DNA of 64,000 bases. Source: Zoogloea sp. Lineage in GTDB: Bacteria > Pseudomonadota > Gammaproteobacteria > Burkholderiales > Rhodocyclaceae. The DNA lies in assembly GCF_030157465.1 (NCBI RefSeq), contig NZ_JAOAUU010000079.1, forward strand, positions 1 through 64,000, given 5' to 3'. Of this stretch, positions 1-64,000 are shown in pieces. The notes under the pieces were generated by a model. It saw only the letters and a list, made by a program, of their open reading frames with translations. It was not told the DNA's origin and did no database searches. A program made the translations under genes and the position numbers. How positions within the stretch are numbered: position 1 is the stretch's first letter; every line of letters begins with the position of its first letter.

Positions 1-14
1 GCAAGAGAGGCCGC

Positions 15-42
15 ATTATAGAGAACTATCAAAAACAGTCAA
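15..42 (-). promoter_or_regulatory. Strong sigma-70 promoter reading out of the left edge
   Basis: On the minus strand a -35 TTGACT (37-42) is followed after 16 bp by a perfect -10 TATAAT (15-20) and a GC-rich discriminator GCGGCC. It lies 44 bp downstream of the dnaB stop and points out of the window, so it cannot drive dnaB. The near-consensus boxes and GC-rich discriminator resemble stable-RNA or other stringently controlled promoters. The gene it serves is outside the window. Confidence 0.75.
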
Positions 43-85
43 GAGATTAAAGAGACTAAAGAGACAAATCTACCTCCACCGGCGA

Positions 86-1450
86 TCAGTATTCCGGCCC
101 GCCCCCTGTGTAGGTTCCCGAGAAATTCTCGAAACGGGTAAATTCACCGAGGAACGTCATGCGCACAGTACCGGTGGAGCCATTCCGGTGTTTCGAAATG
201 ATCAACTCGGCCATACCCTTATCAGGGGAGTCCGGATTGTAGATTTCATCCCTGTAAATAAACATGATGATGTCGGCATCCTGCTCAATAGCGCCCGACT
301 CCCGCAAGTCCGAAGCCACAGGACGCTTGTTCGGTCGCTGCTCAAGACTTCGATTCAACTGGGACAGCGCAATGATCGGCACGTGCAATTCTTTTGCGAG
401 AGATTTCACCGACCGGGAGATTTCCGACAATTCCGCCGAGCGGTTGTCACTTTCCTTTAGAGACGTCATCAGCTGCAGATAATCGATAACGATCAAGCCA
501 AGGCGACCACATTGCCGGTGAAGCCGTCGACAACGCGCCCGAAGGTCGGTTGGATTTAGACCTGGCGTCTCATCGATAAAAATCGGGGCTTCATGAAGCT
601 TGCCAAGCGCATAAGTCAGCCGCTGCCACTCTTCGTCGTTCAGCTTGCCGGACCGGATCTTGCTCTGATCGATTCGCCCGACCGACGACAGGAAACGCGT
701 TGCAAGTTGAGTCCCTGGCATTTCCATAGAAAAAACCGCGACCGGCAATCCACCCTCCACTGCCACATGCTCAGCGATATTCAGGGCCAACGATGTTTTG
801 CCCATACCCGGACGCGCGGCAAGGACGATCATGTCGGAGGGCTGCAGGCCTGACGTTTTCTCGTCAAGGTCAGTCAGACCGGTCGCCACCCCGGTAACCC
901 CTGCCGGAGAGTCACGATCGTAAAGCTCCTGGATACGATCAACGACCTGACCGAGAATCGGCTGTATCGGCACAAAGCCACTCACTGTCCGAGCACCGGC
1001 CTCGGCAATCTCAAAGACCTTGGCCTCGGCCTCATCAAGGAGCGTCTTCGCGTCCTTACCCGACGGCGTTAGCGCACTTGCTGCAATCTGATCGCCGACA
1101 GACACCAACTTGCGAAGAATTGCCCGCTCACGGACGATTTCGCCATAACGACGTACGTTGGCGGCAGACGGCGTGCTATTGGCAATCTCGCCAAGATAGG
1201 CAAGCCCCCCGACATGCTCGGACTCGCCATTTTTCTCGAGCGCCTCGTAAACCGTAACCACATCAGCCGGCTTGCCCAGCTCAATCAGGCGCGCAATCTG
1301 TCGAAATATTCGCCGATGGTCGTCCCGGTAGAAATCAGCCTCATTGACGATATCGCCAACCCGCTCCCAAACGGCATTGTCGATCAACAACCCGCCGAGC
1401 AAGGACTGCTCGGCCTCGATGGAGTGCGGCGGCAACCGCAACGCGGACAT
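86..1450 (-). CDS. dnaB: Replicative DNA helicase DnaB
   Basis: Hexameric 5'-3' helicase that unwinds DNA at the replication fork. The protein (454 aa from this start) opens with the family's PPHSIEAEQSLLGG segment and an N-terminal DnaB domain (about 8-110). The RecA-like domain has Walker A AARPGMGKTS at about 211-220 and Walker B VIDYLQLM at about 321-328. The C-terminal DLRESGAIEQDAD block is also present. I chose the ATG at 1450 because AGGTGG lies 11 bases upstream. An in-frame ATG at 1486 (12 residues more) is possible; the longer frame back to 1603 crosses the rplI terminator and is unlikely. No dnaC-type loader is nearby, but the loader DciA is encoded at 33095. Confidence 0.97.
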   Translation of the reverse strand: MSALRLPPHSIEAEQSLLGGLLIDNAVWERVGDIVNEADFYRDDHRRIFRQIARLIELGKPADVVTVYEALEKNGESEHVGGLAYLGEIANSTPSAANVRRYGEIVRERAILRKLVSVGDQIAASALTPSGKDAKTLLDEAEAKVFEIAEAGARTVSGFVPIQPILGQVVDRIQELYDRDSPAGVTGVATGLTDLDEKTSGLQPSDMIVLAARPGMGKTSLALNIAEHVAVEGGLPVAVFSMEMPGTQLATRFLSSVGRIDQSKIRSGKLNDEEWQRLTYALGKLHEAPIFIDETPGLNPTDLRARCRRLHRQCGRLGLIVIDYLQLMTSLKESDNRSAELSEISRSVKSLAKELHVPIIALSQLNRSLEQRPNKRPVASDLRESGAIEQDADIIMFIYRDEIYNPDSPDKGMAELIISKHRNGSTGTVRMTFLGEFTRFENFSGTYTGGGPEY

Positions 1451-1532
1451 TACGGGATCGTCCACCTGGCCTTGAGTTTTACGCATAAGACATCTGCAAT
1501 CGGAAAATACCGGCCACTTTCGGCCTGAAAAA

Positions 1533-1558
1533 CAAAAAAGGGCTGCACGTGGCAGCCC
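1533..1558 (-). terminator. Rho-independent terminator after rplI
   Basis: Read on the minus strand: GGGCTGC, a 5-base loop, GCAGCCC, then a run of seven T. It lies between the rplI stop and the dnaB start, so it closes the rpsF-priB-rpsR-rplI operon and dnaB probably needs its own promoter or read-through. Confidence 0.9.
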
Positions 1559-1589
1559 TTCTTGATGGGGAGCAAAGCTCTCCTTCCGA

Positions 1590-2039
1590 TCAGTTCTCGC
1601 CAACCACCGTAACGCTGATGGTAGCAGTCACGTCGGTATGCAGAGAGACGGTGACTTGAGATTCACCGACGACCTTCAGCGGACCTTCGGGCATGCGCAC
1701 GGCAGCCTTCTCGACGGCGAAACCCTTTGCCTTCAGTGCATCAGCGACGTCAGCATTGGTCACGGAGCCGAACAGACGGCCATCCACACCTGCCTTGCGA
1801 GCGATGGTGACGGAGAGACCTTCGACCTTTTCAGCCTGGGCCTGAGCCGCAGCCAGCTGCTCGGCAGCCAGACGCTCGAGCTCGGCGCGACGGGCCTCGA
1901 ACTCGGCCAGGTTCGCCGTGTTGGCACGCTTGGCTTTGCCTTGGGGAATCAAGTAGTTACGAGCGTAACCGTCCTTGACTTTAACCACATCACCGAGGCC
2001 ACCCAGATTGACGACCTTGTCCAAAAGAATGATTTGCAT
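1590..2039 (-). CDS. rplI: 50S ribosomal protein L9
   Basis: Binds 23S rRNA in the large ribosomal subunit. The 149 aa match the family length. The N-terminal RNA-binding domain carries [20 protein letters not shown] and the conserved [13 protein letters not shown] segment, followed by a long charged helix (about 45-75) and the C-terminal domain (about 80-149). It follows rpsR by 15 bp with a GGAGA ribosome binding site, and is last in the operon before the terminator at 1533-1558. Confidence 0.98.
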
Positions 2040-2054
2040 GCTATCTCTCCGGGA

Positions 2055-2324
2055 TTACTGGTGCAGATCGGTGTAAGGCAGGAGCGCGAGGAAGCGGGCA
2101 CGCTTGATCGCGGTGGACAGCTGACGCTGATAGCCAGACTTGGTGCCAGTGATGCGAGCCGGCATGATCTTGGCGTTTTCAGTGATGAAATCCTTAAGGA
2201 TGTCCACATCCTTGTAGTCGATCTCTTCAATTTTCTCTGCGCTGAAACGGCAGAACTTGCGACGCTTGAAAAGGCTCCGACCGCCACGGTCGTCCTTACG
2301 CTTCGTTGCTGGCTTGAATGCCAT
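2055..2324 (-). CDS. rpsR: 30S ribosomal protein S18
   Basis: Small-subunit protein that pairs with S6 on the 16S rRNA platform. The 89 aa include the [17 protein letters not shown] and [20 protein letters not shown] blocks typical of S18, after a basic N-terminal stretch of about 25 residues. The ATG at 2324 is preceded by GAAGGAACG. The first 29 bases also encode the last codons of priB in another frame, so the two are probably translationally coupled. The much longer in-frame extension to 2486 runs inside priB and is not credible. Confidence 0.97.
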
Positions 2325-2640
2325 GATTCGTTCCTTCCAAAAATTCGATCGTATCGATATGCAGCACAGGCACCCTGCTGCGCAGACTTTTCGCTGCAAA
2401 GAAACCAGTGAGCCGGGCGGGGCTTCCGAGCCGGGCAACAGCAAGCAATTTTGCTTTGTCACCGACCGCCACCACCTGCAGCTCAAGCTCTACGTCACGC
2501 GAGAGCCCCGCTTCCACCTGCTTCGAACGGTGCTCGATGCGCCCTGCCAGCACCGGCACGCCGCCGGGGGAGTAGCGCATCTGACCGATCTCGGCCAGGA
2601 TGCCATCTATCTCAAAACTGTTGCGACCTGCTTCCTGCAA
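2296..2640 (-). CDS. priB: Primosomal replication protein N (PriB)
   Basis: Single-strand DNA-binding OB-fold protein that bridges PriA and the helicase loader during replication restart. The 114 aa contain the PriB-like [11 protein letters not shown] and RIEHRSKQ segments; position between rpsF and rpsR is the classical place for priB. The only upstream in-frame start I can see is a TTG at 2640, one base after the rpsF stop. The 3' end overlaps rpsR by 29 bp and adds about ten residues beyond where the OB-fold should end. Family assignment is secure; the exact start is less so. Confidence 0.88.
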
Positions 2641-2641
2641 A

Positions 2642-3022
2642 TCAGGCGGCGGGCTGCTGCTCGGCCGGCTTGACCTCTTCAGAGGAAGTCAGGGAGCGAG
2701 CTTTTTCTTCCTTCATCATCGGCGACGGCGTCGTGACGGCGCGCTTCATGCGGATGGAGAGATGGCGCAGGATGGCGTCGTTGAACTTGAAGCCATGCTC
2801 CAGTTCGGCGATGGTGGGCTGATCGCACTCGATGTTCATCAGCACGTAGTGAGCCTTGTGGATCTTGTCGATCGGGTAGGCCAACTGACGGCGACCCCAG
2901 TCTTCCAGACGATGAATCTGGCCGCCCTGGGTGGTAACGAGGCTACGGTAACGCTCGATCATGGCGGGCACCTGCTCGCTTTGATCGGGGTGGACAATGA
3001 ATACGACTTCGTAATGACGCAT
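2642..3022 (-). CDS. rpsF: 30S ribosomal protein S6
   Basis: Partner of S18 in the 30S platform. The 126 aa begin [19 protein letters not shown] and contain the [20 protein letters not shown] block diagnostic of S6, with a charged C-terminal tail. The ATG at 3022 has an excellent GAAGGAGAT ribosome binding site; the 34-residue upstream extension has no S6 similarity. First gene of the rpsF-priB-rpsR-rplI operon. Confidence 0.98.
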
Positions 3023-3144
3023 GAAATCTCCTTCTGGATCAAAACCCTCCGTCATGCGAACGGTAGGGCAAGGTAAAAAATCGTCCGAACGAGGCAATGC
3101 GTGCGCCAATACTGCCTGGCACACGCAAACCTTTCGGGGGAATT

Positions 3145-3237
<93 letters not shown>

Positions 3238-3250
3238 AGATGGAGGCGGC

Positions 3251-3278
3251 AATATACATTAACTTTTCAGAATGTCAA
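3251..3278 (-). promoter_or_regulatory. Sigma-70 promoter of tRNA-Ser
   Basis: On the minus strand: perfect -35 TTGACA (3273-3278), 16-bp spacer, -10 TATATT (3251-3256), then a GC-rich discriminator GCCGCC before the tRNA 5' end at 3237. I see no terminator between the tRNA and rpsF, so this promoter may also contribute to rpsF transcription. Confidence 0.85.
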
Positions 3279-3294
3279 AGCCTCTTTTTGGATT

Positions 3295-5328
3295 TCAGTG
3301 TTTTCCCCGCCCGTCCGGCATCCGGACGTAGTCGACCAAGGCTTGCACCTCGGGCGGCGGAGGCGGGGTAAGAAGACTCACCACGGCGATTACGACAAAG
3401 CCTACCGATACGCCGAAAACCCCGCTGGATATCGGATGGATGTCGAGCCAAGCGTCGCCCATGCTGCCGCCGAAGAAGGGGTGAGTGCGCACGATATAGA
3501 GCAGCGTGACCCCCATGCCGGCGATCATTCCGGTGACAGCACCCCATTTGTTGGCGCGTTTCCAGAAGATGCCGAGCACCAGCGCCGGAAAGAAGGCGGA
3601 GGCTGCGATGGAGAACGCGAGCCCGACCATGAAGAGAATGTTGTCCGGCCGCAGGGATGCGACCCAGGCGGCCACCACCGCCACCACCAGCAACTGGGAC
3701 TTGGTGATCACCAGGCGCCGTTGGGTGGAGGCTTCCGGATTGATCATCTTGTAGTAAAGATCATGGGACAGCGCGTGGGATATCGTCAGCAGCAGCCCAT
3801 CAGCGGTCGACAACGCAGCCGCCAGGCCGCCCGCCGCGACAAGTCCGGACACCACGTAGGGCAATCCGGCGAGTTCAGGCACCAGCAACAGGATCGCGTC
3901 ACTGTTGATGGAAAGCTCGGCCAGCTGCAGGATGCCGTCACCATTGATGTCGTCGATCTTTACAAGCCCGACCCGCCCCCATGAGGCGACCCAGTGAGGA
4001 AGCGTTTCGATATTCGAGCCCACCAGGCTGCTATAGACCTCCCACTTGGCGAAAACGGCATAGGCGGGAGCCGTGACGTAGAGCAGGAAGATGAAGAGCA
4101 GCGACCAGAACACCGACCGGCGTGCCTCGCGAACGCTGGGCGTCGTGTAGTAGCGCGTCAGGATGTGGGGCAAGGCTGCGGTACCAATCATCAGCACGAA
4201 GACCAGCGCGATGAAATTGTTGCGGGCGTTATCCCGGGCCGCCTGGTCGGCGCCCGGGTGGGCCTCGGCGTGCGGCGGAGGATGCATCGTGCGCGCCAGA
4301 CTGTCCTGCCTCACGCGATCCCATTTGACGCGCGCCTCGTCGGGCGTGCGCGGCACGTCACGCAGCAGGCGCTCGGCGACGGCGATTTCGCGGGCGCTGG
4401 CACCCTGCGCACGCAGATCGTTGGCTTTCTGCACCAGGGCAAGGCGTTCAGTCGTGAGCGATTCGGGCAAGGCGGCAATCTTGCGGGCGTATTCATCGGC
4501 CCGCCCCTGGTAAAGGAGACGGACTGCGCTCTCCCGCGGCTCGGAAAACAACTCGAGCTCCTTCACGCCCAGATCGTGCAACACCTGCCCGTACATGACC
4601 TGCGGCACCGGTACGCCTGTCACCTTGTAAGAGAGGATTGCCACCGGCACCAGGTAGGCGATGATCAGGATCAGGTACTGGGCGACCTGTGTCCAGGTCA
4701 CCGCACGCATGCCCCCCAGAAAGGAGCACACGAGAATGCCGGCCAGCCCCACGAATACGCCGATCTCGAACTCGATGCCGATGAAGCGGCTGGTGATCAG
4801 GCCCACGCCGTAGATTTGCGCCACCACGTAAACGAAGCTCGCCAGCACAGCGGCAAAAACACCAACAACCCGTGCGAAATGGCCTTCATAACGGGCACCG
4901 AGAAAATCCGGGATCGTGAATTGGCCAAACTTGCGCAAAAAGGGCGCGAGCAGCAGGGCCACCAGCACATAGCCGCCGGTCCACCCGGTCACGAAGGCCA
5001 GCCCCTCGAAGCCTGCGTAGTAAAGCGTGCCGGCCAGGCCGATGAAGGACGCCGCGCTCATCCAGTCGGCGGCCGTAGCCATGCCGTTGAAGAGTGCCGG
5101 CACGCGCCGCCCCGCAACGTAATACTCGGAGACGTCGGAGGTTCGGCTCATCACGCCGATTGCCGCGTAGATGGCGATGGTCAGAAACAGGAAAATCTGG
5201 CCGATCCAGCGCGGCGACAGTCCGAACTGCTCGGCCACGGCGAGCAGTCCGACGAAACTGACGAAAACGAGGGCGTAGATGAGGTAATAACGCCCCAGGC
5301 GCCGGAAGAAGGCTGGCTGGGAACTCAT
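3295..5328 (-). CDS. Sodium:solute symporter large subunit (VC_2705 type, acetate/organate family)
   Basis: A 677-aa polytopic inner-membrane protein of the sodium:solute symporter (SLC5-like) family, about 13 hydrophobic segments. The SSS signature region appears as VAGRRVPALFNGMATAADWM and the TM after it. Residues about 280-370 form a hydrophilic, charged insertion, which with the adjacent DUF4212 small subunit is typical of the VC_2705 subfamily rather than of ActP itself. The neighbours (acs, sensor kinase, exonuclease, CBS-DUF294) suggest transport of acetate or another short organic acid. Substrate is inferred from context only. It is the last gene of the cluster. Confidence 0.9.
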   Translation of the reverse strand: MSSQPAFFRRLGRYYLIYALVFVSFVGLLAVAEQFGLSPRWIGQIFLFLTIAIYAAIGVMSRTSDVSEYYVAGRRVPALFNGMATAADWMSAASFIGLAGTLYYAGFEGLAFVTGWTGGYVLVALLLAPFLRKFGQFTIPDFLGARYEGHFARVVGVFAAVLASFVYVVAQIYGVGLITSRFIGIEFEIGVFVGLAGILVCSFLGGMRAVTWTQVAQYLILIIAYLVPVAILSYKVTGVPVPQVMYGQVLHDLGVKELELFSEPRESAVRLLYQGRADEYARKIAALPESLTTERLALVQKANDLRAQGASAREIAVAERLLRDVPRTPDEARVKWDRVRQDSLARTMHPPPHAEAHPGADQAARDNARNNFIALVFVLMIGTAALPHILTRYYTTPSVREARRSVFWSLLFIFLLYVTAPAYAVFAKWEVYSSLVGSNIETLPHWVASWGRVGLVKIDDINGDGILQLAELSINSDAILLLVPELAGLPYVVSGLVAAGGLAAALSTADGLLLTISHALSHDLYYKMINPEASTQRRLVITKSQLLVVAVVAAWVASLRPDNILFMVGLAFSIAASAFFPALVLGIFWKRANKWGAVTGMIAGMGVTLLYIVRTHPFFGGSMGDAWLDIHPISSGVFGVSVGFVVIAVVSLLTPPPPPEVQALVDYVRMPDGRGKH

Positions 5329-5340
5329 TGGCGCACGCCC

Positions 5341-5628
5341 TTAGCCCTCGTCCTTTACGCCGTAGCGCTTTTCAAGTCGGACCATCCCTCGATCGTAGAG
5401 CCACACGATGCAGATGAAAATGATCAGGGATCCCTGGCCGGCCATGTAAAAACCCAATGGCCAGCCAAAAAAAACCACGCTATTCAGCTCGTCGGCAAAC
5501 CAGCCGGGCAGAAAACTCGCGCTGGCCCAGACCAGCAGCAACACGGTGGTGAGTCTCAGCGTTGCGCGCCAGTAAGCCCGCGACCTTGCATCGCTTTCGC
5601 CTTGACTGCCATTTACGTTCTGGCTCAC
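5341..5628 (-). CDS. DUF4212 small subunit of the sodium:solute symporter
   Basis: A 95-aa membrane protein with two predicted TM helices (about 22-45 and 53-75) separated by the FADELN...FFGWPLGFYMAGQGS segment characteristic of DUF4212 symporter small subunits. I chose GTG at 5628 because GAGGAGC lies six bases upstream; an ATG at 5655 would add nine residues. The gene ends 12 bp before the large subunit starts, and the two are presumed to form one transporter. Confidence 0.87.
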   Translation of the reverse strand: MSQNVNGSQGESDARSRAYWRATLRLTTVLLLVWASASFLPGWFADELNSVVFFGWPLGFYMAGQGSLIIFICIVWLYDRGMVRLEKRYGVKDEG

Positions 5629-5698
5629 ATGTCGCTCCTCAATTCGGCCCGACATCCGGGCAGCCCTGCCGGGGGGCGAGTATAGCCCGCCGGCCCTG

Positions 5699-7114
5699 CT
5701 AAAGCTGATAACGGGTCTGGAGCTTGTGCTGAAGTCTGCGGGCCTGGCGGAACGACTCTTTCAGGAAAGCCCGCTCAAGATCGTTCAGATCGTCGGGCGA
5801 CACCCGGTTGGCTGGCGAACCCGGAACACGCTGGCGACGCAGCCGGAGTTGCTGGATAAAATCCAGCGCCTCCACCAGCGCATCGCACTCACGACTATCC
5901 CAGTGCAAGGCCGCGCCGGCGGCCCGGATGCGCTCCGCGGTGGAGGTTTCTGGCAGACCGAGGGCCAGCGCGTAGATACGCGCCGCATCGACGAACGGCC
6001 GGCAGCCGTCTCGTTTGAGATCGAGCTGACCGGTTTCGCGGTCAACGACGAAATCGCGAATACGCCCGAGTGGAGGGCCGCTCTGCAACGCATTCGCCGC
6101 CATGAAGCGCAGGAACAGTGGATTATCAGCGGCCACCTGCAGCAGCCAGCGCTTCAGGGCCATCGGCAGCGCCCAATCGCCCGCCAGCGGCCGGAAATCG
6201 AAAAAAATGGTGGAATTGAGCAGATCGTCGGCGCTGGCGGCACGCATCCACTCGGCAAAGCACCCACGCCACTCGGCCAGGGACAGGCACCATTTAGGAT
6301 TGCCGGCCATCACCCCGCCCTTGCAGAGCGAGAATCCGCATTGATCCAGCAAGGCATTGACGTGCTGGGCAAAGGGCAGAAAGCGCGCCCGGAGCAGATC
6401 GGGATCCTCGCCTTTGTCGGTGGCAAAAATGAGCCCGTTATCCTGATCCGTGACCAGGGTCTGCTCGAGGCGCCCTTCGGATCCGAAGGCCAGCCAGCAC
6501 CAGCGAACCAGTGGCAGATCGAACTCGGCCTCGGCCAGGTCGATGGCGGTCAGCACGATGAGGTCGTTGAGAATCGCGATCCATTCGTTGATGCGTCCGG
6601 CACTTTCGCCCCGATCCACCATCGCCGCGGCAGACGCCTGCACCTGCCGGGCCGCGGCGGCAAGGGCGTCGGCACTGGAGGCCGCCTGGATGGCCTCGAC
6701 GAGATCGTCCGCCAGCGGCCACCGGCTGGCGTAGAGATCGCTGCGTGACACCACCCCCGCAAAGCGGCCGGACTCGTCGACGACGACAAGGTGACGCAGA
6801 TCGTTACGGGCAAGAATCAGGCGTGCTTGATGAGGGCTGGCCTGCAGCGGCAGCGCGACGACACCGCCGGTCATGACGCTGGCCACCGGCGCGTCGAGAT
6901 CACCGCCGACGAGAGCGACCCGCTCGATGGCGTCCCGCCGGGTAAGGATGCCGAGCGGCTGGAAGCTCGCGGAATCGACCACCACGACCGTCCCGACCCG
7001 CCCGGCGCCCATCCGCCCAAGGGCCTCACGCACGCTGAGCTCGGGCCCCACACACACCGGCGGGCGACGAATCAGCGCCGCCAGCCCGCCTCCACGCTCA
7101 GATCCGGCGGACAT
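5699..7114 (-). CDS. CBS-pair protein with DUF294 nucleotidyltransferase domain
   Basis: 471-aa soluble protein. Two CBS domains occupy about 15-130 (ILTRRDAIERV and GVVSRSDLYASR mark their ends). Then comes a DUF294 GlnD-like nucleotidyltransferase core with LAFGSEGRLEQ, T and DQDNG at about 208-225, and a DUF294 C-terminal helical domain. CBS pairs usually bind adenine nucleotides, and GlnD-like domains transfer nucleotides to proteins or small molecules; the target here is unknown. The ATG at 7114 is preceded by GGTGGA. A GTG at 7126, directly after the upstream stop, is an alternative. Such genes are often found next to acetate permeases, usually with a separate exonuclease gene; here the exonuclease is part of the upstream fusion. 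Confidence 0.88.
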   Translation of the reverse strand: MSAGSERGGGLAALIRRPPVCVGPELSVREALGRMGAGRVGTVVVVDSASFQPLGILTRRDAIERVALVGGDLDAPVASVMTGGVVALPLQASPHQARLILARNDLRHLVVVDESGRFAGVVSRSDLYASRWPLADDLVEAIQAASSADALAAAARQVQASAAAMVDRGESAGRINEWIAILNDLIVLTAIDLAEAEFDLPLVRWCWLAFGSEGRLEQTLVTDQDNGLIFATDKGEDPDLLRARFLPFAQHVNALLDQCGFSLCKGGVMAGNPKWCLSLAEWRGCFAEWMRAASADDLLNSTIFFDFRPLAGDWALPMALKRWLLQVAADNPLFLRFMAANALQSGPPLGRIRDFVVDRETGQLDLKRDGCRPFVDAARIYALALGLPETSTAERIRAAGAALHWDSRECDALVEALDFIQQLRLRRQRVPGSPANRVSPDDLNDLERAFLKESFRQARRLQHKLQTRYQL

Positions 7115-7126
7115 TACATCCACCAC

Positions 7127-9295
7127 TCAATATTTGACGCGGGCGTAGTAAGTCTTCTCCGAGGCACGCCGGGCCTCGCCGAGCGTACGAATGCCCATCT
7201 CGGCAAGCAGCGGAATCATGCGCAGGAAGACTTCGCCGGTGACGATCGCGTCGCCGATCGCCGTGTGCCGCCCCATGATGTTGACGCCCATCCGCTCGGA
7301 AATGGCTTCGAGCCGGTGGGATTCCTGGGACGGGTGAAGCACCGCAGACAGCAGCAGGGTGTCGAGTACAGGTTGATCAAAGCGGATGCCGGTGCCCTCC
7401 TCCTTCAACTGCAGGAAGCGCATGTCGAAGGCTGCGTTGTGAGCCACCAGCACCGTATCTTCGGCAAAGGCATGAAACGCCGGCAATACCTTGCTCATCG
7501 GCGGCTGGCCGACGAGCATCTCCGGGGTAATGCCATGGATCTTGGTCGACGCTTCGGGCAGTTCGCGCAGTGGATCGACCAGTTGGTCGAAGGACTCCGA
7601 CCTGAGGAGCTTCCCGTTGACGATGCGCGTCGCGCCGATCTGGATGATCTCGTCACCTTCGGAAGGATTGAGGCCGGTGGTTTCGGTATCGAAAACCGTA
7701 AACGCCAGTTCGGAGAGCAGGCGATCGTCCAGTTCGTGAGTGCCTTCGATCCGCTTGAAGAGATCGAAATCGTAATATTCAGGACGGCTTTCACCCTTGA
7801 GATAGGTAGCGGCCTCCACCTGGTCCTGCGGTGCGGCGGACGGCAGCAGCAGGCGGAAGAAGGCCCTGTGCTGGGTTTTCTCGCGCTGCAGCCAGATCTC
7901 GCCGTCGTGTCGGGCTATGACGTCGCGCACCGTGAGCGGCGAACTCTCGCCGGCGAAGGTCATCGGCTCCAATTCCCAGGCCATCACGGTTTCGGTGCTC
8001 ATCGCCTGGCCGGACCAGATCAAATCAAGATGCACCAGACGCCCGGCCGAGGCGAGCCGAAAACGCACCTCACGCACCTCGAACTCATCCGACAGCCGGC
8101 TGGCAAGGTAGCTGATGGCCTGCAGCAGCGAGAAGCTGTCAACCTTGACCCACACGCCCGGGTCCACATCCTCCAGCTTGGTCGGCAGGCCGAGCTTCTT
8201 CTCGACCCGGCGCTGGGCCGCAGCCACCAGATCGGCACCGAGCATTTCATCGAGGGGCCAGCGGGTCTTCAGGGAGTCGGCAAAGGCGTTGGCGGTTTCA
8301 TCCAGCCGGCTGCTCATTCCCTGAACTTCATCGCGAATCACGGTGAGGAAGCGGTCTTTCAGTTCGGCGTCGAGATCGGGGTACTCCAGCATCTCGGCCG
8401 CAGCGCGCAGGTTGGCGAGGGACGAGCGGCTGCCTTCGGTAAGGGAGTGCAGCATCTGGTCGCGCTTCGTCTCGGCCTCGAAGTTGCGGGTGATGTTGTC
8501 GAGCATCAGCACAAAACCCGACACCGCGGCATCCCCGTCGGCTTCCACATTGGTCGCCATGACCGGCGCCATCTGCACGCGCAGCAACTGGCCGGCGCGG
8601 GTGGTGGTGACAAAATTGGCCACGGGCTGGGCGCTCTGGCGACGGATGCGCTCCTGGATGCTCTCGAGCGCATGGACAATCAGGCTGCGCTCGAAAACCA
8701 TGTAGATGGAACGCCCGAGCCCGATGATTTCGCCGCCACCGGCCGCCGCCGGCGCGTCGGACATGGCCTTGAACTGCAGCCGGGCGCGGTTGTTGTAGAG
8801 CAGGATGCGGCCGTCCAGGTTGCAGACCACAACACTCTGGTTGAGCTCGGACATCAGCGCCGCCAGCCGGTTGCGCTCTTCCTCGACAGACAGGCGTGCC
8901 TCGCGGATTCGCGCCTCCACGTCCTCCTGAAGCCCGCGCCGCTGATCGGCAAGGCTGTTGACCGCCTCGGCGATACGCTGCAGATCCGGCGAACCGGATG
9001 GCTTGAGGCGCCGCGCGGGATCGGTCCCGACGATCAGGCCGATTTCGTCCGCCAACAGCGCCGGCCCGGCAATATGATCCTGGGCGAAGGACTTCATCAG
9101 CACGGCGGCAGCCCCCGCGCCAACCAGCCCGATCATGATCAGCAGGCCGAGGCGGGGATTCAGGATGGGCTCCAGAATCGCTCGCTCTTCGGGCCCCAGA
9201 TCGCGCCACACCGTGAAGCCTGCCGCGGCCATCACCCCCACAACCAGAATGCAGGCCGTGGCGATCGCCAGTGCCTGCCGCGATTTGAGGCTCAC
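7127..9295 (-). CDS. Membrane PAS/degenerate histidine-kinase protein fused to a DnaQ-like 3'-5' exonuclease
   Basis: 722-aa multidomain protein. Two TM helices (about 8-28 and 45-65), a HAMP-like linker, a coiled coil (about 115-140) and a PAS domain (about 140-255) come first. A kinase-like region follows. Its dimerisation helix reads EGSRSSLANLR where HELRTPL is expected, so the phosphoacceptor histidine is missing, and I cannot find intact N and G boxes. The C-terminus (about 533-700) is a DEDDh exonuclease: FDTETTG (D536, E538), HNAAFD (D624), HTAIGDA (H677, D682). Start is the GTG at 9295, overlapping the receiver gene's stop (GTGA). It probably couples a membrane signal to a nuclease acting on nucleic acid or an oligonucleotide; the substrate is unknown. 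Confidence 0.88.
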   Translation of the reverse strand: MSLKSRQALAIATACILVVGVMAAAGFTVWRDLGPEERAILEPILNPRLGLLIMIGLVGAGAAAVLMKSFAQDHIAGPALLADEIGLIVGTDPARRLKPSGSPDLQRIAEAVNSLADQRRGLQEDVEARIREARLSVEEERNRLAALMSELNQSVVVCNLDGRILLYNNRARLQFKAMSDAPAAAGGGEIIGLGRSIYMVFERSLIVHALESIQERIRRQSAQPVANFVTTTRAGQLLRVQMAPVMATNVEADGDAAVSGFVLMLDNITRNFEAETKRDQMLHSLTEGSRSSLANLRAAAEMLEYPDLDAELKDRFLTVIRDEVQGMSSRLDETANAFADSLKTRWPLDEMLGADLVAAAQRRVEKKLGLPTKLEDVDPGVWVKVDSFSLLQAISYLASRLSDEFEVREVRFRLASAGRLVHLDLIWSGQAMSTETVMAWELEPMTFAGESSPLTVRDVIARHDGEIWLQREKTQHRAFFRLLLPSAAPQDQVEAATYLKGESRPEYYDFDLFKRIEGTHELDDRLLSELAFTVFDTETTGLNPSEGDEIIQIGATRIVNGKLLRSESFDQLVDPLRELPEASTKIHGITPEMLVGQPPMSKVLPAFHAFAEDTVLVAHNAAFDMRFLQLKEEGTGIRFDQPVLDTLLLSAVLHPSQESHRLEAISERMGVNIMGRHTAIGDAIVTGEVFLRMIPLLAEMGIRTLGEARRASEKTYYARVKY

Positions 9296-9666
9296 GCGGG
9301 AAGTTCCAGCAAGGACTTCACCTTGGCGACCAGCTCTTTGGTGGAGAAGGGCTTGGTCATGTAGGCATCCGCCCCCATCGCCATGCCCTTGCTGACCTCG
9401 GTCTCGCGCCCCTTGGCGGTCAGCATCAGGATGCGCGTGCCCTGCAGGGCGGGTTCGGCGCGGATCTCCTGGCAGACCTCGTAGCCGTTCTTGCGCGGCA
9501 TCATGACATCGAGCAGCACCAGATCGGGCGCCTCGCTGCGCACCTTGTCGAGGGCTTCCTGACCGTCGTTGGCGATGCAAACGACGAAGCCCTCCCGCTT
9601 CATCAAGAACTCCAGAGAAATAACGATGTTTTGCTCGTCATCGGCAATCAGTATTTTTTTGGTCAT
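9292..9666 (-). CDS. Single-domain response regulator (receiver only)
   Basis: 124-aa CheY-like receiver with acidic pair D9/D10, phosphoacceptor D53 in LLDVMMP, T83 in MLTAKG and K105 in YMTKPF, so all active-site residues are intact. No output domain follows. The ATG at 9666 has a GGGAGGGGGG ribosome binding site. It lies 78 bp after the symporter-kinase gene and overlaps the exonuclease fusion by four bases, so it is probably phosphorylated by the kinase and acts by protein-protein contact, perhaps on the adjacent pseudokinase-exonuclease (inference). Confidence 0.93.
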   Translation of the reverse strand: MTKKILIADDEQNIVISLEFLMKREGFVVCIANDGQEALDKVRSEAPDLVLLDVMMPRKNGYEVCQEIRAEPALQGTRILMLTAKGRETEVSKGMAMGADAYMTKPFSTKELVAKVKSLLELPA

Positions 9667-9744
9667 TTTCCCCCCTCCCTCATCGTTGCCCGAGGCGCGG
9701 CTACCGGCATGCAAACCTCATCCGCGGGCACGTGCATCCGTAGT

Positions 9745-12501
9745 TTATCCTGCCTCTTCTTTCGTTTCTGTTGATTTCCCGCAAGGCATCAGAAACGAGA
9801 ATGTCGCGCCCTCGCCGGGCACGCTCTCCACCCACAGGCGCCCGCCGTAGTGCTCGACGATCTGGCGGCTGATCGGCAGCCCGAGACCGGTGCCCTGGGG
9901 CTTGTCGGTCATGGTATTGCCCCCCTGCCGAAACTTCTCGAACACGACCCGTTGCTCCTCGGGCGTGAGACCCGGGCCGTTGTCGCGCACATCCACGCGC
10001 AGACCCTCGCCGGTCTGCGTCAGACTTACCCACACCCGCCCCTGCCCCCGCAAAACAAATTTCACGGCGTTGGAAAGCAGGTTCAGCATCACCTGAACCA
10101 GCCTGTCGCGATCGGCGATCAGGATCGGTACGTGATCAGGCAGATTGATTTCGAGCGCCACTCCCTTGTCCTTGAACAACTGGCTGGTGGACGCCGCAGC
10201 CTGCTCGATCACCTCGACAAGCCGGACCTCGCCGTTTTGCCATTCGGCATGGCCGGACTCGATCTTGGCCATGTCGAGCACCTGGTTCACCAGGCGGGTC
10301 AGACGTTCGGTTTCGCTGACGATGATGCCGAGAAAGCGCTTCCGGTCTTCCAGGTCGATCTTGGGATCCTCCAGCAGCATCTCGGAAAAAGCCCGGATCG
10401 ACGTCAGCGGCGTCCGCAGTTCGTGGGTTACCGAGGACATGAAATCGTCCTTCAGGAGATCCAGCTCCTTGAGGCGCTCGTTGGCGCTGCGCAGCTCCCG
10501 GGTGGCGGCTTCCAGCTCGAGGGATTTTTGCTCCAGGCGCTTCGAGTACGCACGCACCTGGGAGGCCTCGTCGAGGATGTTCATCACCTCGTCGAGACCA
10601 AGCGGCTCCTCCTTGACCACCGAGGCCACCATGACCCGGGCCGACGCACTTCCGATTGCACCGGCCAGCGTCGTCTCGGCAAAGTGAACCAGCCCGGCGT
10701 CGGCCTGCAAGGCCTCGACACTCGTCACCCCGCGCGACCGCGCATATTCGGCGAAAACCCCATGCGCCCGCTCACGGCCGATGAAGCGGCCGATCAGCGG
10801 AAGCAGGTCTCCAATCTGCGCGCTGCCGCGCCAGAACGCACCACCGGACGGACGGCTTTGCTTGAAGACATCGACGAACAAGATCGCCTGTCCGGCCTCG
10901 ATCGCGTTCGGCCGGCGCATCAGGGACACGCAGACGTAGCCGCCAATGTTGACGAGCATGCTCCAGAACAAACTGTGGGCAATCGGGTCGAGGCCCTTGA
11001 GGCCGAACAACTCCTGAGGCCGCAACAGCTCCAGGCCAAAGAGCCCGTGCTGCAAAAATTCGATGGGAAGCCAGCCTGACTTGGCGAAGGATGGCAGCAG
11101 CAGCGTATACAGCCACACCGCAAACCCGCCCGACAAGCCTGCCAGCGCCCCCGGGCGTGTGCCACCGCGCCAGTACATGCCCCCGATCATCGCCGGTGCA
11201 AACTGGGCCACCGCAGCAAAACTGATCAGCCCGATACTGACCAGCGCATGAGCCTCGCCGGCCAGCCGGAAATACAGGTAACCCAGGAGCAAAATCAGGA
11301 CGATCGCCCCGCGCCGGATGCCCAGCAGCACCCCCGTAAAATCATCCTGCCCCTGCAGGGCCGGCCAGCGATAGCGCAGCAGCAGCGGCATCACCAAGTC
11401 ATTGCAGACCATCGTGGACAGGGCAATGGTCTCGACGATGACCATCCCGGTTGCTGCCGACAGGCCGCCGATGAACACCAGCAGAGCCAGCCAGCCCTGC
11501 CCGAAGGCCATCGGCAGGGTCAGCACGAAAGTGTCGGCATCCACGCTCTGCCCGGCAAACAGCATCAGCCCGCCAAGGGCGATGGGCAGCACGAAGACGT
11601 TGATCAGGAGCATGTACAGCGGAAAAAGCCAGATCGCCCGGCGCAGGTGGTTTTCATTGACGTTCTCGACCACCGCCACCTGAAACTGGCGCGGCAGGAA
11701 CATCACCGCCAGCATCGACAGCAGCGTCAGCGCAAACCAGCTGCCATAGCTGTTGCCCCCCGCGCCCATGCGCATCAGCCCCTGCAGGTCGGCGTGTTGT
11801 GCAGCCTGCGAAAAGACATCGCCAAAGCCATCGAAGATGCCGAACGTGACGTACACGCCGACGCCGACGAAGATCACCAGCTTGACCAGCGACTCGAACG
11901 CCACCGCAGCCACCATACCCTCGTGGCGCTCGGTGGCATCCAGATGGCGGGTGCCGAACAAGATCGTGAACGCCGCCATGATCAGCGCAATGTAGAACGC
12001 CGTATCGGCCAGCCAGGGAACAGTGCCTGCCTTGGCCGGCATCACGATGGCCGGGTAGAGGGTAAGGATTGCAAAACTGTTCGAAACCGCTTTCAACTGC
12101 AGCGCGATGTAAGGCAGCACGCCAAGCACCGCGATGACGGTGACCAGCCCGCCCAGCAGGTGGCTCTTGCCATAGCGGGATGCGATGAAATCTGCGATCG
12201 AGGTAATGCGGTTCGTCTTGCCGATACGCACCATCTTCAACATCACGAACCACCACAAGGCAACAACCAGGGTGGGGCCGAGGAAGATGGGCACAAAGCC
12301 GAGCCCCGACGAAGCCGCCCGCCCGACGCTGCCGTAGTAAGTCCAGGTGGTGCAATAAACGGCCAGCGACAACGCATAAATTGTCGGATTGGCGATGATC
12401 GAACGCCCTGCATCGGCGCGCTTGTCGCCGACGTAGGCCACTGCGAAGAGCAGCAGCAGGTAAAGAAATGAGGCGACGACGATGGTGGTTCCGGTCAGCA
12501 T
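9745..12501 (-). CDS. Sodium/solute symporter-like sensor histidine kinase (CbrA/CrbS-like)
   Basis: 918-aa inner-membrane sensor. Residues 1 to about 500 are an SLC5-type symporter domain with about 12-13 TM helices (YCTTWTYYGSVG, GGLSAATGMVIVET, QFAPAMIGGMYWRGG). A coiled coil (about 640-690) leads into a functional kinase core: H693 in THELRTPLTS, N box NLLSNAVKF, G boxes DNGPGL and GTGLGLPIS. CbrA and CrbS/MxtR relatives control carbon and acetate utilisation in gammaproteobacteria. Unlike those, no LuxR- or NtrC-type partner is encoded here, only the single-domain receiver downstream. I see no clear PAS domain in the linker. Confidence 0.93.
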   Translation of the reverse strand: MLTGTTIVVASFLYLLLLFAVAYVGDKRADAGRSIIANPTIYALSLAVYCTTWTYYGSVGRAASSGLGFVPIFLGPTLVVALWWFVMLKMVRIGKTNRITSIADFIASRYGKSHLLGGLVTVIAVLGVLPYIALQLKAVSNSFAILTLYPAIVMPAKAGTVPWLADTAFYIALIMAAFTILFGTRHLDATERHEGMVAAVAFESLVKLVIFVGVGVYVTFGIFDGFGDVFSQAAQHADLQGLMRMGAGGNSYGSWFALTLLSMLAVMFLPRQFQVAVVENVNENHLRRAIWLFPLYMLLINVFVLPIALGGLMLFAGQSVDADTFVLTLPMAFGQGWLALLVFIGGLSAATGMVIVETIALSTMVCNDLVMPLLLRYRWPALQGQDDFTGVLLGIRRGAIVLILLLGYLYFRLAGEAHALVSIGLISFAAVAQFAPAMIGGMYWRGGTRPGALAGLSGGFAVWLYTLLLPSFAKSGWLPIEFLQHGLFGLELLRPQELFGLKGLDPIAHSLFWSMLVNIGGYVCVSLMRRPNAIEAGQAILFVDVFKQSRPSGGAFWRGSAQIGDLLPLIGRFIGRERAHGVFAEYARSRGVTSVEALQADAGLVHFAETTLAGAIGSASARVMVASVVKEEPLGLDEVMNILDEASQVRAYSKRLEQKSLELEAATRELRSANERLKELDLLKDDFMSSVTHELRTPLTSIRAFSEMLLEDPKIDLEDRKRFLGIIVSETERLTRLVNQVLDMAKIESGHAEWQNGEVRLVEVIEQAAASTSQLFKDKGVALEINLPDHVPILIADRDRLVQVMLNLLSNAVKFVLRGQGRVWVSLTQTGEGLRVDVRDNGPGLTPEEQRVVFEKFRQGGNTMTDKPQGTGLGLPISRQIVEHYGGRLWVESVPGEGATFSFLMPCGKSTETKEEAG

Positions 12502-12511
12502 GACACCCCCG

Positions 12512-12703
12512 CTAACGCTCGATGATCCACGCCATCAGCGCGATCACGGCAGCCCAGAGACCGAAGACATAAAGGTAGATAGCAGGAACACCCAACCAGG
12601 CGCGCTCCACATCGAACATCGACAGAATCGGGTAGTTCAACAGCACCCACCCTAGAAGGAACAGCGCCACCAGGCGCTGGCCGGTCAGCGTAGCCTTGAT
12701 CAT
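12512..12703 (-). CDS. Small membrane protein upstream of the symporter kinase (CbrX-like position)
   Basis: 63 aa with two hydrophobic helices (about 9-28 and 39-59) and a short charged C-terminus. The ATG at 12703 has a perfect AGGAGG ribosome binding site. The stop is 10 bp from the kinase start, suggesting translational coupling. In Pseudomonas a small ORF called cbrX occupies the same position ahead of cbrA; I propose equivalence by position and character, not by alignment. A direct role as subunit of the symporter domain, as DUF4212 is for the transporter, is plausible. Confidence 0.75.
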   Translation of the reverse strand: MIKATLTGQRLVALFLLGWVLLNYPILSMFDVERAWLGVPAIYLYVFGLWAAVIALMAWIIER

Positions 12704-13036
12704 TTCGCCTCCTGCCGTTGGTTCATGCTTGCCCGGAATTTATAAGCCGAAAAGAAGGTTTTTACGAGCGCGGCTGAAAATATCTGCCCACCGACCAGGC
12801 AAGCGGCAAAGCCGTGCCTCGACACGTCAAGCCCTATTCATCGACACACGAACGACAGGCGAAAAAAAGGCGCGAAATCCGCGCCTTTTTCTCCCCCTCA
12901 AACCCCCGGCCTGACTGCGCCGGGTTCCTCCCCTGTTATTTCCTTGACGGCTCGCGTTGTTATTGTTCCGGCAATGCGCGGAAAGCCGGTTGCGGGCCGC
13001 CCCCGGCCTCAAGGCCGGGGCGATACGACCAATCGA
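12704..13036. other. Intergenic region between acs and the symporter-kinase cluster
   Basis: 333 bp without a convincing gene. It contains a perfect 8-bp GC hairpin directly after the acs stop (13001-13008/13013-13020, loop TCAA, no T tract), an intrinsic terminator (12862-12890) and, nearest the cluster, an AT-rich TTATAAAT that could be the -10 of the kinase operon. So acs and the kinase operon are probably separate transcription units. Confidence 0.6.
12862..12890 (-). terminator. Rho-independent terminator downstream of acs
   Basis: GGCGCG (12869-12874) pairs with CGCGCC (12880-12885) around a 5-base loop. The stem is flanked by seven A and five T, so it can act in both directions; on the minus strand it ends in a run of seven T, about 150 bp after the acs stop. 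Confidence 0.88.
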
Positions 13037-14995
13037 TTACTTGAGCTGCTCCAGGATTGCCGGGTTCTCCAGAGTCGAGGTGTCCTGGGTGATTTCCTCG
13101 CCCTTGGCCAGCTGACGGAGCAGACGGCGCATGATCTTGCCGGAGCGGGTTTTCGGCAGGTTCTCACCGAAGCGGATGTCCTTCGGCTTGGCGATGGGGC
13201 CAATTTCCTGACCAACCCAGTTCTGCAGTTCCTTGATCACCGCAACAGCAGCGTCGCCGGTCGGGCGGGCGCCCTTCAGCACCACGAAGGCCACGATGGC
13301 TTCGCCGGTCATGTCGTCCGGACGGCCGACTACGGCCGCTTCGGCAACCTTCTCGTGAGCCACCAGCGCGGATTCGATTTCCATCGTGCCCATGCGGTGC
13401 CCGGAGACGTTCAGCACGTCGTCGATACGACCGGTAATGGTGAAGTAGCCGGTGTCCTTGTCACGGATCGCACCGTCGCCCGCCAGGTAAAGCTTGCCCT
13501 GGAAGTCGGCCGGATAGTAAGACTTTACGAAACGGTCGGCGTCACCCCAGATATTGCGGATCATCGACGGCCACGGACGCTTGACGACAAGGATGCCGCC
13601 CTGGCCCCACGGCACTTCGGTGCCGGTTTCATCGACGACTGCAGCCATGATGCCCGGGAAGGGCAGCGTGCAGGAGCCGGCAATCAGCGGCGTGGCGCCG
13701 GGCAGCGGGGTAATCATGTGGCCGCCGGTCTCGGTCTGCCAGAAGGTATCGACGATCGGGCAGCGGCTGCCACCAACGTTCTCGTAGTACCACTCCCAGG
13801 CAGCCGGGTTGATCGGCTCGCCAACGGAACCGAGCAGGCGCAGGGACGACAGATCGTATTTGTTCGGATGCACGGCCGGGGTGTTGTCCGCAGCCTTGAT
13901 CAGGGAGCGGATGGCGGTCGGTGCAGTGTAGAAGATGCTGACCTTGTGGTCCTGGATCATTTTCCAGAAACGGCCGGCGTCCGGGTAGGTGGGCACGCCT
14001 TCGAACACGATCTCGGTCGCACCGCAGGCCAGCGGGCCGTAGGTGATGTAGGTGTGGCCCGTGACCCAGCCGATGTCGGCCGTGCACCAGAAGACGTCGT
14101 CCGGCTTGATGTCGAACGTGTACTTCATGGTCAGGACGGCGTGCAGCAGGTAGCCGCCGGTGGAGTGCTGAACGCCCTTGGGCTTGCCGGTGGAGCCGGA
14201 GGTGTAGAGCAGGAACAGCGGGTGCTCGGCTTCGACCCATTCCGGTTCGCAGACATCGGACTGGCTGGCGACCAGGTCATCAGCCCAAACGTCGCGACCT
14301 GCAACCATCGCGGTTTCTGCGCCGGTGCGCTTCACGACGATGACGTTCTTGATGGAGGGGCAACCACTTGCCAGCGCTTCGTCAGCGATGGACTTGAGGG
14401 GCAGCGCCTTGCCGCCGCGGTTCTGGCCGTCAGAGGTAATGAGGGCCACGGCGCCGGCATCGTTGATGCGGTCAGCCAGGGACTGGGCGGAGAAGCCGCC
14501 GAACACGATGGAATGGGTGGCGCCGATGCGGGCACACGCCTGCATGGCAACAACACCTTCGATGGACATCGGCAGGTAGATGACGACGCGGTCACCCTTC
14601 TTGACGCCGACGCTCTTCAGGCCGTTTGCAAACTTGCAGACGCGGCCGAGCAGATCCTTGTAAGTAACCTTGGTGACGTCGCCCTTGTCGCCTTCGAAGA
14701 TCAGCGCGACCTTGTCGCCAAGGCCCTTATTAACCTGGCGATCGAGGCAGTTGTAGGAGACGTTCAGCTTGCCATCGGCAAACCATTTGAAGAACGGAGC
14801 ATTGCTTTCATCGAGGACCTGGGTAAACGGGGTCTGCCAGTCGAGCAGCTCCCTGGAGTGCCGAGCCCAAAAACCTTCGTAGTCCTTCTCTGCTTCAGCG
14901 CAGAGCGCCTTGTACGCGTCCATGCCCGACACGGCAGCGTTCTTCACCACCTCTTCGGACGGATAGTAGAACTTCAGGGTGGTTTCGTTCGTCAT
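13037..14995 (-). CDS. acs: Acetyl-CoA synthetase
   Basis: AMP-forming ligase that converts acetate, ATP and CoA to acetyl-CoA, AMP and PPi in the cytoplasm. The 652 aa match the family length. The AMP-binding motif [15 protein letters not shown], the [11 protein letters not shown] region, and the C-terminal [11 protein letters not shown] with the regulatory acetylatable lysine (K620) are all present. Ribosome binding site GGAGAGG precedes the ATG. It lies directly upstream of the CbrA/CrbS-like sensor and acetate-type transporter genes, matching the acetate-switch systems of other proteobacteria. Confidence 0.97.
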
Positions 14996-15354
14996 TTTTC
15001 ACCTCTCCTCGTGTTTTATGAGTGTGCAACGTTGATGCTCTAAACCCTGGCTGGTGGGGGTGCAGACCGTTCAATTACGCAGGCATCCGTGTTGTGTTTT
15101 TCTTGGTGTGCCGATCGTGCATCCGCCGAGGATTAAAGTCGATCAATCTTACACATGACTTACACCCGTGTGCACGCCGTACTGCAACGGGTGCAGGCTG
15201 CACTGCCCTGCCACCCTTCGAGCCGTAAATCAGCAGTTCCCCGCCAAGCTGATTCTCAAGCTTTCCCCGCTTTCCACCGGATGCCGTCCGCTCCACACAA
15301 AAACTCTTTTGACATAGAATCGACAACTGTAAAAAAAGACATACGATTACGCAA
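14996..15354. other. Divergent regulatory region between acs and the pilus operon
   Basis: 359 bp with no credible gene. It contains an 11-bp-spaced direct repeat CTTACAC (15148-15154 and 15159-15165) upstream of acs and a GTGCAGGCTGCAC palindrome-like element near 15190. TTGACATAGAAT (15309-15320) ahead of the secretin gene contains a possible -10 TAGAAT, but no good -35 for it. I see no sigma-54 element with correct spacing. Confidence 0.45.
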
Positions 15355-17238
15355 ATGACGTTCCATCCCCACCTGGCGCTCGCTCTGGCACTGGCAACCG
15401 CGGCCTGCACATCCCTGCCGCCAAGCCCGCCGTCGACAAGCCACATCCGCGCGGATGGAAGCGTGCAGGCGTCGCCAGCCATTCCGCCGCTGGTGCCCGA
15501 CATCCTGCCGCTGCCACGTCCGGCAGCCGAGCCCAAGGTGGAAACGTATTCCGTGGTCGTCACAAACCTGAACATCCAGGACCTGCTCTTCGCCCTCGCC
15601 CGCGATGCCCGGATCAACATCGACATTCACCCCGGCCTCACCGGCACGGTCACTCTCAACGCCATCAACCAGACCCTGCCGCAAATCCTGTCGCGCCTCG
15701 CCCGGCAAGTGGACATGCGCTACGAATTCGACGGCCCCAACCTGCTGGTGATGCCCGACAGTCCCTTCCTGCGCAGCTATCGCGTGGATTACGTCAACCT
15801 CAGCCGAAACGTCTCGGGCACCGTATCCACCAACACCCAGATCGCAACCAGCGGCACCGGCACCACCTATTCGGGCAACGCTGGCCTGCCGGCGAGCAGC
15901 ATGGTCAGCGGCGGCAACGTTTCCGCCACCCGCATCGAAAACACCTCGCGCAACCAGTTCTGGGAATCGGTCGAGAAAAACCTCCGCGACCTCCTGCGCG
16001 AAACCGACAAGATCCTCCCCGAAGGCTCCAGCGAAACCCTCATCGAAAACGTCGAAACCGCCACCACCACCGGCACAGGAGCCGGCCTCGCCCAGTCCTC
16101 CGCAGGCACAGGCAATCGCTCCCGCAGCCGCAACGTCCCGCAGCAAGCTGGTGGTGGTGGCCTGGCGGCCAGCCCCGGCCCCGCCGCCATGCAGAACAGC
16201 ACCACCACCATGGTGCATAAATCCACCTTCCGAGAAGCGGCGTCCGTCATCGCCAACCGCGAGACCGGCGTCGTCACCGTCCGAGCTACCGGGCGCCAGC
16301 ACGAAAAAGTGCGCGAATTCATCGACGAAGTGATGGTCGCAGCCCGCCGCCAGGTTCTCATCGAGGCCACGATCCTCGAAGTCGGCTTGTCCGACACCTA
16401 TCGCCAGGGCATCGAATGGCGGCGCATCCTCGATAGTGGCACCCGTTTCGGCATCACCGGCCCGGCGCTCGGCGCCAGCACCGGCAACGCCGTCACGCCC
16501 TTCAGCCTCGCCTACAGCAGCGCCGGCGGCATCGACTCGACGATCCGGCTCCTCGAAGGTTTCGGCACGGTCAAAGTGCTGTCCAGCCCCAAGCTGTCAG
16601 TGCTCAACAACCAGACCGCCGTGATCAAGGTGGTTGAAGAGTATGTCTACTTCAACGTCAAGGCCGACACCACCCAGACGGCCAACACCGGCGCCCTGAC
16701 CACCGTCACCACTACGCCCCAGGCCGTTTCCGTCGGTCTCGTCATGACGGTCACACCGCAGGTCAGCGAGAACGACGAGATCATCCTCAACGTGCGCCCC
16801 ACCATCTCCAGCATCGCCGACTTCCGGCGCGACCCGAATCCCAACATCCCGGCCAGCATCGCCAATCTCGTGCCGCAGATCCGCACCCGCGAGATCGAAT
16901 CCATCCTGCGCCTGGGCAACGGCGAAACCGCCATCCTCGGTGGCCTGATGGAAGACCGCATCGACTACAAGACCGGCCGCGTCCCGCTCATCGGAGCCAT
17001 CCCGCTGCTCGGCGAGCTCTTCACCAACCGGGACAACGCCATTCAGAAGACCGAGCTGGTCATATTCCTGCGCCCCATCGTCGTGCGCGAGCCTGGTGTC
17101 ATCGCCAACACCCCCCACCTGCGCCAGTTACTCCCTGCCGGTAACTTCCTCACCGACACACCCCGCCCCGGCAGCCGTAACTTTCCCCCGCCACGCACGG
17201 CGGGCGAGATCGCCAGCCCCGGAGCAGGCACCCCATGA
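15355..17238 (+). CDS. mshL: MSHA-type pilus secretin MshL
   Basis: 627-aa outer-membrane secretin, the channel through which a type IV pilus exits. The N-terminus has a hydrophobic signal ending LATAAC, a plausible lipobox. A secretin N domain (about 60-130) is followed by a Ser/Thr/Gly-rich low-complexity stretch (about 150-290). The C-terminal secretin domain contains VKVLSSPKLSVLNNQTA, VGLVMTVTPQVSENDEI and VPLIGAIPLLGELF. Followed with a 4-bp overlap by the MshN-like gene. No strong ribosome binding site is visible before the ATG at 15355. Confidence 0.92.
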   Translation: MTFHPHLALALALATAACTSLPPSPPSTSHIRADGSVQASPAIPPLVPDILPLPRPAAEPKVETYSVVVTNLNIQDLLFALARDARINIDIHPGLTGTVTLNAINQTLPQILSRLARQVDMRYEFDGPNLLVMPDSPFLRSYRVDYVNLSRNVSGTVSTNTQIATSGTGTTYSGNAGLPASSMVSGGNVSATRIENTSRNQFWESVEKNLRDLLRETDKILPEGSSETLIENVETATTTGTGAGLAQSSAGTGNRSRSRNVPQQAGGGGLAASPGPAAMQNSTTTMVHKSTFREAASVIANRETGVVTVRATGRQHEKVREFIDEVMVAARRQVLIEATILEVGLSDTYRQGIEWRRILDSGTRFGITGPALGASTGNAVTPFSLAYSSAGGIDSTIRLLEGFGTVKVLSSPKLSVLNNQTAVIKVVEEYVYFNVKADTTQTANTGALTTVTTTPQAVSVGLVMTVTPQVSENDEIILNVRPTISSIADFRRDPNPNIPASIANLVPQIRTREIESILRLGNGETAILGGLMEDRIDYKTGRVPLIGAIPLLGELFTNRDNAIQKTELVIFLRPIVVREPGVIANTPHLRQLLPAGNFLTDTPRPGSRNFPPPRTAGEIASPGAGTP

Positions 17239-18398
17239 GCCTGCTGCTCGACGTCCTGCGCAAGGCCGAGGAAGGACATCCCCAAACCGGGACTACCCCG
17301 GCAAGGCCCGCCCTCTCGCTGGCTCGCATCGAACTGGAACCGCTCCCCGAAGCAACACACCGGCAAACCGCGCAATCCGCCTCCACGGCGCATGAACAGA
17401 TACCCTCCGAAGCCAACCCGACGACTGCGGCAACCCCGCGCCCCGCCCCCGAAGCCCCTGCACCGACCCTGCCGCCGGCCCGATCCGCACGCCGCGCATG
17501 GCAACCAATCCTTGTCGCCGCCCTCACCACCGGCCTGATCTCCGCCGCCTGGCTTTGGCTGACACCGGAACCCGCATCGCTTGCCCACGCCACCCCCGCA
17601 CCGGCCCGGCTCCCCGACCTTGTGCCGGAGCCACCCGCCAGCCCGGCGCCAGCATTCCCCCCCGAACCCGAACAGGAAACCGCCGCCCAGCCGGTCAGTA
17701 CCCAGCCCGCCACGGTCATGGCGCGCGCGCAAAAACCGGAACCCAGGTCAGTCATCCACGAGCCTGCCTCCGAGCACGAAGAAGCCGTCCATTTCCAGCG
17801 CGGCACGGCCGACACCGCCCCCGCGGCGCAGCTCACAAGCCGCGCCCACGATGCCTACACCATCAGCAAGCTGCAGCTCGCACAAACGCTTTACCACGAG
17901 GCCCTCGCCGCCGACCCCGCAAACGTCGACGCCCTGGACGGACTCGGTGCCATCGCCCTGCGCGACAGGCGCCCGGCCGAGGCCGAAGCCTACTTTCGGC
18001 GCGCACTCCTCGCCCGGCCCCACGACTCGGTCGCCCTCGCCGGCCTCAGCCGGCTACAAGCCTCCGATCCGCAGCAAACCGAAACGCGCCTGAAAAACCA
18101 CCTCGCCAGCCAGCCCGACGCACCCGCCCCACACCTCGCCCTGGCCGAAACACTGGCCCACCAGCAGCGCTGGGCCGAAGCCCAGCAAGCGTGGTTTCAG
18201 GCCCACCGCCTCGCCCCCCACGAGCCCGACATCGCCTACAACCTCGCCGTCAGCCTCGACCACCTCGGCCAGCGCCGCCCCGCCGCCAGCTACTACCGCA
18301 AGGCACTGGACCTGGCCAATCACCAGCCCGCCCGCTTCCCCCGCGAGCACTGCGAAACCCGCCTGAAAACCCTGCAGGCCCCGGAGCCCGCACCATGA
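17235..18398 (+). CDS. MshN-like TPR protein of the MSHA-type pilus apparatus
   Basis: 387 aa. It starts MSLLLDVLRKAEEG, the N-terminal cytoplasmic box typical of MshN and of GspB-like proteins. A Pro/Ala-rich stretch with one TM helix (about 93-115) follows, then at least four TPR units (about 205-380) likely exposed to the periplasm. ATGA overlaps join it to both the secretin gene and the ATPase gene. Likely an assembly or alignment factor linking inner and outer membrane parts. Third codon positions are extremely C-rich. Confidence 0.8.
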   Translation: MSLLLDVLRKAEEGHPQTGTTPARPALSLARIELEPLPEATHRQTAQSASTAHEQIPSEANPTTAATPRPAPEAPAPTLPPARSARRAWQPILVAALTTGLISAAWLWLTPEPASLAHATPAPARLPDLVPEPPASPAPAFPPEPEQETAAQPVSTQPATVMARAQKPEPRSVIHEPASEHEEAVHFQRGTADTAPAAQLTSRAHDAYTISKLQLAQTLYHEALAADPANVDALDGLGAIALRDRRPAEAEAYFRRALLARPHDSVALAGLSRLQASDPQQTETRLKNHLASQPDAPAPHLALAETLAHQQRWAEAQQAWFQAHRLAPHEPDIAYNLAVSLDHLGQRRPAASYYRKALDLANHQPARFPREHCETRLKTLQAPEPAP

Positions 18399-20098
18399 AC
18401 CCGGCCGCAATCCCCATCGGACAAACCCTCCTCGAACTCGGCCTGATCAGCGCCGATCAGCTCCACATCGCCCTGCGCGAACAAGGCCGGAGTGGCGAAG
18501 CCCTTGGCCGCCAGCTGGTACGCCTCGGCTTTCTCTCCGAAGCCACCCTGCGCGATGCCCTCGCCCGCACCTTAGACCGGCCCAGCGCCGACCTCGCCCA
18601 CCTGCTGCCCGACGCCGAAGCCCTGGCCCTCGTCCCCCAGCATGTCGCCAAGCGCCTCAAGCTCATCCCGCTCAGCTACGACGCCGCCCGGCAGCGCCTC
18701 GTCATCGCCTCCGGTGAAATCGACAACCTCGTCGCCCTCGACCAGCTCGGCAGCCTGCTGCCACCCGGCACACAAGTCGAGATCCAGCTCGCCGGCGACT
18801 CCGACATCGCCCGCGCCATCGACCAGCTCTACGGCCACGAACTGTCCATCGATGGCATCCTGCATGAAATCGAAACCGGTGAGCCCGACCTCCGCAGCCC
18901 CTCCGGCCGCGCCGGCGAATACGCCCAGCCGGTGGTCCGGCTCATCGACGCGCTGCTCACCGACGCCGTCAAGCGCGACGCCTCCGACATCCACTTCGAA
19001 CCCGAAGCCGCCTTTCTGCGCATCCGTTACCGCATCGACGGCCTACTGCGCCAGATCCGCGCCCTTCATAAATCCTGCTGGCCGGCCATGGCCGTACGCC
19101 TCAAGGTGATGGCGGGGCTCAACATCGCCGAAACCCGCGCACCGCAGGATGGCCGCATCTCGCTCCACGTCAGCGGGCGGCCGGTGGATTTCCGCGTCGC
19201 CACCCAGCCCACCATCCACGGCGAAAACATCGTCCTCCGGATCCTCGACCGCCAGAAAGGCCTCGTCGCCCTCGATCAGCTCGGCCTCGCCGACCCCCAG
19301 CTCGATCTGCTCAAACTGATGATCGCCCGCCCCGAAGGCCTGATCCTCGTCACCGGCCCCACCGGCAGCGGCAAAACCACCACGCTGTATTCAATCCTCG
19401 GCCACATCAACGCCGAAGGCATCAACATCATGACGCTGGAGGATCCGGTCGAGTACCCGATGCCGATGATCCGGCAAACGGCCGTTTCCGATTCCGCCCG
19501 CCTCGATTTCGCCAACGGCGTACGCGCCATGCTGCGGCAGGATCCGGACGTCATCCTTGTTGGTGAAATACGCGATGCCGACACGGCCCGCATGGCCCTG
19601 CAGGCCGCCATGACCGGGCACCAGGTCTTCTCCACACTGCACACCAACTCGGCCATCGGGGCCATTCCGCGCCTGCTCGACATCGGCATTCTTCCCGACA
19701 TCCTCGCCGGCAACATCATCGGCATCGTCGCCCAGCGCCTCGTCCGCAGGCTCTGCCCGGCGTGCCGCGAAGCCCATCCCGCAAGGGATTACGAACTGCG
19801 CCTGCTGGCCCTGCCCGACACGGCCGAACGCCCTCTGCTGCATCAGCCCAAGGGCTGCCCGCGCTGCGACTTCCAGGGCTACCGCGGACGCCTCGCCATC
19901 ATGGAACTTCTTCGCATCGATCCCGATCTCGACGAACACATCGCCCGTCGCAGCACCGCCCGCGAGATCCGCCAGGCCGCAATCCAGAAAGGTTTCCGCC
20001 CCCTCGCCGACGACGGCACCCGCCGAGTCCTCGAAGGCGAAACCTCCCTCGAAGAACTCTGCAGGGTGGTCAACCTCACCGACCGCATGTTCCCATGA
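18395..20098 (+). CDS. mshE: Type IV pilus extension ATPase, MshE/PilB family
   Basis: Hexameric cytoplasmic ATPase powering pilus assembly; 567 aa. N-terminal MshEN-type domain (about 1-150), which binds c-di-GMP in characterised MshE proteins. Walker A GPTGSGKTTT (about 321-330), Walker B-like DVILVGEIRD, His box TLHTNSA and a tetracysteine zinc motif CPAC...CPRC are all present. The ATG at 18395 overlaps the previous stop as ATGA; upstream extension of the frame is an antisense-like shadow of the TPR gene. Confidence 0.93.
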   Translation: MNPAAIPIGQTLLELGLISADQLHIALREQGRSGEALGRQLVRLGFLSEATLRDALARTLDRPSADLAHLLPDAEALALVPQHVAKRLKLIPLSYDAARQRLVIASGEIDNLVALDQLGSLLPPGTQVEIQLAGDSDIARAIDQLYGHELSIDGILHEIETGEPDLRSPSGRAGEYAQPVVRLIDALLTDAVKRDASDIHFEPEAAFLRIRYRIDGLLRQIRALHKSCWPAMAVRLKVMAGLNIAETRAPQDGRISLHVSGRPVDFRVATQPTIHGENIVLRILDRQKGLVALDQLGLADPQLDLLKLMIARPEGLILVTGPTGSGKTTTLYSILGHINAEGINIMTLEDPVEYPMPMIRQTAVSDSARLDFANGVRAMLRQDPDVILVGEIRDADTARMALQAAMTGHQVFSTLHTNSAIGAIPRLLDIGILPDILAGNIIGIVAQRLVRRLCPACREAHPARDYELRLLALPDTAERPLLHQPKGCPRCDFQGYRGRLAIMELLRIDPDLDEHIARRSTAREIRQAAIQKGFRPLADDGTRRVLEGETSLEELCRVVNLTDRMFP

Positions 20099-21297
20099 CC
20101 CCCTTCGCCTACCGGGCCGTCGACCCGCGCGGGCGAATCGTTCGCGGCCGGCTAGATGCCGGCAATCTTGCAGAGCTCGAACTGCGCCTCTCCCGCCTGG
20201 ATCTCGAACTCCTCCACGGCAAGCCAGCCCCCCGGCGGCACGCCCCGTGGCAACGGCAACTGCCGCGGCGTGAGCTGATCAACTTCTGCTTTCACCTCGA
20301 ACAATTCCTGCAGGCCGGCGTGCCCATCATCGAAAGCCTCGCCGACCTGCGCGACACCATCGAGCACCCGCACTTCCGCGAAATCGTCACCAGCCTCGTC
20401 GACGCCATCGAAGGCGGCGAAACACTGTCCCAGGCCCTGGAGCGCCACCCCCAGGTTTTCGACAACGTCTTCTGCAGCCTCATCCGCGCCGGCGAACGGG
20501 CCGGTGAGCTGCCCACCGTGCTGCGCGCCATCTCAAGCGCCCTCAAGCGCGACGACGAACTCGCCGCCTTCACCCGCCGCATCGCCATCTACCCGGCCAT
20601 CGTCGCCCTCGTCATCCTCGCCGCCATCGGCGTCGCGCTGATCCACGTGGTTCCCGAACTCGCCCGCCTGTTCCACAGCGCCGGCCAGCCGCTACCGCTG
20701 CAAACCCGCCTGCTGATAGGCCTGTCCAGCTTCGTGCGCAGCTACGGCTGGCTGCTGCTCGGCGGAGCCGGCCTCGGCTTCATCGCCTTCCGCCACGCCC
20801 TGGCCAGCCGGCCGGCTTTCCGGCTCTGGTTCGACGACGCGCTGCTGCGCCTGCCGCTTCTCGGCGACGTGCGCAAGAAGCTCATCCTCGCCCGCTTCAC
20901 CGGCCTCTTCGCACTGATGTACAGCTCCGGCATCACCATCGTCGACGCGCTGAACGTCGCCGAAGACGTGGTCGGCAACGCCGCCCTCAAAGAAGGCCTC
21001 ACCCGCGTCGGCCACGGCATCGAGCGCGGCCTCAAGCTCTCCGAAGCCTTCGGCGCCGTTAACCTCTTCCCGCCACTGGTCACCCGCATGCTGCGCGTCG
21101 GCGAAAGCACCGGTGCCCTCGACGCCTCCCTCGCCAACGTCAGCTATTTCTATGAGCGAGACGTGCGCGAAGCCATCGAACGCCTCCAGGCCGGCATCGA
21201 ACCCGCCCTCACCGTCATCCTCGGCATGCTGCTGCTCGCCGTGATGAGCGCAGTCATGCTGCCGATCTACGACATCGTCACGCGGATGAAAATCTGA
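20095..21297 (+). CDS. mshG: Type IV pilus inner-membrane platform protein, MshG/GspF family
   Basis: 400 aa with two tandem T2SSF domains (about 67-190 and 270-392) and three TM segments (about 165-190, 215-240, 370-395). Conserved GVPIIESLADLRD and SSGITIVDALNVAEDV blocks match GspF/PilC proteins, the inner-membrane partner of the ATPase. The ATG at 20095 overlaps the ATPase stop as ATGA. Confidence 0.93.
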   Translation: MTPFAYRAVDPRGRIVRGRLDAGNLAELELRLSRLDLELLHGKPAPRRHAPWQRQLPRRELINFCFHLEQFLQAGVPIIESLADLRDTIEHPHFREIVTSLVDAIEGGETLSQALERHPQVFDNVFCSLIRAGERAGELPTVLRAISSALKRDDELAAFTRRIAIYPAIVALVILAAIGVALIHVVPELARLFHSAGQPLPLQTRLLIGLSSFVRSYGWLLLGGAGLGFIAFRHALASRPAFRLWFDDALLRLPLLGDVRKKLILARFTGLFALMYSSGITIVDALNVAEDVVGNAALKEGLTRVGHGIERGLKLSEAFGAVNLFPPLVTRMLRVGESTGALDASLANVSYFYERDVREAIERLQAGIEPALTVILGMLLLAVMSAVMLPIYDIVTRMKI

Positions 21298-21299
21298 TC

Positions 21300-22775
21300 A
21301 TGGCCGAGCGACATCTTCTTTATCTCACCCACGCCGGCCTCCAGGCCTGGAACTGGAACAAAGGGGCACTGAAAGAAATCGCCCGTTTTGCCAGCGACGA
21401 CGACGGCATCAAAGCCTTTTCGGCTCACCTCACCCGCCACCCGCAGGCGCGCTGCACCCTGGTTGCCGACCTGCCCGACGAAGCCTTCCACCTCGAAACC
21501 CTGCCCTTTCTGCGCGGCCGTGACCGCAGCCAGCTGATCGCCCGCCGCCAGGCCCAGCTCCATCTCGACACGCCCTACGTCACCCAACTCTCCCTGGGCC
21601 GCGAAGCCGGCGGCAGCCGCAACGAACGCCTGCTCTTCGCCGCCCTCACCCGTCCGGCCGCACTGCGCCCCTGGCTTGCCGAACTCGGTCGCACCGAAAC
21701 CGTGCTGACCGGCGTACACAGCGCGGCGCTCCTCGGCACGGCCCTCCTGCGGCAGACAAGGCCCATTCCCCCCAGGGCACTGCTGGTCCACAGCAGCCCC
21801 GCAGGGCTGCGCATTTCGTGTTTCGAGCATGGCCTGCTGCGTTTCAGCCGCCTCGTTCCGGGCCTCGGCCCGTCCACTACCGGCCTCTGGCAAACCTGTC
21901 GCGACGAAGTCCAGCGCACCGCCCAATACCTGCTCGGCCAGCGCGCCCTCGACCGCGGCAACGCAACCCCCGTTCTGGTCCTCGCCCATCCCGACCAGCA
22001 CGCCGCCATCCATATGGCTTGCCCCGACTCGCCGGATCTCGGTTTCACGCCGCTCAACCTGCCCGAACTCGCAGCCCGCTGCGGCCTGCAAACCCCACCG
22101 GACAATTCCGACTGTCTCTCGCTGCTCCTTCACCTCGCGGCCCGAACACCCCGCCAGCCCCAGTTCGCGCCGGGCGGCGAACTCCTGCAGCAACGCCTCA
22201 CCCGCGTCGGCACCGCAATCGGCATCGCCGCCGCATCACTGCTATCTGCAAGTCTTGTTATTGCGGCAAAAAATGTCATCGAAACACGGCAGCTCGATCA
22301 ACAAGCCGCGGCCATGCTCGCCGCCCGCCTCACCGAAGAAAGCCACATCGCCGCCCTGATCGCCAGCACGCCAACCCTGCCGCTGCCGCAGGAAACCCTG
22401 CAGGCCGATCTCGCCAGCCTTGGTACCCTGCAGCGCTTTGTCGGCGGCCCCCAGCCCTTTCTCCATCAATTGGCAAATATCCTCGACAGGCAGCCTGGCC
22501 TTGAACTCCTGCAGATCGACTGGTCAGTCCCCAGCCCCTCGACGGCAGCCCCACTGCAGCACATCAGCCTCGAAGTCATCCTGCCGTCCGGATCGGAGCC
22601 CACTGCCAGCCGCTTCCTCGACGCCCTGCGCCAACTGCCAGGCGCAGCGCTCAATGATGAACAGATGCCGGCCAGCCCCGACAGCGACCAGATCCTGCGC
22701 TCGCCCAGCACAGCGGCAACGCCCGAAGCCAGCCGGCTGAACGTACGCGCAACGCTCCGGCCCCCCACACCATGA
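21300..22775 (+). CDS. PilM/PilN-like (MshI-type) pilus assembly protein
   Basis: 491 aa. Residues 1 to about 290 look like an actin-fold PilM/GspL cytoplasmic domain. One TM helix follows at about 303-322 (IGIAAASLLSASLVIA), then a coiled-coil and periplasmic ferredoxin-like part (about 330-490) resembling PilN. It therefore appears to combine PilM and PilN functions in one chain, as MshI/GspL do. Two bases separate it from mshG and an ATGA overlap joins it to the next gene. Assignment rests mainly on order and architecture. Confidence 0.72.
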   Translation: MAERHLLYLTHAGLQAWNWNKGALKEIARFASDDDGIKAFSAHLTRHPQARCTLVADLPDEAFHLETLPFLRGRDRSQLIARRQAQLHLDTPYVTQLSLGREAGGSRNERLLFAALTRPAALRPWLAELGRTETVLTGVHSAALLGTALLRQTRPIPPRALLVHSSPAGLRISCFEHGLLRFSRLVPGLGPSTTGLWQTCRDEVQRTAQYLLGQRALDRGNATPVLVLAHPDQHAAIHMACPDSPDLGFTPLNLPELAARCGLQTPPDNSDCLSLLLHLAARTPRQPQFAPGGELLQQRLTRVGTAIGIAAASLLSASLVIAAKNVIETRQLDQQAAAMLAARLTEESHIAALIASTPTLPLPQETLQADLASLGTLQRFVGGPQPFLHQLANILDRQPGLELLQIDWSVPSPSTAAPLQHISLEVILPSGSEPTASRFLDALRQLPGAALNDEQMPASPDSDQILRSPSTAATPEASRLNVRATLRPPTP

Positions 22776-23371
22776 AACTCCCCGACTCTGGCCGCCTGCG
22801 CCTTCCGCTGATTGCCGGCGCCATCAGCCTGGTCGGCAGTGCCGTCCTTGTTTACTGGAGCCACGCCGGGCGGCTTGCTGCCGAAACCATGCTGCATCAG
22901 CAACGCGCCCGACTCACCCAAACCCATACACGCCACCAGGAAGCACTCGAAACCGACGCAACAACCCGCCGCACCCTGCACCAACTCAACATCCTGCGCA
23001 GCGCCGGTTTTCTCGCCCCGCCAGACCGCCATGCCTGGCAAAACTACATGCAGGCTCGCAAGAGCAGCTACAAACTGGAAAAACTGGACTGGGAAATCAG
23101 CCCGCTCAAGCCTTACTCCCGCACCGAGCCCGACACCCTGCCCACAGCACTGGTCGCCACCACCCTTCGGCTGCGTGGCGAAGTCGCCCATGAAGGCCAG
23201 TTGCTCGCTTTTCTGGAACACCCCACACGTAGCGCCTCCGGCCTCTTTCTGCCCCGTCATTGCCACATCGCACGCACGACCGCCACCGAGCCCCCCTCCC
23301 GCCCCGCCACCGCAGCACTGACTGTCGACTGCGAGATCGACTGGATCAGCCTGAACCTGCCGGGCAGCTAA
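22772..23371 (+). CDS. PilO/MshJ-like pilus assembly protein
   Basis: 199 aa, one N-terminal TM helix (about 13-32), a coiled coil (about 40-80) and a small periplasmic domain, the PilO/GspM architecture. It starts with an ATGA overlap on the MshI-like gene and is the last gene of the pilus operon. The sequence alone is weakly diagnostic; position after the PilM/PilN-like gene carries the call. No pilin, prepilin peptidase or MshK/MshM-type gene is seen on either side. Confidence 0.62.
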   Translation: MKLPDSGRLRLPLIAGAISLVGSAVLVYWSHAGRLAAETMLHQQRARLTQTHTRHQEALETDATTRRTLHQLNILRSAGFLAPPDRHAWQNYMQARKSSYKLEKLDWEISPLKPYSRTEPDTLPTALVATTLRLRGEVAHEGQLLAFLEHPTRSASGLFLPRHCHIARTTATEPPSRPATAALTVDCEIDWISLNLPGS

Positions 23372-23703
23372 ACCTTACAAAAGCACGGCACTCAACTATT
23401 CTTTCAAAAGCAACTACCCCGCCGAGACCCGTCCCCGGCAAAAAATATGAAAGCCGTATGGCGCATTCCATCAACTGCCGGTACTGCCGGCAGGCTCATC
23501 CCGAACGCAGCCTGAATCCCATTTTGAGCACGCCAAAATCTGTCGATTTTTTTTACATGGGTTCACAAAACGGTTCTTCGAATATTAAAAAAAGAAATTT
23601 TTTGTTTAAAAATCAGCAGCCTAAAAAAAACACAAAAACTGGCATGCTGATTGCTAAGTAAAAGAAAGGGCTACAGTGGCCCCTTTCCACAGGAGATTGA
23701 ACA
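23372..23703. other. AT-rich regulatory region upstream of the PEP-CTERM gene
   Basis: 332 bp, no credible gene. The right half (about 23540-23640) is much more AT-rich than the surroundings, with A and T tracts typical of bent or IHF-bound DNA. It ends in a sigma-54 promoter (23640-23656). A TGT-N11-ACA element lies in the T tract near 23540 and could be an activator site, but this is weak. Confidence 0.6.
23640..23656 (+). promoter_or_regulatory. Sigma-54 promoter of the PEP-CTERM gene
   Basis: TGGCAT, five bases, TTGCTA: the -24 GG and -12 GC elements have the exact sigma-54 spacing and match the consensus except at one -24 base. Expected transcription start is about 23666, leaving a leader of about 38 nt with AGGAG eight bases before the ATG. 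PEP-CTERM genes of related bacteria are known to use RpoN with the PrsK/PrsR two-component system. Confidence 0.85.
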
Positions 23704-24519
23704 ATGACCATGACTTTCAAGAAAAGCGTAGCCGCTCTGGCCTCCGTTGCTGCCCTGGCCGCCGCCGGCAATGCCAACGCCTTCCTCAACAACTGGTACA
23801 TCGACGCTGACGGCGCTGCTGGCGCGGGCGCTGCAGTGCAAGTTGACGAGTACCTTGACCTGAACGGACAAGCGTATATCAACAACTCTTTCAGCGACGC
23901 CACCAACTTCACGTTCAACGAAGCCGGCAATTTTGCAACGACGATGGCCGACAGCGACCCCCTGAACAAGCCTCTGCCGACTTTTCTGATTTCGACTTTT
24001 ACCGGCACGGGCTCCGGCACGGCTGGCAGCGGCATCACCTTTGATGCGGGCGGCATCCTGAAGGTCTACTCTGGCTCAGCCATCCCCGCCAACCAGATCG
24101 GTGAATTCGTGCTGCAACAAGGCCAAGGCGTACTGCAAAGCACCTCGCTGGTCCCGAACGGCGAAATCAGCCTGGTCTTCAAGGCCACCAGCCTTGACGC
24201 CGGCTACTTCTTCAAAGACGCAGCTCTGACCGACGACCTGGCCGTCGGCGTCGCTGCCGGCAGCAGCGTGCTGTTCGGCTTCGCCTCCACCAACGCTTCC
24301 GCGCTGGCCACCTGGAGCGCCAACGCCAACACCACCCTGACCTCGCTGTACAACGGCGCGTTCAACCCGGACATCACCAACATCGCCAACAACGGCACGA
24401 CCCAACTCGTGATTTCGAACAACGGCCAGTTCCGTCTGGCTGTTCCGGAACCCACCTCGATGGCTCTGGTTGGCCTTGGCCTGACCGGCCTCGCCGCCCT
24501 GCGTCGCCGCAAGGCCTGA
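23704..24519 (+). CDS. PEP-CTERM sorted exoprotein (PepA-like candidate)
   Basis: 271-aa exported protein. An N-terminal signal peptide ends about ANA-F (residue 26). The Gly/Ala/Thr/Asn-rich beta-type body has no Cys. The C-terminus is VPEP, a hydrophobic helix and RRRKA (247-271), the PEP-CTERM signal recognised by exosortase, after which the protein is released to the surface or exopolysaccharide matrix. Length and composition resemble flocculation-associated PepA proteins of Zoogloea, but I cannot align it. Exosortase itself is not in the window. Lower GC and less C-ending codon use than the pilus operon beside it. Confidence 0.92.
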   Translation: MTMTFKKSVAALASVAALAAAGNANAFLNNWYIDADGAAGAGAAVQVDEYLDLNGQAYINNSFSDATNFTFNEAGNFATTMADSDPLNKPLPTFLISTFTGTGSGTAGSGITFDAGGILKVYSGSAIPANQIGEFVLQQGQGVLQSTSLVPNGEISLVFKATSLDAGYFFKDAALTDDLAVGVAAGSSVLFGFASTNASALATWSANANTTLTSLYNGAFNPDITNIANNGTTQLVISNNGQFRLAVPEPTSMALVGLGLTGLAALRRRKA

Positions 24520-24834
24520 GCTCCGACAGACTCTTCGGGGCCTCGGCTTAAATCGATGCCCCACTGAAGACTGTCGCAACTCCCGAGAATCCGCAGCTCT
24601 TCGAGTGGCGGACCTGATCGGGAGAGTGGCTCGAATCCCCACCCAGCGGAATCCGCTCGGTGGGGATTTTTCTTTTCGAGAATCCCTCGTCCCTCCCGGG
24701 TTGCCACGCAAATCCAGACCCGCAACGGATTTCAGAACCGGGCCGTCGACAAACACTTGCCCCTGCGCCCGTTCCACGCGACCATACCTGTCCATCATCG
24801 ACAGCCCTTCCGCGAGCAGGACTCCGGCCACGTC
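24520..24834. other. Intergenic region after the PEP-CTERM gene
   Basis: 315 bp, no credible gene. It holds an imperfect hairpin CTTCGGGGC/GCCCC-ACT-GAAG (24533-24569) just after the stop and a strong intrinsic terminator (24635-24676). The last 150 bp before the permease gene must contain its promoter, which I cannot identify. Confidence 0.6.
24635..24676 (+). terminator. Rho-independent terminator of the PEP-CTERM unit
   Basis: ATCCCCACC and AGCGG pair with CCGCT and GGTGGGGAT, with a single C-C mismatch, giving about 14 bp of stem with a 3-base loop, followed by TTTTCTTTTC. It makes the sigma-54 driven gene a single-gene transcription unit. Confidence 0.9.
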
Positions 24835-26070
24835 ATGTCACTAGACCTTTACCGTCGGGATTTCACCCAGGCATTCCGCAACGTCGTGAGGCAGCGGCGG
24901 CGCGCGCTTTTTGCGCTCGTCACCATCGTCGGAGGAATCGTCGCCTTCCTGCTTGCCGGCGGCTTCATCCAGTGGATTCTCAAAGACATGCGGGAGTCCA
25001 CGATCCACTCCCAGCTCGGTCACGTGCAGATCGTACGACCCGGCTTCTTCGAGCAAGGTCTCGCCGACCCCTACGCCTACCTGCTGTCCACATCCGACCC
25101 CGCCTATCAAACCCTGAGCAACAGCCCGGGCGTCCGCACCATCACCCCCCGCCTGGCCTTCACGGGCCTGATCAGCCACGGAGAGTCCACCATCTCCTTT
25201 TCCGGAGAAGGCGTCGACCCGGCCAAGGAAGGCGAACTCAGTCGCGCCCTGCAAATCGTGGCCGGACAGCCACTGGCCGCCGACGACGCACACGGCATCA
25301 TTCTCGGCGAAGGTCTCGCCGCCAACCTGGGCGTCAAGACGGGCGACACGATTGTCCTGCTATCCACCACCACCCGCGGGTCGATCAACGCGGTGGAATG
25401 CAAGGTAAGGGGCATCTTCGCGACGATCACCAAGGCCTACGACGACACCTTCCTGCGCGTTCCGCTGCCCATCGCGCTTCAGCTCTCCCAGGCCAAGGGC
25501 GCCACGAGCTGGATCGTCCTCCTCGACAAGACGGAAAATACCGACGCCTTCATCGAGCAGGCCCGCGCCCGCACCGACGCCCAAAAGCTCCAATTCGTCG
25601 CCTGGCATGAACTGGCCGACTTCTACAACAAAACCGTCGTCCTTTTTTCCCGTCAGGTGGGTGTCGTCAAGATCCTCATCGCCCTGATCATCATCCTGTC
25701 GATCACCAACACGCTGTCGATGGCGGTGATCGAACGAACCGGCGAGATCGGCACGATCATGGCGCTGGGCGTGCGGCGCGGCGGCATTCTGCGCATGTTC
25801 GTCACCGAAGGCCTGCTGCTCGGACTGTTCGGCGGCGTCATCGGCATCCTGCTGGGCGCCCTCCTGGCGTTCATGATCTCCGCCATCGGCATTCCGATGC
25901 CCCCGCCGCCAGGCATGGCGCGAGGCTATATCGGCCAGATCATGATTTCCCCCGGGCTCATCCTCGAAGCCCTGGGCCTGGCCCTGTTCACGACCTTGCT
26001 GGCGAGCATCCTGCCCGCCTGGAAGGCGTCCCGCATGATCATCGTCGACGCGCTGCGTCACCAGCGCTGA
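24835..26070 (+). CDS. FtsX-type ABC transporter permease 1
   Basis: 411 aa with the MacB/LolC plan: TM helix (about 26-46), a periplasmic core domain (about 47-270), then three C-terminal TM helices (about 283-305, 330-360, 375-400). The last domain carries ERTGEIGTIMALGVRRGGI and GIPMPPPPG, shared with the next gene. These permeases act with an ATPase to drive lipoprotein or envelope substrate transport, not import. The ATG at 24835 was chosen over 24757 because the longer N-terminus has no family match. No ATPase lies next to it. Confidence 0.87.
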   Translation: MSLDLYRRDFTQAFRNVVRQRRRALFALVTIVGGIVAFLLAGGFIQWILKDMRESTIHSQLGHVQIVRPGFFEQGLADPYAYLLSTSDPAYQTLSNSPGVRTITPRLAFTGLISHGESTISFSGEGVDPAKEGELSRALQIVAGQPLAADDAHGIILGEGLAANLGVKTGDTIVLLSTTTRGSINAVECKVRGIFATITKAYDDTFLRVPLPIALQLSQAKGATSWIVLLDKTENTDAFIEQARARTDAQKLQFVAWHELADFYNKTVVLFSRQVGVVKILIALIIILSITNTLSMAVIERTGEIGTIMALGVRRGGILRMFVTEGLLLGLFGGVIGILLGALLAFMISAIGIPMPPPPGMARGYIGQIMISPGLILEALGLALFTTLLASILPAWKASRMIIVDALRHQR

Positions 26071-26083
26071 GAGCCGCGCCGCC

Positions 26084-27298
26084 ATGTTAATGAAACTCGC
26101 CATCCGCAATGTCCTGCGCCAAAAGGTGCGTACCGGAATGACGCTCGCCGCCATCATCTTCGGCGTGATGGGCCTGATCCTGGCCGGCGGCTTCGTGCAG
26201 GACATCTTCATCCAGCTCGGCGAAGCCATCATCCACTCGCAAACGGGGCATATCCAGGTATTCAAGAAGGACTTCCTCGAAAAGGGCACCCGCTCCCCGG
26301 AGCGTTTCCTGATCGACGAGCCGGAAAAGCTCGCCGTCCAGCTGGCCCGGCACGAGGAAGTCGAATCAGTGATGAGCAGGCTTTATTTCTCCGGTCTTCT
26401 GAACAACGGCAAGCGCGACCTGGCCATCATCGGGGAAGGCATCGAGCCCGACAAGGAAGTGAAGCTGGGCAGTTTCATCACCATTACCGCTGGCCGCCAG
26501 CTGACGAACAAGGACCGCGATGGCATCCTGCTCGGCGACGGCGTGGCCAAAACCCTGGGTCTGAAGCCCGGCGACCGGGTCACCCTGGTGATGACCGCCG
26601 CGGAAGGCGCCATGAACACCCTCGATTTCGAGGTGATCGGGGTATTCCAGAGCTTCTCGAAAGACTTCGATTCCCGCGCCGTCCGCATCCCCCTGCCGTC
26701 CGCCCAGGAGTTGCTGGTCACCAAGGGGGCCAACCTGATGGTCCTGGCCCTGCACAAGACGGAAGACACCAGTAAGGTCGTCGCCCGGCTGACAGGCGAG
26801 TTGCAGGGCGGCCCGCTGGATCTGCGCAGCTGGAGCAGCCTGTCGGACTTCTACGACAAGGCCGTGCAGCTCTACGACCGGCAGTTCGGCGTGCTGCAGA
26901 TGATCATCCTGCTGATGGTGCTGCTGTCGGTGGCCAACAGCGTGAACATGAGCGTCTTCGAGCGCCAGGGAGAATTCGGCACGATGCAGGCCCTCGGCAA
27001 CCGCTCGGGCGACCTCGTCCGGCTGATCATCACCGAGAGCGCGATCATCGGCCTGGCCGGGGCGCTGCTCGGCATGCTGCTCGGCGTCGTGGCGGCACTT
27101 GCAATCTCTGCCATTGGCATTCCGATGCCCCCGCCCCCCAACGCAAACCTGGGCTACACCGCCTACATCCGGATCGTTCCCTTCAACCTGCTGACCTCGG
27201 GGCTCGTGGGATTCGTCGGCACCGTGCTGGCCTCGATCGTGCCCGCCTTCAAGGTCACCCGCATGCCGGTGGTGGACGCCCTGCGCCAGAACATCTGA
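26084..27298 (+). CDS. FtsX-type ABC transporter permease 2
   Basis: 404 aa, a paralogue of the preceding permease: same TM-periplasmic domain-three TM layout, shared EFGTMQALGNRSGDL and GIPMPPPPN motifs, and a VVDALRQ end matching IVDALRHQ. It starts 13 bp after the first gene (ATG at 26084; 26090 also possible). The pair probably forms a heterodimer like LolCE. The following gene is convergent argJ, so no ATPase or substrate-binding lipoprotein completes the operon. Confidence 0.87.
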   Translation: MLMKLAIRNVLRQKVRTGMTLAAIIFGVMGLILAGGFVQDIFIQLGEAIIHSQTGHIQVFKKDFLEKGTRSPERFLIDEPEKLAVQLARHEEVESVMSRLYFSGLLNNGKRDLAIIGEGIEPDKEVKLGSFITITAGRQLTNKDRDGILLGDGVAKTLGLKPGDRVTLVMTAAEGAMNTLDFEVIGVFQSFSKDFDSRAVRIPLPSAQELLVTKGANLMVLALHKTEDTSKVVARLTGELQGGPLDLRSWSSLSDFYDKAVQLYDRQFGVLQMIILLMVLLSVANSVNMSVFERQGEFGTMQALGNRSGDLVRLIITESAIIGLAGALLGMLLGVVAALAISAIGIPMPPPPNANLGYTAYIRIVPFNLLTSGLVGFVGTVLASIVPAFKVTRMPVVDALRQNI

Positions 27299-27317
27299 CG
27301 CAAGGCCGCCTCAGTGA

Positions 27318-28556
27318 CTACGAGCGGTAGTCGGCGTTGATCTTCACGTAATCGTACGAGAAGTCGCAGCTCCACAGGGTTGCCGCCGCATTGCCGCGGG
27401 CCAGGTCAACGCGGACGGTGATTTCCGCGGCCTGCATCACGCGGGAACCCGCTTCCTCGCGATAGCTTTCGGCCCGCCCGCCCTTCTCGGCGACCAGCAC
27501 CTCCTCGCCATTGCTGGCAAGCCACACCCGCAGTTGCGATACATCCAGATCGTCGATACCGGCATAACCGATCGCGGCCAGGATGCGCCCAAGGTTGGGA
27601 TCGGAGGCGAAGAAGGCCGTCTTCACCAGCGGCGAGTGGCCGATCGCATAGCCGACCTTGCGACACTCCTCCCGGCTGGCGCCACCTTCAATCTGCAGCG
27701 TAATGAATTTAGTGGCCCCCTCGCCATCACGGACAATGGCCTGGGCGAGCCAGATCGACACTTCCAGCACCGCAGCGCGAAACGCCGCATAATCCGCCGA
27801 CGCGGTGTCGGCAAGGGTGGCATTGCCGGCCTGGCCGGTGGCAATCAGGATATAGCTGTCGTTGGTGGAGGTGTCGCCGTCGACGGTGATGCTGTTGAAC
27901 GACAGATCGGCCACTTCCTTCAGCAGGGCATCGAGCACCGGCTGGGCGACATCGGCGTCGGTGGCCAGGAAACCCAGCATCGTCGCCATGTTCGGCTTGA
28001 TCATGCCGGCGCCCTTGGAAATGCCGGTGAGGGTGACCGTCTTGCCGCCGATCTGCACCTGGCGGGAAGTCGCTTTGGCCACCGTGTCGGTGGTCATGAT
28101 GCCGTGGGCGGCATCGAACCAGCCATCGGCCTTCAAAGCCGCTTTCGCGCCCGGCAGACCTGCAACCAGACGCTCGACCGGCAGCGGTTCGAGAATCACA
28201 CCCGTGGAAAAGGGCAGCACCTGGCTGGCAGCAATACCCAGCTGGCCGGCAACCGCTTCACAGGTCGCGCGGGCGGCGGCCAAGCCGGGTTCGCCGGTAC
28301 CCGCGTTGGCAACGCCGGTATTGATGACCAGGGCGCGAATGCCGCCGGCGGGAAGGTTGGCCTTGCACACCTGCACCGGAGCGGCGCAGAAACGGTTCTG
28401 CGTGAAAACCCCTGCCACTCGGGAACCCGGCGCCAGTTCGATCAGGGTCAGATCCTTGCGATTGACTTTGCGGACACCCGCCTCGGTGACACCAAGGCGA
28501 ACACCGGGAACGGGCAACAGGGCTGCGGCTTCGGGGGGGGAAAGCAGAACGGGCAT
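27318..28556 (-). CDS. argJ: Bifunctional ornithine acetyltransferase / N-acetylglutamate synthase
   Basis: Arginine biosynthesis: transfers acetyl from N-acetylornithine to glutamate and can also acetylate glutamate from acetyl-CoA. The 412 aa include the self-cleavage region [20 protein letters not shown], where cleavage before the Thr of ATML yields alpha and beta chains, and the active-site TG motif FSTGVI. The usual NTGNANAGTG appears here as [10 protein letters not shown]. Convergent with the permease pair, 19 bp apart. Single gene; start ATG at 28556. Confidence 0.96.
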
Positions 28557-28670
28557 GGCTGGACTCCAGTAACGGGCGCCGGAACGGCAAAGACCGCCAT
28601 GATAATCCGGGAGACCTTACCGGCGCACCCGCACCGCCTTATCCTGGCCGGAATCAGGCCGGGAGATGCC

Positions 28671-30101
28671 TCACGCGGATTCGGCGGCGCTCAGAGCCAC
28701 TGCCAGACTGGCCTGCAGCGCAAAATGCTGAACCGCGCGCCAGCTTTCCTCCTCGAGAGCCCGACCGTTGCGATCGGCATAAAGCACGCCAATACGCCTC
28801 GTCGCCGAACCAAAGGGCACCAGAAAGGCCTCGTCGCAGGCGGTCACCTGCTGCAGACGCTCGGTTCCCGGTTTCTCGACGCGGGCGGCGTTGATCCAGC
28901 AGCCCTGCCCGCTGTCGATGGCCGCATCGACGACATCATCAGGGTCCCCATCCATCGAGAAGGCGAAGCGCCCGCACAACGCCTCCGCACCGGCCCCCAG
29001 CGCGATCTTGCCGTGCAGGTGCAGGCGGTCAGGAGTGAGCAGCGCGACCAGCACACGATCACAACCGACGCCACGGAACACGCCTTCGACAACCAGTTGC
29101 AGGATGTCGGCCAGCGGAGAGCGATCGAGGGTCATTGCCGCGAGATCCTGCAGGATACGCAGCTGGAGTGACGAGTCGGGAGCGGGCGGCTGGGCGGGCA
29201 CATTCGTCTCGGGCTGCAGCGGAATGCGGCTCCGGGGAATGATCTGCGCCGCCTCTGAGGCCCCGAAGGAAGCTGCAATGCGCGCAGCCTCGCCGGCATT
29301 CGCCAGCACTTCGGCGTGGATGATGCTCAGCGGCAGATCCAGATAATCGGCCGTTTCGCGCAGAACCCGGCGGGCAGCTTGAGAATCCCAGCCCTCCTCG
29401 GCGGCACGGGCCAGCCGGTGGCCCATGACCACGGCCCGCTCCGGCCCGCGACTGCGCACATCGCCTTCGAGGGCCGCCGCGGCAAGCGAGCCCAGCTTCC
29501 ATTCGCGCACCAGCCCACTGGAAAGATGCCGCAACGGAAAACCGAGCACGACCTGCTGAGCCTCCTCCTCGCGCATGTTCCCCTGGCTCAGACAGCGATC
29601 AAGCGCCTGCGCCTGCTCACCGCCAAAGCACCAGAAAGCCATTTCACCAACCCGGGACAACAGAGCCGCGATGAAAACCTCTTCGCCCTGCTGCTCGCCA
29701 CGCCGGCGGATCGCCCAGCGCGCGTGCACCGCGGCATGGAAGCTGCGAGCCATCTCGGCGTGGATGCGGCTGCGCACGCCGCCACCCAGCAGGGAATCGA
29801 TCAGCGAAACAGACAAGGCCAGCTGGGCGACCGGATTGAAGCCAAGCACCACAATGGCCCGGGAGACCGTGCTCACGGTCTGGTGGGACTGGTTGAAAAA
29901 GGCGCTGTTGGCAAGCCGCAGCACCTTGGTGGTCATTGGCGCATCCTTCAGAATCACCTGCGCCAGCGCTGACGCCGACGCCCGCTCGTCGCCGATGATT
30001 CGGTGCAGGCCTTCGACCGTACGGGCGAAAACAGGCATTTCCTGCCCGCGGATACGGGCGATCCAGCCAGAAAGGTCCTGCACTTGGGGAGTTGCACTCA
30101 T
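28671..30101 (-). CDS. HDOD-GAF signalling protein
   Basis: 476 aa. An HDOD domain (about 15-215) contains VILKDAPMTTKVLRLANSAFF and AIVVLGFNPVAQLALS. The C-terminal GAF domain (about 315-470) has FRGVGCDRVLVALL and RRIGVLYADR. HDOD domains lack the catalytic HD pair and act as signalling scaffolds in motility, biofilm and stress control. It lies downstream of secA on the same strand, separated by a terminator-like hairpin. Specific function unknown. Confidence 0.85.
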   Translation of the reverse strand: MSATPQVQDLSGWIARIRGQEMPVFARTVEGLHRIIGDERASASALAQVILKDAPMTTKVLRLANSAFFNQSHQTVSTVSRAIVVLGFNPVAQLALSVSLIDSLLGGGVRSRIHAEMARSFHAAVHARWAIRRRGEQQGEEVFIAALLSRVGEMAFWCFGGEQAQALDRCLSQGNMREEEAQQVVLGFPLRHLSSGLVREWKLGSLAAAALEGDVRSRGPERAVVMGHRLARAAEEGWDSQAARRVLRETADYLDLPLSIIHAEVLANAGEAARIAASFGASEAAQIIPRSRIPLQPETNVPAQPPAPDSSLQLRILQDLAAMTLDRSPLADILQLVVEGVFRGVGCDRVLVALLTPDRLHLHGKIALGAGAEALCGRFAFSMDGDPDDVVDAAIDSGQGCWINAARVEKPGTERLQQVTACDEAFLVPFGSATRRIGVLYADRNGRALEEESWRAVQHFALQASLAVALSAAESA

Positions 30102-30157
30102 TCAATCACCTCTCGCCGATAACGGCAGGGGACGTTGCAGCTTGAGGCAGCGTTAAC

Positions 30158-30187
30158 GCATGAAACCCGCAACAGCGGGCTTCATGC
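30158..30187 (-). terminator. Terminator-like hairpin after secA
   Basis: GCATGAA-A-CCCGC pairs with GCGGG-C-TTCATGC around AACA; on the minus strand the mismatch is a G-U pair, so all 13 positions pair. It lies 34 bp past the secA stop. There is no run of T after the stem, so it may be a weak terminator or an mRNA 3' stabiliser. Confidence 0.5.
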
Positions 30188-30221
30188 GCCTGAACGGAAT
30201 CAACAGGTTTGCTGCGCAGCC

Positions 30222-32948
<2,727 letters not shown>

Positions 32949-33094
32949 TTGATTTGGAAGGAAAAACGCGGCAAAGAGCGGATTCTATCATGTCGCCTCA
33001 AAGCGACCGTGACGCAGGACAAGGCGACCGCCACACTTGTCCGTTCCGGAGGATCTCCCTACGATGGGGGCGCTTCTTCAGAAACCAAGCCCAG

Positions 33095-33526
33095 ATGGCC
33101 ACGACCTCCATCAACAATTACCTTCGGGGTGGCGACAGCCTCGCCCGCCTCCAGGCCCACGCCGGCCGCCTGCTGCGCCTCCAGCGCCAGCTTGCTGAGC
33201 TGCTGCCGGATTACATGGCCCGCGCCAGCAAGGTTGCAAACCTGAAGGGCGACGAGCTGGTGATCCACGTGGATAGCGCCGGGCTCGCCGTAAAGCTGCG
33301 TCAGGCCGTACCCAGCCTGCTGGTCGACTTCGCACGCGAAGGCGTGCTGCTGAGGGATATCAAGATAAAGGTGGCCTTACGCGAATACCGTCCGCCGGCG
33401 CCACCCGCACCGGATCGGCACGTCAGCGAAACCACCCGCACGGGACTGGAAAAACTGGCGGCGAGCCTGCCGGACGACTCACCCCTGGCCAAGGCCCTCA
33501 AACGCTTCGTGAAAAGCGCGGGCTAG
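33095..33526 (+). CDS. dciA: Replicative helicase loader/inhibitor DciA (DUF721)
   Basis: 143 aa. It has the DUF721/DciA KH-like core (about 20-105: LLPDYMARASKVANLKGDEL...VDSAGLAVKLRQ) and a short C-terminal helix. DciA loads DnaB in bacteria lacking DnaC. The ATG at 33095 was chosen because the 47 residues of the longer frame do not resemble the family. It sits divergent from secA and opposite lpxC, the usual proteobacterial location, and overlaps the small gene at its 3' end by four bases. Confidence 0.85.
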   Translation: MATTSINNYLRGGDSLARLQAHAGRLLRLQRQLAELLPDYMARASKVANLKGDELVIHVDSAGLAVKLRQAVPSLLVDFAREGVLLRDIKIKVALREYRPPAPPAPDRHVSETTRTGLEKLAASLPDDSPLAKALKRFVKSAG

Positions 33527-33711
33527 ACAAACGGGACGAGCACCCGCTCGACGATCAGCAGCGCGAAGAACACCAGCGCGATGATCAGCGTATAGCGGAA
33601 GAGGCGCCATGCCAGCGCCAGGTAGCGCGCATCGCGGGTAAAGAAGTAGGCGAAGACCGAACCGGCGATTCCGATGCCCGCAAGCACGGCGAGCAGACGC
33701 AGAAGGAGCAC
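33523..33711 (-). CDS. Small two-helix membrane protein downstream of lpxC
   Basis: 62 aa, almost entirely hydrophobic: helix about 4-24, a short basic loop (TRDARYLALAWRLFR) and helix about 40-60. It starts 10 bp after the lpxC stop, so it is probably the last gene of that transcript, and its stop overlaps the dciA stop on the other strand. Function unknown. Confidence 0.7.
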   Translation of the reverse strand: MLLLRLLAVLAGIGIAGSVFAYFFTRDARYLALAWRLFRYTLIIALVFFALLIVERVLVPFV

Positions 33712-33721
33712 GGCGCCGGCT

Positions 33722-34639
33722 TCAGTTGAGAGCCAGGTCGAACAGCCGGGCGACAGCCGGAGGCGTGGTCGCGTCTTCTTCGAAAGTCACGATCTCCCAG
33801 GCCGTACGGTCTTCGAGCAGCACGCGCAGGATCTGGTTGTTGAGCGCGTGACCCGCCTTGTAGGCGCTGTAGGCCGCCAGCAGCGGATGGCCGGCCAGAT
33901 AGAGGTCGCCGATGGCGTCGAGAACCTTGTGCTTCACGAACTCGTCGGCATAACGCAGGCCGTCGGCATTGAGCACCCGGTATTCGTCCATCACGATGGC
34001 GTTATCAAGACTGCCGCCAAGGCCGAGGCCGTTGGCGCGCATGAACTCCACGTCCTGCATGAAACCGAAGGTGCGCGCCCGCGCCACTTCGCGCGTGTAC
34101 GAATGCTCGGCAAAATCGACGGTTACCGAAGTACCGGTGCTATCGATGGCAGGATGGTTGAAGAGGATCGAAAAGCTCAATTTGAAGCCGTCGTAAGGCG
34201 TGAGGCGCACCCACTTGTCGCCTTCGACGTACTCAACGGGCTTGAGCACGCGCAGGAAACGCTTGGGTGCCTTTTGCTCTTCAATACCTGCGGACTGGAT
34301 CAGGAACACAAAGGGGCCGGCACTGCCGTCGAGAATGGGAATCTCGGCTGCATCGACGTCGATGTGGGCGTTATCGACGCCCAGCCCGGCAAGGGCCGAC
34401 ATCAGGTGTTCGACGGTGTTGACCTTCGCACCGTCCCGCTGCAGCCCCGAGCACATCCGGGTGTCACAGACTGCGTACGGATCCGCGGGCAGGTCGACGA
34501 CCGGCTCGAGATCCACGCGATGGAAGACGATTCCCGTATCGGGCGCGGCAGGACGCAGGGTCAAAGTGACCTTGTTGCCGCTGTGAAGACCGACACCAGT
34601 GGCGGTAACAACCGTTTTCAGGGTGCGCTGCTTGAGCAT
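33722..34639 (-). CDS. lpxC: UDP-3-O-acyl-N-acetylglucosamine deacetylase
   Basis: Zinc enzyme for the committed step of lipid A synthesis. The 305 aa contain [25 protein letters not shown] near the end and the [14 protein letters not shown] metal/active-site region. Start ATG at 34639 gives [20 protein letters not shown], the canonical N-terminus. It sits after ftsZ as in E. coli, but a terminator (34733-34778) lies between, and TAAAAT on the minus strand (34668-34673) is a possible -10 of its own. Confidence 0.97.
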
Positions 34640-34732
34640 GATCGGGAATCCGCATTCAATTCATGAAATTTTAACACAGGCCACTTGCTGCACTGCAACA
34701 AGCAACTTCCCCGAACATGCCGTATCGCCCTG

Positions 34733-34778
34733 CAAAACAAAACGCGCAGCGGACGGAGGCAACCTCCCGCTGCGCGTT
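34733..34778 (-). terminator. Rho-independent terminator of ftsZ
   Basis: A perfect 12-bp stem (34741-34752 with 34767-34778) carries an inner 4-bp GAGG/CCTC helix, and on the minus strand is followed by TTTTGTTTTG. It separates the dcw cluster proper from lpxC. Confidence 0.9.
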
Positions 34779-34808
34779 CCTGCGAGCCACCGAAGCGGCC
34801 CGGAGCGG

Positions 34809-35948
34809 TCAGTCCGCCTGCTTGCGCAGGAAGGCCGGAATATCCAGCGTGGACATTCCGTTGGCGCTCATGGCTTCGACGGTGGTGCGGGTGCTGCCGC
34901 GACGGAACACTGCGGGCATGTCGGTATTGGTGTAATCCACTTCCATGCCGATGTTGTCGGTACCCGTGCGGATCACTTCCATCTTGCGGGGCATGGCAGC
35001 AGCACGCACTGCGCCGAGGCCGGTGGCCACGACGGTCACGCGGATGCGGTCTTCCATGTTTTCGTCGAAAACAGTGCCGTACTTGACGAAGGCTTCCTTG
35101 GCGGCAAAGGCCTGCACCGTCTTCACGGCATCACGCACTTCGGCCATTTTCAGCGAGCGGCTAGCCGTGATGTTGACGAGCACGCAGCGGGCGCCGGACA
35201 GCTCGGTACCTTCGAGCAGCGGCGACACGGCAGCCTGTTCGGCGGCAATGCGGGCACGATCGAGGCCGGAAGCCTGGGCGGAACCCATCATCGCACGGCC
35301 CATTTCGGCCATCGCGGTGCGCACGTCCTGGAAGTCCACGTTAACGAGGCCGGGAACGTTGATGATTTCGGCAATGCCACCCACGGCACTGGTCAGCACG
35401 TTGTCGGCCGAACGGAAGCAGTCCTCGAAGCCGGCATCGTCGCCGTACACTTCGAGCAGCTTGTCGTTGAGCACCACGATCAGGGAGTCGACCTGCTTGG
35501 AGAGCTCTTCAACGCCGCTTTCGGCGACGCGGATGCGGTTCTCGAAGTCGAAGGGCTTGGTGACCACGGCAACGGTCAGGATGCCCATTTCCTTGGCGAT
35601 CTCGGCCACGACCGGCGCAGCACCGGTTCCCGTGCCACCGCCCATGCCGGCGGTGATGAAGCACATGTGGGCGCCTTCCAGGGCCGCCGCAATGGCGTCA
35701 CGGGATTCCTGCGCCGCAGCACGACCGGCTTCGGGCTTGGAGCCTGCGCCAAGGCCGGTCTTGCCAAGCTGTACCTTGGCCGGCGACAGGCAGCGGGAAA
35801 GTGCCTGGGCGTCCGTATTGGCCGTGATGAAATCCACCCCTTGCACGCCTTCGCGGATCATGTGGTCCACGGCGTTGCCGCCTGCACCACCGACACCGAT
35901 CACCTTGATATTGGTGCCGCCGGATGCCTTTTCAACAATTTCAAACAT
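34809..35948 (-). CDS. ftsZ: Cell division protein FtsZ
   Basis: Tubulin-like GTPase that forms the cytokinetic ring. 379 aa; GTP-binding GGGTGTGAAP and T7-loop region intact, a short linker, and the conserved C-terminal peptide LDIPAFLRKQ that binds FtsA, ZipA and ZapD. RBS GGAGG before ATG at 35948. A 151-bp gap to ftsA contains a candidate promoter. ZapD is encoded in the same window at 60813. Confidence 0.98.
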   Translation of the reverse strand: MFEIVEKASGGTNIKVIGVGGAGGNAVDHMIREGVQGVDFITANTDAQALSRCLSPAKVQLGKTGLGAGSKPEAGRAAAQESRDAIAAALEGAHMCFITAGMGGGTGTGAAPVVAEIAKEMGILTVAVVTKPFDFENRIRVAESGVEELSKQVDSLIVVLNDKLLEVYGDDAGFEDCFRSADNVLTSAVGGIAEIINVPGLVNVDFQDVRTAMAEMGRAMMGSAQASGLDRARIAAEQAAVSPLLEGTELSGARCVLVNITASRSLKMAEVRDAVKTVQAFAAKEAFVKYGTVFDENMEDRIRVTVVATGLGAVRAAAMPRKMEVIRTGTDNIGMEVDYTNTDMPAVFRRGSTRTTVEAMSANGMSTLDIPAFLRKQAD

Positions 35949-36001
35949 TTACCTCGCCTCCAAGAGAAACTGCACTGACATTGCCGATGAGCAACCGATT
36001 G

Positions 36002-36050
36002 CTTATTTAGTGGGAACCGCAAATTTTACAACTAAATAAGGGGGTGTCAC
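36002..36050 (-). promoter_or_regulatory. Candidate ftsZ promoter within a perfect inverted repeat
   Basis: On the minus strand GTGACA (-35, 36045-36050), 16 bp, TAAAAT (-10, 36023-36028): each is five of six consensus bases. A perfect 10-bp inverted repeat, CTTATTTAGT (36002-36011) and ACTAAATAAG (36031-36040), brackets the -10 with a 19-bp spacer: one arm in the spacer between the boxes, the other around the expected start site (about 36016). It could be a repressor operator or a 5' leader structure. Confidence 0.6.
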
Positions 36051-36099
36051 ACATCGTTATTCATTTGAATTCAATCCGCAGAGCGGATCTCCTCCACCT

Positions 36100-37329
36100 T
36101 TAAAAATTACGTTCGAACCAAGAGCGCACTCTTGAAAAAACCTGCCCTACATTGCGCGTCTGGCGGGCCTGAAGGCCGCGCCGTTTCTGGGCCGCGCCTT
36201 CCATCACGAGACCCATTGCGTTGGCGTAGCGCGGTTCGCAGACCACGTCGGCCAGCGCGCCGTCGTAGCGCGGGTAGCCGATGCGCACTGGCATGTGGAA
36301 AACCTCTTCGCCCAGCTCCACCATGCCCTGCATGACCGCGGCGCCGCCCGACAGCACGATGCCGGAAGACAACAGCTCCTCGTAGCCGCTGCGGCGCAGT
36401 TCGGCCTGGACCAGCTCGTAGAGTTCGCAGACACGCGGCTCGATCACATCGGCCAGAGCCTGGCGGGACAACTTGCGCGGCGGGCGATCGCCCACACCGG
36501 GCACTTCGATCATTTCGGAGGCGTCGGCCAGGGTGTGCATCGCAACACCGTGACGGATCTTGATCTCCTCGGCGTCGGCGGTCGGCGTGCGCAGGGCCAC
36601 GGCGATGTCGTTGGTCACCTGGTCGCCGGCAATTGGAATCACCGCGGTATGGCGGATCGCGCCCTGGGTGAACACGGCGAGGTCGGTGGTGCCGCCACCG
36701 ATATCGACGAGACAGACGCCGAGCTCCTTCTCGTCCTCGGAGAGGGTGGCGTAGCTGGACGCCAGCGGCTGCAGGACCAGGTCGAGCACTTCGAGGCCGC
36801 AGCGGCGCACGCACTTGACGATGTTCTGGGCGGCCGACACGGCGCCGGTAACGATGTGCACCTTGACCTCGAGACGCACGCCGCTCATGCCGATCGGCTC
36901 ACGCACGCCGTCCTGGCCGTCGATGACGAATTCCTGGGTGAGGATGTGCAGGATCTGCTGATCGGCCGGCAAGGGCATCGCACGGGCGGTTTCGATGACC
37001 CGCTCGACATCCATCGGCGAGACTTCCTTGTCCTTGATCGCCACCATGCCGTTGGAGTTGAAGCTGCGGATGTGGCTGCCGGCGATGCCGGTGTAAACAT
37101 CACGAATCTTGCACTCGGCCATCAGCTCCACTTCCTGGATGACCCGGGAAATGGCATCGACAGTGGCTTCGATGTTGACCACCACGCCCTTTTTGAGGCC
37201 CGACGAAGGCTGCGAGCCAAGCCCCACGACGACCATGCGGCCGTCGGGCTTGAGCTCGGCCACCACGCAGGTGATCTTGGAGGTGCCGATGTCGAGGCCG
37301 ACGATCAGTTCCTTGTATTCTTTACTCAT
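36100..37329 (-). CDS. ftsA: Cell division protein FtsA
   Basis: Actin-like ATPase that tethers FtsZ to the membrane. 409 aa; phosphate-1 motif VGLDIGTSKITCVV, phosphate-2 VDIGGGTTDL, adenosine motif IVLSGGAAVMQG, and a C-terminal amphipathic helix VFSRVRSWFERNF that binds the membrane. The ATG at 37329 shares one base with the ftsQ stop (TGATG). Confidence 0.98.
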   Translation of the reverse strand: MSKEYKELIVGLDIGTSKITCVVAELKPDGRMVVVGLGSQPSSGLKKGVVVNIEATVDAISRVIQEVELMAECKIRDVYTGIAGSHIRSFNSNGMVAIKDKEVSPMDVERVIETARAMPLPADQQILHILTQEFVIDGQDGVREPIGMSGVRLEVKVHIVTGAVSAAQNIVKCVRRCGLEVLDLVLQPLASSYATLSEDEKELGVCLVDIGGGTTDLAVFTQGAIRHTAVIPIAGDQVTNDIAVALRTPTADAEEIKIRHGVAMHTLADASEMIEVPGVGDRPPRKLSRQALADVIEPRVCELYELVQAELRRSGYEELLSSGIVLSGGAAVMQGMVELGEEVFHMPVRIGYPRYDGALADVVCEPRYANAMGLVMEGAAQKRRGLQARQTRNVGQVFSRVRSWFERNF

Positions 37330-38207
37330 CACTTCCCTTTTTTGCTCTCTTGCTTGCCCGACGGCTCAACTTGAATCGGCCGGAGGGCAAAACCACTGGG
37401 GTAGCGGAGATCGACCACCGCCACGTTCATGTTCAGTTGCGCCCTGGCTTTCGGGTAATACCCCACGAAGCGCGCCAGGCGCTCGTCAATGGGCGCCTTG
37501 CCCTGGTCATGGCCCAACTCGATGGTCAGGCCGTCTTCCATTTTGAGCTGCCAGGCCTCGCGCGCCGACAGGGACACGCCGACCAGCTGCTTGCCGAGCG
37601 GCCCGAGCTTGCCGGAGAACTCGTCGAACTTGGCCAGCAACACGCCGGACGAGCCTTCCGGCCCGCTGAAGACCGGCATTTTTGCGTTGCTGGCAGCGCT
37701 GAAGACTTCGCCGTAGCGGTTAACCAGGCGCATGTCGCCGGTTTCACCGACACGCCAGTAGGCCGAAGCAACGTGTTCCTCGAGGCGCACCTCGATGCCG
37801 CCCGGCCAACGCCGGCGCACGTCGGCGCGACGCACCCAGGGCAGCTTCTCGAAGGCTCCGCGCACGTCGTCCAGATCCACGGTAAAGAAATTTCCGCGCA
37901 GCGACGAGCGTGCCGCGTACTCGAGCTGGGCCGTGGTGACCTGGGCCAGCGGCGTGGTGACCACCACTTCGCGCAGCGGATAGACCGGCAGGCGGGACAG
38001 GGCGGCCACCGCGGCATAGCCGAGGCCGGCGGCACCGACCACCATCAGGGTGTCGGCAATGAGATTGAGGAGCTGGGGACGATCCCACAGCCCGTTGCCA
38101 CTTCCTTCGCGCACCGCAGCCGGGCGCGCAGCGCGCGCACGCTTGCCCTGGGCGGGCTTGGCGCCGGCCTCGAGCGGTACGTTGGAAGCGGTGCGTTCGT
38201 CAGCCAA
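37329..38207 (-). CDS. ftsQ: Cell division protein FtsQ
   Basis: Bitopic divisome protein: a basic, Ala-rich cytoplasmic tail (to about 50), one TM helix (about 52-75), a POTRA domain starting [14 protein letters not shown] and the FtsQ beta domain. 292 aa from a TTG at 38207, chosen because GGAG lies six bases upstream; another TTG at 38222 would add five residues. The gene overlaps the ddl stop by eight bases. Confidence 0.92.
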
Positions 38208-39114
38208 GGCGCGCTCCGGCAAGAATTTCCAGGCACAGGGCTTCGAAGGACAGCCCCGAAACCCGGGCCGACATGGGCACCAGCGAGTGGTTGGTCATGC
38301 CCGGAGCGGTGTTGATTTCAAGCAGGGTGAAGCTGCCGTCGCCCTTCAGGATCAGGTCGGCGCGACCCCAGCCGCGGCACCCCAGAACCTTCGCGCAGCG
38401 CACGATGGCGGCCTGGATGTCCTTTTCGAGGGCCTCCGGCAGGCCGCTCGGGCAGTAATACTGGGTGTCGTCGGTGAAGTACTTGTTCTGGTAATCGTAG
38501 TTGCCACCCGGAGCAACGATGCGCACCAGCGGCAAGGCCCGCTCGCCCAGGAAGGGCGCGGTGAGTTCCTGGCCGGTGACGAACTCTTCGGCCAGCACCA
38601 GGGAATCGAATCTGGACGCCAGCTCCCAGGCACCCTTCAACTGGCTGGCCTCGGTCACCTTGGTGGCTCCCATGCTGGAGCCTTCATGCACCGGCTTTAC
38701 GAAGATCGGCAGACCGAGATCGGCGGCCACGGCGTCCCAGTCGGTCTGCTCGTCGAGGATCGCGAAGCGCGGTGTCGGCAGGCCGGAGGCCATCCAGACC
38801 AGCTTGGTACGCCATTTGTCCATCGCGATGGCGGATGCCATCACGCCGCTGCCGGTATAGGGAATGCCCATCAGCTCGAGCGCACCCTGCACCGTGCCGT
38901 CCTCGCCGCCACGGCCGTGCAACGCGATGAACGCGCGGTCAAAACCTTCCTCTTTCAGGATGTGCAGATCCCGCTCGGCGGGATCGAAGGCGTGGGCATC
39001 CACGCCGGCGCCCTGCAGGGCAGCCAGCACCGCACCGCCCGACATCAGGGAAATCTCGCGCTCGGCGGAGGTGCCGCCCAGCAGCACCGCCACTTTTCCG
39101 AATCGACCGCTCAC
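38200..39114 (-). CDS. ddl: D-alanine--D-alanine ligase
   Basis: ATP-grasp ligase making the D-Ala-D-Ala dipeptide of peptidoglycan. 304 aa; [18 protein letters not shown] at the start, [22 protein letters not shown] and [15 protein letters not shown] are diagnostic. GTG at 39114 follows the murC stop by one base and is preceded by AAGGTGG; the ATG at 39141 would lie inside murC without a good ribosome binding site. DdlB position in the cluster. Confidence 0.96.
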
Positions 39115-39115
39115 T

Positions 39116-40522
<1,407 letters not shown>

Positions 40523-40532
40523 GTCGTTTCCT

Positions 40533-41591
40533 TTAAGCGGCGAGGCCAGCGCAGACGTCGGCGACACGGGCCGTGGCATCCGGCCTGGCACAGCCCCGGG
40601 CCTTGGTCGCCATGGCCAGCAGGCGCTCGCGATTCATTTCCTGCAGCAGCGTGGCAAGGCGCTGCGGCGTAAGTTCGGTTTGTGGCAACAGCACCGCCCC
40701 GCCGGCATCGGCGAGAAATCGGGCGTTACCGGTCTGGTGATCGTCGACCGCATGGGGAAAAGGCACCAGCACGCTGGCCACACCCACGGCGGCAAGCTCG
40801 GCCACGGTGAGGGCGCCGGCGCGGCAGATGACCAGATCGGCACTGGCGTAGCGCGCGGCCATGTCGTCGATGAAGGGCAGGAGTTCGCCCTCGACGCCGG
40901 CGGCCTTGTAAGCAGCTTTCAGGGCGTCGATCTGGCGGGTGCCGGCCTGGTGCGTGACCTGCGGACGATCAGCCGGCGCCAGCAGCGCCAGCGCTTTGGG
41001 CAGGGCGTCGTTGAGGGCTGCGGCGCCAAGGCTGCCACCCACCACCAGCACCTTGAGCGGGCCACTGCGGCCGGCAAAACGCTCGGCCGGCGGCGCCACT
41101 GCGGTGATGTCGGCACGCACCGGGTTGCCTATCCACTCGCCCTTTTTCAGAACATCGGGGAAGCCCGTGACGACCTTGTCGGCAACGCCGGCCAGCACAC
41201 GGTTGGCCAGCCCGGCGACGGAATTCTGTTCATGCACGACCACCGGCCGGCCGAGCAGGGCCGCCATCATGCCGCCAGGGAATGTTACGTAGCCTCCCAT
41301 GCCGAGCACCACGTCCGGTTTGACACGGCGGATCTGCCCCAGGGCCTGGGCAAAGCCGCGCAGCAGGTTGAAGGGCAGCAACAGCTTGCGCAGCAGGCCC
41401 TTGCCGCGCAGGGCGGTGAAGCGCACCCAAGCGACTTCGTAGCCGTTGGCCGGCACGATGCGGGCTTCCATCCCGTCCGGATTACCCATCCACACCACCC
41501 GCCAGCCGCGATCCCGCAGGGCGTCGGCAACCGCGAGGCCGGGATAGATATGGCCGCCAGTACCGCCGGCCATGACCATCAGGGTGGGCAT
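40533..41591 (-). CDS. murG: UDP-GlcNAc:lipid I N-acetylglucosaminyltransferase
   Basis: Peripheral membrane glycosyltransferase converting lipid I to lipid II. 352 aa; the [17 protein letters not shown] loop, [12 protein letters not shown], and donor-site [14 protein letters not shown] and [12 protein letters not shown] motifs are present. ATG overlaps the ftsW stop by one base (TGATG). Confidence 0.97.
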
Positions 41592-42826
41592 CAGGCGTTA
41601 CCCCCCCGCATGATTTGTCTGTTCTCCCAGTCGATCCGCAGAAGAATGGCGAGCGCGACGCAGTTGGCGAGAATTCCCGAACCACCAAAACTCATCAGCG
41701 GCAGCGTCAGGCCCTTGGTGGGCAGGAGGCCCATATTGACGCCCATGTTGATGAACGACTGAACACCCAGCCAGATGCCGATGCCCTGGGCAACCAGGGC
41801 GGCAAAGTTGCGCTCCAGCGTCACGGCCTGCTTGCCGATGGCAAAGGCACGCTGGATCAGGATTCCAAACAGCACGACCACGGTCACCACGCCGGTAAAG
41901 CCGAGTTCCTCGGCGATCACTGCGAGCAGGAAGTCGGTATGGGCCTCGGGCAGGTAAAAAAGCTTCTCGATGCTTCCGCCAAGGCCAACGCCAAACCACT
42001 CGCCACGGCCGAACGCGATCAGCGCGTGAGAAAGCTGGTAACCCTTTCCGTAGGCGTCCTGCCACGGGTCCATGAAGCCGAGGATGCGCTGGCGGCGGTA
42101 TTCGGAGAAGGTGATCAGCAGTACGAAGCCGATCGTCGCCACGATGGCGAGCAGCACGAAAAGGCGCACATTGATGCCGCCCAGAAAGAGCACACCGAAG
42201 GCAATCGCGGTGATCACCACAAAGGCGCCGAAGTCCGGCTCCTTCAGCAACAGGAAGCCGACAAACAGGATCACCGCGGCCATCGGCGCGAAACCCTGCT
42301 TGAAGCTGCCCATCAGCGGCAGCTTGCGGGCGGTGTAATCCGCGGCGTAAAGCGCGGCAAAAAGCTTCATCAGCTCGGAAGGCTGGAGATTGACGACGCC
42401 GAGCGGCAGCCAGCGGCGAGCGCCGTTCACGTCACGCCCGATGCCGGGGATCAATACGATCAGGAGCAGGACGACCCCGCCGATGAACAGCCACGGCGCC
42501 ATCTCCTGCCAGGCCCGCATCGGGAGCTGAAAGGCCACCACCCCGGCGATCACGCCGATGGCGAGAAAGACCGCGTGGCGCACGAGGAAATAGGCCGGTT
42601 GGTGGCCGAACATGCGGCTGCCTTCGGCGGTGGCAATCGAGGCCGAGAACACCATGACCAGCCCAAGCAGCAGCAACGCCGCGGCGGACCAGATCAGCCA
42701 GGGATCAAGCTCGCGAGGCTGGCCGAGGGGCTGCATCAGGCGGTTTACCGCGCGACTCGTCTCCGGCGCAGTGCTGTCACCGGTGTGGCGGGCGAAGAAG
42801 CCGGACAGGCTGGCAACGAGTTTCAT
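41591..42826 (-). CDS. ftsW: Septal peptidoglycan glycosyltransferase FtsW
   Basis: SEDS-family polymerase that works with FtsI at the septum. 411 aa, ten TM helices; [17 protein letters not shown], the catalytic region and the C-terminal [20 protein letters not shown] signature are clear. ATGA overlap with murD. Confidence 0.97.
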
Positions 42827-44217
42827 ACGAGGCTGACGGAAGGCAAGCGCTGCACGGCGTCAATGAAGACCTGGGCGCGGTGAGCGTAGTTGCGGAACAT
42901 GTCGAGACTGGCACAGGCGGGTGACAGCAACACCACGTCGCAGGCTTGGGCACGGGCATTGGCCTCCAGCACGGCGGCGTCCATGTCGGTGGCACGCACC
43001 AGCGCCACACCGCAACCGGCCACGGCGGCTTCGATGGCCTCGGCGTCGCGGCCGATCAACACCACGGCGCGGGCATATCGGGCGAAGGCATCCTTCAGCG
43101 GCGAGAAATCCTGGCCCTTGCCATCGCCGCCAGCGATCAGCACGACCTTCCGGCGCAGCCCTTCGAGCGCGGCAACGGTGGCGCCGACATTGGTGCCCTT
43201 GGAGTCGTCGTAATAAATCACGCCATCAGTGCGTTCGGCCACTTTCTCGACCCGGTGCGGCAAGCCGCGAAAGGCCTTGAGCGCGGCGACGAGCGGCGCG
43301 CGGGGCAGCCCGGCCGCCTCGCACAGGGCCAGCGCAGCCAGCGCATTGGCGACGTTGTGGCTGCCGGCCAGCTGCATGTCGGCGCGGCGCAGCAGTTTTT
43401 CATTTCCGCGAGCCAGCCATTCGCCGTCGTCGGCATGCACCACACCGAAATCATCGGAACAGGCCGGCGCATCGACACCGAAGGTGAACACCCGCCGGCC
43501 CGGCAGCGCCATGGCCATCACGCGGGCATCTTCGCGGTTCAGTACCTGCACGCCGGAGCCCTGAAAAACGGCAGCCTTGGTGGCGGCGTAATCGTCGAGG
43601 CCGGTGTAGCGGTCGAGGTGATCGTCGGTAACGTTGAGTACCGTTGCAGAAACCGCCTCCAGCGCCGGCCGGGTTTCGAGCTGGAAACTGGACAGTTCCA
43701 GCACCCACACCTGCGGCAGCGCCTCTTTCGCGTCGAGGCGGGCCATCAGCACATCAAGCGCGGCCGGGCTGATGTTGCCGGCCACGACACCATCCTGCCC
43801 CGTGGCGCGAACCATCTCGCCGGCCAGGGTGGTGGTGGTGGTCTTGCCGTTGGTTCCGGTGATGGCAATGATCCGGGAGCGATCGCCGGCGCCCTGCTCA
43901 CGCAGGGCATCGGCCAGCAGATCCATCTCGCCGACAACCAGGACGCCCCGGGCTTTCGCGGCCTGGACCAGCGGCTGGCGGGGATCGATGCCGGGACTGA
44001 TGGCAATGCGCCCGACGCCATCGAGCAGAGAATCCGTGAAAGGGCCGGTGACGATCTCGACGCCAGGCACTTCGGCGCGCAGGCGATCGACGCCCGGCGG
44101 CGCGTCGCGGGAATCCGCCACCCGCAGGGCCACACCCTGGCGGGCCAGCCAGCGGGCCATCGCCAGGCCGGATTCGCCAAGGCCGAGAACGAGGGTGAGA
44201 TCGGTGCGGGCCATCAT
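42823..44217 (-). CDS. murD: UDP-N-acetylmuramoyl-L-alanine--D-glutamate ligase
   Basis: Second Mur ligase. 464 aa; N-terminal [20 protein letters not shown]-binding [27 protein letters not shown] and [15 protein letters not shown] are diagnostic. Start ATG-ATG at 44217, three bases after the mraY stop. Confidence 0.97.
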
Positions 44218-44220
44218 CGC

Positions 44221-45309
44221 TTACCGCAGCTTGAGTGTGGACAGCCCGAACAGCACGAGCATGATGGTGATGATCCAGAAGCGCACCACCACCTGGGTTT
44301 CCTTCCAGCCACCGAGTTCATAGTGGTGATGCAGCGGCGCCATGCGGAAGATCCGTTTGCCGCCGGTGTATTTGAAGTACAGCACCTGCACCATCACCGA
44401 CAGGGCTTCGGCCACGAAGAGGCCACCCATGATGAAGAGGACGATTTCCTGGCGGACGATCACCGCGATGGTGCCCATCGCCGCGCCGAGGGCCAGCGCC
44501 CCCACGTCGCCCATGAAGACTTCCGCCGGGTAGGCGTTGAACCACAGGAAACCAAGCCCCGCACCGGCGATCGCACCGCAGATCACCGCCATTTCGCCGG
44601 CGCCCGGGATGTAGGGCACACCCAGATATTTGGAAAAACCCATGTGGCCGGCCACGTAGGCAAAAATCGCCAGCGCCGCGCTGACCATCACGGTCGGCAT
44701 GATCGCCAAGCCGTCGAGGCCGTCGGTGAGGTTCACCGAGTGGCTGGTGCCGTTGATGACGAAGTAGCTCAGGATGATGAAACCGATCACGCCCAGCGGA
44801 TAGCTCACCGCCTTGAAGAAGGGCACGATCAGTTCGAGCTGGGCCGGGAGCGTGGCCGTGAGCCCGAGGAAACTTGCCGCGGCAAGGGCAATCGCCGAGG
44901 TCCAGAAATACTTCCAGCGGCTCGCCAGCCCCTTCGGGTCGCGGTACACCACTTTCTTCCAGTCATCGACCCAGCCGACCACACCAAAACCGAGGGTGAC
45001 AAAGAGCACCACCCACACGTACTTGTTGCGCAGATCGCCCCACAGCAGGGTGGTGACGGAAATCGAGATGAGGATCAGCACGCCGCCCATGGTCGGGGTG
45101 CCCGCCTTGGTGAGGTGCGACTTGGGGCCGTCGTCGCGCACGGCCTGACCGATTTTCTTGGCGGCCAGCCAGCGGATCACGAGGGGCCCGAAAACCAGCG
45201 AAAGGACGAGCGCCGTACCCGCCGCCAGCATGGTGCGCAGCGTGATGTAACCGAACACGTTGAAGAAACGCGCATCCTTGCCGAGCCACAGGGCCAGTTC
45301 AAGCAGCAT
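44221..45309 (-). CDS. mraY: Phospho-N-acetylmuramoyl-pentapeptide transferase
   Basis: Integral membrane enzyme forming lipid I on undecaprenyl phosphate. 362 aa, ten TM helices; GTPTMGG near residue 75, the [12 protein letters not shown] catalytic loop, GDVGALALG and [15 protein letters not shown] (HHH motif) all present. It follows murF after a 60-bp gap, the second-largest gap inside the mur gene run. Confidence 0.98.
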
Positions 45310-45369
45310 GACGTCGCCCCCGAATCGTTACGGAAGAAACTGCACTCATTCCTGCACTACAAAAACTCA

Positions 45370-46746
45370 TCAAACCTTCTCCGCGAGGGCGTCGACGACC
45401 CGTTCCATCTTCATGAAACGCGAGCCCTTGACGAGCACCACCGTGTTTTCGTTCAGTTCCGCCTTCACCGCCGCGACGAGATCGTCGAGCCGGGTGAAGT
45501 GGTAACCCCCTTCGCCGAAGTTGCGCGCGGCAACCTCGCTCATTTCACCCAGCCCGAACAGAAAATCGACGCCCTCGCTCTTCGCGTAGCCGCCGATCTC
45601 GTCGTGGTACTGGAAACTCTGCTCGCCGATCTCCCCCATGTCGCCGATCACGAGGATCTTGCGGCCGGGTGTGGCCGCCAGCACCGCGATACCGGCGCGC
45701 ATCGAGTCGGGGTTGGCGTTGTAGCTGTCGTCGATGAGCACCGCACCGCCGGCGCCCTTGCGCAGGTGCAGGCGGCCGGCCGTGCCGGTGTAGCCGCCCA
45801 GCCCTTCAGCCACCGCGGCCAAGGAAGTGCCCGCGGCCAGACAGGCCGCTGCGGCAGCCAGTGCGTTGCGCACGTTGTGCTGCCCCGGCACCTGCAAGCG
45901 GAAATTCGTGTCGCCCTGCGGCGACGTGAGCGCCACGTCGCTGGCAAAACCGTGGATCGTGCAGCGGGCAGTGACATCGGCCCCGGCCGACAAGCCAAAC
46001 GTAAGCGTGCGGCGGCCGGCGTTGATGGCTTTCCAGTAGCCGGCAAACGCATCGTCGGCGTTGATCACCGCCACGCCGTCCGCAGCCAGGCCGTCGTAAA
46101 TGGCGCCTTTTTCGCGCGCCACTTCGTTCACGCTGCCCATGCCCTGAAGGTGGGCGCGCTGGGCATTGTTCACCAGCGCCACAGTGGGCCGTGCCAGCTG
46201 GGTGAGATAGCCGATCTCACCGGGGCGGTTCATGCCCATCTCGATGACGGCTGCGCGGTGGTTGCCGGACATGCGCAGCAGCATCAGCGGCAAACCGATG
46301 TCGTTGTTCAGGTTGCCCTTGGTGGCCAGCACGGCAAGGTCGGGATCGAAACCGTCGATGCGGGCCTGGGCGCGCAGGATGACGGCGCACATTTCCTTGA
46401 CGGTTGTCTTGCCGTTGCTGCCGGTAATGCCGATCAGCGGCAGCTCGAAACGCGAGCGCCACCCCGCGGCAAGCTGGCCAAGACCCAGGCGGGTGTCCTC
46501 GACGACCAGCAGGGGCAAGGGAACCGGGTTGGTCGCGGCCCAGGCACGATCGACCATCGCCGCCACGGCGCCTTGAGCAGCCAAGGCCGTGACGAACTCA
46601 TGGCCGTCGAAGCGGTCGCCGCGCAGGGCGACAAAAAGCTGACCGGACTGGATGGCCCGGGAGTCGGTACTGACCGACTGGAAGTACACATTGCCGCCCA
46701 CCGCGGTGCCGTCGGTCGCCAGTGCGGCTTCCTGAAGATCCATCAT
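45370..46746 (-). CDS. murF: UDP-MurNAc-tripeptide--D-Ala-D-Ala ligase
   Basis: Last cytoplasmic Mur ligase. 458 aa; VSTDSRAIQSGQLFVALRG, ATP-binding ITGSNGKTTVKEM, and DDSYNANPDSMRAGI are diagnostic. The ATG at 46746 overlaps the murE stop (ATGA). Confidence 0.97.
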   Translation of the reverse strand: MMDLQEAALATDGTAVGGNVYFQSVSTDSRAIQSGQLFVALRGDRFDGHEFVTALAAQGAVAAMVDRAWAATNPVPLPLLVVEDTRLGLGQLAAGWRSRFELPLIGITGSNGKTTVKEMCAVILRAQARIDGFDPDLAVLATKGNLNNDIGLPLMLLRMSGNHRAAVIEMGMNRPGEIGYLTQLARPTVALVNNAQRAHLQGMGSVNEVAREKGAIYDGLAADGVAVINADDAFAGYWKAINAGRRTLTFGLSAGADVTARCTIHGFASDVALTSPQGDTNFRLQVPGQHNVRNALAAAAACLAAGTSLAAVAEGLGGYTGTAGRLHLRKGAGGAVLIDDSYNANPDSMRAGIAVLAATPGRKILVIGDMGEIGEQSFQYHDEIGGYAKSEGVDFLFGLGEMSEVAARNFGEGGYHFTRLDDLVAAVKAELNENTVVLVKGSRFMKMERVVDALAEKV

Positions 46747-48260
46747 GACAGGGCTCCCTGGGCGTTGTTCCAGGCTTCAAGGGCGGCGCGGGTTTGTTCC
46801 ACGTCAGAAAAGGGGTGGCGTACGCCGTTGATTTCCTGGTAGGGCTCGTGACCCTTGCCGGCGATGACGATCACGTCGTCGGCCGCAGCTTCGAGGATCG
46901 CGCGGCGAATCGCCTCGGCCCTGTCGGGGATGGTTGCAACGCTTTCCCCGGCGCCAGCCGCGATGTCACGCAGGATGGCCTGCGGATCCTCGTTGCGGGG
47001 GTTGTCACAGGTCAGCACGACCTGATCGGCGAGGCGGCGAGCCACTTCACCCATCAGCGGACGCTTGCCCGGATCACGCTCGCCGCCGCAGCCGAAGACA
47101 CACACAAGGCGGCCGTTACGAGCCTTGACCGTGGGCCGCACGGCCGCCAGCACCTGCTCGAGCGCATCCGGTGAATGGGCGTAGTCGACCACCACCAGCG
47201 GATCGCCGACGCCACCCAGGGTTTGCATGCGCCCGAGGGGCGGGGTCAGATCTTCGGCCACCGTGGCGGCATCCTCGAGCGAAAAACCCGACGCCATCAG
47301 CGTGCCGATCACGGCCAGAAGGTTGGAAACGTTGAACTGCCCGACGACGTTGGGACACAGATCAGCCGATTCACTGCCACATCGGGCGGTAAAGCGGAGG
47401 CCCGCCGCAGTTGTCGTCAGCCGGTCGGCGACGATGACCCGGTTGACCGGTGCTGCGTCGGCATTGGTTGGCACAAGCGTGTATCCAATGACCTGCATGC
47501 CCTTGCCCGCCAGGCGCCGGGCCTGTTCCACGCCAAAACGGTCATCGAGATTGAGCACCACCGCCTTGAGCCCCGGCATGTCGAACAAGCGGGCCTTGGC
47601 GGCACCGTAGCTTTCCATGCTGCCGTGGTAATCGAGGTGATCGCGGGTCAGGTTGGTATGCACGGCCACATCAAAACAGAGGCCGTTCAGGCGCTCCTGG
47701 TCGAGGCCGATGGACGACACCTCCATCGCCGCCACGTCGGCACCGGAATCGCGAAAGCCGGCCAGAGTGCGGTGCAGGGTCAGGCTGTCGGGCGTGGTGT
47801 TGATGCTTTCGGCCAAGGCGCCGGGAAAGCCGATGCCGAGAGTGCCGATCACACCACACTTGCGTCCGAGGGCCGTGAATGCGCGGGACAGCCACTGGGT
47901 GACGGAGGTTTTGCCGTTGGTGCCGGTCACGCCAATCAGCCACATGGACTCGGACGGATGACCATAAACCTCATGGGCCAGGTAGCCGGAGAGCGACGCG
48001 AGACCATTCACAGGCAGATTGACCACCTGAAGGCTGGTGTCCCAGACATGACCGTGCTGCTCCCACAGGACGGCGGCTGCGCCGGCCTGCACGGCGTCGG
48101 CGATGAAGCGGCGACCATCCACCCGGTGCCCCGGACACGCAAGAAAGACATCGCCGGCACGCACCTGGCGCGAGTCAACGCACAGCCGGCCGACTTCGAC
48201 GCCTGCGGCAGCCAGCCTGGTGAGGATTTTCTGGGCAGCCTGCTGCGGATTCACGCTCAC
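46743..48260 (-). CDS. murE: UDP-MurNAc-L-Ala-D-Glu--2,6-diaminopimelate ligase
   Basis: Adds the third residue of the stem peptide. 505 aa; VDSRQVRAGDVFLACPG, ATP-binding VTGTNGKTSVTQW, and DNPRNEDP, the motif that selects meso-diaminopimelate over lysine. GTG at 48260 overlaps the ftsI stop (GTGA). Confidence 0.97.
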   Translation of the reverse strand: MSVNPQQAAQKILTRLAAAGVEVGRLCVDSRQVRAGDVFLACPGHRVDGRRFIADAVQAGAAAVLWEQHGHVWDTSLQVVNLPVNGLASLSGYLAHEVYGHPSESMWLIGVTGTNGKTSVTQWLSRAFTALGRKCGVIGTLGIGFPGALAESINTTPDSLTLHRTLAGFRDSGADVAAMEVSSIGLDQERLNGLCFDVAVHTNLTRDHLDYHGSMESYGAAKARLFDMPGLKAVVLNLDDRFGVEQARRLAGKGMQVIGYTLVPTNADAAPVNRVIVADRLTTTAAGLRFTARCGSESADLCPNVVGQFNVSNLLAVIGTLMASGFSLEDAATVAEDLTPPLGRMQTLGGVGDPLVVVDYAHSPDALEQVLAAVRPTVKARNGRLVCVFGCGGERDPGKRPLMGEVARRLADQVVLTCDNPRNEDPQAILRDIAAGAGESVATIPDRAEAIRRAILEAAADDVIVIAGKGHEPYQEINGVRHPFSDVEQTRAALEAWNNAQGALS

Positions 48261-50017
48261 ATGGCCTCCCTGACAACGACGGGGGTAGCCGCCCCCTGGC
48301 GTGCCACCTGCAGCGGCTTGAGCGGCGCGTCCGGCGCAACGCCAAGGGTACGCAGCGCACCGCCGGTAACCTGGGCGAAGATCGGCGCGGCCACGTCGCC
48401 GCCGTAGTGCTTGCCGTTGGTGGGTTCGTCGATCATCACGGCCACGATCAGACGCGGATCGGAAATTGGTGCGATGCCGACGAAGGACGCCACATAGCGG
48501 TTGGCGTAGCGCCCGCCGACAAGCTTCATCGCGGTACCGGTCTTGCCGCCGACCCGGTAGCCAGGCACGTTGGCCTGCTGGGCGGTTCCGCCCGGCTGGA
48601 CGACCATTTCGAGCATCTGGCGCACCTCCCGCGAGGTTTGCGGCGAGAACACCCGCGTGCCGTGCACCGGAGGCGTATCCACGCGGGACAGCGACAAGGG
48701 CACGATGTCGCCGTCGCGGGCAAACACCTGATAGGCATTGGCCATCTGCATCAGGTTGACCGACATGCCGTGGCCGTAGGACATGGTGGCCTGCTCGATC
48801 GGACGCCAGCTCTTGGCCGGGCGCAGGCGACCGCCGACCTCACCGGGGAAGCCGAGCTTGAGCGTCGAGCCAAAGCCGAGGTCATCGAACATCTTCCACA
48901 TGACTTCCGGCGGAAAACCCAGGGCCATCTTGGCGGCGCCGATGTTGGAGGATTTCTGGATCACCTGGGCGACCGTCAGGGCACCGTGGGGGTGGGCGTC
49001 GGAAATCGTCGCCGAGCCGATCGTCATGCGCCCCGGCGCGCAGTTGATGATCGTGTTGGCCGTGACCTTGCCTTTTTCGAGCGCCAGTGCGGCGGTAAAG
49101 GGCTTCATCGTCGAGCCGGGCTCGTAGGTGTCGGTGAGCGCGCGGTTGCGCAGCTGCTCACCGGTGAGCTTGACCCGGTTGTTCGGGTTGTAGGTGGGCG
49201 CATTGGCCAGCGCGAGGATTTCTCCGGTCTTCGCGTCGATCACCACCACACCACCGGCCTTGGCCTTGTGGTCAGTCATGGCCTGCTTGAGCGCAGCGTG
49301 GGCGAGGTACTGGATCTTGTTGTCGATGGACAGGGCGACTTCCCTGCCATCCTGCGGCGGGCGGATCGACTGAACATCCTCTACGACGTTGCCGCGGCGG
49401 TCCTTCACCACCCGGCGCGACCCCGGCTTGCCTGCCAGAGCCGCCTCGAAGGCGAGTTCAATGCCTTCCTGGCCCTTGTCATCCACGCCGGTAAAACCCA
49501 GCACGTGCGCCATCACGTCGCCGCCCGGGTAAAAACGGCGGTACTCCCGCTGGTCGTGAATACCCGGCAGCTTGAGCGCGGCGATCCGCTCGGCAAGCTC
49601 GGGCGAAACCTGGCGCTTGAGGTAAACGAAATCCTTGTCGACGCCCAGCTTCTGGTTGAGATCCTGCACCGGCACCTCGAGCAGACCGGCGAGCTGGCGG
49701 GTCTGGGACGGATTCAGGCGGGCATCCTCGGGAATCGCCCAGATCGACTTGACCGGCGAAGACACGGCCAGCACGTCGCCCTGGCGATCCGTGATCTTGC
49801 CGCGGGTTGCCGGCATTTCAAGGACGCGAGCGTAGCGCGACTCGCCCTTGGCCTGCAGAAACTGATCGTTCACACCCTGCAGGTAGGCCGCACGGCCGAT
49901 CAGCGCGGCAGAGCCGCCAAGCAGGCACAGCAGCACGAAACGGGGCCGCCAGGCCGGCAGCTCCGAACGTAGCAGGGGATTGTGATTGAAGGTGACGCCC
50001 TTCTTGGCCTTCTTCAT
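48257..50017 (-). CDS. ftsI: Septal transpeptidase FtsI (PBP3)
   Basis: Monofunctional class B penicillin-binding protein cross-linking septal peptidoglycan. 586 aa; one N-terminal TM helix (about 27-47), dimerisation domain, and catalytic motifs STMK (nucleophile S302), SSN (356-358) and KTGT (492-495). ATG at 50017 overlaps ftsL (ATGA). Confidence 0.98.
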   Translation of the reverse strand: MKKAKKGVTFNHNPLLRSELPAWRPRFVLLCLLGGSAALIGRAAYLQGVNDQFLQAKGESRYARVLEMPATRGKITDRQGDVLAVSSPVKSIWAIPEDARLNPSQTRQLAGLLEVPVQDLNQKLGVDKDFVYLKRQVSPELAERIAALKLPGIHDQREYRRFYPGGDVMAHVLGFTGVDDKGQEGIELAFEAALAGKPGSRRVVKDRRGNVVEDVQSIRPPQDGREVALSIDNKIQYLAHAALKQAMTDHKAKAGGVVVIDAKTGEILALANAPTYNPNNRVKLTGEQLRNRALTDTYEPGSTMKPFTAALALEKGKVTANTIINCAPGRMTIGSATISDAHPHGALTVAQVIQKSSNIGAAKMALGFPPEVMWKMFDDLGFGSTLKLGFPGEVGGRLRPAKSWRPIEQATMSYGHGMSVNLMQMANAYQVFARDGDIVPLSLSRVDTPPVHGTRVFSPQTSREVRQMLEMVVQPGGTAQQANVPGYRVGGKTGTAMKLVGGRYANRYVASFVGIAPISDPRLIVAVMIDEPTNGKHYGGDVAAPIFAQVTGGALRTLGVAPDAPLKPLQVARQGAATPVVVREAM

Positions 50018-50280
50018 GGCCGCTCCTCAATGGCGATGACCTGCCCCGGCAGAGGTGGGCGCATCGCGAGTTTTTCGCGAGCGAGTTTTTCGATGCGGGC
50101 GTGGGCTGCCCAGGTGCTCTGCTCCAGCTGCAGCTGGCCCCACTCGATTTCCAGTTGCAGCGAACGCTGCTGCTCCCGTTCGACAGCCGCATAAAGCTTG
50201 CGGGCCTGGTGCTGGGAAGCCACCACGCCCAGACTGCTCGCCACGACGAGCATCACGAGGAATCCGGTCAGGCGCGCCAT
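50014..50280 (-). CDS. ftsL: Cell division protein FtsL
   Basis: 88-aa bitopic protein: TM helix (about 3-22), then a periplasmic coiled coil (about 25-75) ending in REKLAMRPPLPGQVI, the usual FtsL tail. It forms the FtsQLB subcomplex. The ATG at 50280 gives the family's compact N-terminus; the frame extends to 50352 without support. Position between rsmH and ftsI confirms identity. Confidence 0.93.
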   Translation of the reverse strand: MARLTGFLVMLVVASSLGVVASQHQARKLYAAVEREQQRSLQLEIEWGQLQLEQSTWAAHARIEKLAREKLAMRPPLPGQVIAIEERP

Positions 50281-50367
50281 ATAAAGGCCTCCTGCCCGGC
50301 GGCCCCAAAGGGAGCCCCGGCCCTCGCGGTGATCAGCGAACGAAAGAAACAAGGGATTTGCTGCATG

Positions 50368-51297
50368 TCAGGTATCCAGCCGCTCGGCAACGCGCATCAC
50401 CGCACTTCGCGAACGCGGATTGGCCGACACCTCCTCGTCCGACGGCCGCACCGCCTTGCCCACCAGGGCAAGCTTCGGCTTCGGCATGTCGGCCGCACGC
50501 ACCGGCAGGCGAGCCGGAAGCTGCGGCGGTCGCGATGCGTCGCGCATGAAGCGCTTCACAATGCGATCCTCGAGGGAGTGAAAGCTGATCACCACCAGAC
50601 GGCCTCCAGCCGCCAGCGCCGCCACAACCTGCGGCAGGACTAGCGACAGTTCCTCAAGCTCTTGATTGACGAAAATCCGTAGAGCCTGGAAGGTGCGCGT
50701 CGCAGGGTGCTGACCCGGCTCGCGTGTCCAGACCGTTTTTTCCACGAGCGCGGCAAGCTGTCCAGTGGTTGCAACAAGCCCCCCTGTCCGAGCAGCAACA
50801 AGCGCCTTTGCAATCTCATAAGCAAACCGTTCTTCACCGTATTCCCTCAGCACCCGTGTTATGTCGGCGACTGGCGCATCTGCCAGCCACTCCGCCGCGG
50901 TCATCCCGCGGGTTGTATCCATTCGCATGTCGAGCGGCGCATCGAAACGGAAGCTCATGCCCCGCTCCGCCTCGTCCAGCTGGGGAGATGAAACCCCCAG
51001 ATCCAGCAGAACGCCGTCCACGTGTTCAATTCCCCGCTCGGCGAGCGCCTCGGCAAAATCCGAGAACGGCGCATGCACCAGCTCGAAGCGGGGATCCTTC
51101 AGCGCCTCACCGGCGGCCACCGCCACCGGATCGCGATCAAAAGCGATCAATTTTCCGTTGGGCCCCAACCGGGCCAGTACGGCGCGACTATGTCCTCCGC
51201 GGCCGAAAGTTCCGTCCACGTAGACACCGTCAGGCTTGATAGCCAGCGCCTCGACTGCCTCTTTCAGCAGTACCGTGATGTGCGGTGCGGCGCTCAC
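50368..51297 (-). CDS. rsmH: 16S rRNA (cytosine-1402-N4) methyltransferase
   Basis: 309 aa (formerly MraW). [13 protein letters not shown], the SAM-binding [22 protein letters not shown] and [20 protein letters not shown] motifs are intact; [16 protein letters not shown] near the C-terminus. GTG at 51297 overlaps the mraZ stop (GTGA). 87 bp separate it from ftsL. Confidence 0.97.
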
Positions 51298-51740
51298 AGC
51301 GGCAAGGTTTCCCAGCCAGCAGGCATGAGGTCGGCACCCAAGGCGAAGATCGCCTCCTGCTGCTGCTTCCAGCCCTCGTCAGACCAGAGTTCGAAATGGT
51401 CGCCCTGCCCCACTAGATGCACCTGCTTTTCAAGTTTCGCGAAGTCGCGCAATTCCGGTGCAATCAGCACACGCCCGGCCGAATCCATCTCCTCGTCACG
51501 GGCATAGCCGACGAGAAGACGCTTGAGCAGGGCGGAACGTTGTTCGAGGCTCGACCCGGCAAGCACCTTGTTGCGGATCGGCTCCCAGGCGGGAGCGGTA
51601 TAGATCAGAAGGCAGCGGTGAGGATGGGCCGTGAGGATCAACTGATTTCCGGCGAGTCTGGCGAGCGCGTCCCGATGCCGCGCTGGTATCGCCAGGCGAC
51701 CCTTCGCATCGAGACTGAGCGCTGCAGCGCCTTGAAACAT
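51294..51740 (-). CDS. mraZ: Transcriptional regulator MraZ
   Basis: 148-aa protein with two AbrB-like SpoVT domains (about 5-60 and 77-130), including [20 protein letters not shown] and [16 protein letters not shown]. MraZ forms a ring and binds repeats upstream of its own gene to repress the dcw operon. Ribosome binding site GGGGGAG lies before the ATG, and matching repeats occur at 51778-51814. Confidence 0.97.
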
Positions 51741-51777
51741 GACTCCCCCACTTCTTCACCCGAACGAACCGGAAAAA

Positions 51778-51814
51778 CTCACTTTTTCCCACTTCCATCC
51801 ACTTAATCCCACTT
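51778..51814 (-). promoter_or_regulatory. MraZ box: four 10-bp-spaced direct repeats
   Basis: On the minus strand AAGTGGG, AAGTGGA, AAGTGGG and AAGTGAG occur with exact 10-bp periodicity (plus-strand starts 51808, 51798, 51788, 51778). Known MraZ operators in E. coli and Mycoplasma are TGGG-type repeats separated by about five bases, so this is the expected autoregulatory site, with a fourth, degenerate unit. The first repeat overlaps the -10 box. Confidence 0.88.
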
Positions 51815-51839
51815 TAGAGTAAAAGGCATGCAGGGTCAA
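51811..51839 (-). promoter_or_regulatory. Candidate promoter of mraZ / the dcw operon
   Basis: On the minus strand -35 TTGACC (51834-51839), 17-bp spacer, -10 TAAAGT (51811-51816; four of six). Its -10 overlaps the first MraZ repeat, so MraZ binding would occlude RNA polymerase. The leader to the mraZ ATG is about 65 nt. Confidence 0.65.
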
Positions 51840-52092
51840 GCCGACCAAAAGACAAATCTCTTTTGGACACAAGCACTTAGGAACGGGAGGCGGCAAATGG
51901 GAAATCCGCTTACAAATCAATGCCGATACAAAGCATTGCAAAAGTAGCGGCTGAATTGCGGAACGCCGGAAACGGCCTCGGAGGGAGACAACGTGCCGCA
52001 AGGCGGAAAAGTGCAAACAACTGTAATGCCGCAGGCGTGCGGCAAAGATGTAACTACACGTTGCAGAGAAAGGTGTAGCAAAAGGCGAAAAT
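51840..52092. other. Intergenic region between the dcw promoter and rnpB
   Basis: 253 bp with no convincing gene; open frames here carry no recognisable features. Two hairpins follow the rnpB 3' end on the minus strand: CTACAC/GTGTAG (52054-52078) and TGCCGCA/TGCGGCA with a 4-base loop (52027-52044). The second could terminate rnpB, but it lacks a clear T run. Confidence 0.5.
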
Positions 52093-52480
52093 GGGAAGTT
52101 CGCCGATAAGCCGGGTTTTGTCGAGCGAGCCGATCTTGCGATCAACCCGCCGGGCAATCATTCCTCTGGTCGGCGCGTTACCACGCCGCTCAAGCAGCCT
52201 ACCCGGGGACTCCGCGAGCAGCGTCAACGTCCCCCTATTTGGCCTTGCCCCGGATGGGGTTTGCCGTGCCGTCCGTGTCACCACGTCCGCGGTGGGCTCT
52301 TACCCCGCCGTTTCACCCTTGCCTGATCTCCGAAGAGCCATCGGCGGTTTGCTTTCTGTTGCACTTTCCGTCGCTTTGACCCGAAGGCTATGGCGCCCGG
52401 CCGTTAGCCGGCATCCTGCTCTATGGGGCCCGGACTTTCCTCGATGCGCGAACGCACCGCGATTGCCTGGCGAACTTCCC
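52093..52480 (-). ncRNA. rnpB: RNase P RNA (bacterial type A)
   Basis: Catalytic RNA of RNase P, which matures tRNA 5' ends. On the minus strand the 5' end GGGAAGTTCGCC pairs with the 3' end GGCGAACTTCCC (P1). The universally conserved GAGGAAAGTCCGGGC near the 5' end, ACAGAAA in the middle and CCCGGCTTATCGGC near the 3' end are all present. Length 388 nt fits type A. Confidence 0.96.
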
Positions 52481-52487
52481 GGCGCGG

Positions 52488-52493
52488 AGTATA
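52488..52493 (-). promoter_or_regulatory. -10 box of rnpB
   Basis: TATACT on the minus strand, followed by the GC-rich discriminator CCGCGCC and the rnpB 5' end seven bases downstream. No good -35 is visible at 16-18 bp spacing. Confidence 0.65.
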
Positions 52494-52520
52494 GCCGCTT
52501 CGCGGCCCGGACGCCCACGC

Positions 52521-52949
52521 TCAATCCGGATCACGCAGTCCCGCAGCATTGTCCAGCACTTCCCCGATGACGCAGTCCAGGCGGGGCTGAAAGGCCGGAT
52601 CATCGGAATCCCCCCAGATGGTTACGGTTTTTCCGACTGCCACACCCATATCGAGCGGACCACAGCCCTCCTCGCCAGCCAGCCCCGGGAGGCGGGCTGC
52701 CACCTTGCGCCCGAGCTTTCCGCCGTCGGAAAACACGACAACCACGTCGTCGGTCCCGGGATCCACGCCCAGACTGGCCACGCCCATCGCCCTCAAGGCC
52801 GGCCCGTGGAGCACCTCGATCCTCTCGGCGATGGCCGGATCACTGCCCCCGCGCACATCGACGGGCCGCTCGATCTGAAAATAGAGCACGCCTCCGACCG
52901 CCAGCAGGATCAGAAAACACAGGGCAATCGCCAGCTTGCGAACATCCAT
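52521..52949 (-). CDS. Hypothetical protein with one N-terminal membrane anchor
   Basis: 142 aa: TM helix or uncleaved signal (about 6-25), then a soluble domain of about 115 residues with two Cys (in EEGCGPLDMG and LDCVIGEVL) that could form a disulfide. Likely periplasmic. Not recognised. It ends 27 bp before the rnpB -10 box, on the same strand. Confidence 0.65.
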   Translation of the reverse strand: MDVRKLAIALCFLILLAVGGVLYFQIERPVDVRGGSDPAIAERIEVLHGPALRAMGVASLGVDPGTDDVVVVFSDGGKLGRKVAARLPGLAGEEGCGPLDMGVAVGKTVTIWGDSDDPAFQPRLDCVIGEVLDNAAGLRDPD

Positions 52950-53160
52950 GACAATCCAGAAAGCCTGAAAGTCTTATTGTTTACCGATTGCCGGTTCGTT
53001 TCACCCAGAAAACCGCCTGCGCAAGGGCAAACCAGACATGTAAGCGAAGTTTTCAGACAGCCCTTCCGGTTGCATCCGCTTACGTGTGCAGGTGCGCCCC
53101 CCTTACCCTGCAGCCCCCGCGGTGCTGCAATGACAATCTCACCGACAGGAGTTCGCAGCG

Positions 53161-53715
53161 ATGAAAGCCCGACTCACCCGGCACGCCCTCCTCGCCGCCC
53201 TGGTCATGGCTGGCGCCCTCGCGCCCCTGCCCGCCAGCGCCGACCGGGGCCTGCACATGCGCGGCGCCTTTCCGGCACCAGGCGGCAGGATTTACGCCCC
53301 ATTCCCCCGCATGCGGGCGCACGGCCATTACAACAGCCACTGGAACGGGTGGTGGTTCGTTGGCGCGCCCTTGCTGCTCTACCCTCCGACGATCTACACC
53401 TACCCGCAGACGGTCGTTCAGCCGGAACCGATCGTGATGCCCGATCTGCCGCCCGTTCCGCAAAGCTGGTACTACTGCGACAGCACCCAGTCCTACTACC
53501 CCTACGCGCAAAACTGCGCAGAAGGCTGGCGCACGGTTCCCGCTACCCCACCCGGCGGCACGCAGGCCGCCCCGACGGGCGGACAGAACTGGTATTACTG
53601 CGACAGCGCCCGGGGCTACTACCCCTACGTTCAGCGCTGTCCGGAAAACTGGCGCCCCGTTGCGCCGACACCGCCCTCCGCCGCACAGGCACCTGAAGGA
53701 GTTCGCCAGCCATGA
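53161..53715 (+). CDS. Exported protein with two WYYC repeats
   Basis: 184 aa. Signal peptide (about 1-27, ends SADRG). A His/Trp/Gly-rich section (HYNSHWNGWW) follows. Then two copies of a cysteine-containing repeat, SWYYCDSTQSYYPYAQNC (about 101-118) and NWYYCDSARGYYPYVQRC (about 142-159), each followed by W and a Pro-rich linker. The paired cysteines suggest disulfide-bonded periplasmic or surface modules. AGGAG precedes the ATG. It overlaps the next gene by four bases. Function unknown. Confidence 0.8.
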   Translation: MKARLTRHALLAALVMAGALAPLPASADRGLHMRGAFPAPGGRIYAPFPRMRAHGHYNSHWNGWWFVGAPLLLYPPTIYTYPQTVVQPEPIVMPDLPPVPQSWYYCDSTQSYYPYAQNCAEGWRTVPATPPGGTQAAPTGGQNWYYCDSARGYYPYVQRCPENWRPVAPTPPSAAQAPEGVRQP

Positions 53716-54233
53716 AAACGCCCTTCAAGCTCCCCGCCAGGCTCCTGACCAAGGCCTGCCTCCTGATCATTCCGCTGGCCCTCATCACTGGCTGCGCCAG
53801 CCTGCCGACCGGCCCGCGGGTCGCAGTGATGCCGGCACCGGGCAAGCCCCTCGATCTGTTCACGATGGAAGACCGCCAATGCCGCAACTACGCCGATCAA
53901 TCCATCGGCATCGCGCCGCGGGAGGTGGCCAACCAGAACATGGTCGGCAGCGCGGCGGTCGGCACGGCCATCGGTGCGGCGGCCGGAGCTCTCGCGGGCG
54001 GCAACCAGGGTGCGGCCACCGGCGCCGCCATCGGCATGGTTGCCGGCACGGCGAGCGGCAGCTCACAGGCGGGCTACGCGGGGGCAGACGCCCAGCGCCG
54101 CTACGACATCGCCTACCAGCAGTGCATGTACGCCAAGGGCAACCAGCTGCCCGGCTATGGCTACCGCCAGCCGGCAGCGGCCCCAAGCGGCGGCACACCC
54201 CATTACTACCCGCCCCCGCCGCCCCAGCGCTGA
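53712..54233 (+). CDS. Glycine-zipper lipoprotein
   Basis: 173 aa. The signal sequence ends in lipobox ITGC (Cys about 28). A central alternating Gly/Ala segment (about 78-120: GTAIGAAAGALAGG, GAAIGMVAG) is a glycine-zipper like those in outer-membrane lipoproteins. A conserved C...YQQCMYAKG follows, and the C-terminus is Tyr/Pro-rich. ATGA overlap with the WYYC-repeat gene indicates co-translation, so the two may act together at the envelope. Confidence 0.82.
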   Translation: MKTPFKLPARLLTKACLLIIPLALITGCASLPTGPRVAVMPAPGKPLDLFTMEDRQCRNYADQSIGIAPREVANQNMVGSAAVGTAIGAAAGALAGGNQGAATGAAIGMVAGTASGSSQAGYAGADAQRRYDIAYQQCMYAKGNQLPGYGYRQPAAAPSGGTPHYYPPPPPQR

Positions 54234-54300
54234 AACCGAGCCCCGCCACGAGTGACTTCCCCTGCGCCGTCCGGCACAATCCCGGCGCAGGAGATCCCCC

Positions 54301-55464
54301 ATGAAATTCGATGTACTCATCGTTGGCGCCGGGCTTGCCGGTGCCGCCCTCGCCGCCGCACTGCGCGGCAGCACTCTAAAGATCGGCATCATCGAAGCCC
54401 GCCCCCCGTCCCGCCCGGCGGGGTGGGATCCGCGCATCTACGCCATCAGCCCGGCCAACGTCGAATTCCTGTCCGCCATCGGCATCTGGCAGCATCTCGA
54501 CACCGCCCGCATGGCGCCGGTCTACGACATGGAAATCCATGGAGATGCCGGCGGAAGGCTGGATTTCTCGGCCTACGACAGCGGCCTGCGCGAACTGGCC
54601 TGGATCGTCGAATCCAGCCTGATGCAGCAGGAGCTCTGGGAAACCATCAAGCGCCAGCACAACGTCACCCTGATCTGCCCGGCCTCGCCCGCAGCCCTTG
54701 CCATTGACGACAGCGCGGCCCACCTCACGCTGAGCGACGGCCGGCGCATCGAGGCGCGGCTCATCGTTGCTGCCGACGGTCGCGATTCGTGGGTACGCCA
54801 GGCTGCCGGCATCGGCGCACGCAACACGCCTTACGGCGAAAAAGGCGTGGTCGCCAACTTCCGCTGCGAAAAGCCCCACCGCGACACCGCCTTCCAGTGG
54901 TTCCGCAAAGACGGCGTGCTCGCCTACCTGCCGCTGCCCGAGCAGCACATGTCGATGGTCTGGTCGGCGCCGGATGCGCTGGCCGACGAACTCGTCGCCC
55001 TGTCGCCCGAGGCCCTCTGCGCCAAGGTTGCCGAAGCCGGCGAACAGCGCCTCGGAGCCCTCACGCCGGTCACCCCGGCAGCCGCCTTCCCGCTGCGCCT
55101 GATGCGCGTCGACAGCGCCGTACAGCCGCGTCTCGCCCTCATCGGCGACGCCGCCCACGCCATTCATCCGCTCTCCGGCCACGGCATCAACCTCGGCTAC
55201 CAGGACGCCCGCGCCCTCGCCGGGCAGCTAGCTGCGCTGCCTGCCTGGCGCGATCCGGGCGAACTGCCGGTGCTGCGCGCCTACGCCCGCGCCCGCGCCG
55301 AGGAAACCGCCCTGCTCCAATACACCACCCACGGCCTCAACCGCCTGTTCAAGCCCGCCGATCCGCTATTGTCGGGCCTGCGCAACCTTGGCTTGAACCT
55401 CACCAATCGCCTGCCGGTCCTACGTAACGCGCTGGTCCGCTACGCGATCGCCGGCCGCTTCTGA
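54301..55464 (+). CDS. UbiH/UbiF/COQ6-family FAD-dependent monooxygenase
   Basis: 387 aa flavoprotein, probably a ubiquinone-ring hydroxylase. FAD motif VGAGLAGAALAAAL (about 8-21), VAADGRDSWVR (about 159-169) and the second FAD motif GDAAHAIHPLSGHGINLG (about 281-298). UbiH proteins usually read AGQG where this has SGHG. The position hydroxylated cannot be told from the sequence. AGGAG precedes the ATG; dsbC follows 40 bp later on the same strand. Confidence 0.87.
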   Translation: MKFDVLIVGAGLAGAALAAALRGSTLKIGIIEARPPSRPAGWDPRIYAISPANVEFLSAIGIWQHLDTARMAPVYDMEIHGDAGGRLDFSAYDSGLRELAWIVESSLMQQELWETIKRQHNVTLICPASPAALAIDDSAAHLTLSDGRRIEARLIVAADGRDSWVRQAAGIGARNTPYGEKGVVANFRCEKPHRDTAFQWFRKDGVLAYLPLPEQHMSMVWSAPDALADELVALSPEALCAKVAEAGEQRLGALTPVTPAAAFPLRLMRVDSAVQPRLALIGDAAHAIHPLSGHGINLGYQDARALAGQLAALPAWRDPGELPVLRAYARARAEETALLQYTTHGLNRLFKPADPLLSGLRNLGLNLTNRLPVLRNALVRYAIAGRF

Positions 55465-55504
55465 ACCCCGTTTTTTGAAATCCGCCACACCCTGGAGATC
55501 CCGG

Positions 55505-56233
55505 ATGAAATTCCCCTTCGTACGCTCGCTGCTCGCCACCCTTTTTCTCGCAGCCGGCGTCGCCCACGCGGCCGATGAAGCCTCGGTCAAGAAAAACCTC
55601 GAAGGCTTCCTCAACGCTCCGGCCGTCGAAAGCGTCAAGAAAACCCCCTACGGCGGGCTTTACGAAGTGGTGCTCAAGTCGGGCGAACTGCTCTACACCG
55701 ACGGCACCGTCAGCTTCATCATCGACGGCAGCCTGATTGATGCCAAAACGCGCAAGAACGTCACCCAGGCGCGCATGGCCCAGCTGATGAAGATCGACTT
55801 TGCCACCCTGCCCCTCGACCAGGCCATCAAGCAGGTGCGCGGCAACGGCAAGCGCGTCATTGCCAGCTTCGAAGATCCCAACTGCGGCTACTGCAAGCGC
55901 CTCGCCAAGGATCTGCAGGGCCTGAAGGACGCCACCATCTACACCTTCCTCTACCCTATCCTCAGCCCAGATTCGACCGAAAAATCGAAGAACATCTGGT
56001 GCGCCAAGGATAAGGCCGCGGCCTGGAACGACTGGATGACCGCCGGCAAGGTGCCGCCGGCCGCCGCGGCCGGCTGCGACACCAGCGCCGTCGACAAGAA
56101 CGTCGCCCTCGGCCAGAAGATGAAGGTCAGCGGCACGCCGACCATCTTTACCGCCGACGGCAACCGCCTGCCGGGCGCCGTGCCACTTGCCCAACTCGAC
56201 CAGGCCATGAACCAGGCCGCCGCCGGCAAATAG
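55505..56233 (+). CDS. dsbC: Thiol:disulfide interchange protein DsbC
   Basis: Periplasmic disulfide isomerase. 242 aa: signal peptide (about 1-22, AHA-A), N-terminal dimerisation domain (about 25-85), then a thioredoxin domain with active site CGYC in SFEDPNCGYCKRL and cis-Pro SGTPTIF. The second DsbC cysteine pair (IWCAKD ... AGCDTS) is also present. ATG at 55505 follows GGAGATC; the 10-residue longer start is less likely. Confidence 0.93.
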   Translation: MKFPFVRSLLATLFLAAGVAHAADEASVKKNLEGFLNAPAVESVKKTPYGGLYEVVLKSGELLYTDGTVSFIIDGSLIDAKTRKNVTQARMAQLMKIDFATLPLDQAIKQVRGNGKRVIASFEDPNCGYCKRLAKDLQGLKDATIYTFLYPILSPDSTEKSKNIWCAKDKAAAWNDWMTAGKVPPAAAAGCDTSAVDKNVALGQKMKVSGTPTIFTADGNRLPGAVPLAQLDQAMNQAAAGK

Positions 56234-56255
56234 GCAAGAACCGACCGCCCCTGCA

Positions 56256-56287
56256 AAAATGCCCGCTTGATGCGGGCATTTTATTTT
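56256..56287. terminator. Bidirectional terminator between dsbC and the EAL gene
   Basis: AAAATGCCCGC pairs perfectly with GCGGGCATTTT around TTGAT, with A and T runs on the two sides. It serves both converging genes. Confidence 0.92.
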
Positions 56288-56303
56288 CAACGCAGGCCGG
56301 GCT

Positions 56304-57167
56304 TCAGGCCGCCTCGCGCGGACGTCGCGGCCGGATCACCGGCAGGCAGTTCAGGGCCGGGCGGCCGACCAGATTGCCCTGCAACCAGTCAGCCCCGGCA
56401 TCCCGGGCCACCTGAAGTTGCAGCGGATTCTCGATGCACTGGCTGACCACCGTCAGGCCGAGGCCGTGAAGTTCCTCGCTCATGTCCGTCATCACGCGCT
56501 TGGCCAGGCTGAGGTGACCGGCGTGACCGATCAGGCTGCGGTCGAGCTTGACGATATCCGGCGCCAGCGTCTCGAGGCGTTCGAGGTCGGACGAATGGCG
56601 GCCGAAGTTGTCGATAGCCACGCGGTAGCCCCGCTCCCGGTACTCCGCAATCGCCCCTGCCAGCCTCGGCAGGCTCTCGAAACCGTCGTCGGTCAGCTCC
56701 AGCACGATGCGCTCCGGCGTCAACCCGCAGCGCGACAGCACCGTCTCGAAGACGTGGCCGTGATGATCGCGCACCGCACGGATCAACTGCGGATGAACGT
56801 TGAGGGACAGCCATCCACCCTGCTGCTCCCGCTCCAGCAGAAAATTGAGCGCGTGCAGCGTGCGCGCCACCCGGTCGAGATGAACCAGCTCCTCATCGTC
56901 GCGCGCGTCGAGAAAAACCGCTTGGGCCGGCAAGCCCAGCCCCTCGCCCTCCAGCACCTGCAAGTACGCCTCGTGGCCCAGCACCCGCCCGCTCTGCTCC
57001 ACCACGGGCTGGAACAGCGTACCCAGCATGCGTCCGCGAAAACGCGCCTGCACCCGCCCGTCGACAATCCCGAATTCGTCCTCGCCAGTCGCTCCGCGGG
57101 CAAGGCGATTGCGCTTGTTGAAGTAATGGACGAGTTCGGTAAGGGGCACAATGGTCTCCATGGTCAT
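56304..57167 (-). CDS. Degenerate EAL-domain protein, probably without phosphodiesterase activity
   Basis: 287 aa, essentially one EAL domain (about 45-280) after a short N-terminus. EAL reads EAY (E66 kept); N123 in SLNVHP, E157 in LELTD, K207 and Q263 are kept. The DDFG motif reads DNFG (D187N) and the AEGVE motif reads SQCIE (E243Q). These changes hit metal or catalytic positions, so it more likely binds c-di-GMP or a protein partner than cleaves it. Convergent with dsbC. Start ATG at 57167; 57161 is equally possible. Confidence 0.88.
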   Translation of the reverse strand: MTMETIVPLTELVHYFNKRNRLARGATGEDEFGIVDGRVQARFRGRMLGTLFQPVVEQSGRVLGHEAYLQVLEGEGLGLPAQAVFLDARDDEELVHLDRVARTLHALNFLLEREQQGGWLSLNVHPQLIRAVRDHHGHVFETVLSRCGLTPERIVLELTDDGFESLPRLAGAIAEYRERGYRVAIDNFGRHSSDLERLETLAPDIVKLDRSLIGHAGHLSLAKRVMTDMSEELHGLGLTVVSQCIENPLQLQVARDAGADWLQGNLVGRPALNCLPVIRPRRPREAA

Positions 57168-57287
57168 GCGGGGCTGCCGACGTCAAATACGATGACGCGA
57201 GCTTCGCACGCTAGCGCGAGGCCCCGTGCAGGCAAACCATGAATTTACGCAAAACTTATTACAAAACTACGATTGGATGCCTTCAGG

Positions 57288-58532
57288 CTATCGTGGCAAT
57301 TGATCCCGCGGCCACAGCACCCACATTTCGCCCTTCTGACGCATCTTGCCGGCCATTGCCCCCGCCTCGGCACCGAAGCCCCAGAAGAAATCCCCGCGCA
57401 CTCCGCCCTTGATCGCGCTGCCGGTATCCTGGGCCAGCATCAGGCGGCGCAGTGGCTGGGAGCTGCTGGGGTGGGTGGTGGAAAGAAAAACCGGCGCCCC
57501 CAGCGGAATGCTGCGCGGGTCCACCGCCATGCTGCGCCCCTCGGTCAGCGGCTGGCCCAGGGCCCCCACCGGCCCGCCGGCCGAACTGGGCGCTTCGCGA
57601 AAGAACACATAGCTCGGGTTGGCATTGAGCATTTCCTGGAGGCGACCGGGATTTGCCCGCGCCCAGCTCTTGATGCCTTCCATCGACGCCTGCTCGACCC
57701 GCAGCTCACCCTTGTCGGCCAGCCAGCGACCGATCGACTGATAGGGATGGCCGTTGGTATCAGCGTAGGCCAGGCGCACCACGCTGCCGTCGGGCAGCTG
57801 CACCCGGCCCGAGCCCTGCACCTGCAGGAAGAACAATTCCACCGCGTCCTCGGCGTAAAGAATGGTCTTGCCGACAAACTTGTCCGCCAGCCGCGCCACG
57901 TCGGCCCGCGAGTAATAGGGCACGACCTTGTTGCCGACCAGCCGGCCGCGCAGGCGCTGCCCCTTCAGATCGGGGAATACATCGCCCATGTCGATGCCGA
58001 GCAGATCGTCCGGTACGCCCAGCACCGGCCACGGATAAGCCTTCGAACGGCTCCGGCTGCCCTTGATCAAGGGCTCGTAATAGCCGGTGACCAGGCCCTC
58101 CCGGCTGCCGTCGGCGTTCACCACCCGCCACGGCGTGAAACGCGACTCGAAGAAAGCACGCGCAGCAGCCGCGCCCGGCCGCTCGCCCACGCCACGCGCC
58201 GCCTCGCACACCGGCTGCCACGCAGCCTGCCTGGCCAGCGCCCGGCACGAGGCGAGAAAAGCCGGCCAGGCCTCGTCGGATGCGTCGCTCCCCCAGCCGG
58301 GCAGATCGGCCCAGGCCGCCTGTTGCAAGGGGCGCGCCAGGGGCTGCGGTGCCGGGGCACCACCTGGAGCAGGCGCGGTAGCCGCCGGGGCGGCAGGTAC
58401 GGCCGGTTTGCAGTTCGGGCACGGCGGCTCACTGACCGGCCGGGGCGCGCTTGCGCAGGCGGCCAGGAGCAGCATCGATGCAAAAACGGGAACGCGGGAC
58501 GGATGAATCCGGGGACGAAAAGTGGGCAACAT
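57288..58532 (-). CDS. mltA: Membrane-bound lytic murein transglycosylase A
   Basis: Outer-membrane lipoprotein that cleaves peptidoglycan glycan strands to 1,6-anhydro products. 414 aa from ATG at 58532; lipobox LAAC, Pro/Ala-rich linker (about 35-75), MltA barrel with GLVTGYYEPLIKGSR, QVQGSGRVQLPDG, and the 3D domain with LMLAQDTGSAIKG and DFFWGFG. The frame runs upstream to 59504 only as a shadow of the opposite-strand ATPase gene. TATACT on the minus strand (58573-58578) is a likely -10. Confidence 0.95.
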   Translation of the reverse strand: MLPTFRPRIHPSRVPVFASMLLLAACASAPRPVSEPPCPNCKPAVPAAPAATAPAPGGAPAPQPLARPLQQAAWADLPGWGSDASDEAWPAFLASCRALARQAAWQPVCEAARGVGERPGAAAARAFFESRFTPWRVVNADGSREGLVTGYYEPLIKGSRSRSKAYPWPVLGVPDDLLGIDMGDVFPDLKGQRLRGRLVGNKVVPYYSRADVARLADKFVGKTILYAEDAVELFFLQVQGSGRVQLPDGSVVRLAYADTNGHPYQSIGRWLADKGELRVEQASMEGIKSWARANPGRLQEMLNANPSYVFFREAPSSAGGPVGALGQPLTEGRSMAVDPRSIPLGAPVFLSTTHPSSSQPLRRLMLAQDTGSAIKGGVRGDFFWGFGAEAGAMAGKMRQKGEMWVLWPRDQLPR

Positions 58533-58618
58533 GGATGGGGTACACTCGCAGCCTGCAATCATTAGCCGCCCGAGTATAACCACCGGCCCGCCGGCCCGGG
58601 CCTGCAAAGGACGCTTCC

Positions 58619-58729
58619 ATGTGGCTGATCGGCCTCGAACTCGGCCTTGTCGCCGTGCTGCTCGCCATCCTTGGCCTGGCACTGCGCAGCCCGAAGAAAA
58701 ACGATACGGATGACTCCCCCCATGACTGA
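58619..58729 (+). CDS. 36-aa single-helix membrane protein
   Basis: The ATG at 58619 starts MWLIGLELGLVAVLLAILG, a TM helix of about 20 residues, followed by LRSPKKNDTDD and a stop at 58729. It overlaps the ATPase gene start by eight bases, suggesting coupled translation. A purine-rich GCAAAGGACG lies upstream as ribosome binding site. It may be the membrane anchor or partner of the ATPase. Function unknown. Confidence 0.65.
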   Translation: MWLIGLELGLVAVLLAILGLALRSPKKNDTDDSPHD

Positions 58730-59585
58730 CCTGACCCCGCTCCTCGCCCGCGCCGAGCGCCTGCTCGAACGCCTCGAACGCCTCCTCCCGGCCGAAGCCG
58801 CCGCCCCAGACTGGGCCGCCTCGACCGCCTTCCGCTGGCGTCGCAAGCACAACGCGGTGGCCCTGGTGCCGGTGCTGCGCCCCCACCAGATCCGCCTCGA
58901 CGACCTGCAGGACATCGACGAGAAGAAGGCACGCATCGTTGCCAACACCCGCCAGTTCCTGGCCGGCAAACGCGCCAACAACGTGCTTCTGACCGGCGCC
59001 CGCGGCACCGGAAAATCCTCGCTGGTTAAGGCCCTGCTCAATGAGTTCGCCGCCGACGGCCTGCGCCTCATCGAAGTGGACAAGGACGACCTGATCGATC
59101 TGCCCGACATCGTCGACCTGCTCGAAGGCCGCCCGGAACACTTCATCCTGTTCACCGACGATCTGTCCTTCGAAGACGGCGAGCCGGCCTACAAGGCGCT
59201 CAAGAGCGTGCTCGACGGCTCCCTCGCCGCCGTGCCGGACAACGTGCTGATCTACGCCACGTCCAACCGCCGCCACCTGATGCCCGAATACTTCGACGAG
59301 AACGCGGCCACCAAACACAAGGACGGCGAGGTTCACCCCGCCGAGGCCGTGGAAGAAAAAATCTCGCTCTCCGAACGCTTCGGCCTGTGGATTTCCTTCT
59401 ACCCCTTCAGCCAGGACGAATACCTGGCGGTGGTCAATCACTGGCTGGGCGAATTCGGCGTCCCCCTTGACGCGGCCGCCAACGCCCGCGGCGAAGCCCT
59501 GCAATGGGCGCTGCTGCGCGGCTCCCGCAGTGGCCGGGTAGCCTGGCAGTTCGCCCGCGACTACGCCGGACGGTTCGAGGCATGA
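58722..59585 (+). CDS. AAA ATPase, DUF815 family
   Basis: 287 aa. N-terminal helical part rich in Leu/Arg (about 1-60), Walker A LLTGARGTGKSSLVKAL (about 88-104), Walker B FILFTDDLSFED (about 141-152), sensor region NVLIYATSNRRHLMP. DUF815 proteins are predicted MoxR/AAA-like ATPases of unknown role. The ATG at 58722 was chosen; an in-frame ATG at 58710 would add four residues. Overlaps the Nudix-ThiE gene (ATGA). Confidence 0.87.
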   Translation: MTDLTPLLARAERLLERLERLLPAEAAAPDWAASTAFRWRRKHNAVALVPVLRPHQIRLDDLQDIDEKKARIVANTRQFLAGKRANNVLLTGARGTGKSSLVKALLNEFAADGLRLIEVDKDDLIDLPDIVDLLEGRPEHFILFTDDLSFEDGEPAYKALKSVLDGSLAAVPDNVLIYATSNRRHLMPEYFDENAATKHKDGEVHPAEAVEEKISLSERFGLWISFYPFSQDEYLAVVNHWLGEFGVPLDAAANARGEALQWALLRGSRSGRVAWQFARDYAGRFEA

Positions 59586-60532
59586 GCGCGGCGCAAAGAA
59601 AAATCGTCCACGTGGCTGCCGCGGTGATTACCCGTCCGGATGGCAGCTTTTTGCTCGGCCAGCGCGCGCCCGACACCTTCTACCCCGGCTATTGGGAATT
59701 TCCCGGCGGCAAGGTCGAAGCGGGTGAAACCCCGCGGGCGGCGCTCATCCGCGAACTCGACGAAGAGCTCGGCATGGACGTGGAAGCGGCCTACCCGTGG
59801 ATCACCCGCGAACACGTTTATGAGCACGCCCACGTCAGCCTGCATTTTTTCGAGGTGCCGGCCTGGAAGGGCGAAATCCGCGACCACGTGCATGCGGCCC
59901 TGAGCTGGCAGCGCGCCGACGCAATGACGGTGGAGCCGATGCTTCCGGCCAATGGCCCCATCCTCAAGGCCCTGCGCCTGCCGCGCACGATGGGGATCAC
60001 CCACGCCGGCGAGATCGGCGTCGCCGCCCAGCTGGCCCGCCTCGACACCGCGCTGGCCGGCGGACTGCGCCTCGTGCAGATCCGCGAAGCGGGCCTGGCG
60101 GCAGACGAGCGCACCGCCTTCGCCGAAGCCGTCGTGCTGCGCTGCCGTGCCGTCGGCGCCCTTGTGGTGGTCAATGACGACATGGAGCTGGCCCGCCGCA
60201 CCAGGGCCGACGGCCTTCACCTGCCGGCCTGCCGGCTGGCGGCGCTGGATGAACGGCCGGATTTCGAGTGGGTGGGTGCGTCGTGCCACAACCGGGCCGA
60301 ACTGGAAAAAGCCGCCGCCCTCGGGTTCGATTACGCCGTGCTCGGCAACGTCAAGCCAACCCTCAGCCACCCCGAACGGGCGCCACTGGGCTGGGAGGCT
60401 TTCGCCGGGATGATCGGCCAGCTGCCACTGCCGGTTCTTGCACTGGGCGGGCTTGCCGCAAGCGATCTCACCGACGCCAAAACGGCTGGCGCTCACGGCA
60501 TCGCGGCGATCCGGTCGATCTGGCAGGGCTGA
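59582..60532 (+). CDS. Nudix hydrolase (MutT-like) fused to a ThiE-like domain
   Basis: 316 aa. Residues about 8-130 form a MutT-type Nudix domain with a complete Nudix box GKVEAGETPRAALIRELDEE. Residues about 135-315 resemble thiamine-phosphate synthase (TIM barrel): RLVQIREAGL, VVVNDDMELA, ADGLHLP, GASCHN, YAVLGNVKPTLSHP, LALGGL. MutT domains of this type hydrolyse 8-oxo-dGTP. This fusion occurs in many proteobacteria; the role of the ThiE part is uncertain. ATGA overlap with the ATPase gene. Confidence 0.93.
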   Translation: MSAAQRKIVHVAAAVITRPDGSFLLGQRAPDTFYPGYWEFPGGKVEAGETPRAALIRELDEELGMDVEAAYPWITREHVYEHAHVSLHFFEVPAWKGEIRDHVHAALSWQRADAMTVEPMLPANGPILKALRLPRTMGITHAGEIGVAAQLARLDTALAGGLRLVQIREAGLAADERTAFAEAVVLRCRAVGALVVVNDDMELARRTRADGLHLPACRLAALDERPDFEWVGASCHNRAELEKAAALGFDYAVLGNVKPTLSHPERAPLGWEAFAGMIGQLPLPVLALGGLAASDLTDAKTAGAHGIAAIRSIWQG

Positions 60533-60538
60533 CAAAAG

Positions 60539-60575
60539 AAAAGCGCCTGGCCGTTTCATGCGGCGAGGCGCTTTT
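60539..60575. terminator. Bidirectional terminator between the Nudix-ThiE gene and yacG
   Basis: AAAAGCGCCT pairs perfectly with AGGCGCTTTT, with a partly paired inner loop. The A and T runs allow use in both directions by the converging genes. Confidence 0.88.
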
Positions 60576-60606
60576 CAGCTGAAATGCAGCTGAAATCCGG
60601 CGGGTG

Positions 60607-60813
60607 CTAATGCGGCCCCGAGGCCAGCGGATCGCTTTCGTTGTCGAGAGGCGCTTCGCCCGCCACCCGGTACTGGTCGGTGGCCCAGGCACCCAGATCG
60701 ATCAAACGACAGCGATCGGAACAAAACGGCCGATAGGGGCTTTGCGGCCCCCATTCGACGCCGGAGCCGCAAGTCGGGCACTTGACCACACGGGGTTTTG
60801 CCGGAGTTTCCAT
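60607..60813 (-). CDS. yacG: DNA gyrase inhibitor YacG
   Basis: 68-aa zinc protein: CPTCG (Cys 12 and 15) and [15 protein letters not shown], the four-cysteine YacG signature. YacG binds GyrB and blocks DNA binding by gyrase. The ATG overlaps the zapD stop (TGATG). Same coaE-zapD-yacG neighbourhood as in E. coli. Confidence 0.95.
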
Positions 60814-61568
60814 CACAGATTGCAGAAAGTCAGTTCGAAGGGCACGTCCACGTCCACCTGCCCCGGGCGGGTCACGGTTTCGGCGTTCATGAAGCGGACG
60901 TTGAGGGCGTACTTGTTGGCGCTGGTTTCCGGCACGCACATGGCGCTGCCGTTGAGGCGGATGCGGATCATCTGCACCGTGCGCCCCCCCATCGTCTGCT
61001 GGAAGGCACCGCGCACGGCAAGCAGGGTTTCCGGCCGGCCGCTGGCGCGCAGGAGTCGCAGCACGATGGCCAGGCCGTCACGGATCGGCAGCAGCGGCTG
61101 AACCCAGGCCATCAAGTCACGGCGACGCAGTTCCACGTCACGGTTGAGCCAATGATGATAGGACGGCAGGTCGAACTCGCAGGCGCCGCCGGGAATCGCC
61201 GCGCGACTGCGGATGTTCATCAGCCACTCGTTCTCGCGCAGGTATTGCCCGGTCTTGCCCGCCATGGCGAGCAGGGAGGCCGAGGCCTGCTCGATTTCGT
61301 AGAGCGCGCCGGACAGGGCCTCTTCGGAAATCTGCGGATTGTTGCGGAAGGACAGCAAAATCTGGCGCTGGCGTTCGAGTTCCTGGACCAGGTCGACCTT
61401 GAGGTCGGCGCGGCTCGCTACTTCGAGGATTTCGAACAGGGTGACGAGGGCGACATGGTGTTCGAGAGAGCCTTCCGCCCGAACAAAATGCATGACCTTT
61501 TCGAAAAGGTCTTCCAGCCGGAGTAGCGTGCGGATCCTCTCGTTGAGCGGATATTCGTAGGTGATCAC
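60813..61568 (-). CDS. zapD: Cell division protein ZapD
   Basis: 251-aa DUF1342 protein that cross-links FtsZ filaments through their C-terminal peptide. [19 protein letters not shown] near the start is diagnostic, and SYHHWLN and a beta-rich C-terminus follow. Start GTG at 61568; its ribosome binding site is weak. It may be co-transcribed with coaE upstream (54 bp gap). Confidence 0.95.
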
Positions 61569-61622
61569 GCGCGCGCCTGAATGAGGGGTGGGAATGTGTC
61601 GGTCTAACCGGCGCGAATCATA

Positions 61623-62258
61623 TCACACGCCCCCCGCCCGCGCCGCGAGCTCAAGGTAGCCCCGGTGCAAGGCAGCGACCTGCTCCTGCAGCTGCGCATG
61701 GCTGCCGCTGTTATCCACCACGTCGTCAGCGGCGGCCAGGCGCACGGCACGACTGGCCTGGACGGCCATGATGGCACGCACCTGGCTTTCCTCCAGCCCG
61801 CTCCGGAGCATCACCCGCGCCACCTGGACCTCCTCGGGACAATCGACGACACACAGGCGCGCAACCCGCTTGCGGTAGCTGCCGGATTCGACCAGCAGCG
61901 GCACCACCAGCATCACGTAAGGCGCCTCGGCCAAAAGGCACAGGCGCTCGCTTTCGCTACGGATCATCGGGTGCAGGATGGCTTCCAGGCGCTGGCGGAC
62001 AGCCGGGTCTTCGAAGGCCAGCGCACGCATGGCAGGGCGATTGAGGGAACCGTCGGCGGCCACCACTCCGCTACCAAAAGCCGCCTCGACCGCCCCCATC
62101 GCGGCACCACCGGGCGCGGTGAGCCGGTGGGCGATCAGGTCTGTGTCGACGATGGCGGCGCCCATCTCGCCGAAGAGATCGGCTGCGGCACTCTTGCCGC
62201 TACCGATACCGCCGGTCAGGCCGACAACGAAGGGAGACTTGCTCGATGAAGCGGTCAT
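61623..62258 (-). CDS. coaE: Dephospho-CoA kinase
   Basis: Last step of coenzyme A synthesis. 211 aa; P-loop [25 protein letters not shown], and [11 protein letters not shown] are family marks. The ATG at 62258 overlaps the SPOR gene's stop (ATGA); a start at 62267 would add three residues. Confidence 0.96.
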
Positions 62259-63010
62259 GGGGCGCATTCGAAGCGGCTGGCGCCGCGCATGTTTTCGGAA
62301 AGATCGCTGGCGAGGGAAGACAGGCTGTCGCTCGGCCCACGCACTTCCACGCGCAGCGCGCCCGCCCCGCGGGTGGCGATCTGGGCACTGCGCACGCCCC
62401 GGCCCTTCAGCGCATCCAGCTGGCGCCCGGCAGCCACTTCGCTCTTGAAGAGTCCGAGGGAAATGGCGTACTGGTTCTGGCCGGCATCCTGGACGATGAA
62501 CAGATCCGCCACGCCCAGGCTGCGCAGTTCAGCCGCCTTGCGCTCGGCGCCCTCCTTGGTTCCCAGCGACGGGATGTGCACCCACCAGGACGAAGGTGCG
62601 CCACTGCGGCTCTCGGCGATCCGGAAGCCGGTACCGGCCTTGGCGATTCGCGCCGAAAGCTCGGCCGCCTGCTCCGAACTGAGGCCGCCAAAGGCCACAC
62701 AAGCCGGCGGTGCGGCCTCAGGGGCTGGCGCGACAGGTGCGGGGACAGGTGCCGGTGCGGCGGGTTTCCCGGCATCGGCAACGGGCACGGACGGCGGCAC
62801 AGATTCGGCCAGCGGCGCGGGCGCCACCACGGGCTGAGCCACTGGATGGGGCAGCTCGACCACCAGGCGGATTTTTTCCGGATTGAGCTGGTTGCTCAGC
62901 CGCTCGGGTTCCCCATGGGAAACGCTGCCGCCGAGCCAACCCTTCCAGATGGCCAGGGCAAGGATATTGGCAAAAACCAGGGCGATGACTGCTACACGTA
63001 AAGAGGCCAT
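62255..63010 (-). CDS. SPOR-domain membrane protein
   Basis: 251 aa: one N-terminal TM helix (about 5-25), Pro/Ala-rich periplasmic linker (about 50-105), and a C-terminal SPOR-like domain (about 140-215: [39 protein letters not shown]). SPOR domains bind denuded septal glycan, so a division-site role is likely. It lies between coaX and coaE on the same strand. Confidence 0.83.
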
Positions 63011-63083
63011 GTCCGCAAGACTAACCCATCACGATCGACGGGAAAAGGCACCGAATGCCCGCGAGGCAGGCCGAAACGCTAGG

Positions 63084-63803
63084 TCACAAATCGTTGAGCA
63101 TACGGGCAAGCCCTTCGAGCACCAGGTTGTCGACGACCCGGTGGGGACATTCGAGGTGCGGCGCCAGGCTTGCGGCAGCCCCGCCGTTAAGCAGGCACAG
63201 CGCGCCCTCCCCGGCCGCCACCAGCCGGAACATGCGCTCGATGGCCCCGAGCTGGGCGTGCAGGCATCCGGTGACGATGGCGTCGGCGGTACGCCGCGGG
63301 GTCTGCTCGAAACGGCCGTCGGCAAAGGGCAGCTGAGCCGTGTCGCGGGCCAGGGACATGCGCATCAGATCGAGGCCCGGCAGGATCGCTCCACCCTGGA
63401 AAACACCGTGGGCGTCGAGGACATCGGCGGTGGTGGCGGTACCGGACGTCACCACCAGCGCCGCCCCGGCGTGCAGGGCGCGAGCCCCGACCAGCGCGGC
63501 CCAGCGATCGGCGCCGAGGCGAGCCGGATCGAGATAGCTGTTACGCACGCCAAAACCTTCCGGATGCGACTTGATCCATTCAGCCGCCAGCCCGCGGGCG
63601 GCCATGAAGGCCGTGATCCGCCCACCGACCGCCGGCCCCGCCACATTGGCGCCGAGCATGCGGCGAATCGGGCCAAGCCCGGCGAGCACATCGGCAAAAC
63701 CATCGAGCGCGGTGAGCAGCACCGCGCCCTGGGCATGCCAGCCGGCGTCGTCGTGCAGGCCCCATTTCAGGCGTGTGTTGCCTGCGTCAAGCAACAAATC
63801 CAT
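63084..63803 (-). CDS. coaX: Type III pantothenate kinase
   Basis: First step of coenzyme A synthesis. 239 aa, ASKHA fold: DAGNTRLKWG, GADRWAALVGAR, SGTATTADVLD and GGAILPGLDLM. This family is feedback-insensitive to CoA and potassium-dependent. ATG shares one base with the birA stop (TGATG). Confidence 0.95.
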   Translation of the reverse strand: MDLLLDAGNTRLKWGLHDDAGWHAQGAVLLTALDGFADVLAGLGPIRRMLGANVAGPAVGGRITAFMAARGLAAEWIKSHPEGFGVRNSYLDPARLGADRWAALVGARALHAGAALVVTSGTATTADVLDAHGVFQGGAILPGLDLMRMSLARDTAQLPFADGRFEQTPRRTADAIVTGCLHAQLGAIERMFRLVAAGEGALCLLNGGAAASLAPHLECPHRVVDNLVLEGLARMLNDL

Positions 63804-64000
63804 CAGGCCAACCTCAGGGAAACGTCGCCGGAAAGCACCCGGCGCAAGCCCTCCGGCGTTTGCAGCAGCAGGGCGCCGTCGTCATCGACGCCGACACAGG
63901 TGCCGGTCAGTTCATGCGCCTCGCCAAGGATGCGCACCGGCAGATCGGCAAAGGCGTTGCGCTGCTGCCAGGCACCGCGCAGGGCGGTGAATCCGGCGCT
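63803..64000 (-). CDS. birA: Biotin--protein ligase BirA, C-terminal fragment
   Basis: The last 65 codons of a gene cut by the window edge. The fragment includes a W-QQRNAFADLPVRI segment and GVDDDGALLLQTPEGLRRV, the C-terminal SH3-like domain of BirA. birA-coaX adjacency is common in betaproteobacteria and supports the call. Confidence 0.88.
   Translation of the reverse strand, partial: SAGFTALRGAWQQRNAFADLPVRILGEAHELTGTCVGVDDDGALLLQTPEGLRRVLSGDVSLRLA

Follow-up and report, generated by a model that had tools for sequence, protein, structure and literature searches.

A small membrane protein (SM63), an SLC5-type sensor kinase (KIN), a lone receiver (REC) and a membrane-bound pseudo-histidine kinase fused to an exonuclease (EXO) form a conserved four-gene unit in the window, the 64,000-nucleotide stretch of Zoogloea sp. 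DNA that was analysed. The model favoured here, read from the sequence, proposes that this unit is a signalling operon built on an acetate-linked SLC5 transceptor, with an effector arm that is non-genetic and would run from KIN through REC to EXO, and that acs is regulated separately; its probability falls a little short of even. The fuller proposition is possible though doubtful: a two-component system with a membrane-bound exonuclease as its direct output, in which the transceptor would act through a free receiver on a dead kinase with an acidic residue, gating RNA or nucleotide degradation, while DNA-level control of the acetate genes would fall to a separate OmpR-family regulator and GTAAG repeats.

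The window cluster comprises eight genes, all on the minus strand and in the order given by an earlier note on this DNA (acs, SM63, KIN, REC, EXO, CBS-DUF294, DUF4212, symporter), with the starts of the receiver and exonuclease genes now corrected. REC most likely begins at ATG 9666 rather than TTG 9714, and EXO most likely at GTG 9295, overlapping the REC stop codon (GTGA); the 817-aa ORF listed for EXO is an upstream extension of its frame. The domain calls of that note also hold in Pfam and NCBIfam: symporter and DUF4212, CBS pair and DUF294, receiver, HisKA/HATPase_c, RNase_T and Acs (Table 1).

Table 1. Features of the acetate-linked cluster, in window positions
Feature	Position	Strand	Basis
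VC_2705-family sodium/solute symporter	3295..5328	-	TIGR03648, 774 bits vs cut-off 321
DUF4212 small symporter subunit	5341..5655	-	PF13937, TIGR03647
CBS-CBS-DUF294 nucleotidyltransferase-like protein, 475 aa	5699..7126	-	CBS, DUF294, DUF294_C
Membrane pseudo-histidine-kinase fused to DEDDh 3'-5' exonuclease, 722 aa (EXO)	7127..9295	-	RNase_T; HK and PolC/DnaQ structure matches
DEDDh exonuclease domain of EXO, residues 523-702	7190..7729	-	PolC/DnaQ match; metal-binding residues
Degenerate DHp/CA part of EXO, residues 254-497	7805..8536	-	match to 4i5s
Lone CheY-like receiver, 124 aa (REC)	9292..9666	-	Response_reg
SLC5-type sensor histidine kinase, non-hybrid, 918 aa (KIN)	9745..12501	-	HisKA + HATPase_c
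CbrX-like two-helix membrane protein, 63 aa (SM63)	12512..12703	-	profile match to the small proteins encoded before CbrA-type kinases
Terminator-like hairpin between acs and SM63	12855..12935	-	fold z -4.7
Acetyl-CoA synthetase (acs)	13037..14995	-	TIGR02188 above cut-off (acetate-CoA ligase)
GTAAG-N6-GTAAG direct repeat before acs, putative site for an OmpR-family regulator	15148..15163	-	perfect repeat

From 580 confirmed relatives, 80 EXO loci were retained. In 76 of them the gene immediately upstream of EXO is REC, in 70 REC is itself immediately preceded by KIN, and in 66 SM63 lies upstream of KIN. The conserved unit is these four genes and not the whole list of the earlier note. The adjacencies uphold that note's pairing of the receiver with the kinase and the pseudokinase-exonuclease. 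The full gene list is not conserved: DUF294 is missing from the fetched stretch at 24 of the 80 loci, and 21 of these extend more than 2 kb downstream. The gamma-type loci L112, L115 and L116 are rearranged to the order REC-EXO-SM63-KIN, with REC still directly before EXO. A neighbourhood without joint function would fit the acs, DUF294 and symporter neighbours, which vary among loci, but the REC–EXO and KIN–REC adjacencies recur in beta-, gamma- and alphaproteobacteria, including large Paracoccus and Cupriavidus plasmids, and this explanation is scarcely credible. Parts of the unit also occur apart. Full-length EXO stands without a neighbouring lone receiver at L093, L099, L113, L146, L149 and L152, and on two Rhodobacterales plasmids (L133, L134) the stretches fetched contain REC and EXO but no KIN. 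In genomes in which a full EXO was not detected, REC lies directly downstream of KIN in six of seven from the order sample (L140–L145) and upstream of SM63-KIN in all three of the class sample (L118–L120). Seven of the 17 KIN-bearing order-sample genomes have no EXO at E 1e-60 among the scored candidates, and REC must therefore have another use there. Absences of EXO, of KIN and of the LuxR-type regulators called C115-type below were judged in the genome searches from scored candidates, up to 6, 9 or 25 in each genome.

KIN has intact HisKA and HATPase_c domains, and its H-box, [ST]HELRTPL, is found in 89 of 90 distinct homologues. HATPase_c ends at residue 906 of 918, with no C-terminal receiver, and no PAS domain was called. 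Pfam and NCBIfam make no call on the symporter-like part (no Pfam SSF), which is assigned because the operon's symporter aligns to residues 310–491 (27% identity, E 2e-4) and residues 1–650 align over most of their length with other SLC5-type kinases. KIN is the sole match to its own transporter-like part in the Zoogloea genome at E 1e-20. The stretch between the transporter part and the kinase may resemble a STAC domain, for which Pfam and NCBIfam gave no family-model match. SM63 matches CbrX-type proteins in profile comparison (94.5% probability, E 8e-8; controls, 1.5% for DUF4212 and 1.6% for reversed CbrX). The pair resembles CbrX–CbrA, the Pseudomonas histidine transceptor, in which the gene just before that of a non-hybrid SLC5 kinase likewise encodes a small two-helix membrane protein; unlike that system, the window cluster has no CbrB-type (NtrC-type) gene, no PAS domain in its kinase and no output domain on its receiver.

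REC consists of Response_reg alone, which bears out the earlier statement that the one response regulator of the cluster lacks an output domain. Its D10, D53 and K105 are present in all 100 distinct sequences, as is a Thr or Ser at position 83. It differs in this from RpuS/RpuR of Sinorhizobium, which responds to pyruvate and in which (PMC9100948) an SLC5/STAC kinase controls a monocarboxylate symporter and a LuxR-type regulator is encoded in the same operon. The CrbS/CrbR system (MxtR/ErdR) of Vibrio and Pseudomonas likewise links an SLC5-type kinase to acs and an acetate symporter, but the window KIN is non-hybrid, its receiver is a separate protein encoded next to a pseudokinase-nuclease, and no close CrbR relative was found. 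CrbS is described in PMC5715377 as an SLC5/STAC kinase of the hybrid type, with a receiver at its C-terminus, and two fetched CrbS-like hybrids (L123, L135) end in Response_reg in Pfam. It could be argued that KIN and REC are a rearranged CrbS whose C-terminal receiver has become a gene of its own, with otherwise ordinary CrbS/R function, as KIN has no such receiver and REC adjoins it. However, the window REC finds only two of nine CrbS-like hybrids, at 12–14 bits, whereas by the same method the lone receivers of L111, L112, L114–L120, L131 and L132 score 124–167 bits (the genome stretch L111 repeats L083, one of the 80 loci, and other overlaps are possible); an origin of REC as a split-off CrbS receiver is not favoured. 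G145 carries KIN and a CrbS-like hybrid together, and the ACTU inverted repeat of the CrbR regulon is missing before the window acs, where the best score is 8.9 bits against 16.2–22.6 for ten published sites; the best scores among acs upstream regions, 10.7–12.8 (L082, L091, L094, L100), also lie under those sites. A split hybrid is thus very improbable.

With a 22-sequence profile, residues 254–497 of EXO match the VicK-like histidine kinase structure 4i5s (E 9.9e-12), and about residues 523–702 match PolC/DnaQ exonucleases; the pseudokinase call made earlier is real. Glu287 occupies the phospho-His position, and 100 distinct EXO rows have Glu there in 81, Asp in 9, Gln in 5, Ala in 2, and Val, Arg and a gap in one each, with His in none. 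The nuclease residues are preserved, D536 and E538 in 99 of the 100 rows and D624, H677 and D682 in 98, the exceptions being a fragment at a contig end (L084) and a row with 25% identity (L122). Kinship of kinases and receivers was judged by profile comparison. The dead-kinase profile gives this genome's KIN 32.8 bits and the best of 19 other own-genome kinase ORFs 13.8; the 20 ORFs compared come from the 83 matches listed, and some are truncated where the fetched stretch ends. Of nine CrbS-like hybrids, six scored below 0 and three gave no score, nor did one true CbrA (L119). Scoring ORFs labelled CbrA were contig-end pieces of KIN and were left out.

In Caulobacter, the single-domain receiver DivK pairs with DivL, a histidine-kinase-like protein without a phospho-His. 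REC and EXO resemble this pair in both respects, but EXO mostly carries Glu or Asp at that site and has an exonuclease attached, and REC–EXO binding is putative. The favoured model proposes that KIN, with its CbrX-like partner SM63, would sense acetate, a related monocarboxylate or its transport and phosphorylate REC, a transfer suggested by their frequent adjacency and intact catalytic residues. Phosphorylated REC may then dock on the dead DHp domain of EXO, by analogy with DivK on the pseudokinase DivL, switching its intact 3'-5' exonuclease on or off; the nuclease would act on RNA or small nucleotides, adjusting acetate uptake or assimilation. If this is true, a nuclease would serve as receiver output and a pseudokinase as the docking platform for the receiver, and the cluster suggests that a nutrient signal targets RNA or nucleotides as well as activating genes. 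Against an acetate role stands the exonuclease deletion in P. putida (pp_0353), which causes a pyruvate defect and no acetate defect (PMC9927547).

The acs gene is probably transcribed separately from the kinase operon, because a 333-bp gap and a strong terminator-like fold lie between acs and SM63. The hairpin was first spotted by eye and folded afterwards, none of 200 shuffles being equally stable; a promoter/terminator consensus scan stayed near shuffled levels and did not list the hairpin among its matches. Upstream of acs lies a perfect GTAAG-N6-GTAAG repeat, found in all 26 acs upstream regions examined from the 80 loci, in which 38 GTAAG pairs are at spacing 6 and none at spacings 0–5 or 7–15; these loci were scanned centred on the module, which favours matches beside module genes. 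The Zoogloea genome has three perfect repeats (reversed control, 0), the other two preceding a TctD-like OmpR-family regulator gene (C57) and DUF485-actP. As judged from its position and conservation, the repeat is a candidate binding site of the C57 regulator, and transcription of acs is probably run separately by this regulator, encoded beside actP. The earlier claim of a module without a DNA-binding output fails for acs, since its repeat is common to the regulator gene and actP. Across whole genomes, many members of the order show no excess of the repeat over the reversed control word (4 against 18 in G302, 3 against 17 in G290), and the argument therefore depends on where the repeats lie and how they are spaced, not on how many there are. 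For 14 of 20 close C57-regulator homologues, the best repeat in about 400 bp of upstream DNA has two or more mismatches. The literature searched held no description of this repeat in acetate control; it offers a directly testable betaproteobacterial acetate regulon, distinct from the gammaproteobacterial CrbR/ACTU switch. An ATTA-N8-TAAT palindrome lies beside the repeat, perfect in 3 and with one mismatch in 5 of 35 cases (shuffled, 0.15 and 1.4).

These regulators leave room for another explanation, that the output of KIN is transcriptional, with KIN phosphorylating a regulator elsewhere (the TctD-like C57 or the LuxR-type C115), REC acting as a phosphate sink or relay, and EXO as a passenger. 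The repeat common to acs, actP and the C57 gene is consistent with it, and in some relatives the repeat also stands before SM63-KIN (of 66, perfect in 2 and with one mismatch in 9; shuffled, 0 and 0.8); the window's kinase operon has none upstream, its best being three mismatches, and the C57 regulator already has an adjacent kinase of its own (2CSK_N-HisKA-HATPase). C115 is the best CrbR candidate of this genome and groups beside CrbR in the tree (92/88 support, long branch), but it scores 163 bits against 338–367 for the five profile-building sequences and is a distant relative of CrbR. A LuxR-type gene directly follows KIN at L139, where REC lies about 5 kb off, yet none of the 80 loci has a CrbR-type gene at 130 bits or more. 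Of the 120 genomes from the order, 26 have a C115-type relative at E 1e-30, 8 of the 17 with KIN against 18 of the 103 others, and such a regulator is thus neither required nor excluded; the remaining 9 KIN genomes have none among the scored candidates, at most 25 per genome. A sink role would also leave unaccounted for the position of REC directly before EXO. A transcriptional output is rather unlikely.

In a scheme that follows the earlier note, DUF294 would attach a nucleotide to the symporter, Acs or an RNA, or make it as a small oligonucleotide, and EXO would remove it, under the control of REC. The catalytic-type motif G[ST]x[GA]Rx[EA]...DQD of this putative nucleotidyltransferase is intact in all 84 distinct members over 200 bits; at 44 of the 80 loci DUF294 and EXO are no more than 1.5 kb apart, and in the order sample a DUF294 match above 100 bits occurs in 12 of 13 EXO genomes against 44 of 107 others (counted from the tables). 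But the 24 loci without it speak against this scheme, as does L154, where DUF294 adjoins the symporter with EXO elsewhere in the genome. The second DUF294 of the Zoogloea genome adjoins an exonuclease-like ORF without the first catalytic Asp or a Pfam match, and L120 has an exonuclease-like domain fused to CBS-DUF294, a fusion that favours the scheme, also without this Asp; removal therefore cannot be the function of these two partners (L155, L120). The writer–eraser idea is weakened, unsupported as a general rule and improbable, and DUF294 and the symporter are frequent associates of the unit, not obligatory parts. Thauera- and Aromatoleum-type genomes are among those without a local DUF294 in the fetched stretches.

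The CBS/DUF294–exonuclease pair is already in print as a CrbS/R (MxtR/ErdR) target, and the literature searched held no description of the kinase-receiver-pseudokinase-nuclease unit. The CrbS/CrbR regulon likewise includes a CBS/nucleotidyltransferase gene (Pflu5625; PP_0354), followed in P. putida by the exonuclease gene PP_0353. The role of these genes in acetate regulons is left open in the P. putida and P. fluorescens papers (PMC9927547, PMC5715377), and the favoured model, if true, could account for them. PP_0354/PP_0353, a CBS-domain gene and an RNase_T gene in one acetate-linked operon, resemble the window pair, but EXO has an extra membrane pseudokinase half. A pair at C32 of the Zoogloea genome may be closer to PP_0354/PP_0353.

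The unit encoding a CbrX-like 63-residue product (SM63), an SLC5-type sensor kinase (KIN), a lone CheY-like receiver (REC) and a pseudokinase-exonuclease (EXO) is a new variant among SLC5 transceptor two-component systems. No description of a lone receiver and a kinase-like exonuclease alongside an SLC5 kinase was found in the literature searched by listings, subscription journals being mostly outside. The gene set that the earlier note had assigned to this part of the window stands, with corrections. As a stable U-tailed hairpin, revealed by fold analysis, parts acs from SM63, acs probably forms a transcription unit separate from the SM63-KIN operon. Among the relatives listed, those closest to EXO lie on Zoogloea contigs (88-90% EXO identity).

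Coordinates of the acetate-related cluster and of further features discussed in the text
Feature	Location	Strand
acs	window 13037-14995	minus
SM63, 63-aa ORF	window 12512-12703	minus
KIN, SLC5-type sensor kinase	window 9745-12501	minus
REC, lone receiver	window 9292-9666	minus
EXO, pseudokinase-exonuclease	window 7127-9295	minus
CBS-DUF294	window 5699-7126	minus
DUF4212	window 5341-5655	minus
VC_2705-family symporter	window 3295-5328	minus
TctD-like OmpR regulator, 2CSK_N kinase, ActP-type symporter, DUF485; two GTAAG-N6-GTAAG repeats	L162:7332-12086 (own genome G000, contig C57)	minus
Second DUF294 protein, then exonuclease-like ORF	L155:6499-9149 (G000, contig C32)	minus
Exonuclease-like/CBS-DUF294 fusion	L120:1156-3267	plus
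LuxR-type regulator gene after KIN	L139:9850-10485	plus
RNase P RNA gene	window 52091-52478	minus
Large ORF divergent from acs	window 15355-17238	plus

EXO has a kinase-like part and a nuclease, preceded by two hydrophobic N-terminal stretches, recognized by inspection of the sequence, and by a weakly PAS_4-like region (E 0.021). In a comparison with a 22-sequence EXO profile, residues 254-497 correspond to a VicK-like histidine kinase structure (E 9.9e-12) and residues from about 523 to 702 to PolC/DnaQ exonucleases. Across 100 distinct rows of the alignment, the phospho-His position is occupied by Glu (81), Asp (9), Gln (5), Ala (2), Val (1), Arg (1) or a gap (1), and never by His, while the five DEDDh residues are retained in 98-99. 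Judged from these residues, EXO carries a dead kinase next to a nuclease that is very probably alive. Against a profile of the dead kinase, the KIN of the same genome scores 32.8 bits and the best of 19 other kinase ORFs of that genome, some of them incomplete at the ends of the fetched stretch, 13.8 bits; of nine CrbS-like hybrids, six fall below zero and three give no score. The dead kinase therefore resembles KIN more than the other kinases tried, which fits a common receiver. REC, whose D53 and K105 are kept in 100/100 distinct sequences, may dock on the dead kinase of EXO, a mechanism that we infer from anatomy and conservation.

The earlier note had proposed a search for co-occurrence of the gene set. 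In the best 80 of at least 580 confirmed EXO relatives (a sample tilted to betaproteobacteria), REC lies immediately upstream of EXO in 76 loci and KIN immediately upstream of REC in 70; DUF294 (56/80), acs (27/80) and the SSF symporter (48/80) vary. SM63 precedes KIN in 66 loci, and several of the missing REC, KIN and SM63 genes fall at contig ends; REC is absent from L093 and L099 although there is space for it. In 44 loci no more than 1.5 kb separates DUF294 from EXO, DUF294 being the next gene along the EXO strand in 24 and lying on the opposite strand in 20; of the 24 loci with no DUF294, 21 extend more than 2 kb downstream.

In wider samples, REC is distributed as a go-between would be: it accompanies KIN where EXO is missing, and EXO where KIN is missing. 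The class sample has near-full EXO matches in 9/185 genomes, where the order REC-EXO-SM63-KIN is found in L112, L115 and L116, and REC stands upstream of SM63-KIN with no full EXO in L118, L119 and L120. The order sample of 120 genomes has EXO in 13 (counting G256, a contig-end piece only, and G285, matched chiefly in the nuclease half), KIN in 17 and both in 10. Of its seven genomes with KIN alone, six have REC directly downstream (L140-L145); in the seventh (L139), which is without full EXO, REC is about 5 kb away and a Response_reg-GerE regulator gene immediately follows KIN. Two Rhodobacterales plasmids, of Aestuarium (L133) and Marivivens (L134), carry acs-DUF4212-SSF-DUF294-membrane protein-REC-EXO with no kinase gene, KIN included, in the fetched stretches, the membrane protein of L134 being a 162-aa ORF with no Pfam match. 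A Paracoccus denitrificans plasmid encodes DUF294, a small ORF, KIN, REC and EXO consecutively. Against a go-between role, full-length EXO occurs without an adjacent lone receiver in L093, L099, L113, L146, L149 and L152.

The transporter-like part of KIN has itself as its sole own-genome match at E 1e-20, and in a separate search it was the only long match among those listed. SM63 matches the small proteins whose genes precede those of CbrA-type kinases, represented by six distinct loci picked by hydropathy, at 94.5% probability (E 8e-8), against 1.5% for DUF4212 and 1.6% for reversed CbrX, and a hairpin ORF of this kind was seen by eye in 13/14 fetched CbrA-type upstream stretches. CbrX of P. 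putida is reported as a 58-aa protein translationally coupled to CbrA (PMC6591292); a preprint places it on the CbrA transporter domain by cryo-EM and describes it as dispensable for histidine growth (PMC13022988).

The earlier interpretation of the cluster is supported in part: its claim that the module lacks a DNA-binding output is not borne out for acs. The acs upstream regions share an 11-bp direct repeat, GTAAG-N6-GTAAG, and OmpR-family regulators bind direct repeats of this kind. Within the 80 loci, the GTAAG pair occurs 38 times at spacing 6 and never at other spacings within 0-15 (controls: reversed word 0-5 per spacing, permuted word 0-1), and all 26 acs upstream regions tested have a perfect repeat. 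With at most one mismatch it precedes SM63 in 11/66 and DUF4212 in 6/32 upstream regions (shuffled 0.8 and 0.4), and is absent upstream of KIN, EXO and nearly all DUF294 genes; the kinase operon of the window has none upstream. In the fetched loci, which are centred on the module, and the window, 44/47 repeats are found no more than 450 bp ahead of acs (31), DUF4212 (8), SSF (1), DUF294 (2) or SM63 (2). Genome-wide, the repeat is often rarer than its reversed control; the own genome (4.7 Mb) has three copies and none of the control. They precede acs, an OmpR-type regulator gene on contig C57 and the DUF485-actP pair beside it, and acs of this genome is therefore very probably under a DNA-binding regulator, one probably not of the CrbR type. 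At a 130-bit cut, CrbR is found in 0/80 EXO loci.

The C57 cluster probably forms the core of the acetate regulon in this genome. Its regulator (Response_reg and Trans_reg_C) has TctD as nearest model, under the TctD cut-off, and adjoins a 2CSK_N-HisKA-HATPase kinase gene; its symporter scores above threshold with the ActP subfamily model NF006903 but not with the ActP equivalog. In at least seven genomes, about 40 bp or less separates the repeat from a regulator gene of this type (G000, G207, G208, G214, G229, G258 and G301). Among 20 upstream stretches of close homologues, five have a perfect repeat and one a single mismatch (shuffled 0 and 0.24), and the other 14 have none at up to one mismatch. 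Just downstream of the acs repeat, at about 15132-15147 of the window, is an ATTA-N8-TAAT-like element, perfect in three and with one mismatch in five of 35 related acs upstream regions. No report of GTAAG repeats in acetate control was found in the literature searched by listings, in which subscription journals are mostly not included.

In the known acetate switch, as described in PMC5715377, the hybrid SLC5/STAC kinase CrbS acts via the LuxR-type CrbR and the ACTU inverted repeat, and the regulon includes Pflu5625, a CBS/nucleotidyltransferase protein. A P. putida operon is reported to encode a CBS protein (pp_0354) and an RNase_T exonuclease (pp_0353), ErdR binding the pp_0354 promoter (PMC9927547; PMC8402216); deletion of pp_0353 left acetate growth normal and impaired pyruvate growth, and mRNA degradation is its authors' speculation (PMC9927547).

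Contig C32 of the own genome encodes a second DUF294 protein (cNMP-binding-like, CBS, DUF294), followed by an exonuclease-like ORF with no Pfam match, in which Asn replaces the first catalytic Asp. In L120, from a genome with KIN and REC and no full EXO match, CBS-DUF294 is fused, in a single 704-aa ORF, to an exonuclease-like domain that likewise lacks the first catalytic Asp. The window further contains a gene for bacterial RNase P RNA of class A (295.9 bits with the Rfam model) and, divergent from acs, a large ORF that we take from its sequence to resemble a pilus/secretion secretin.
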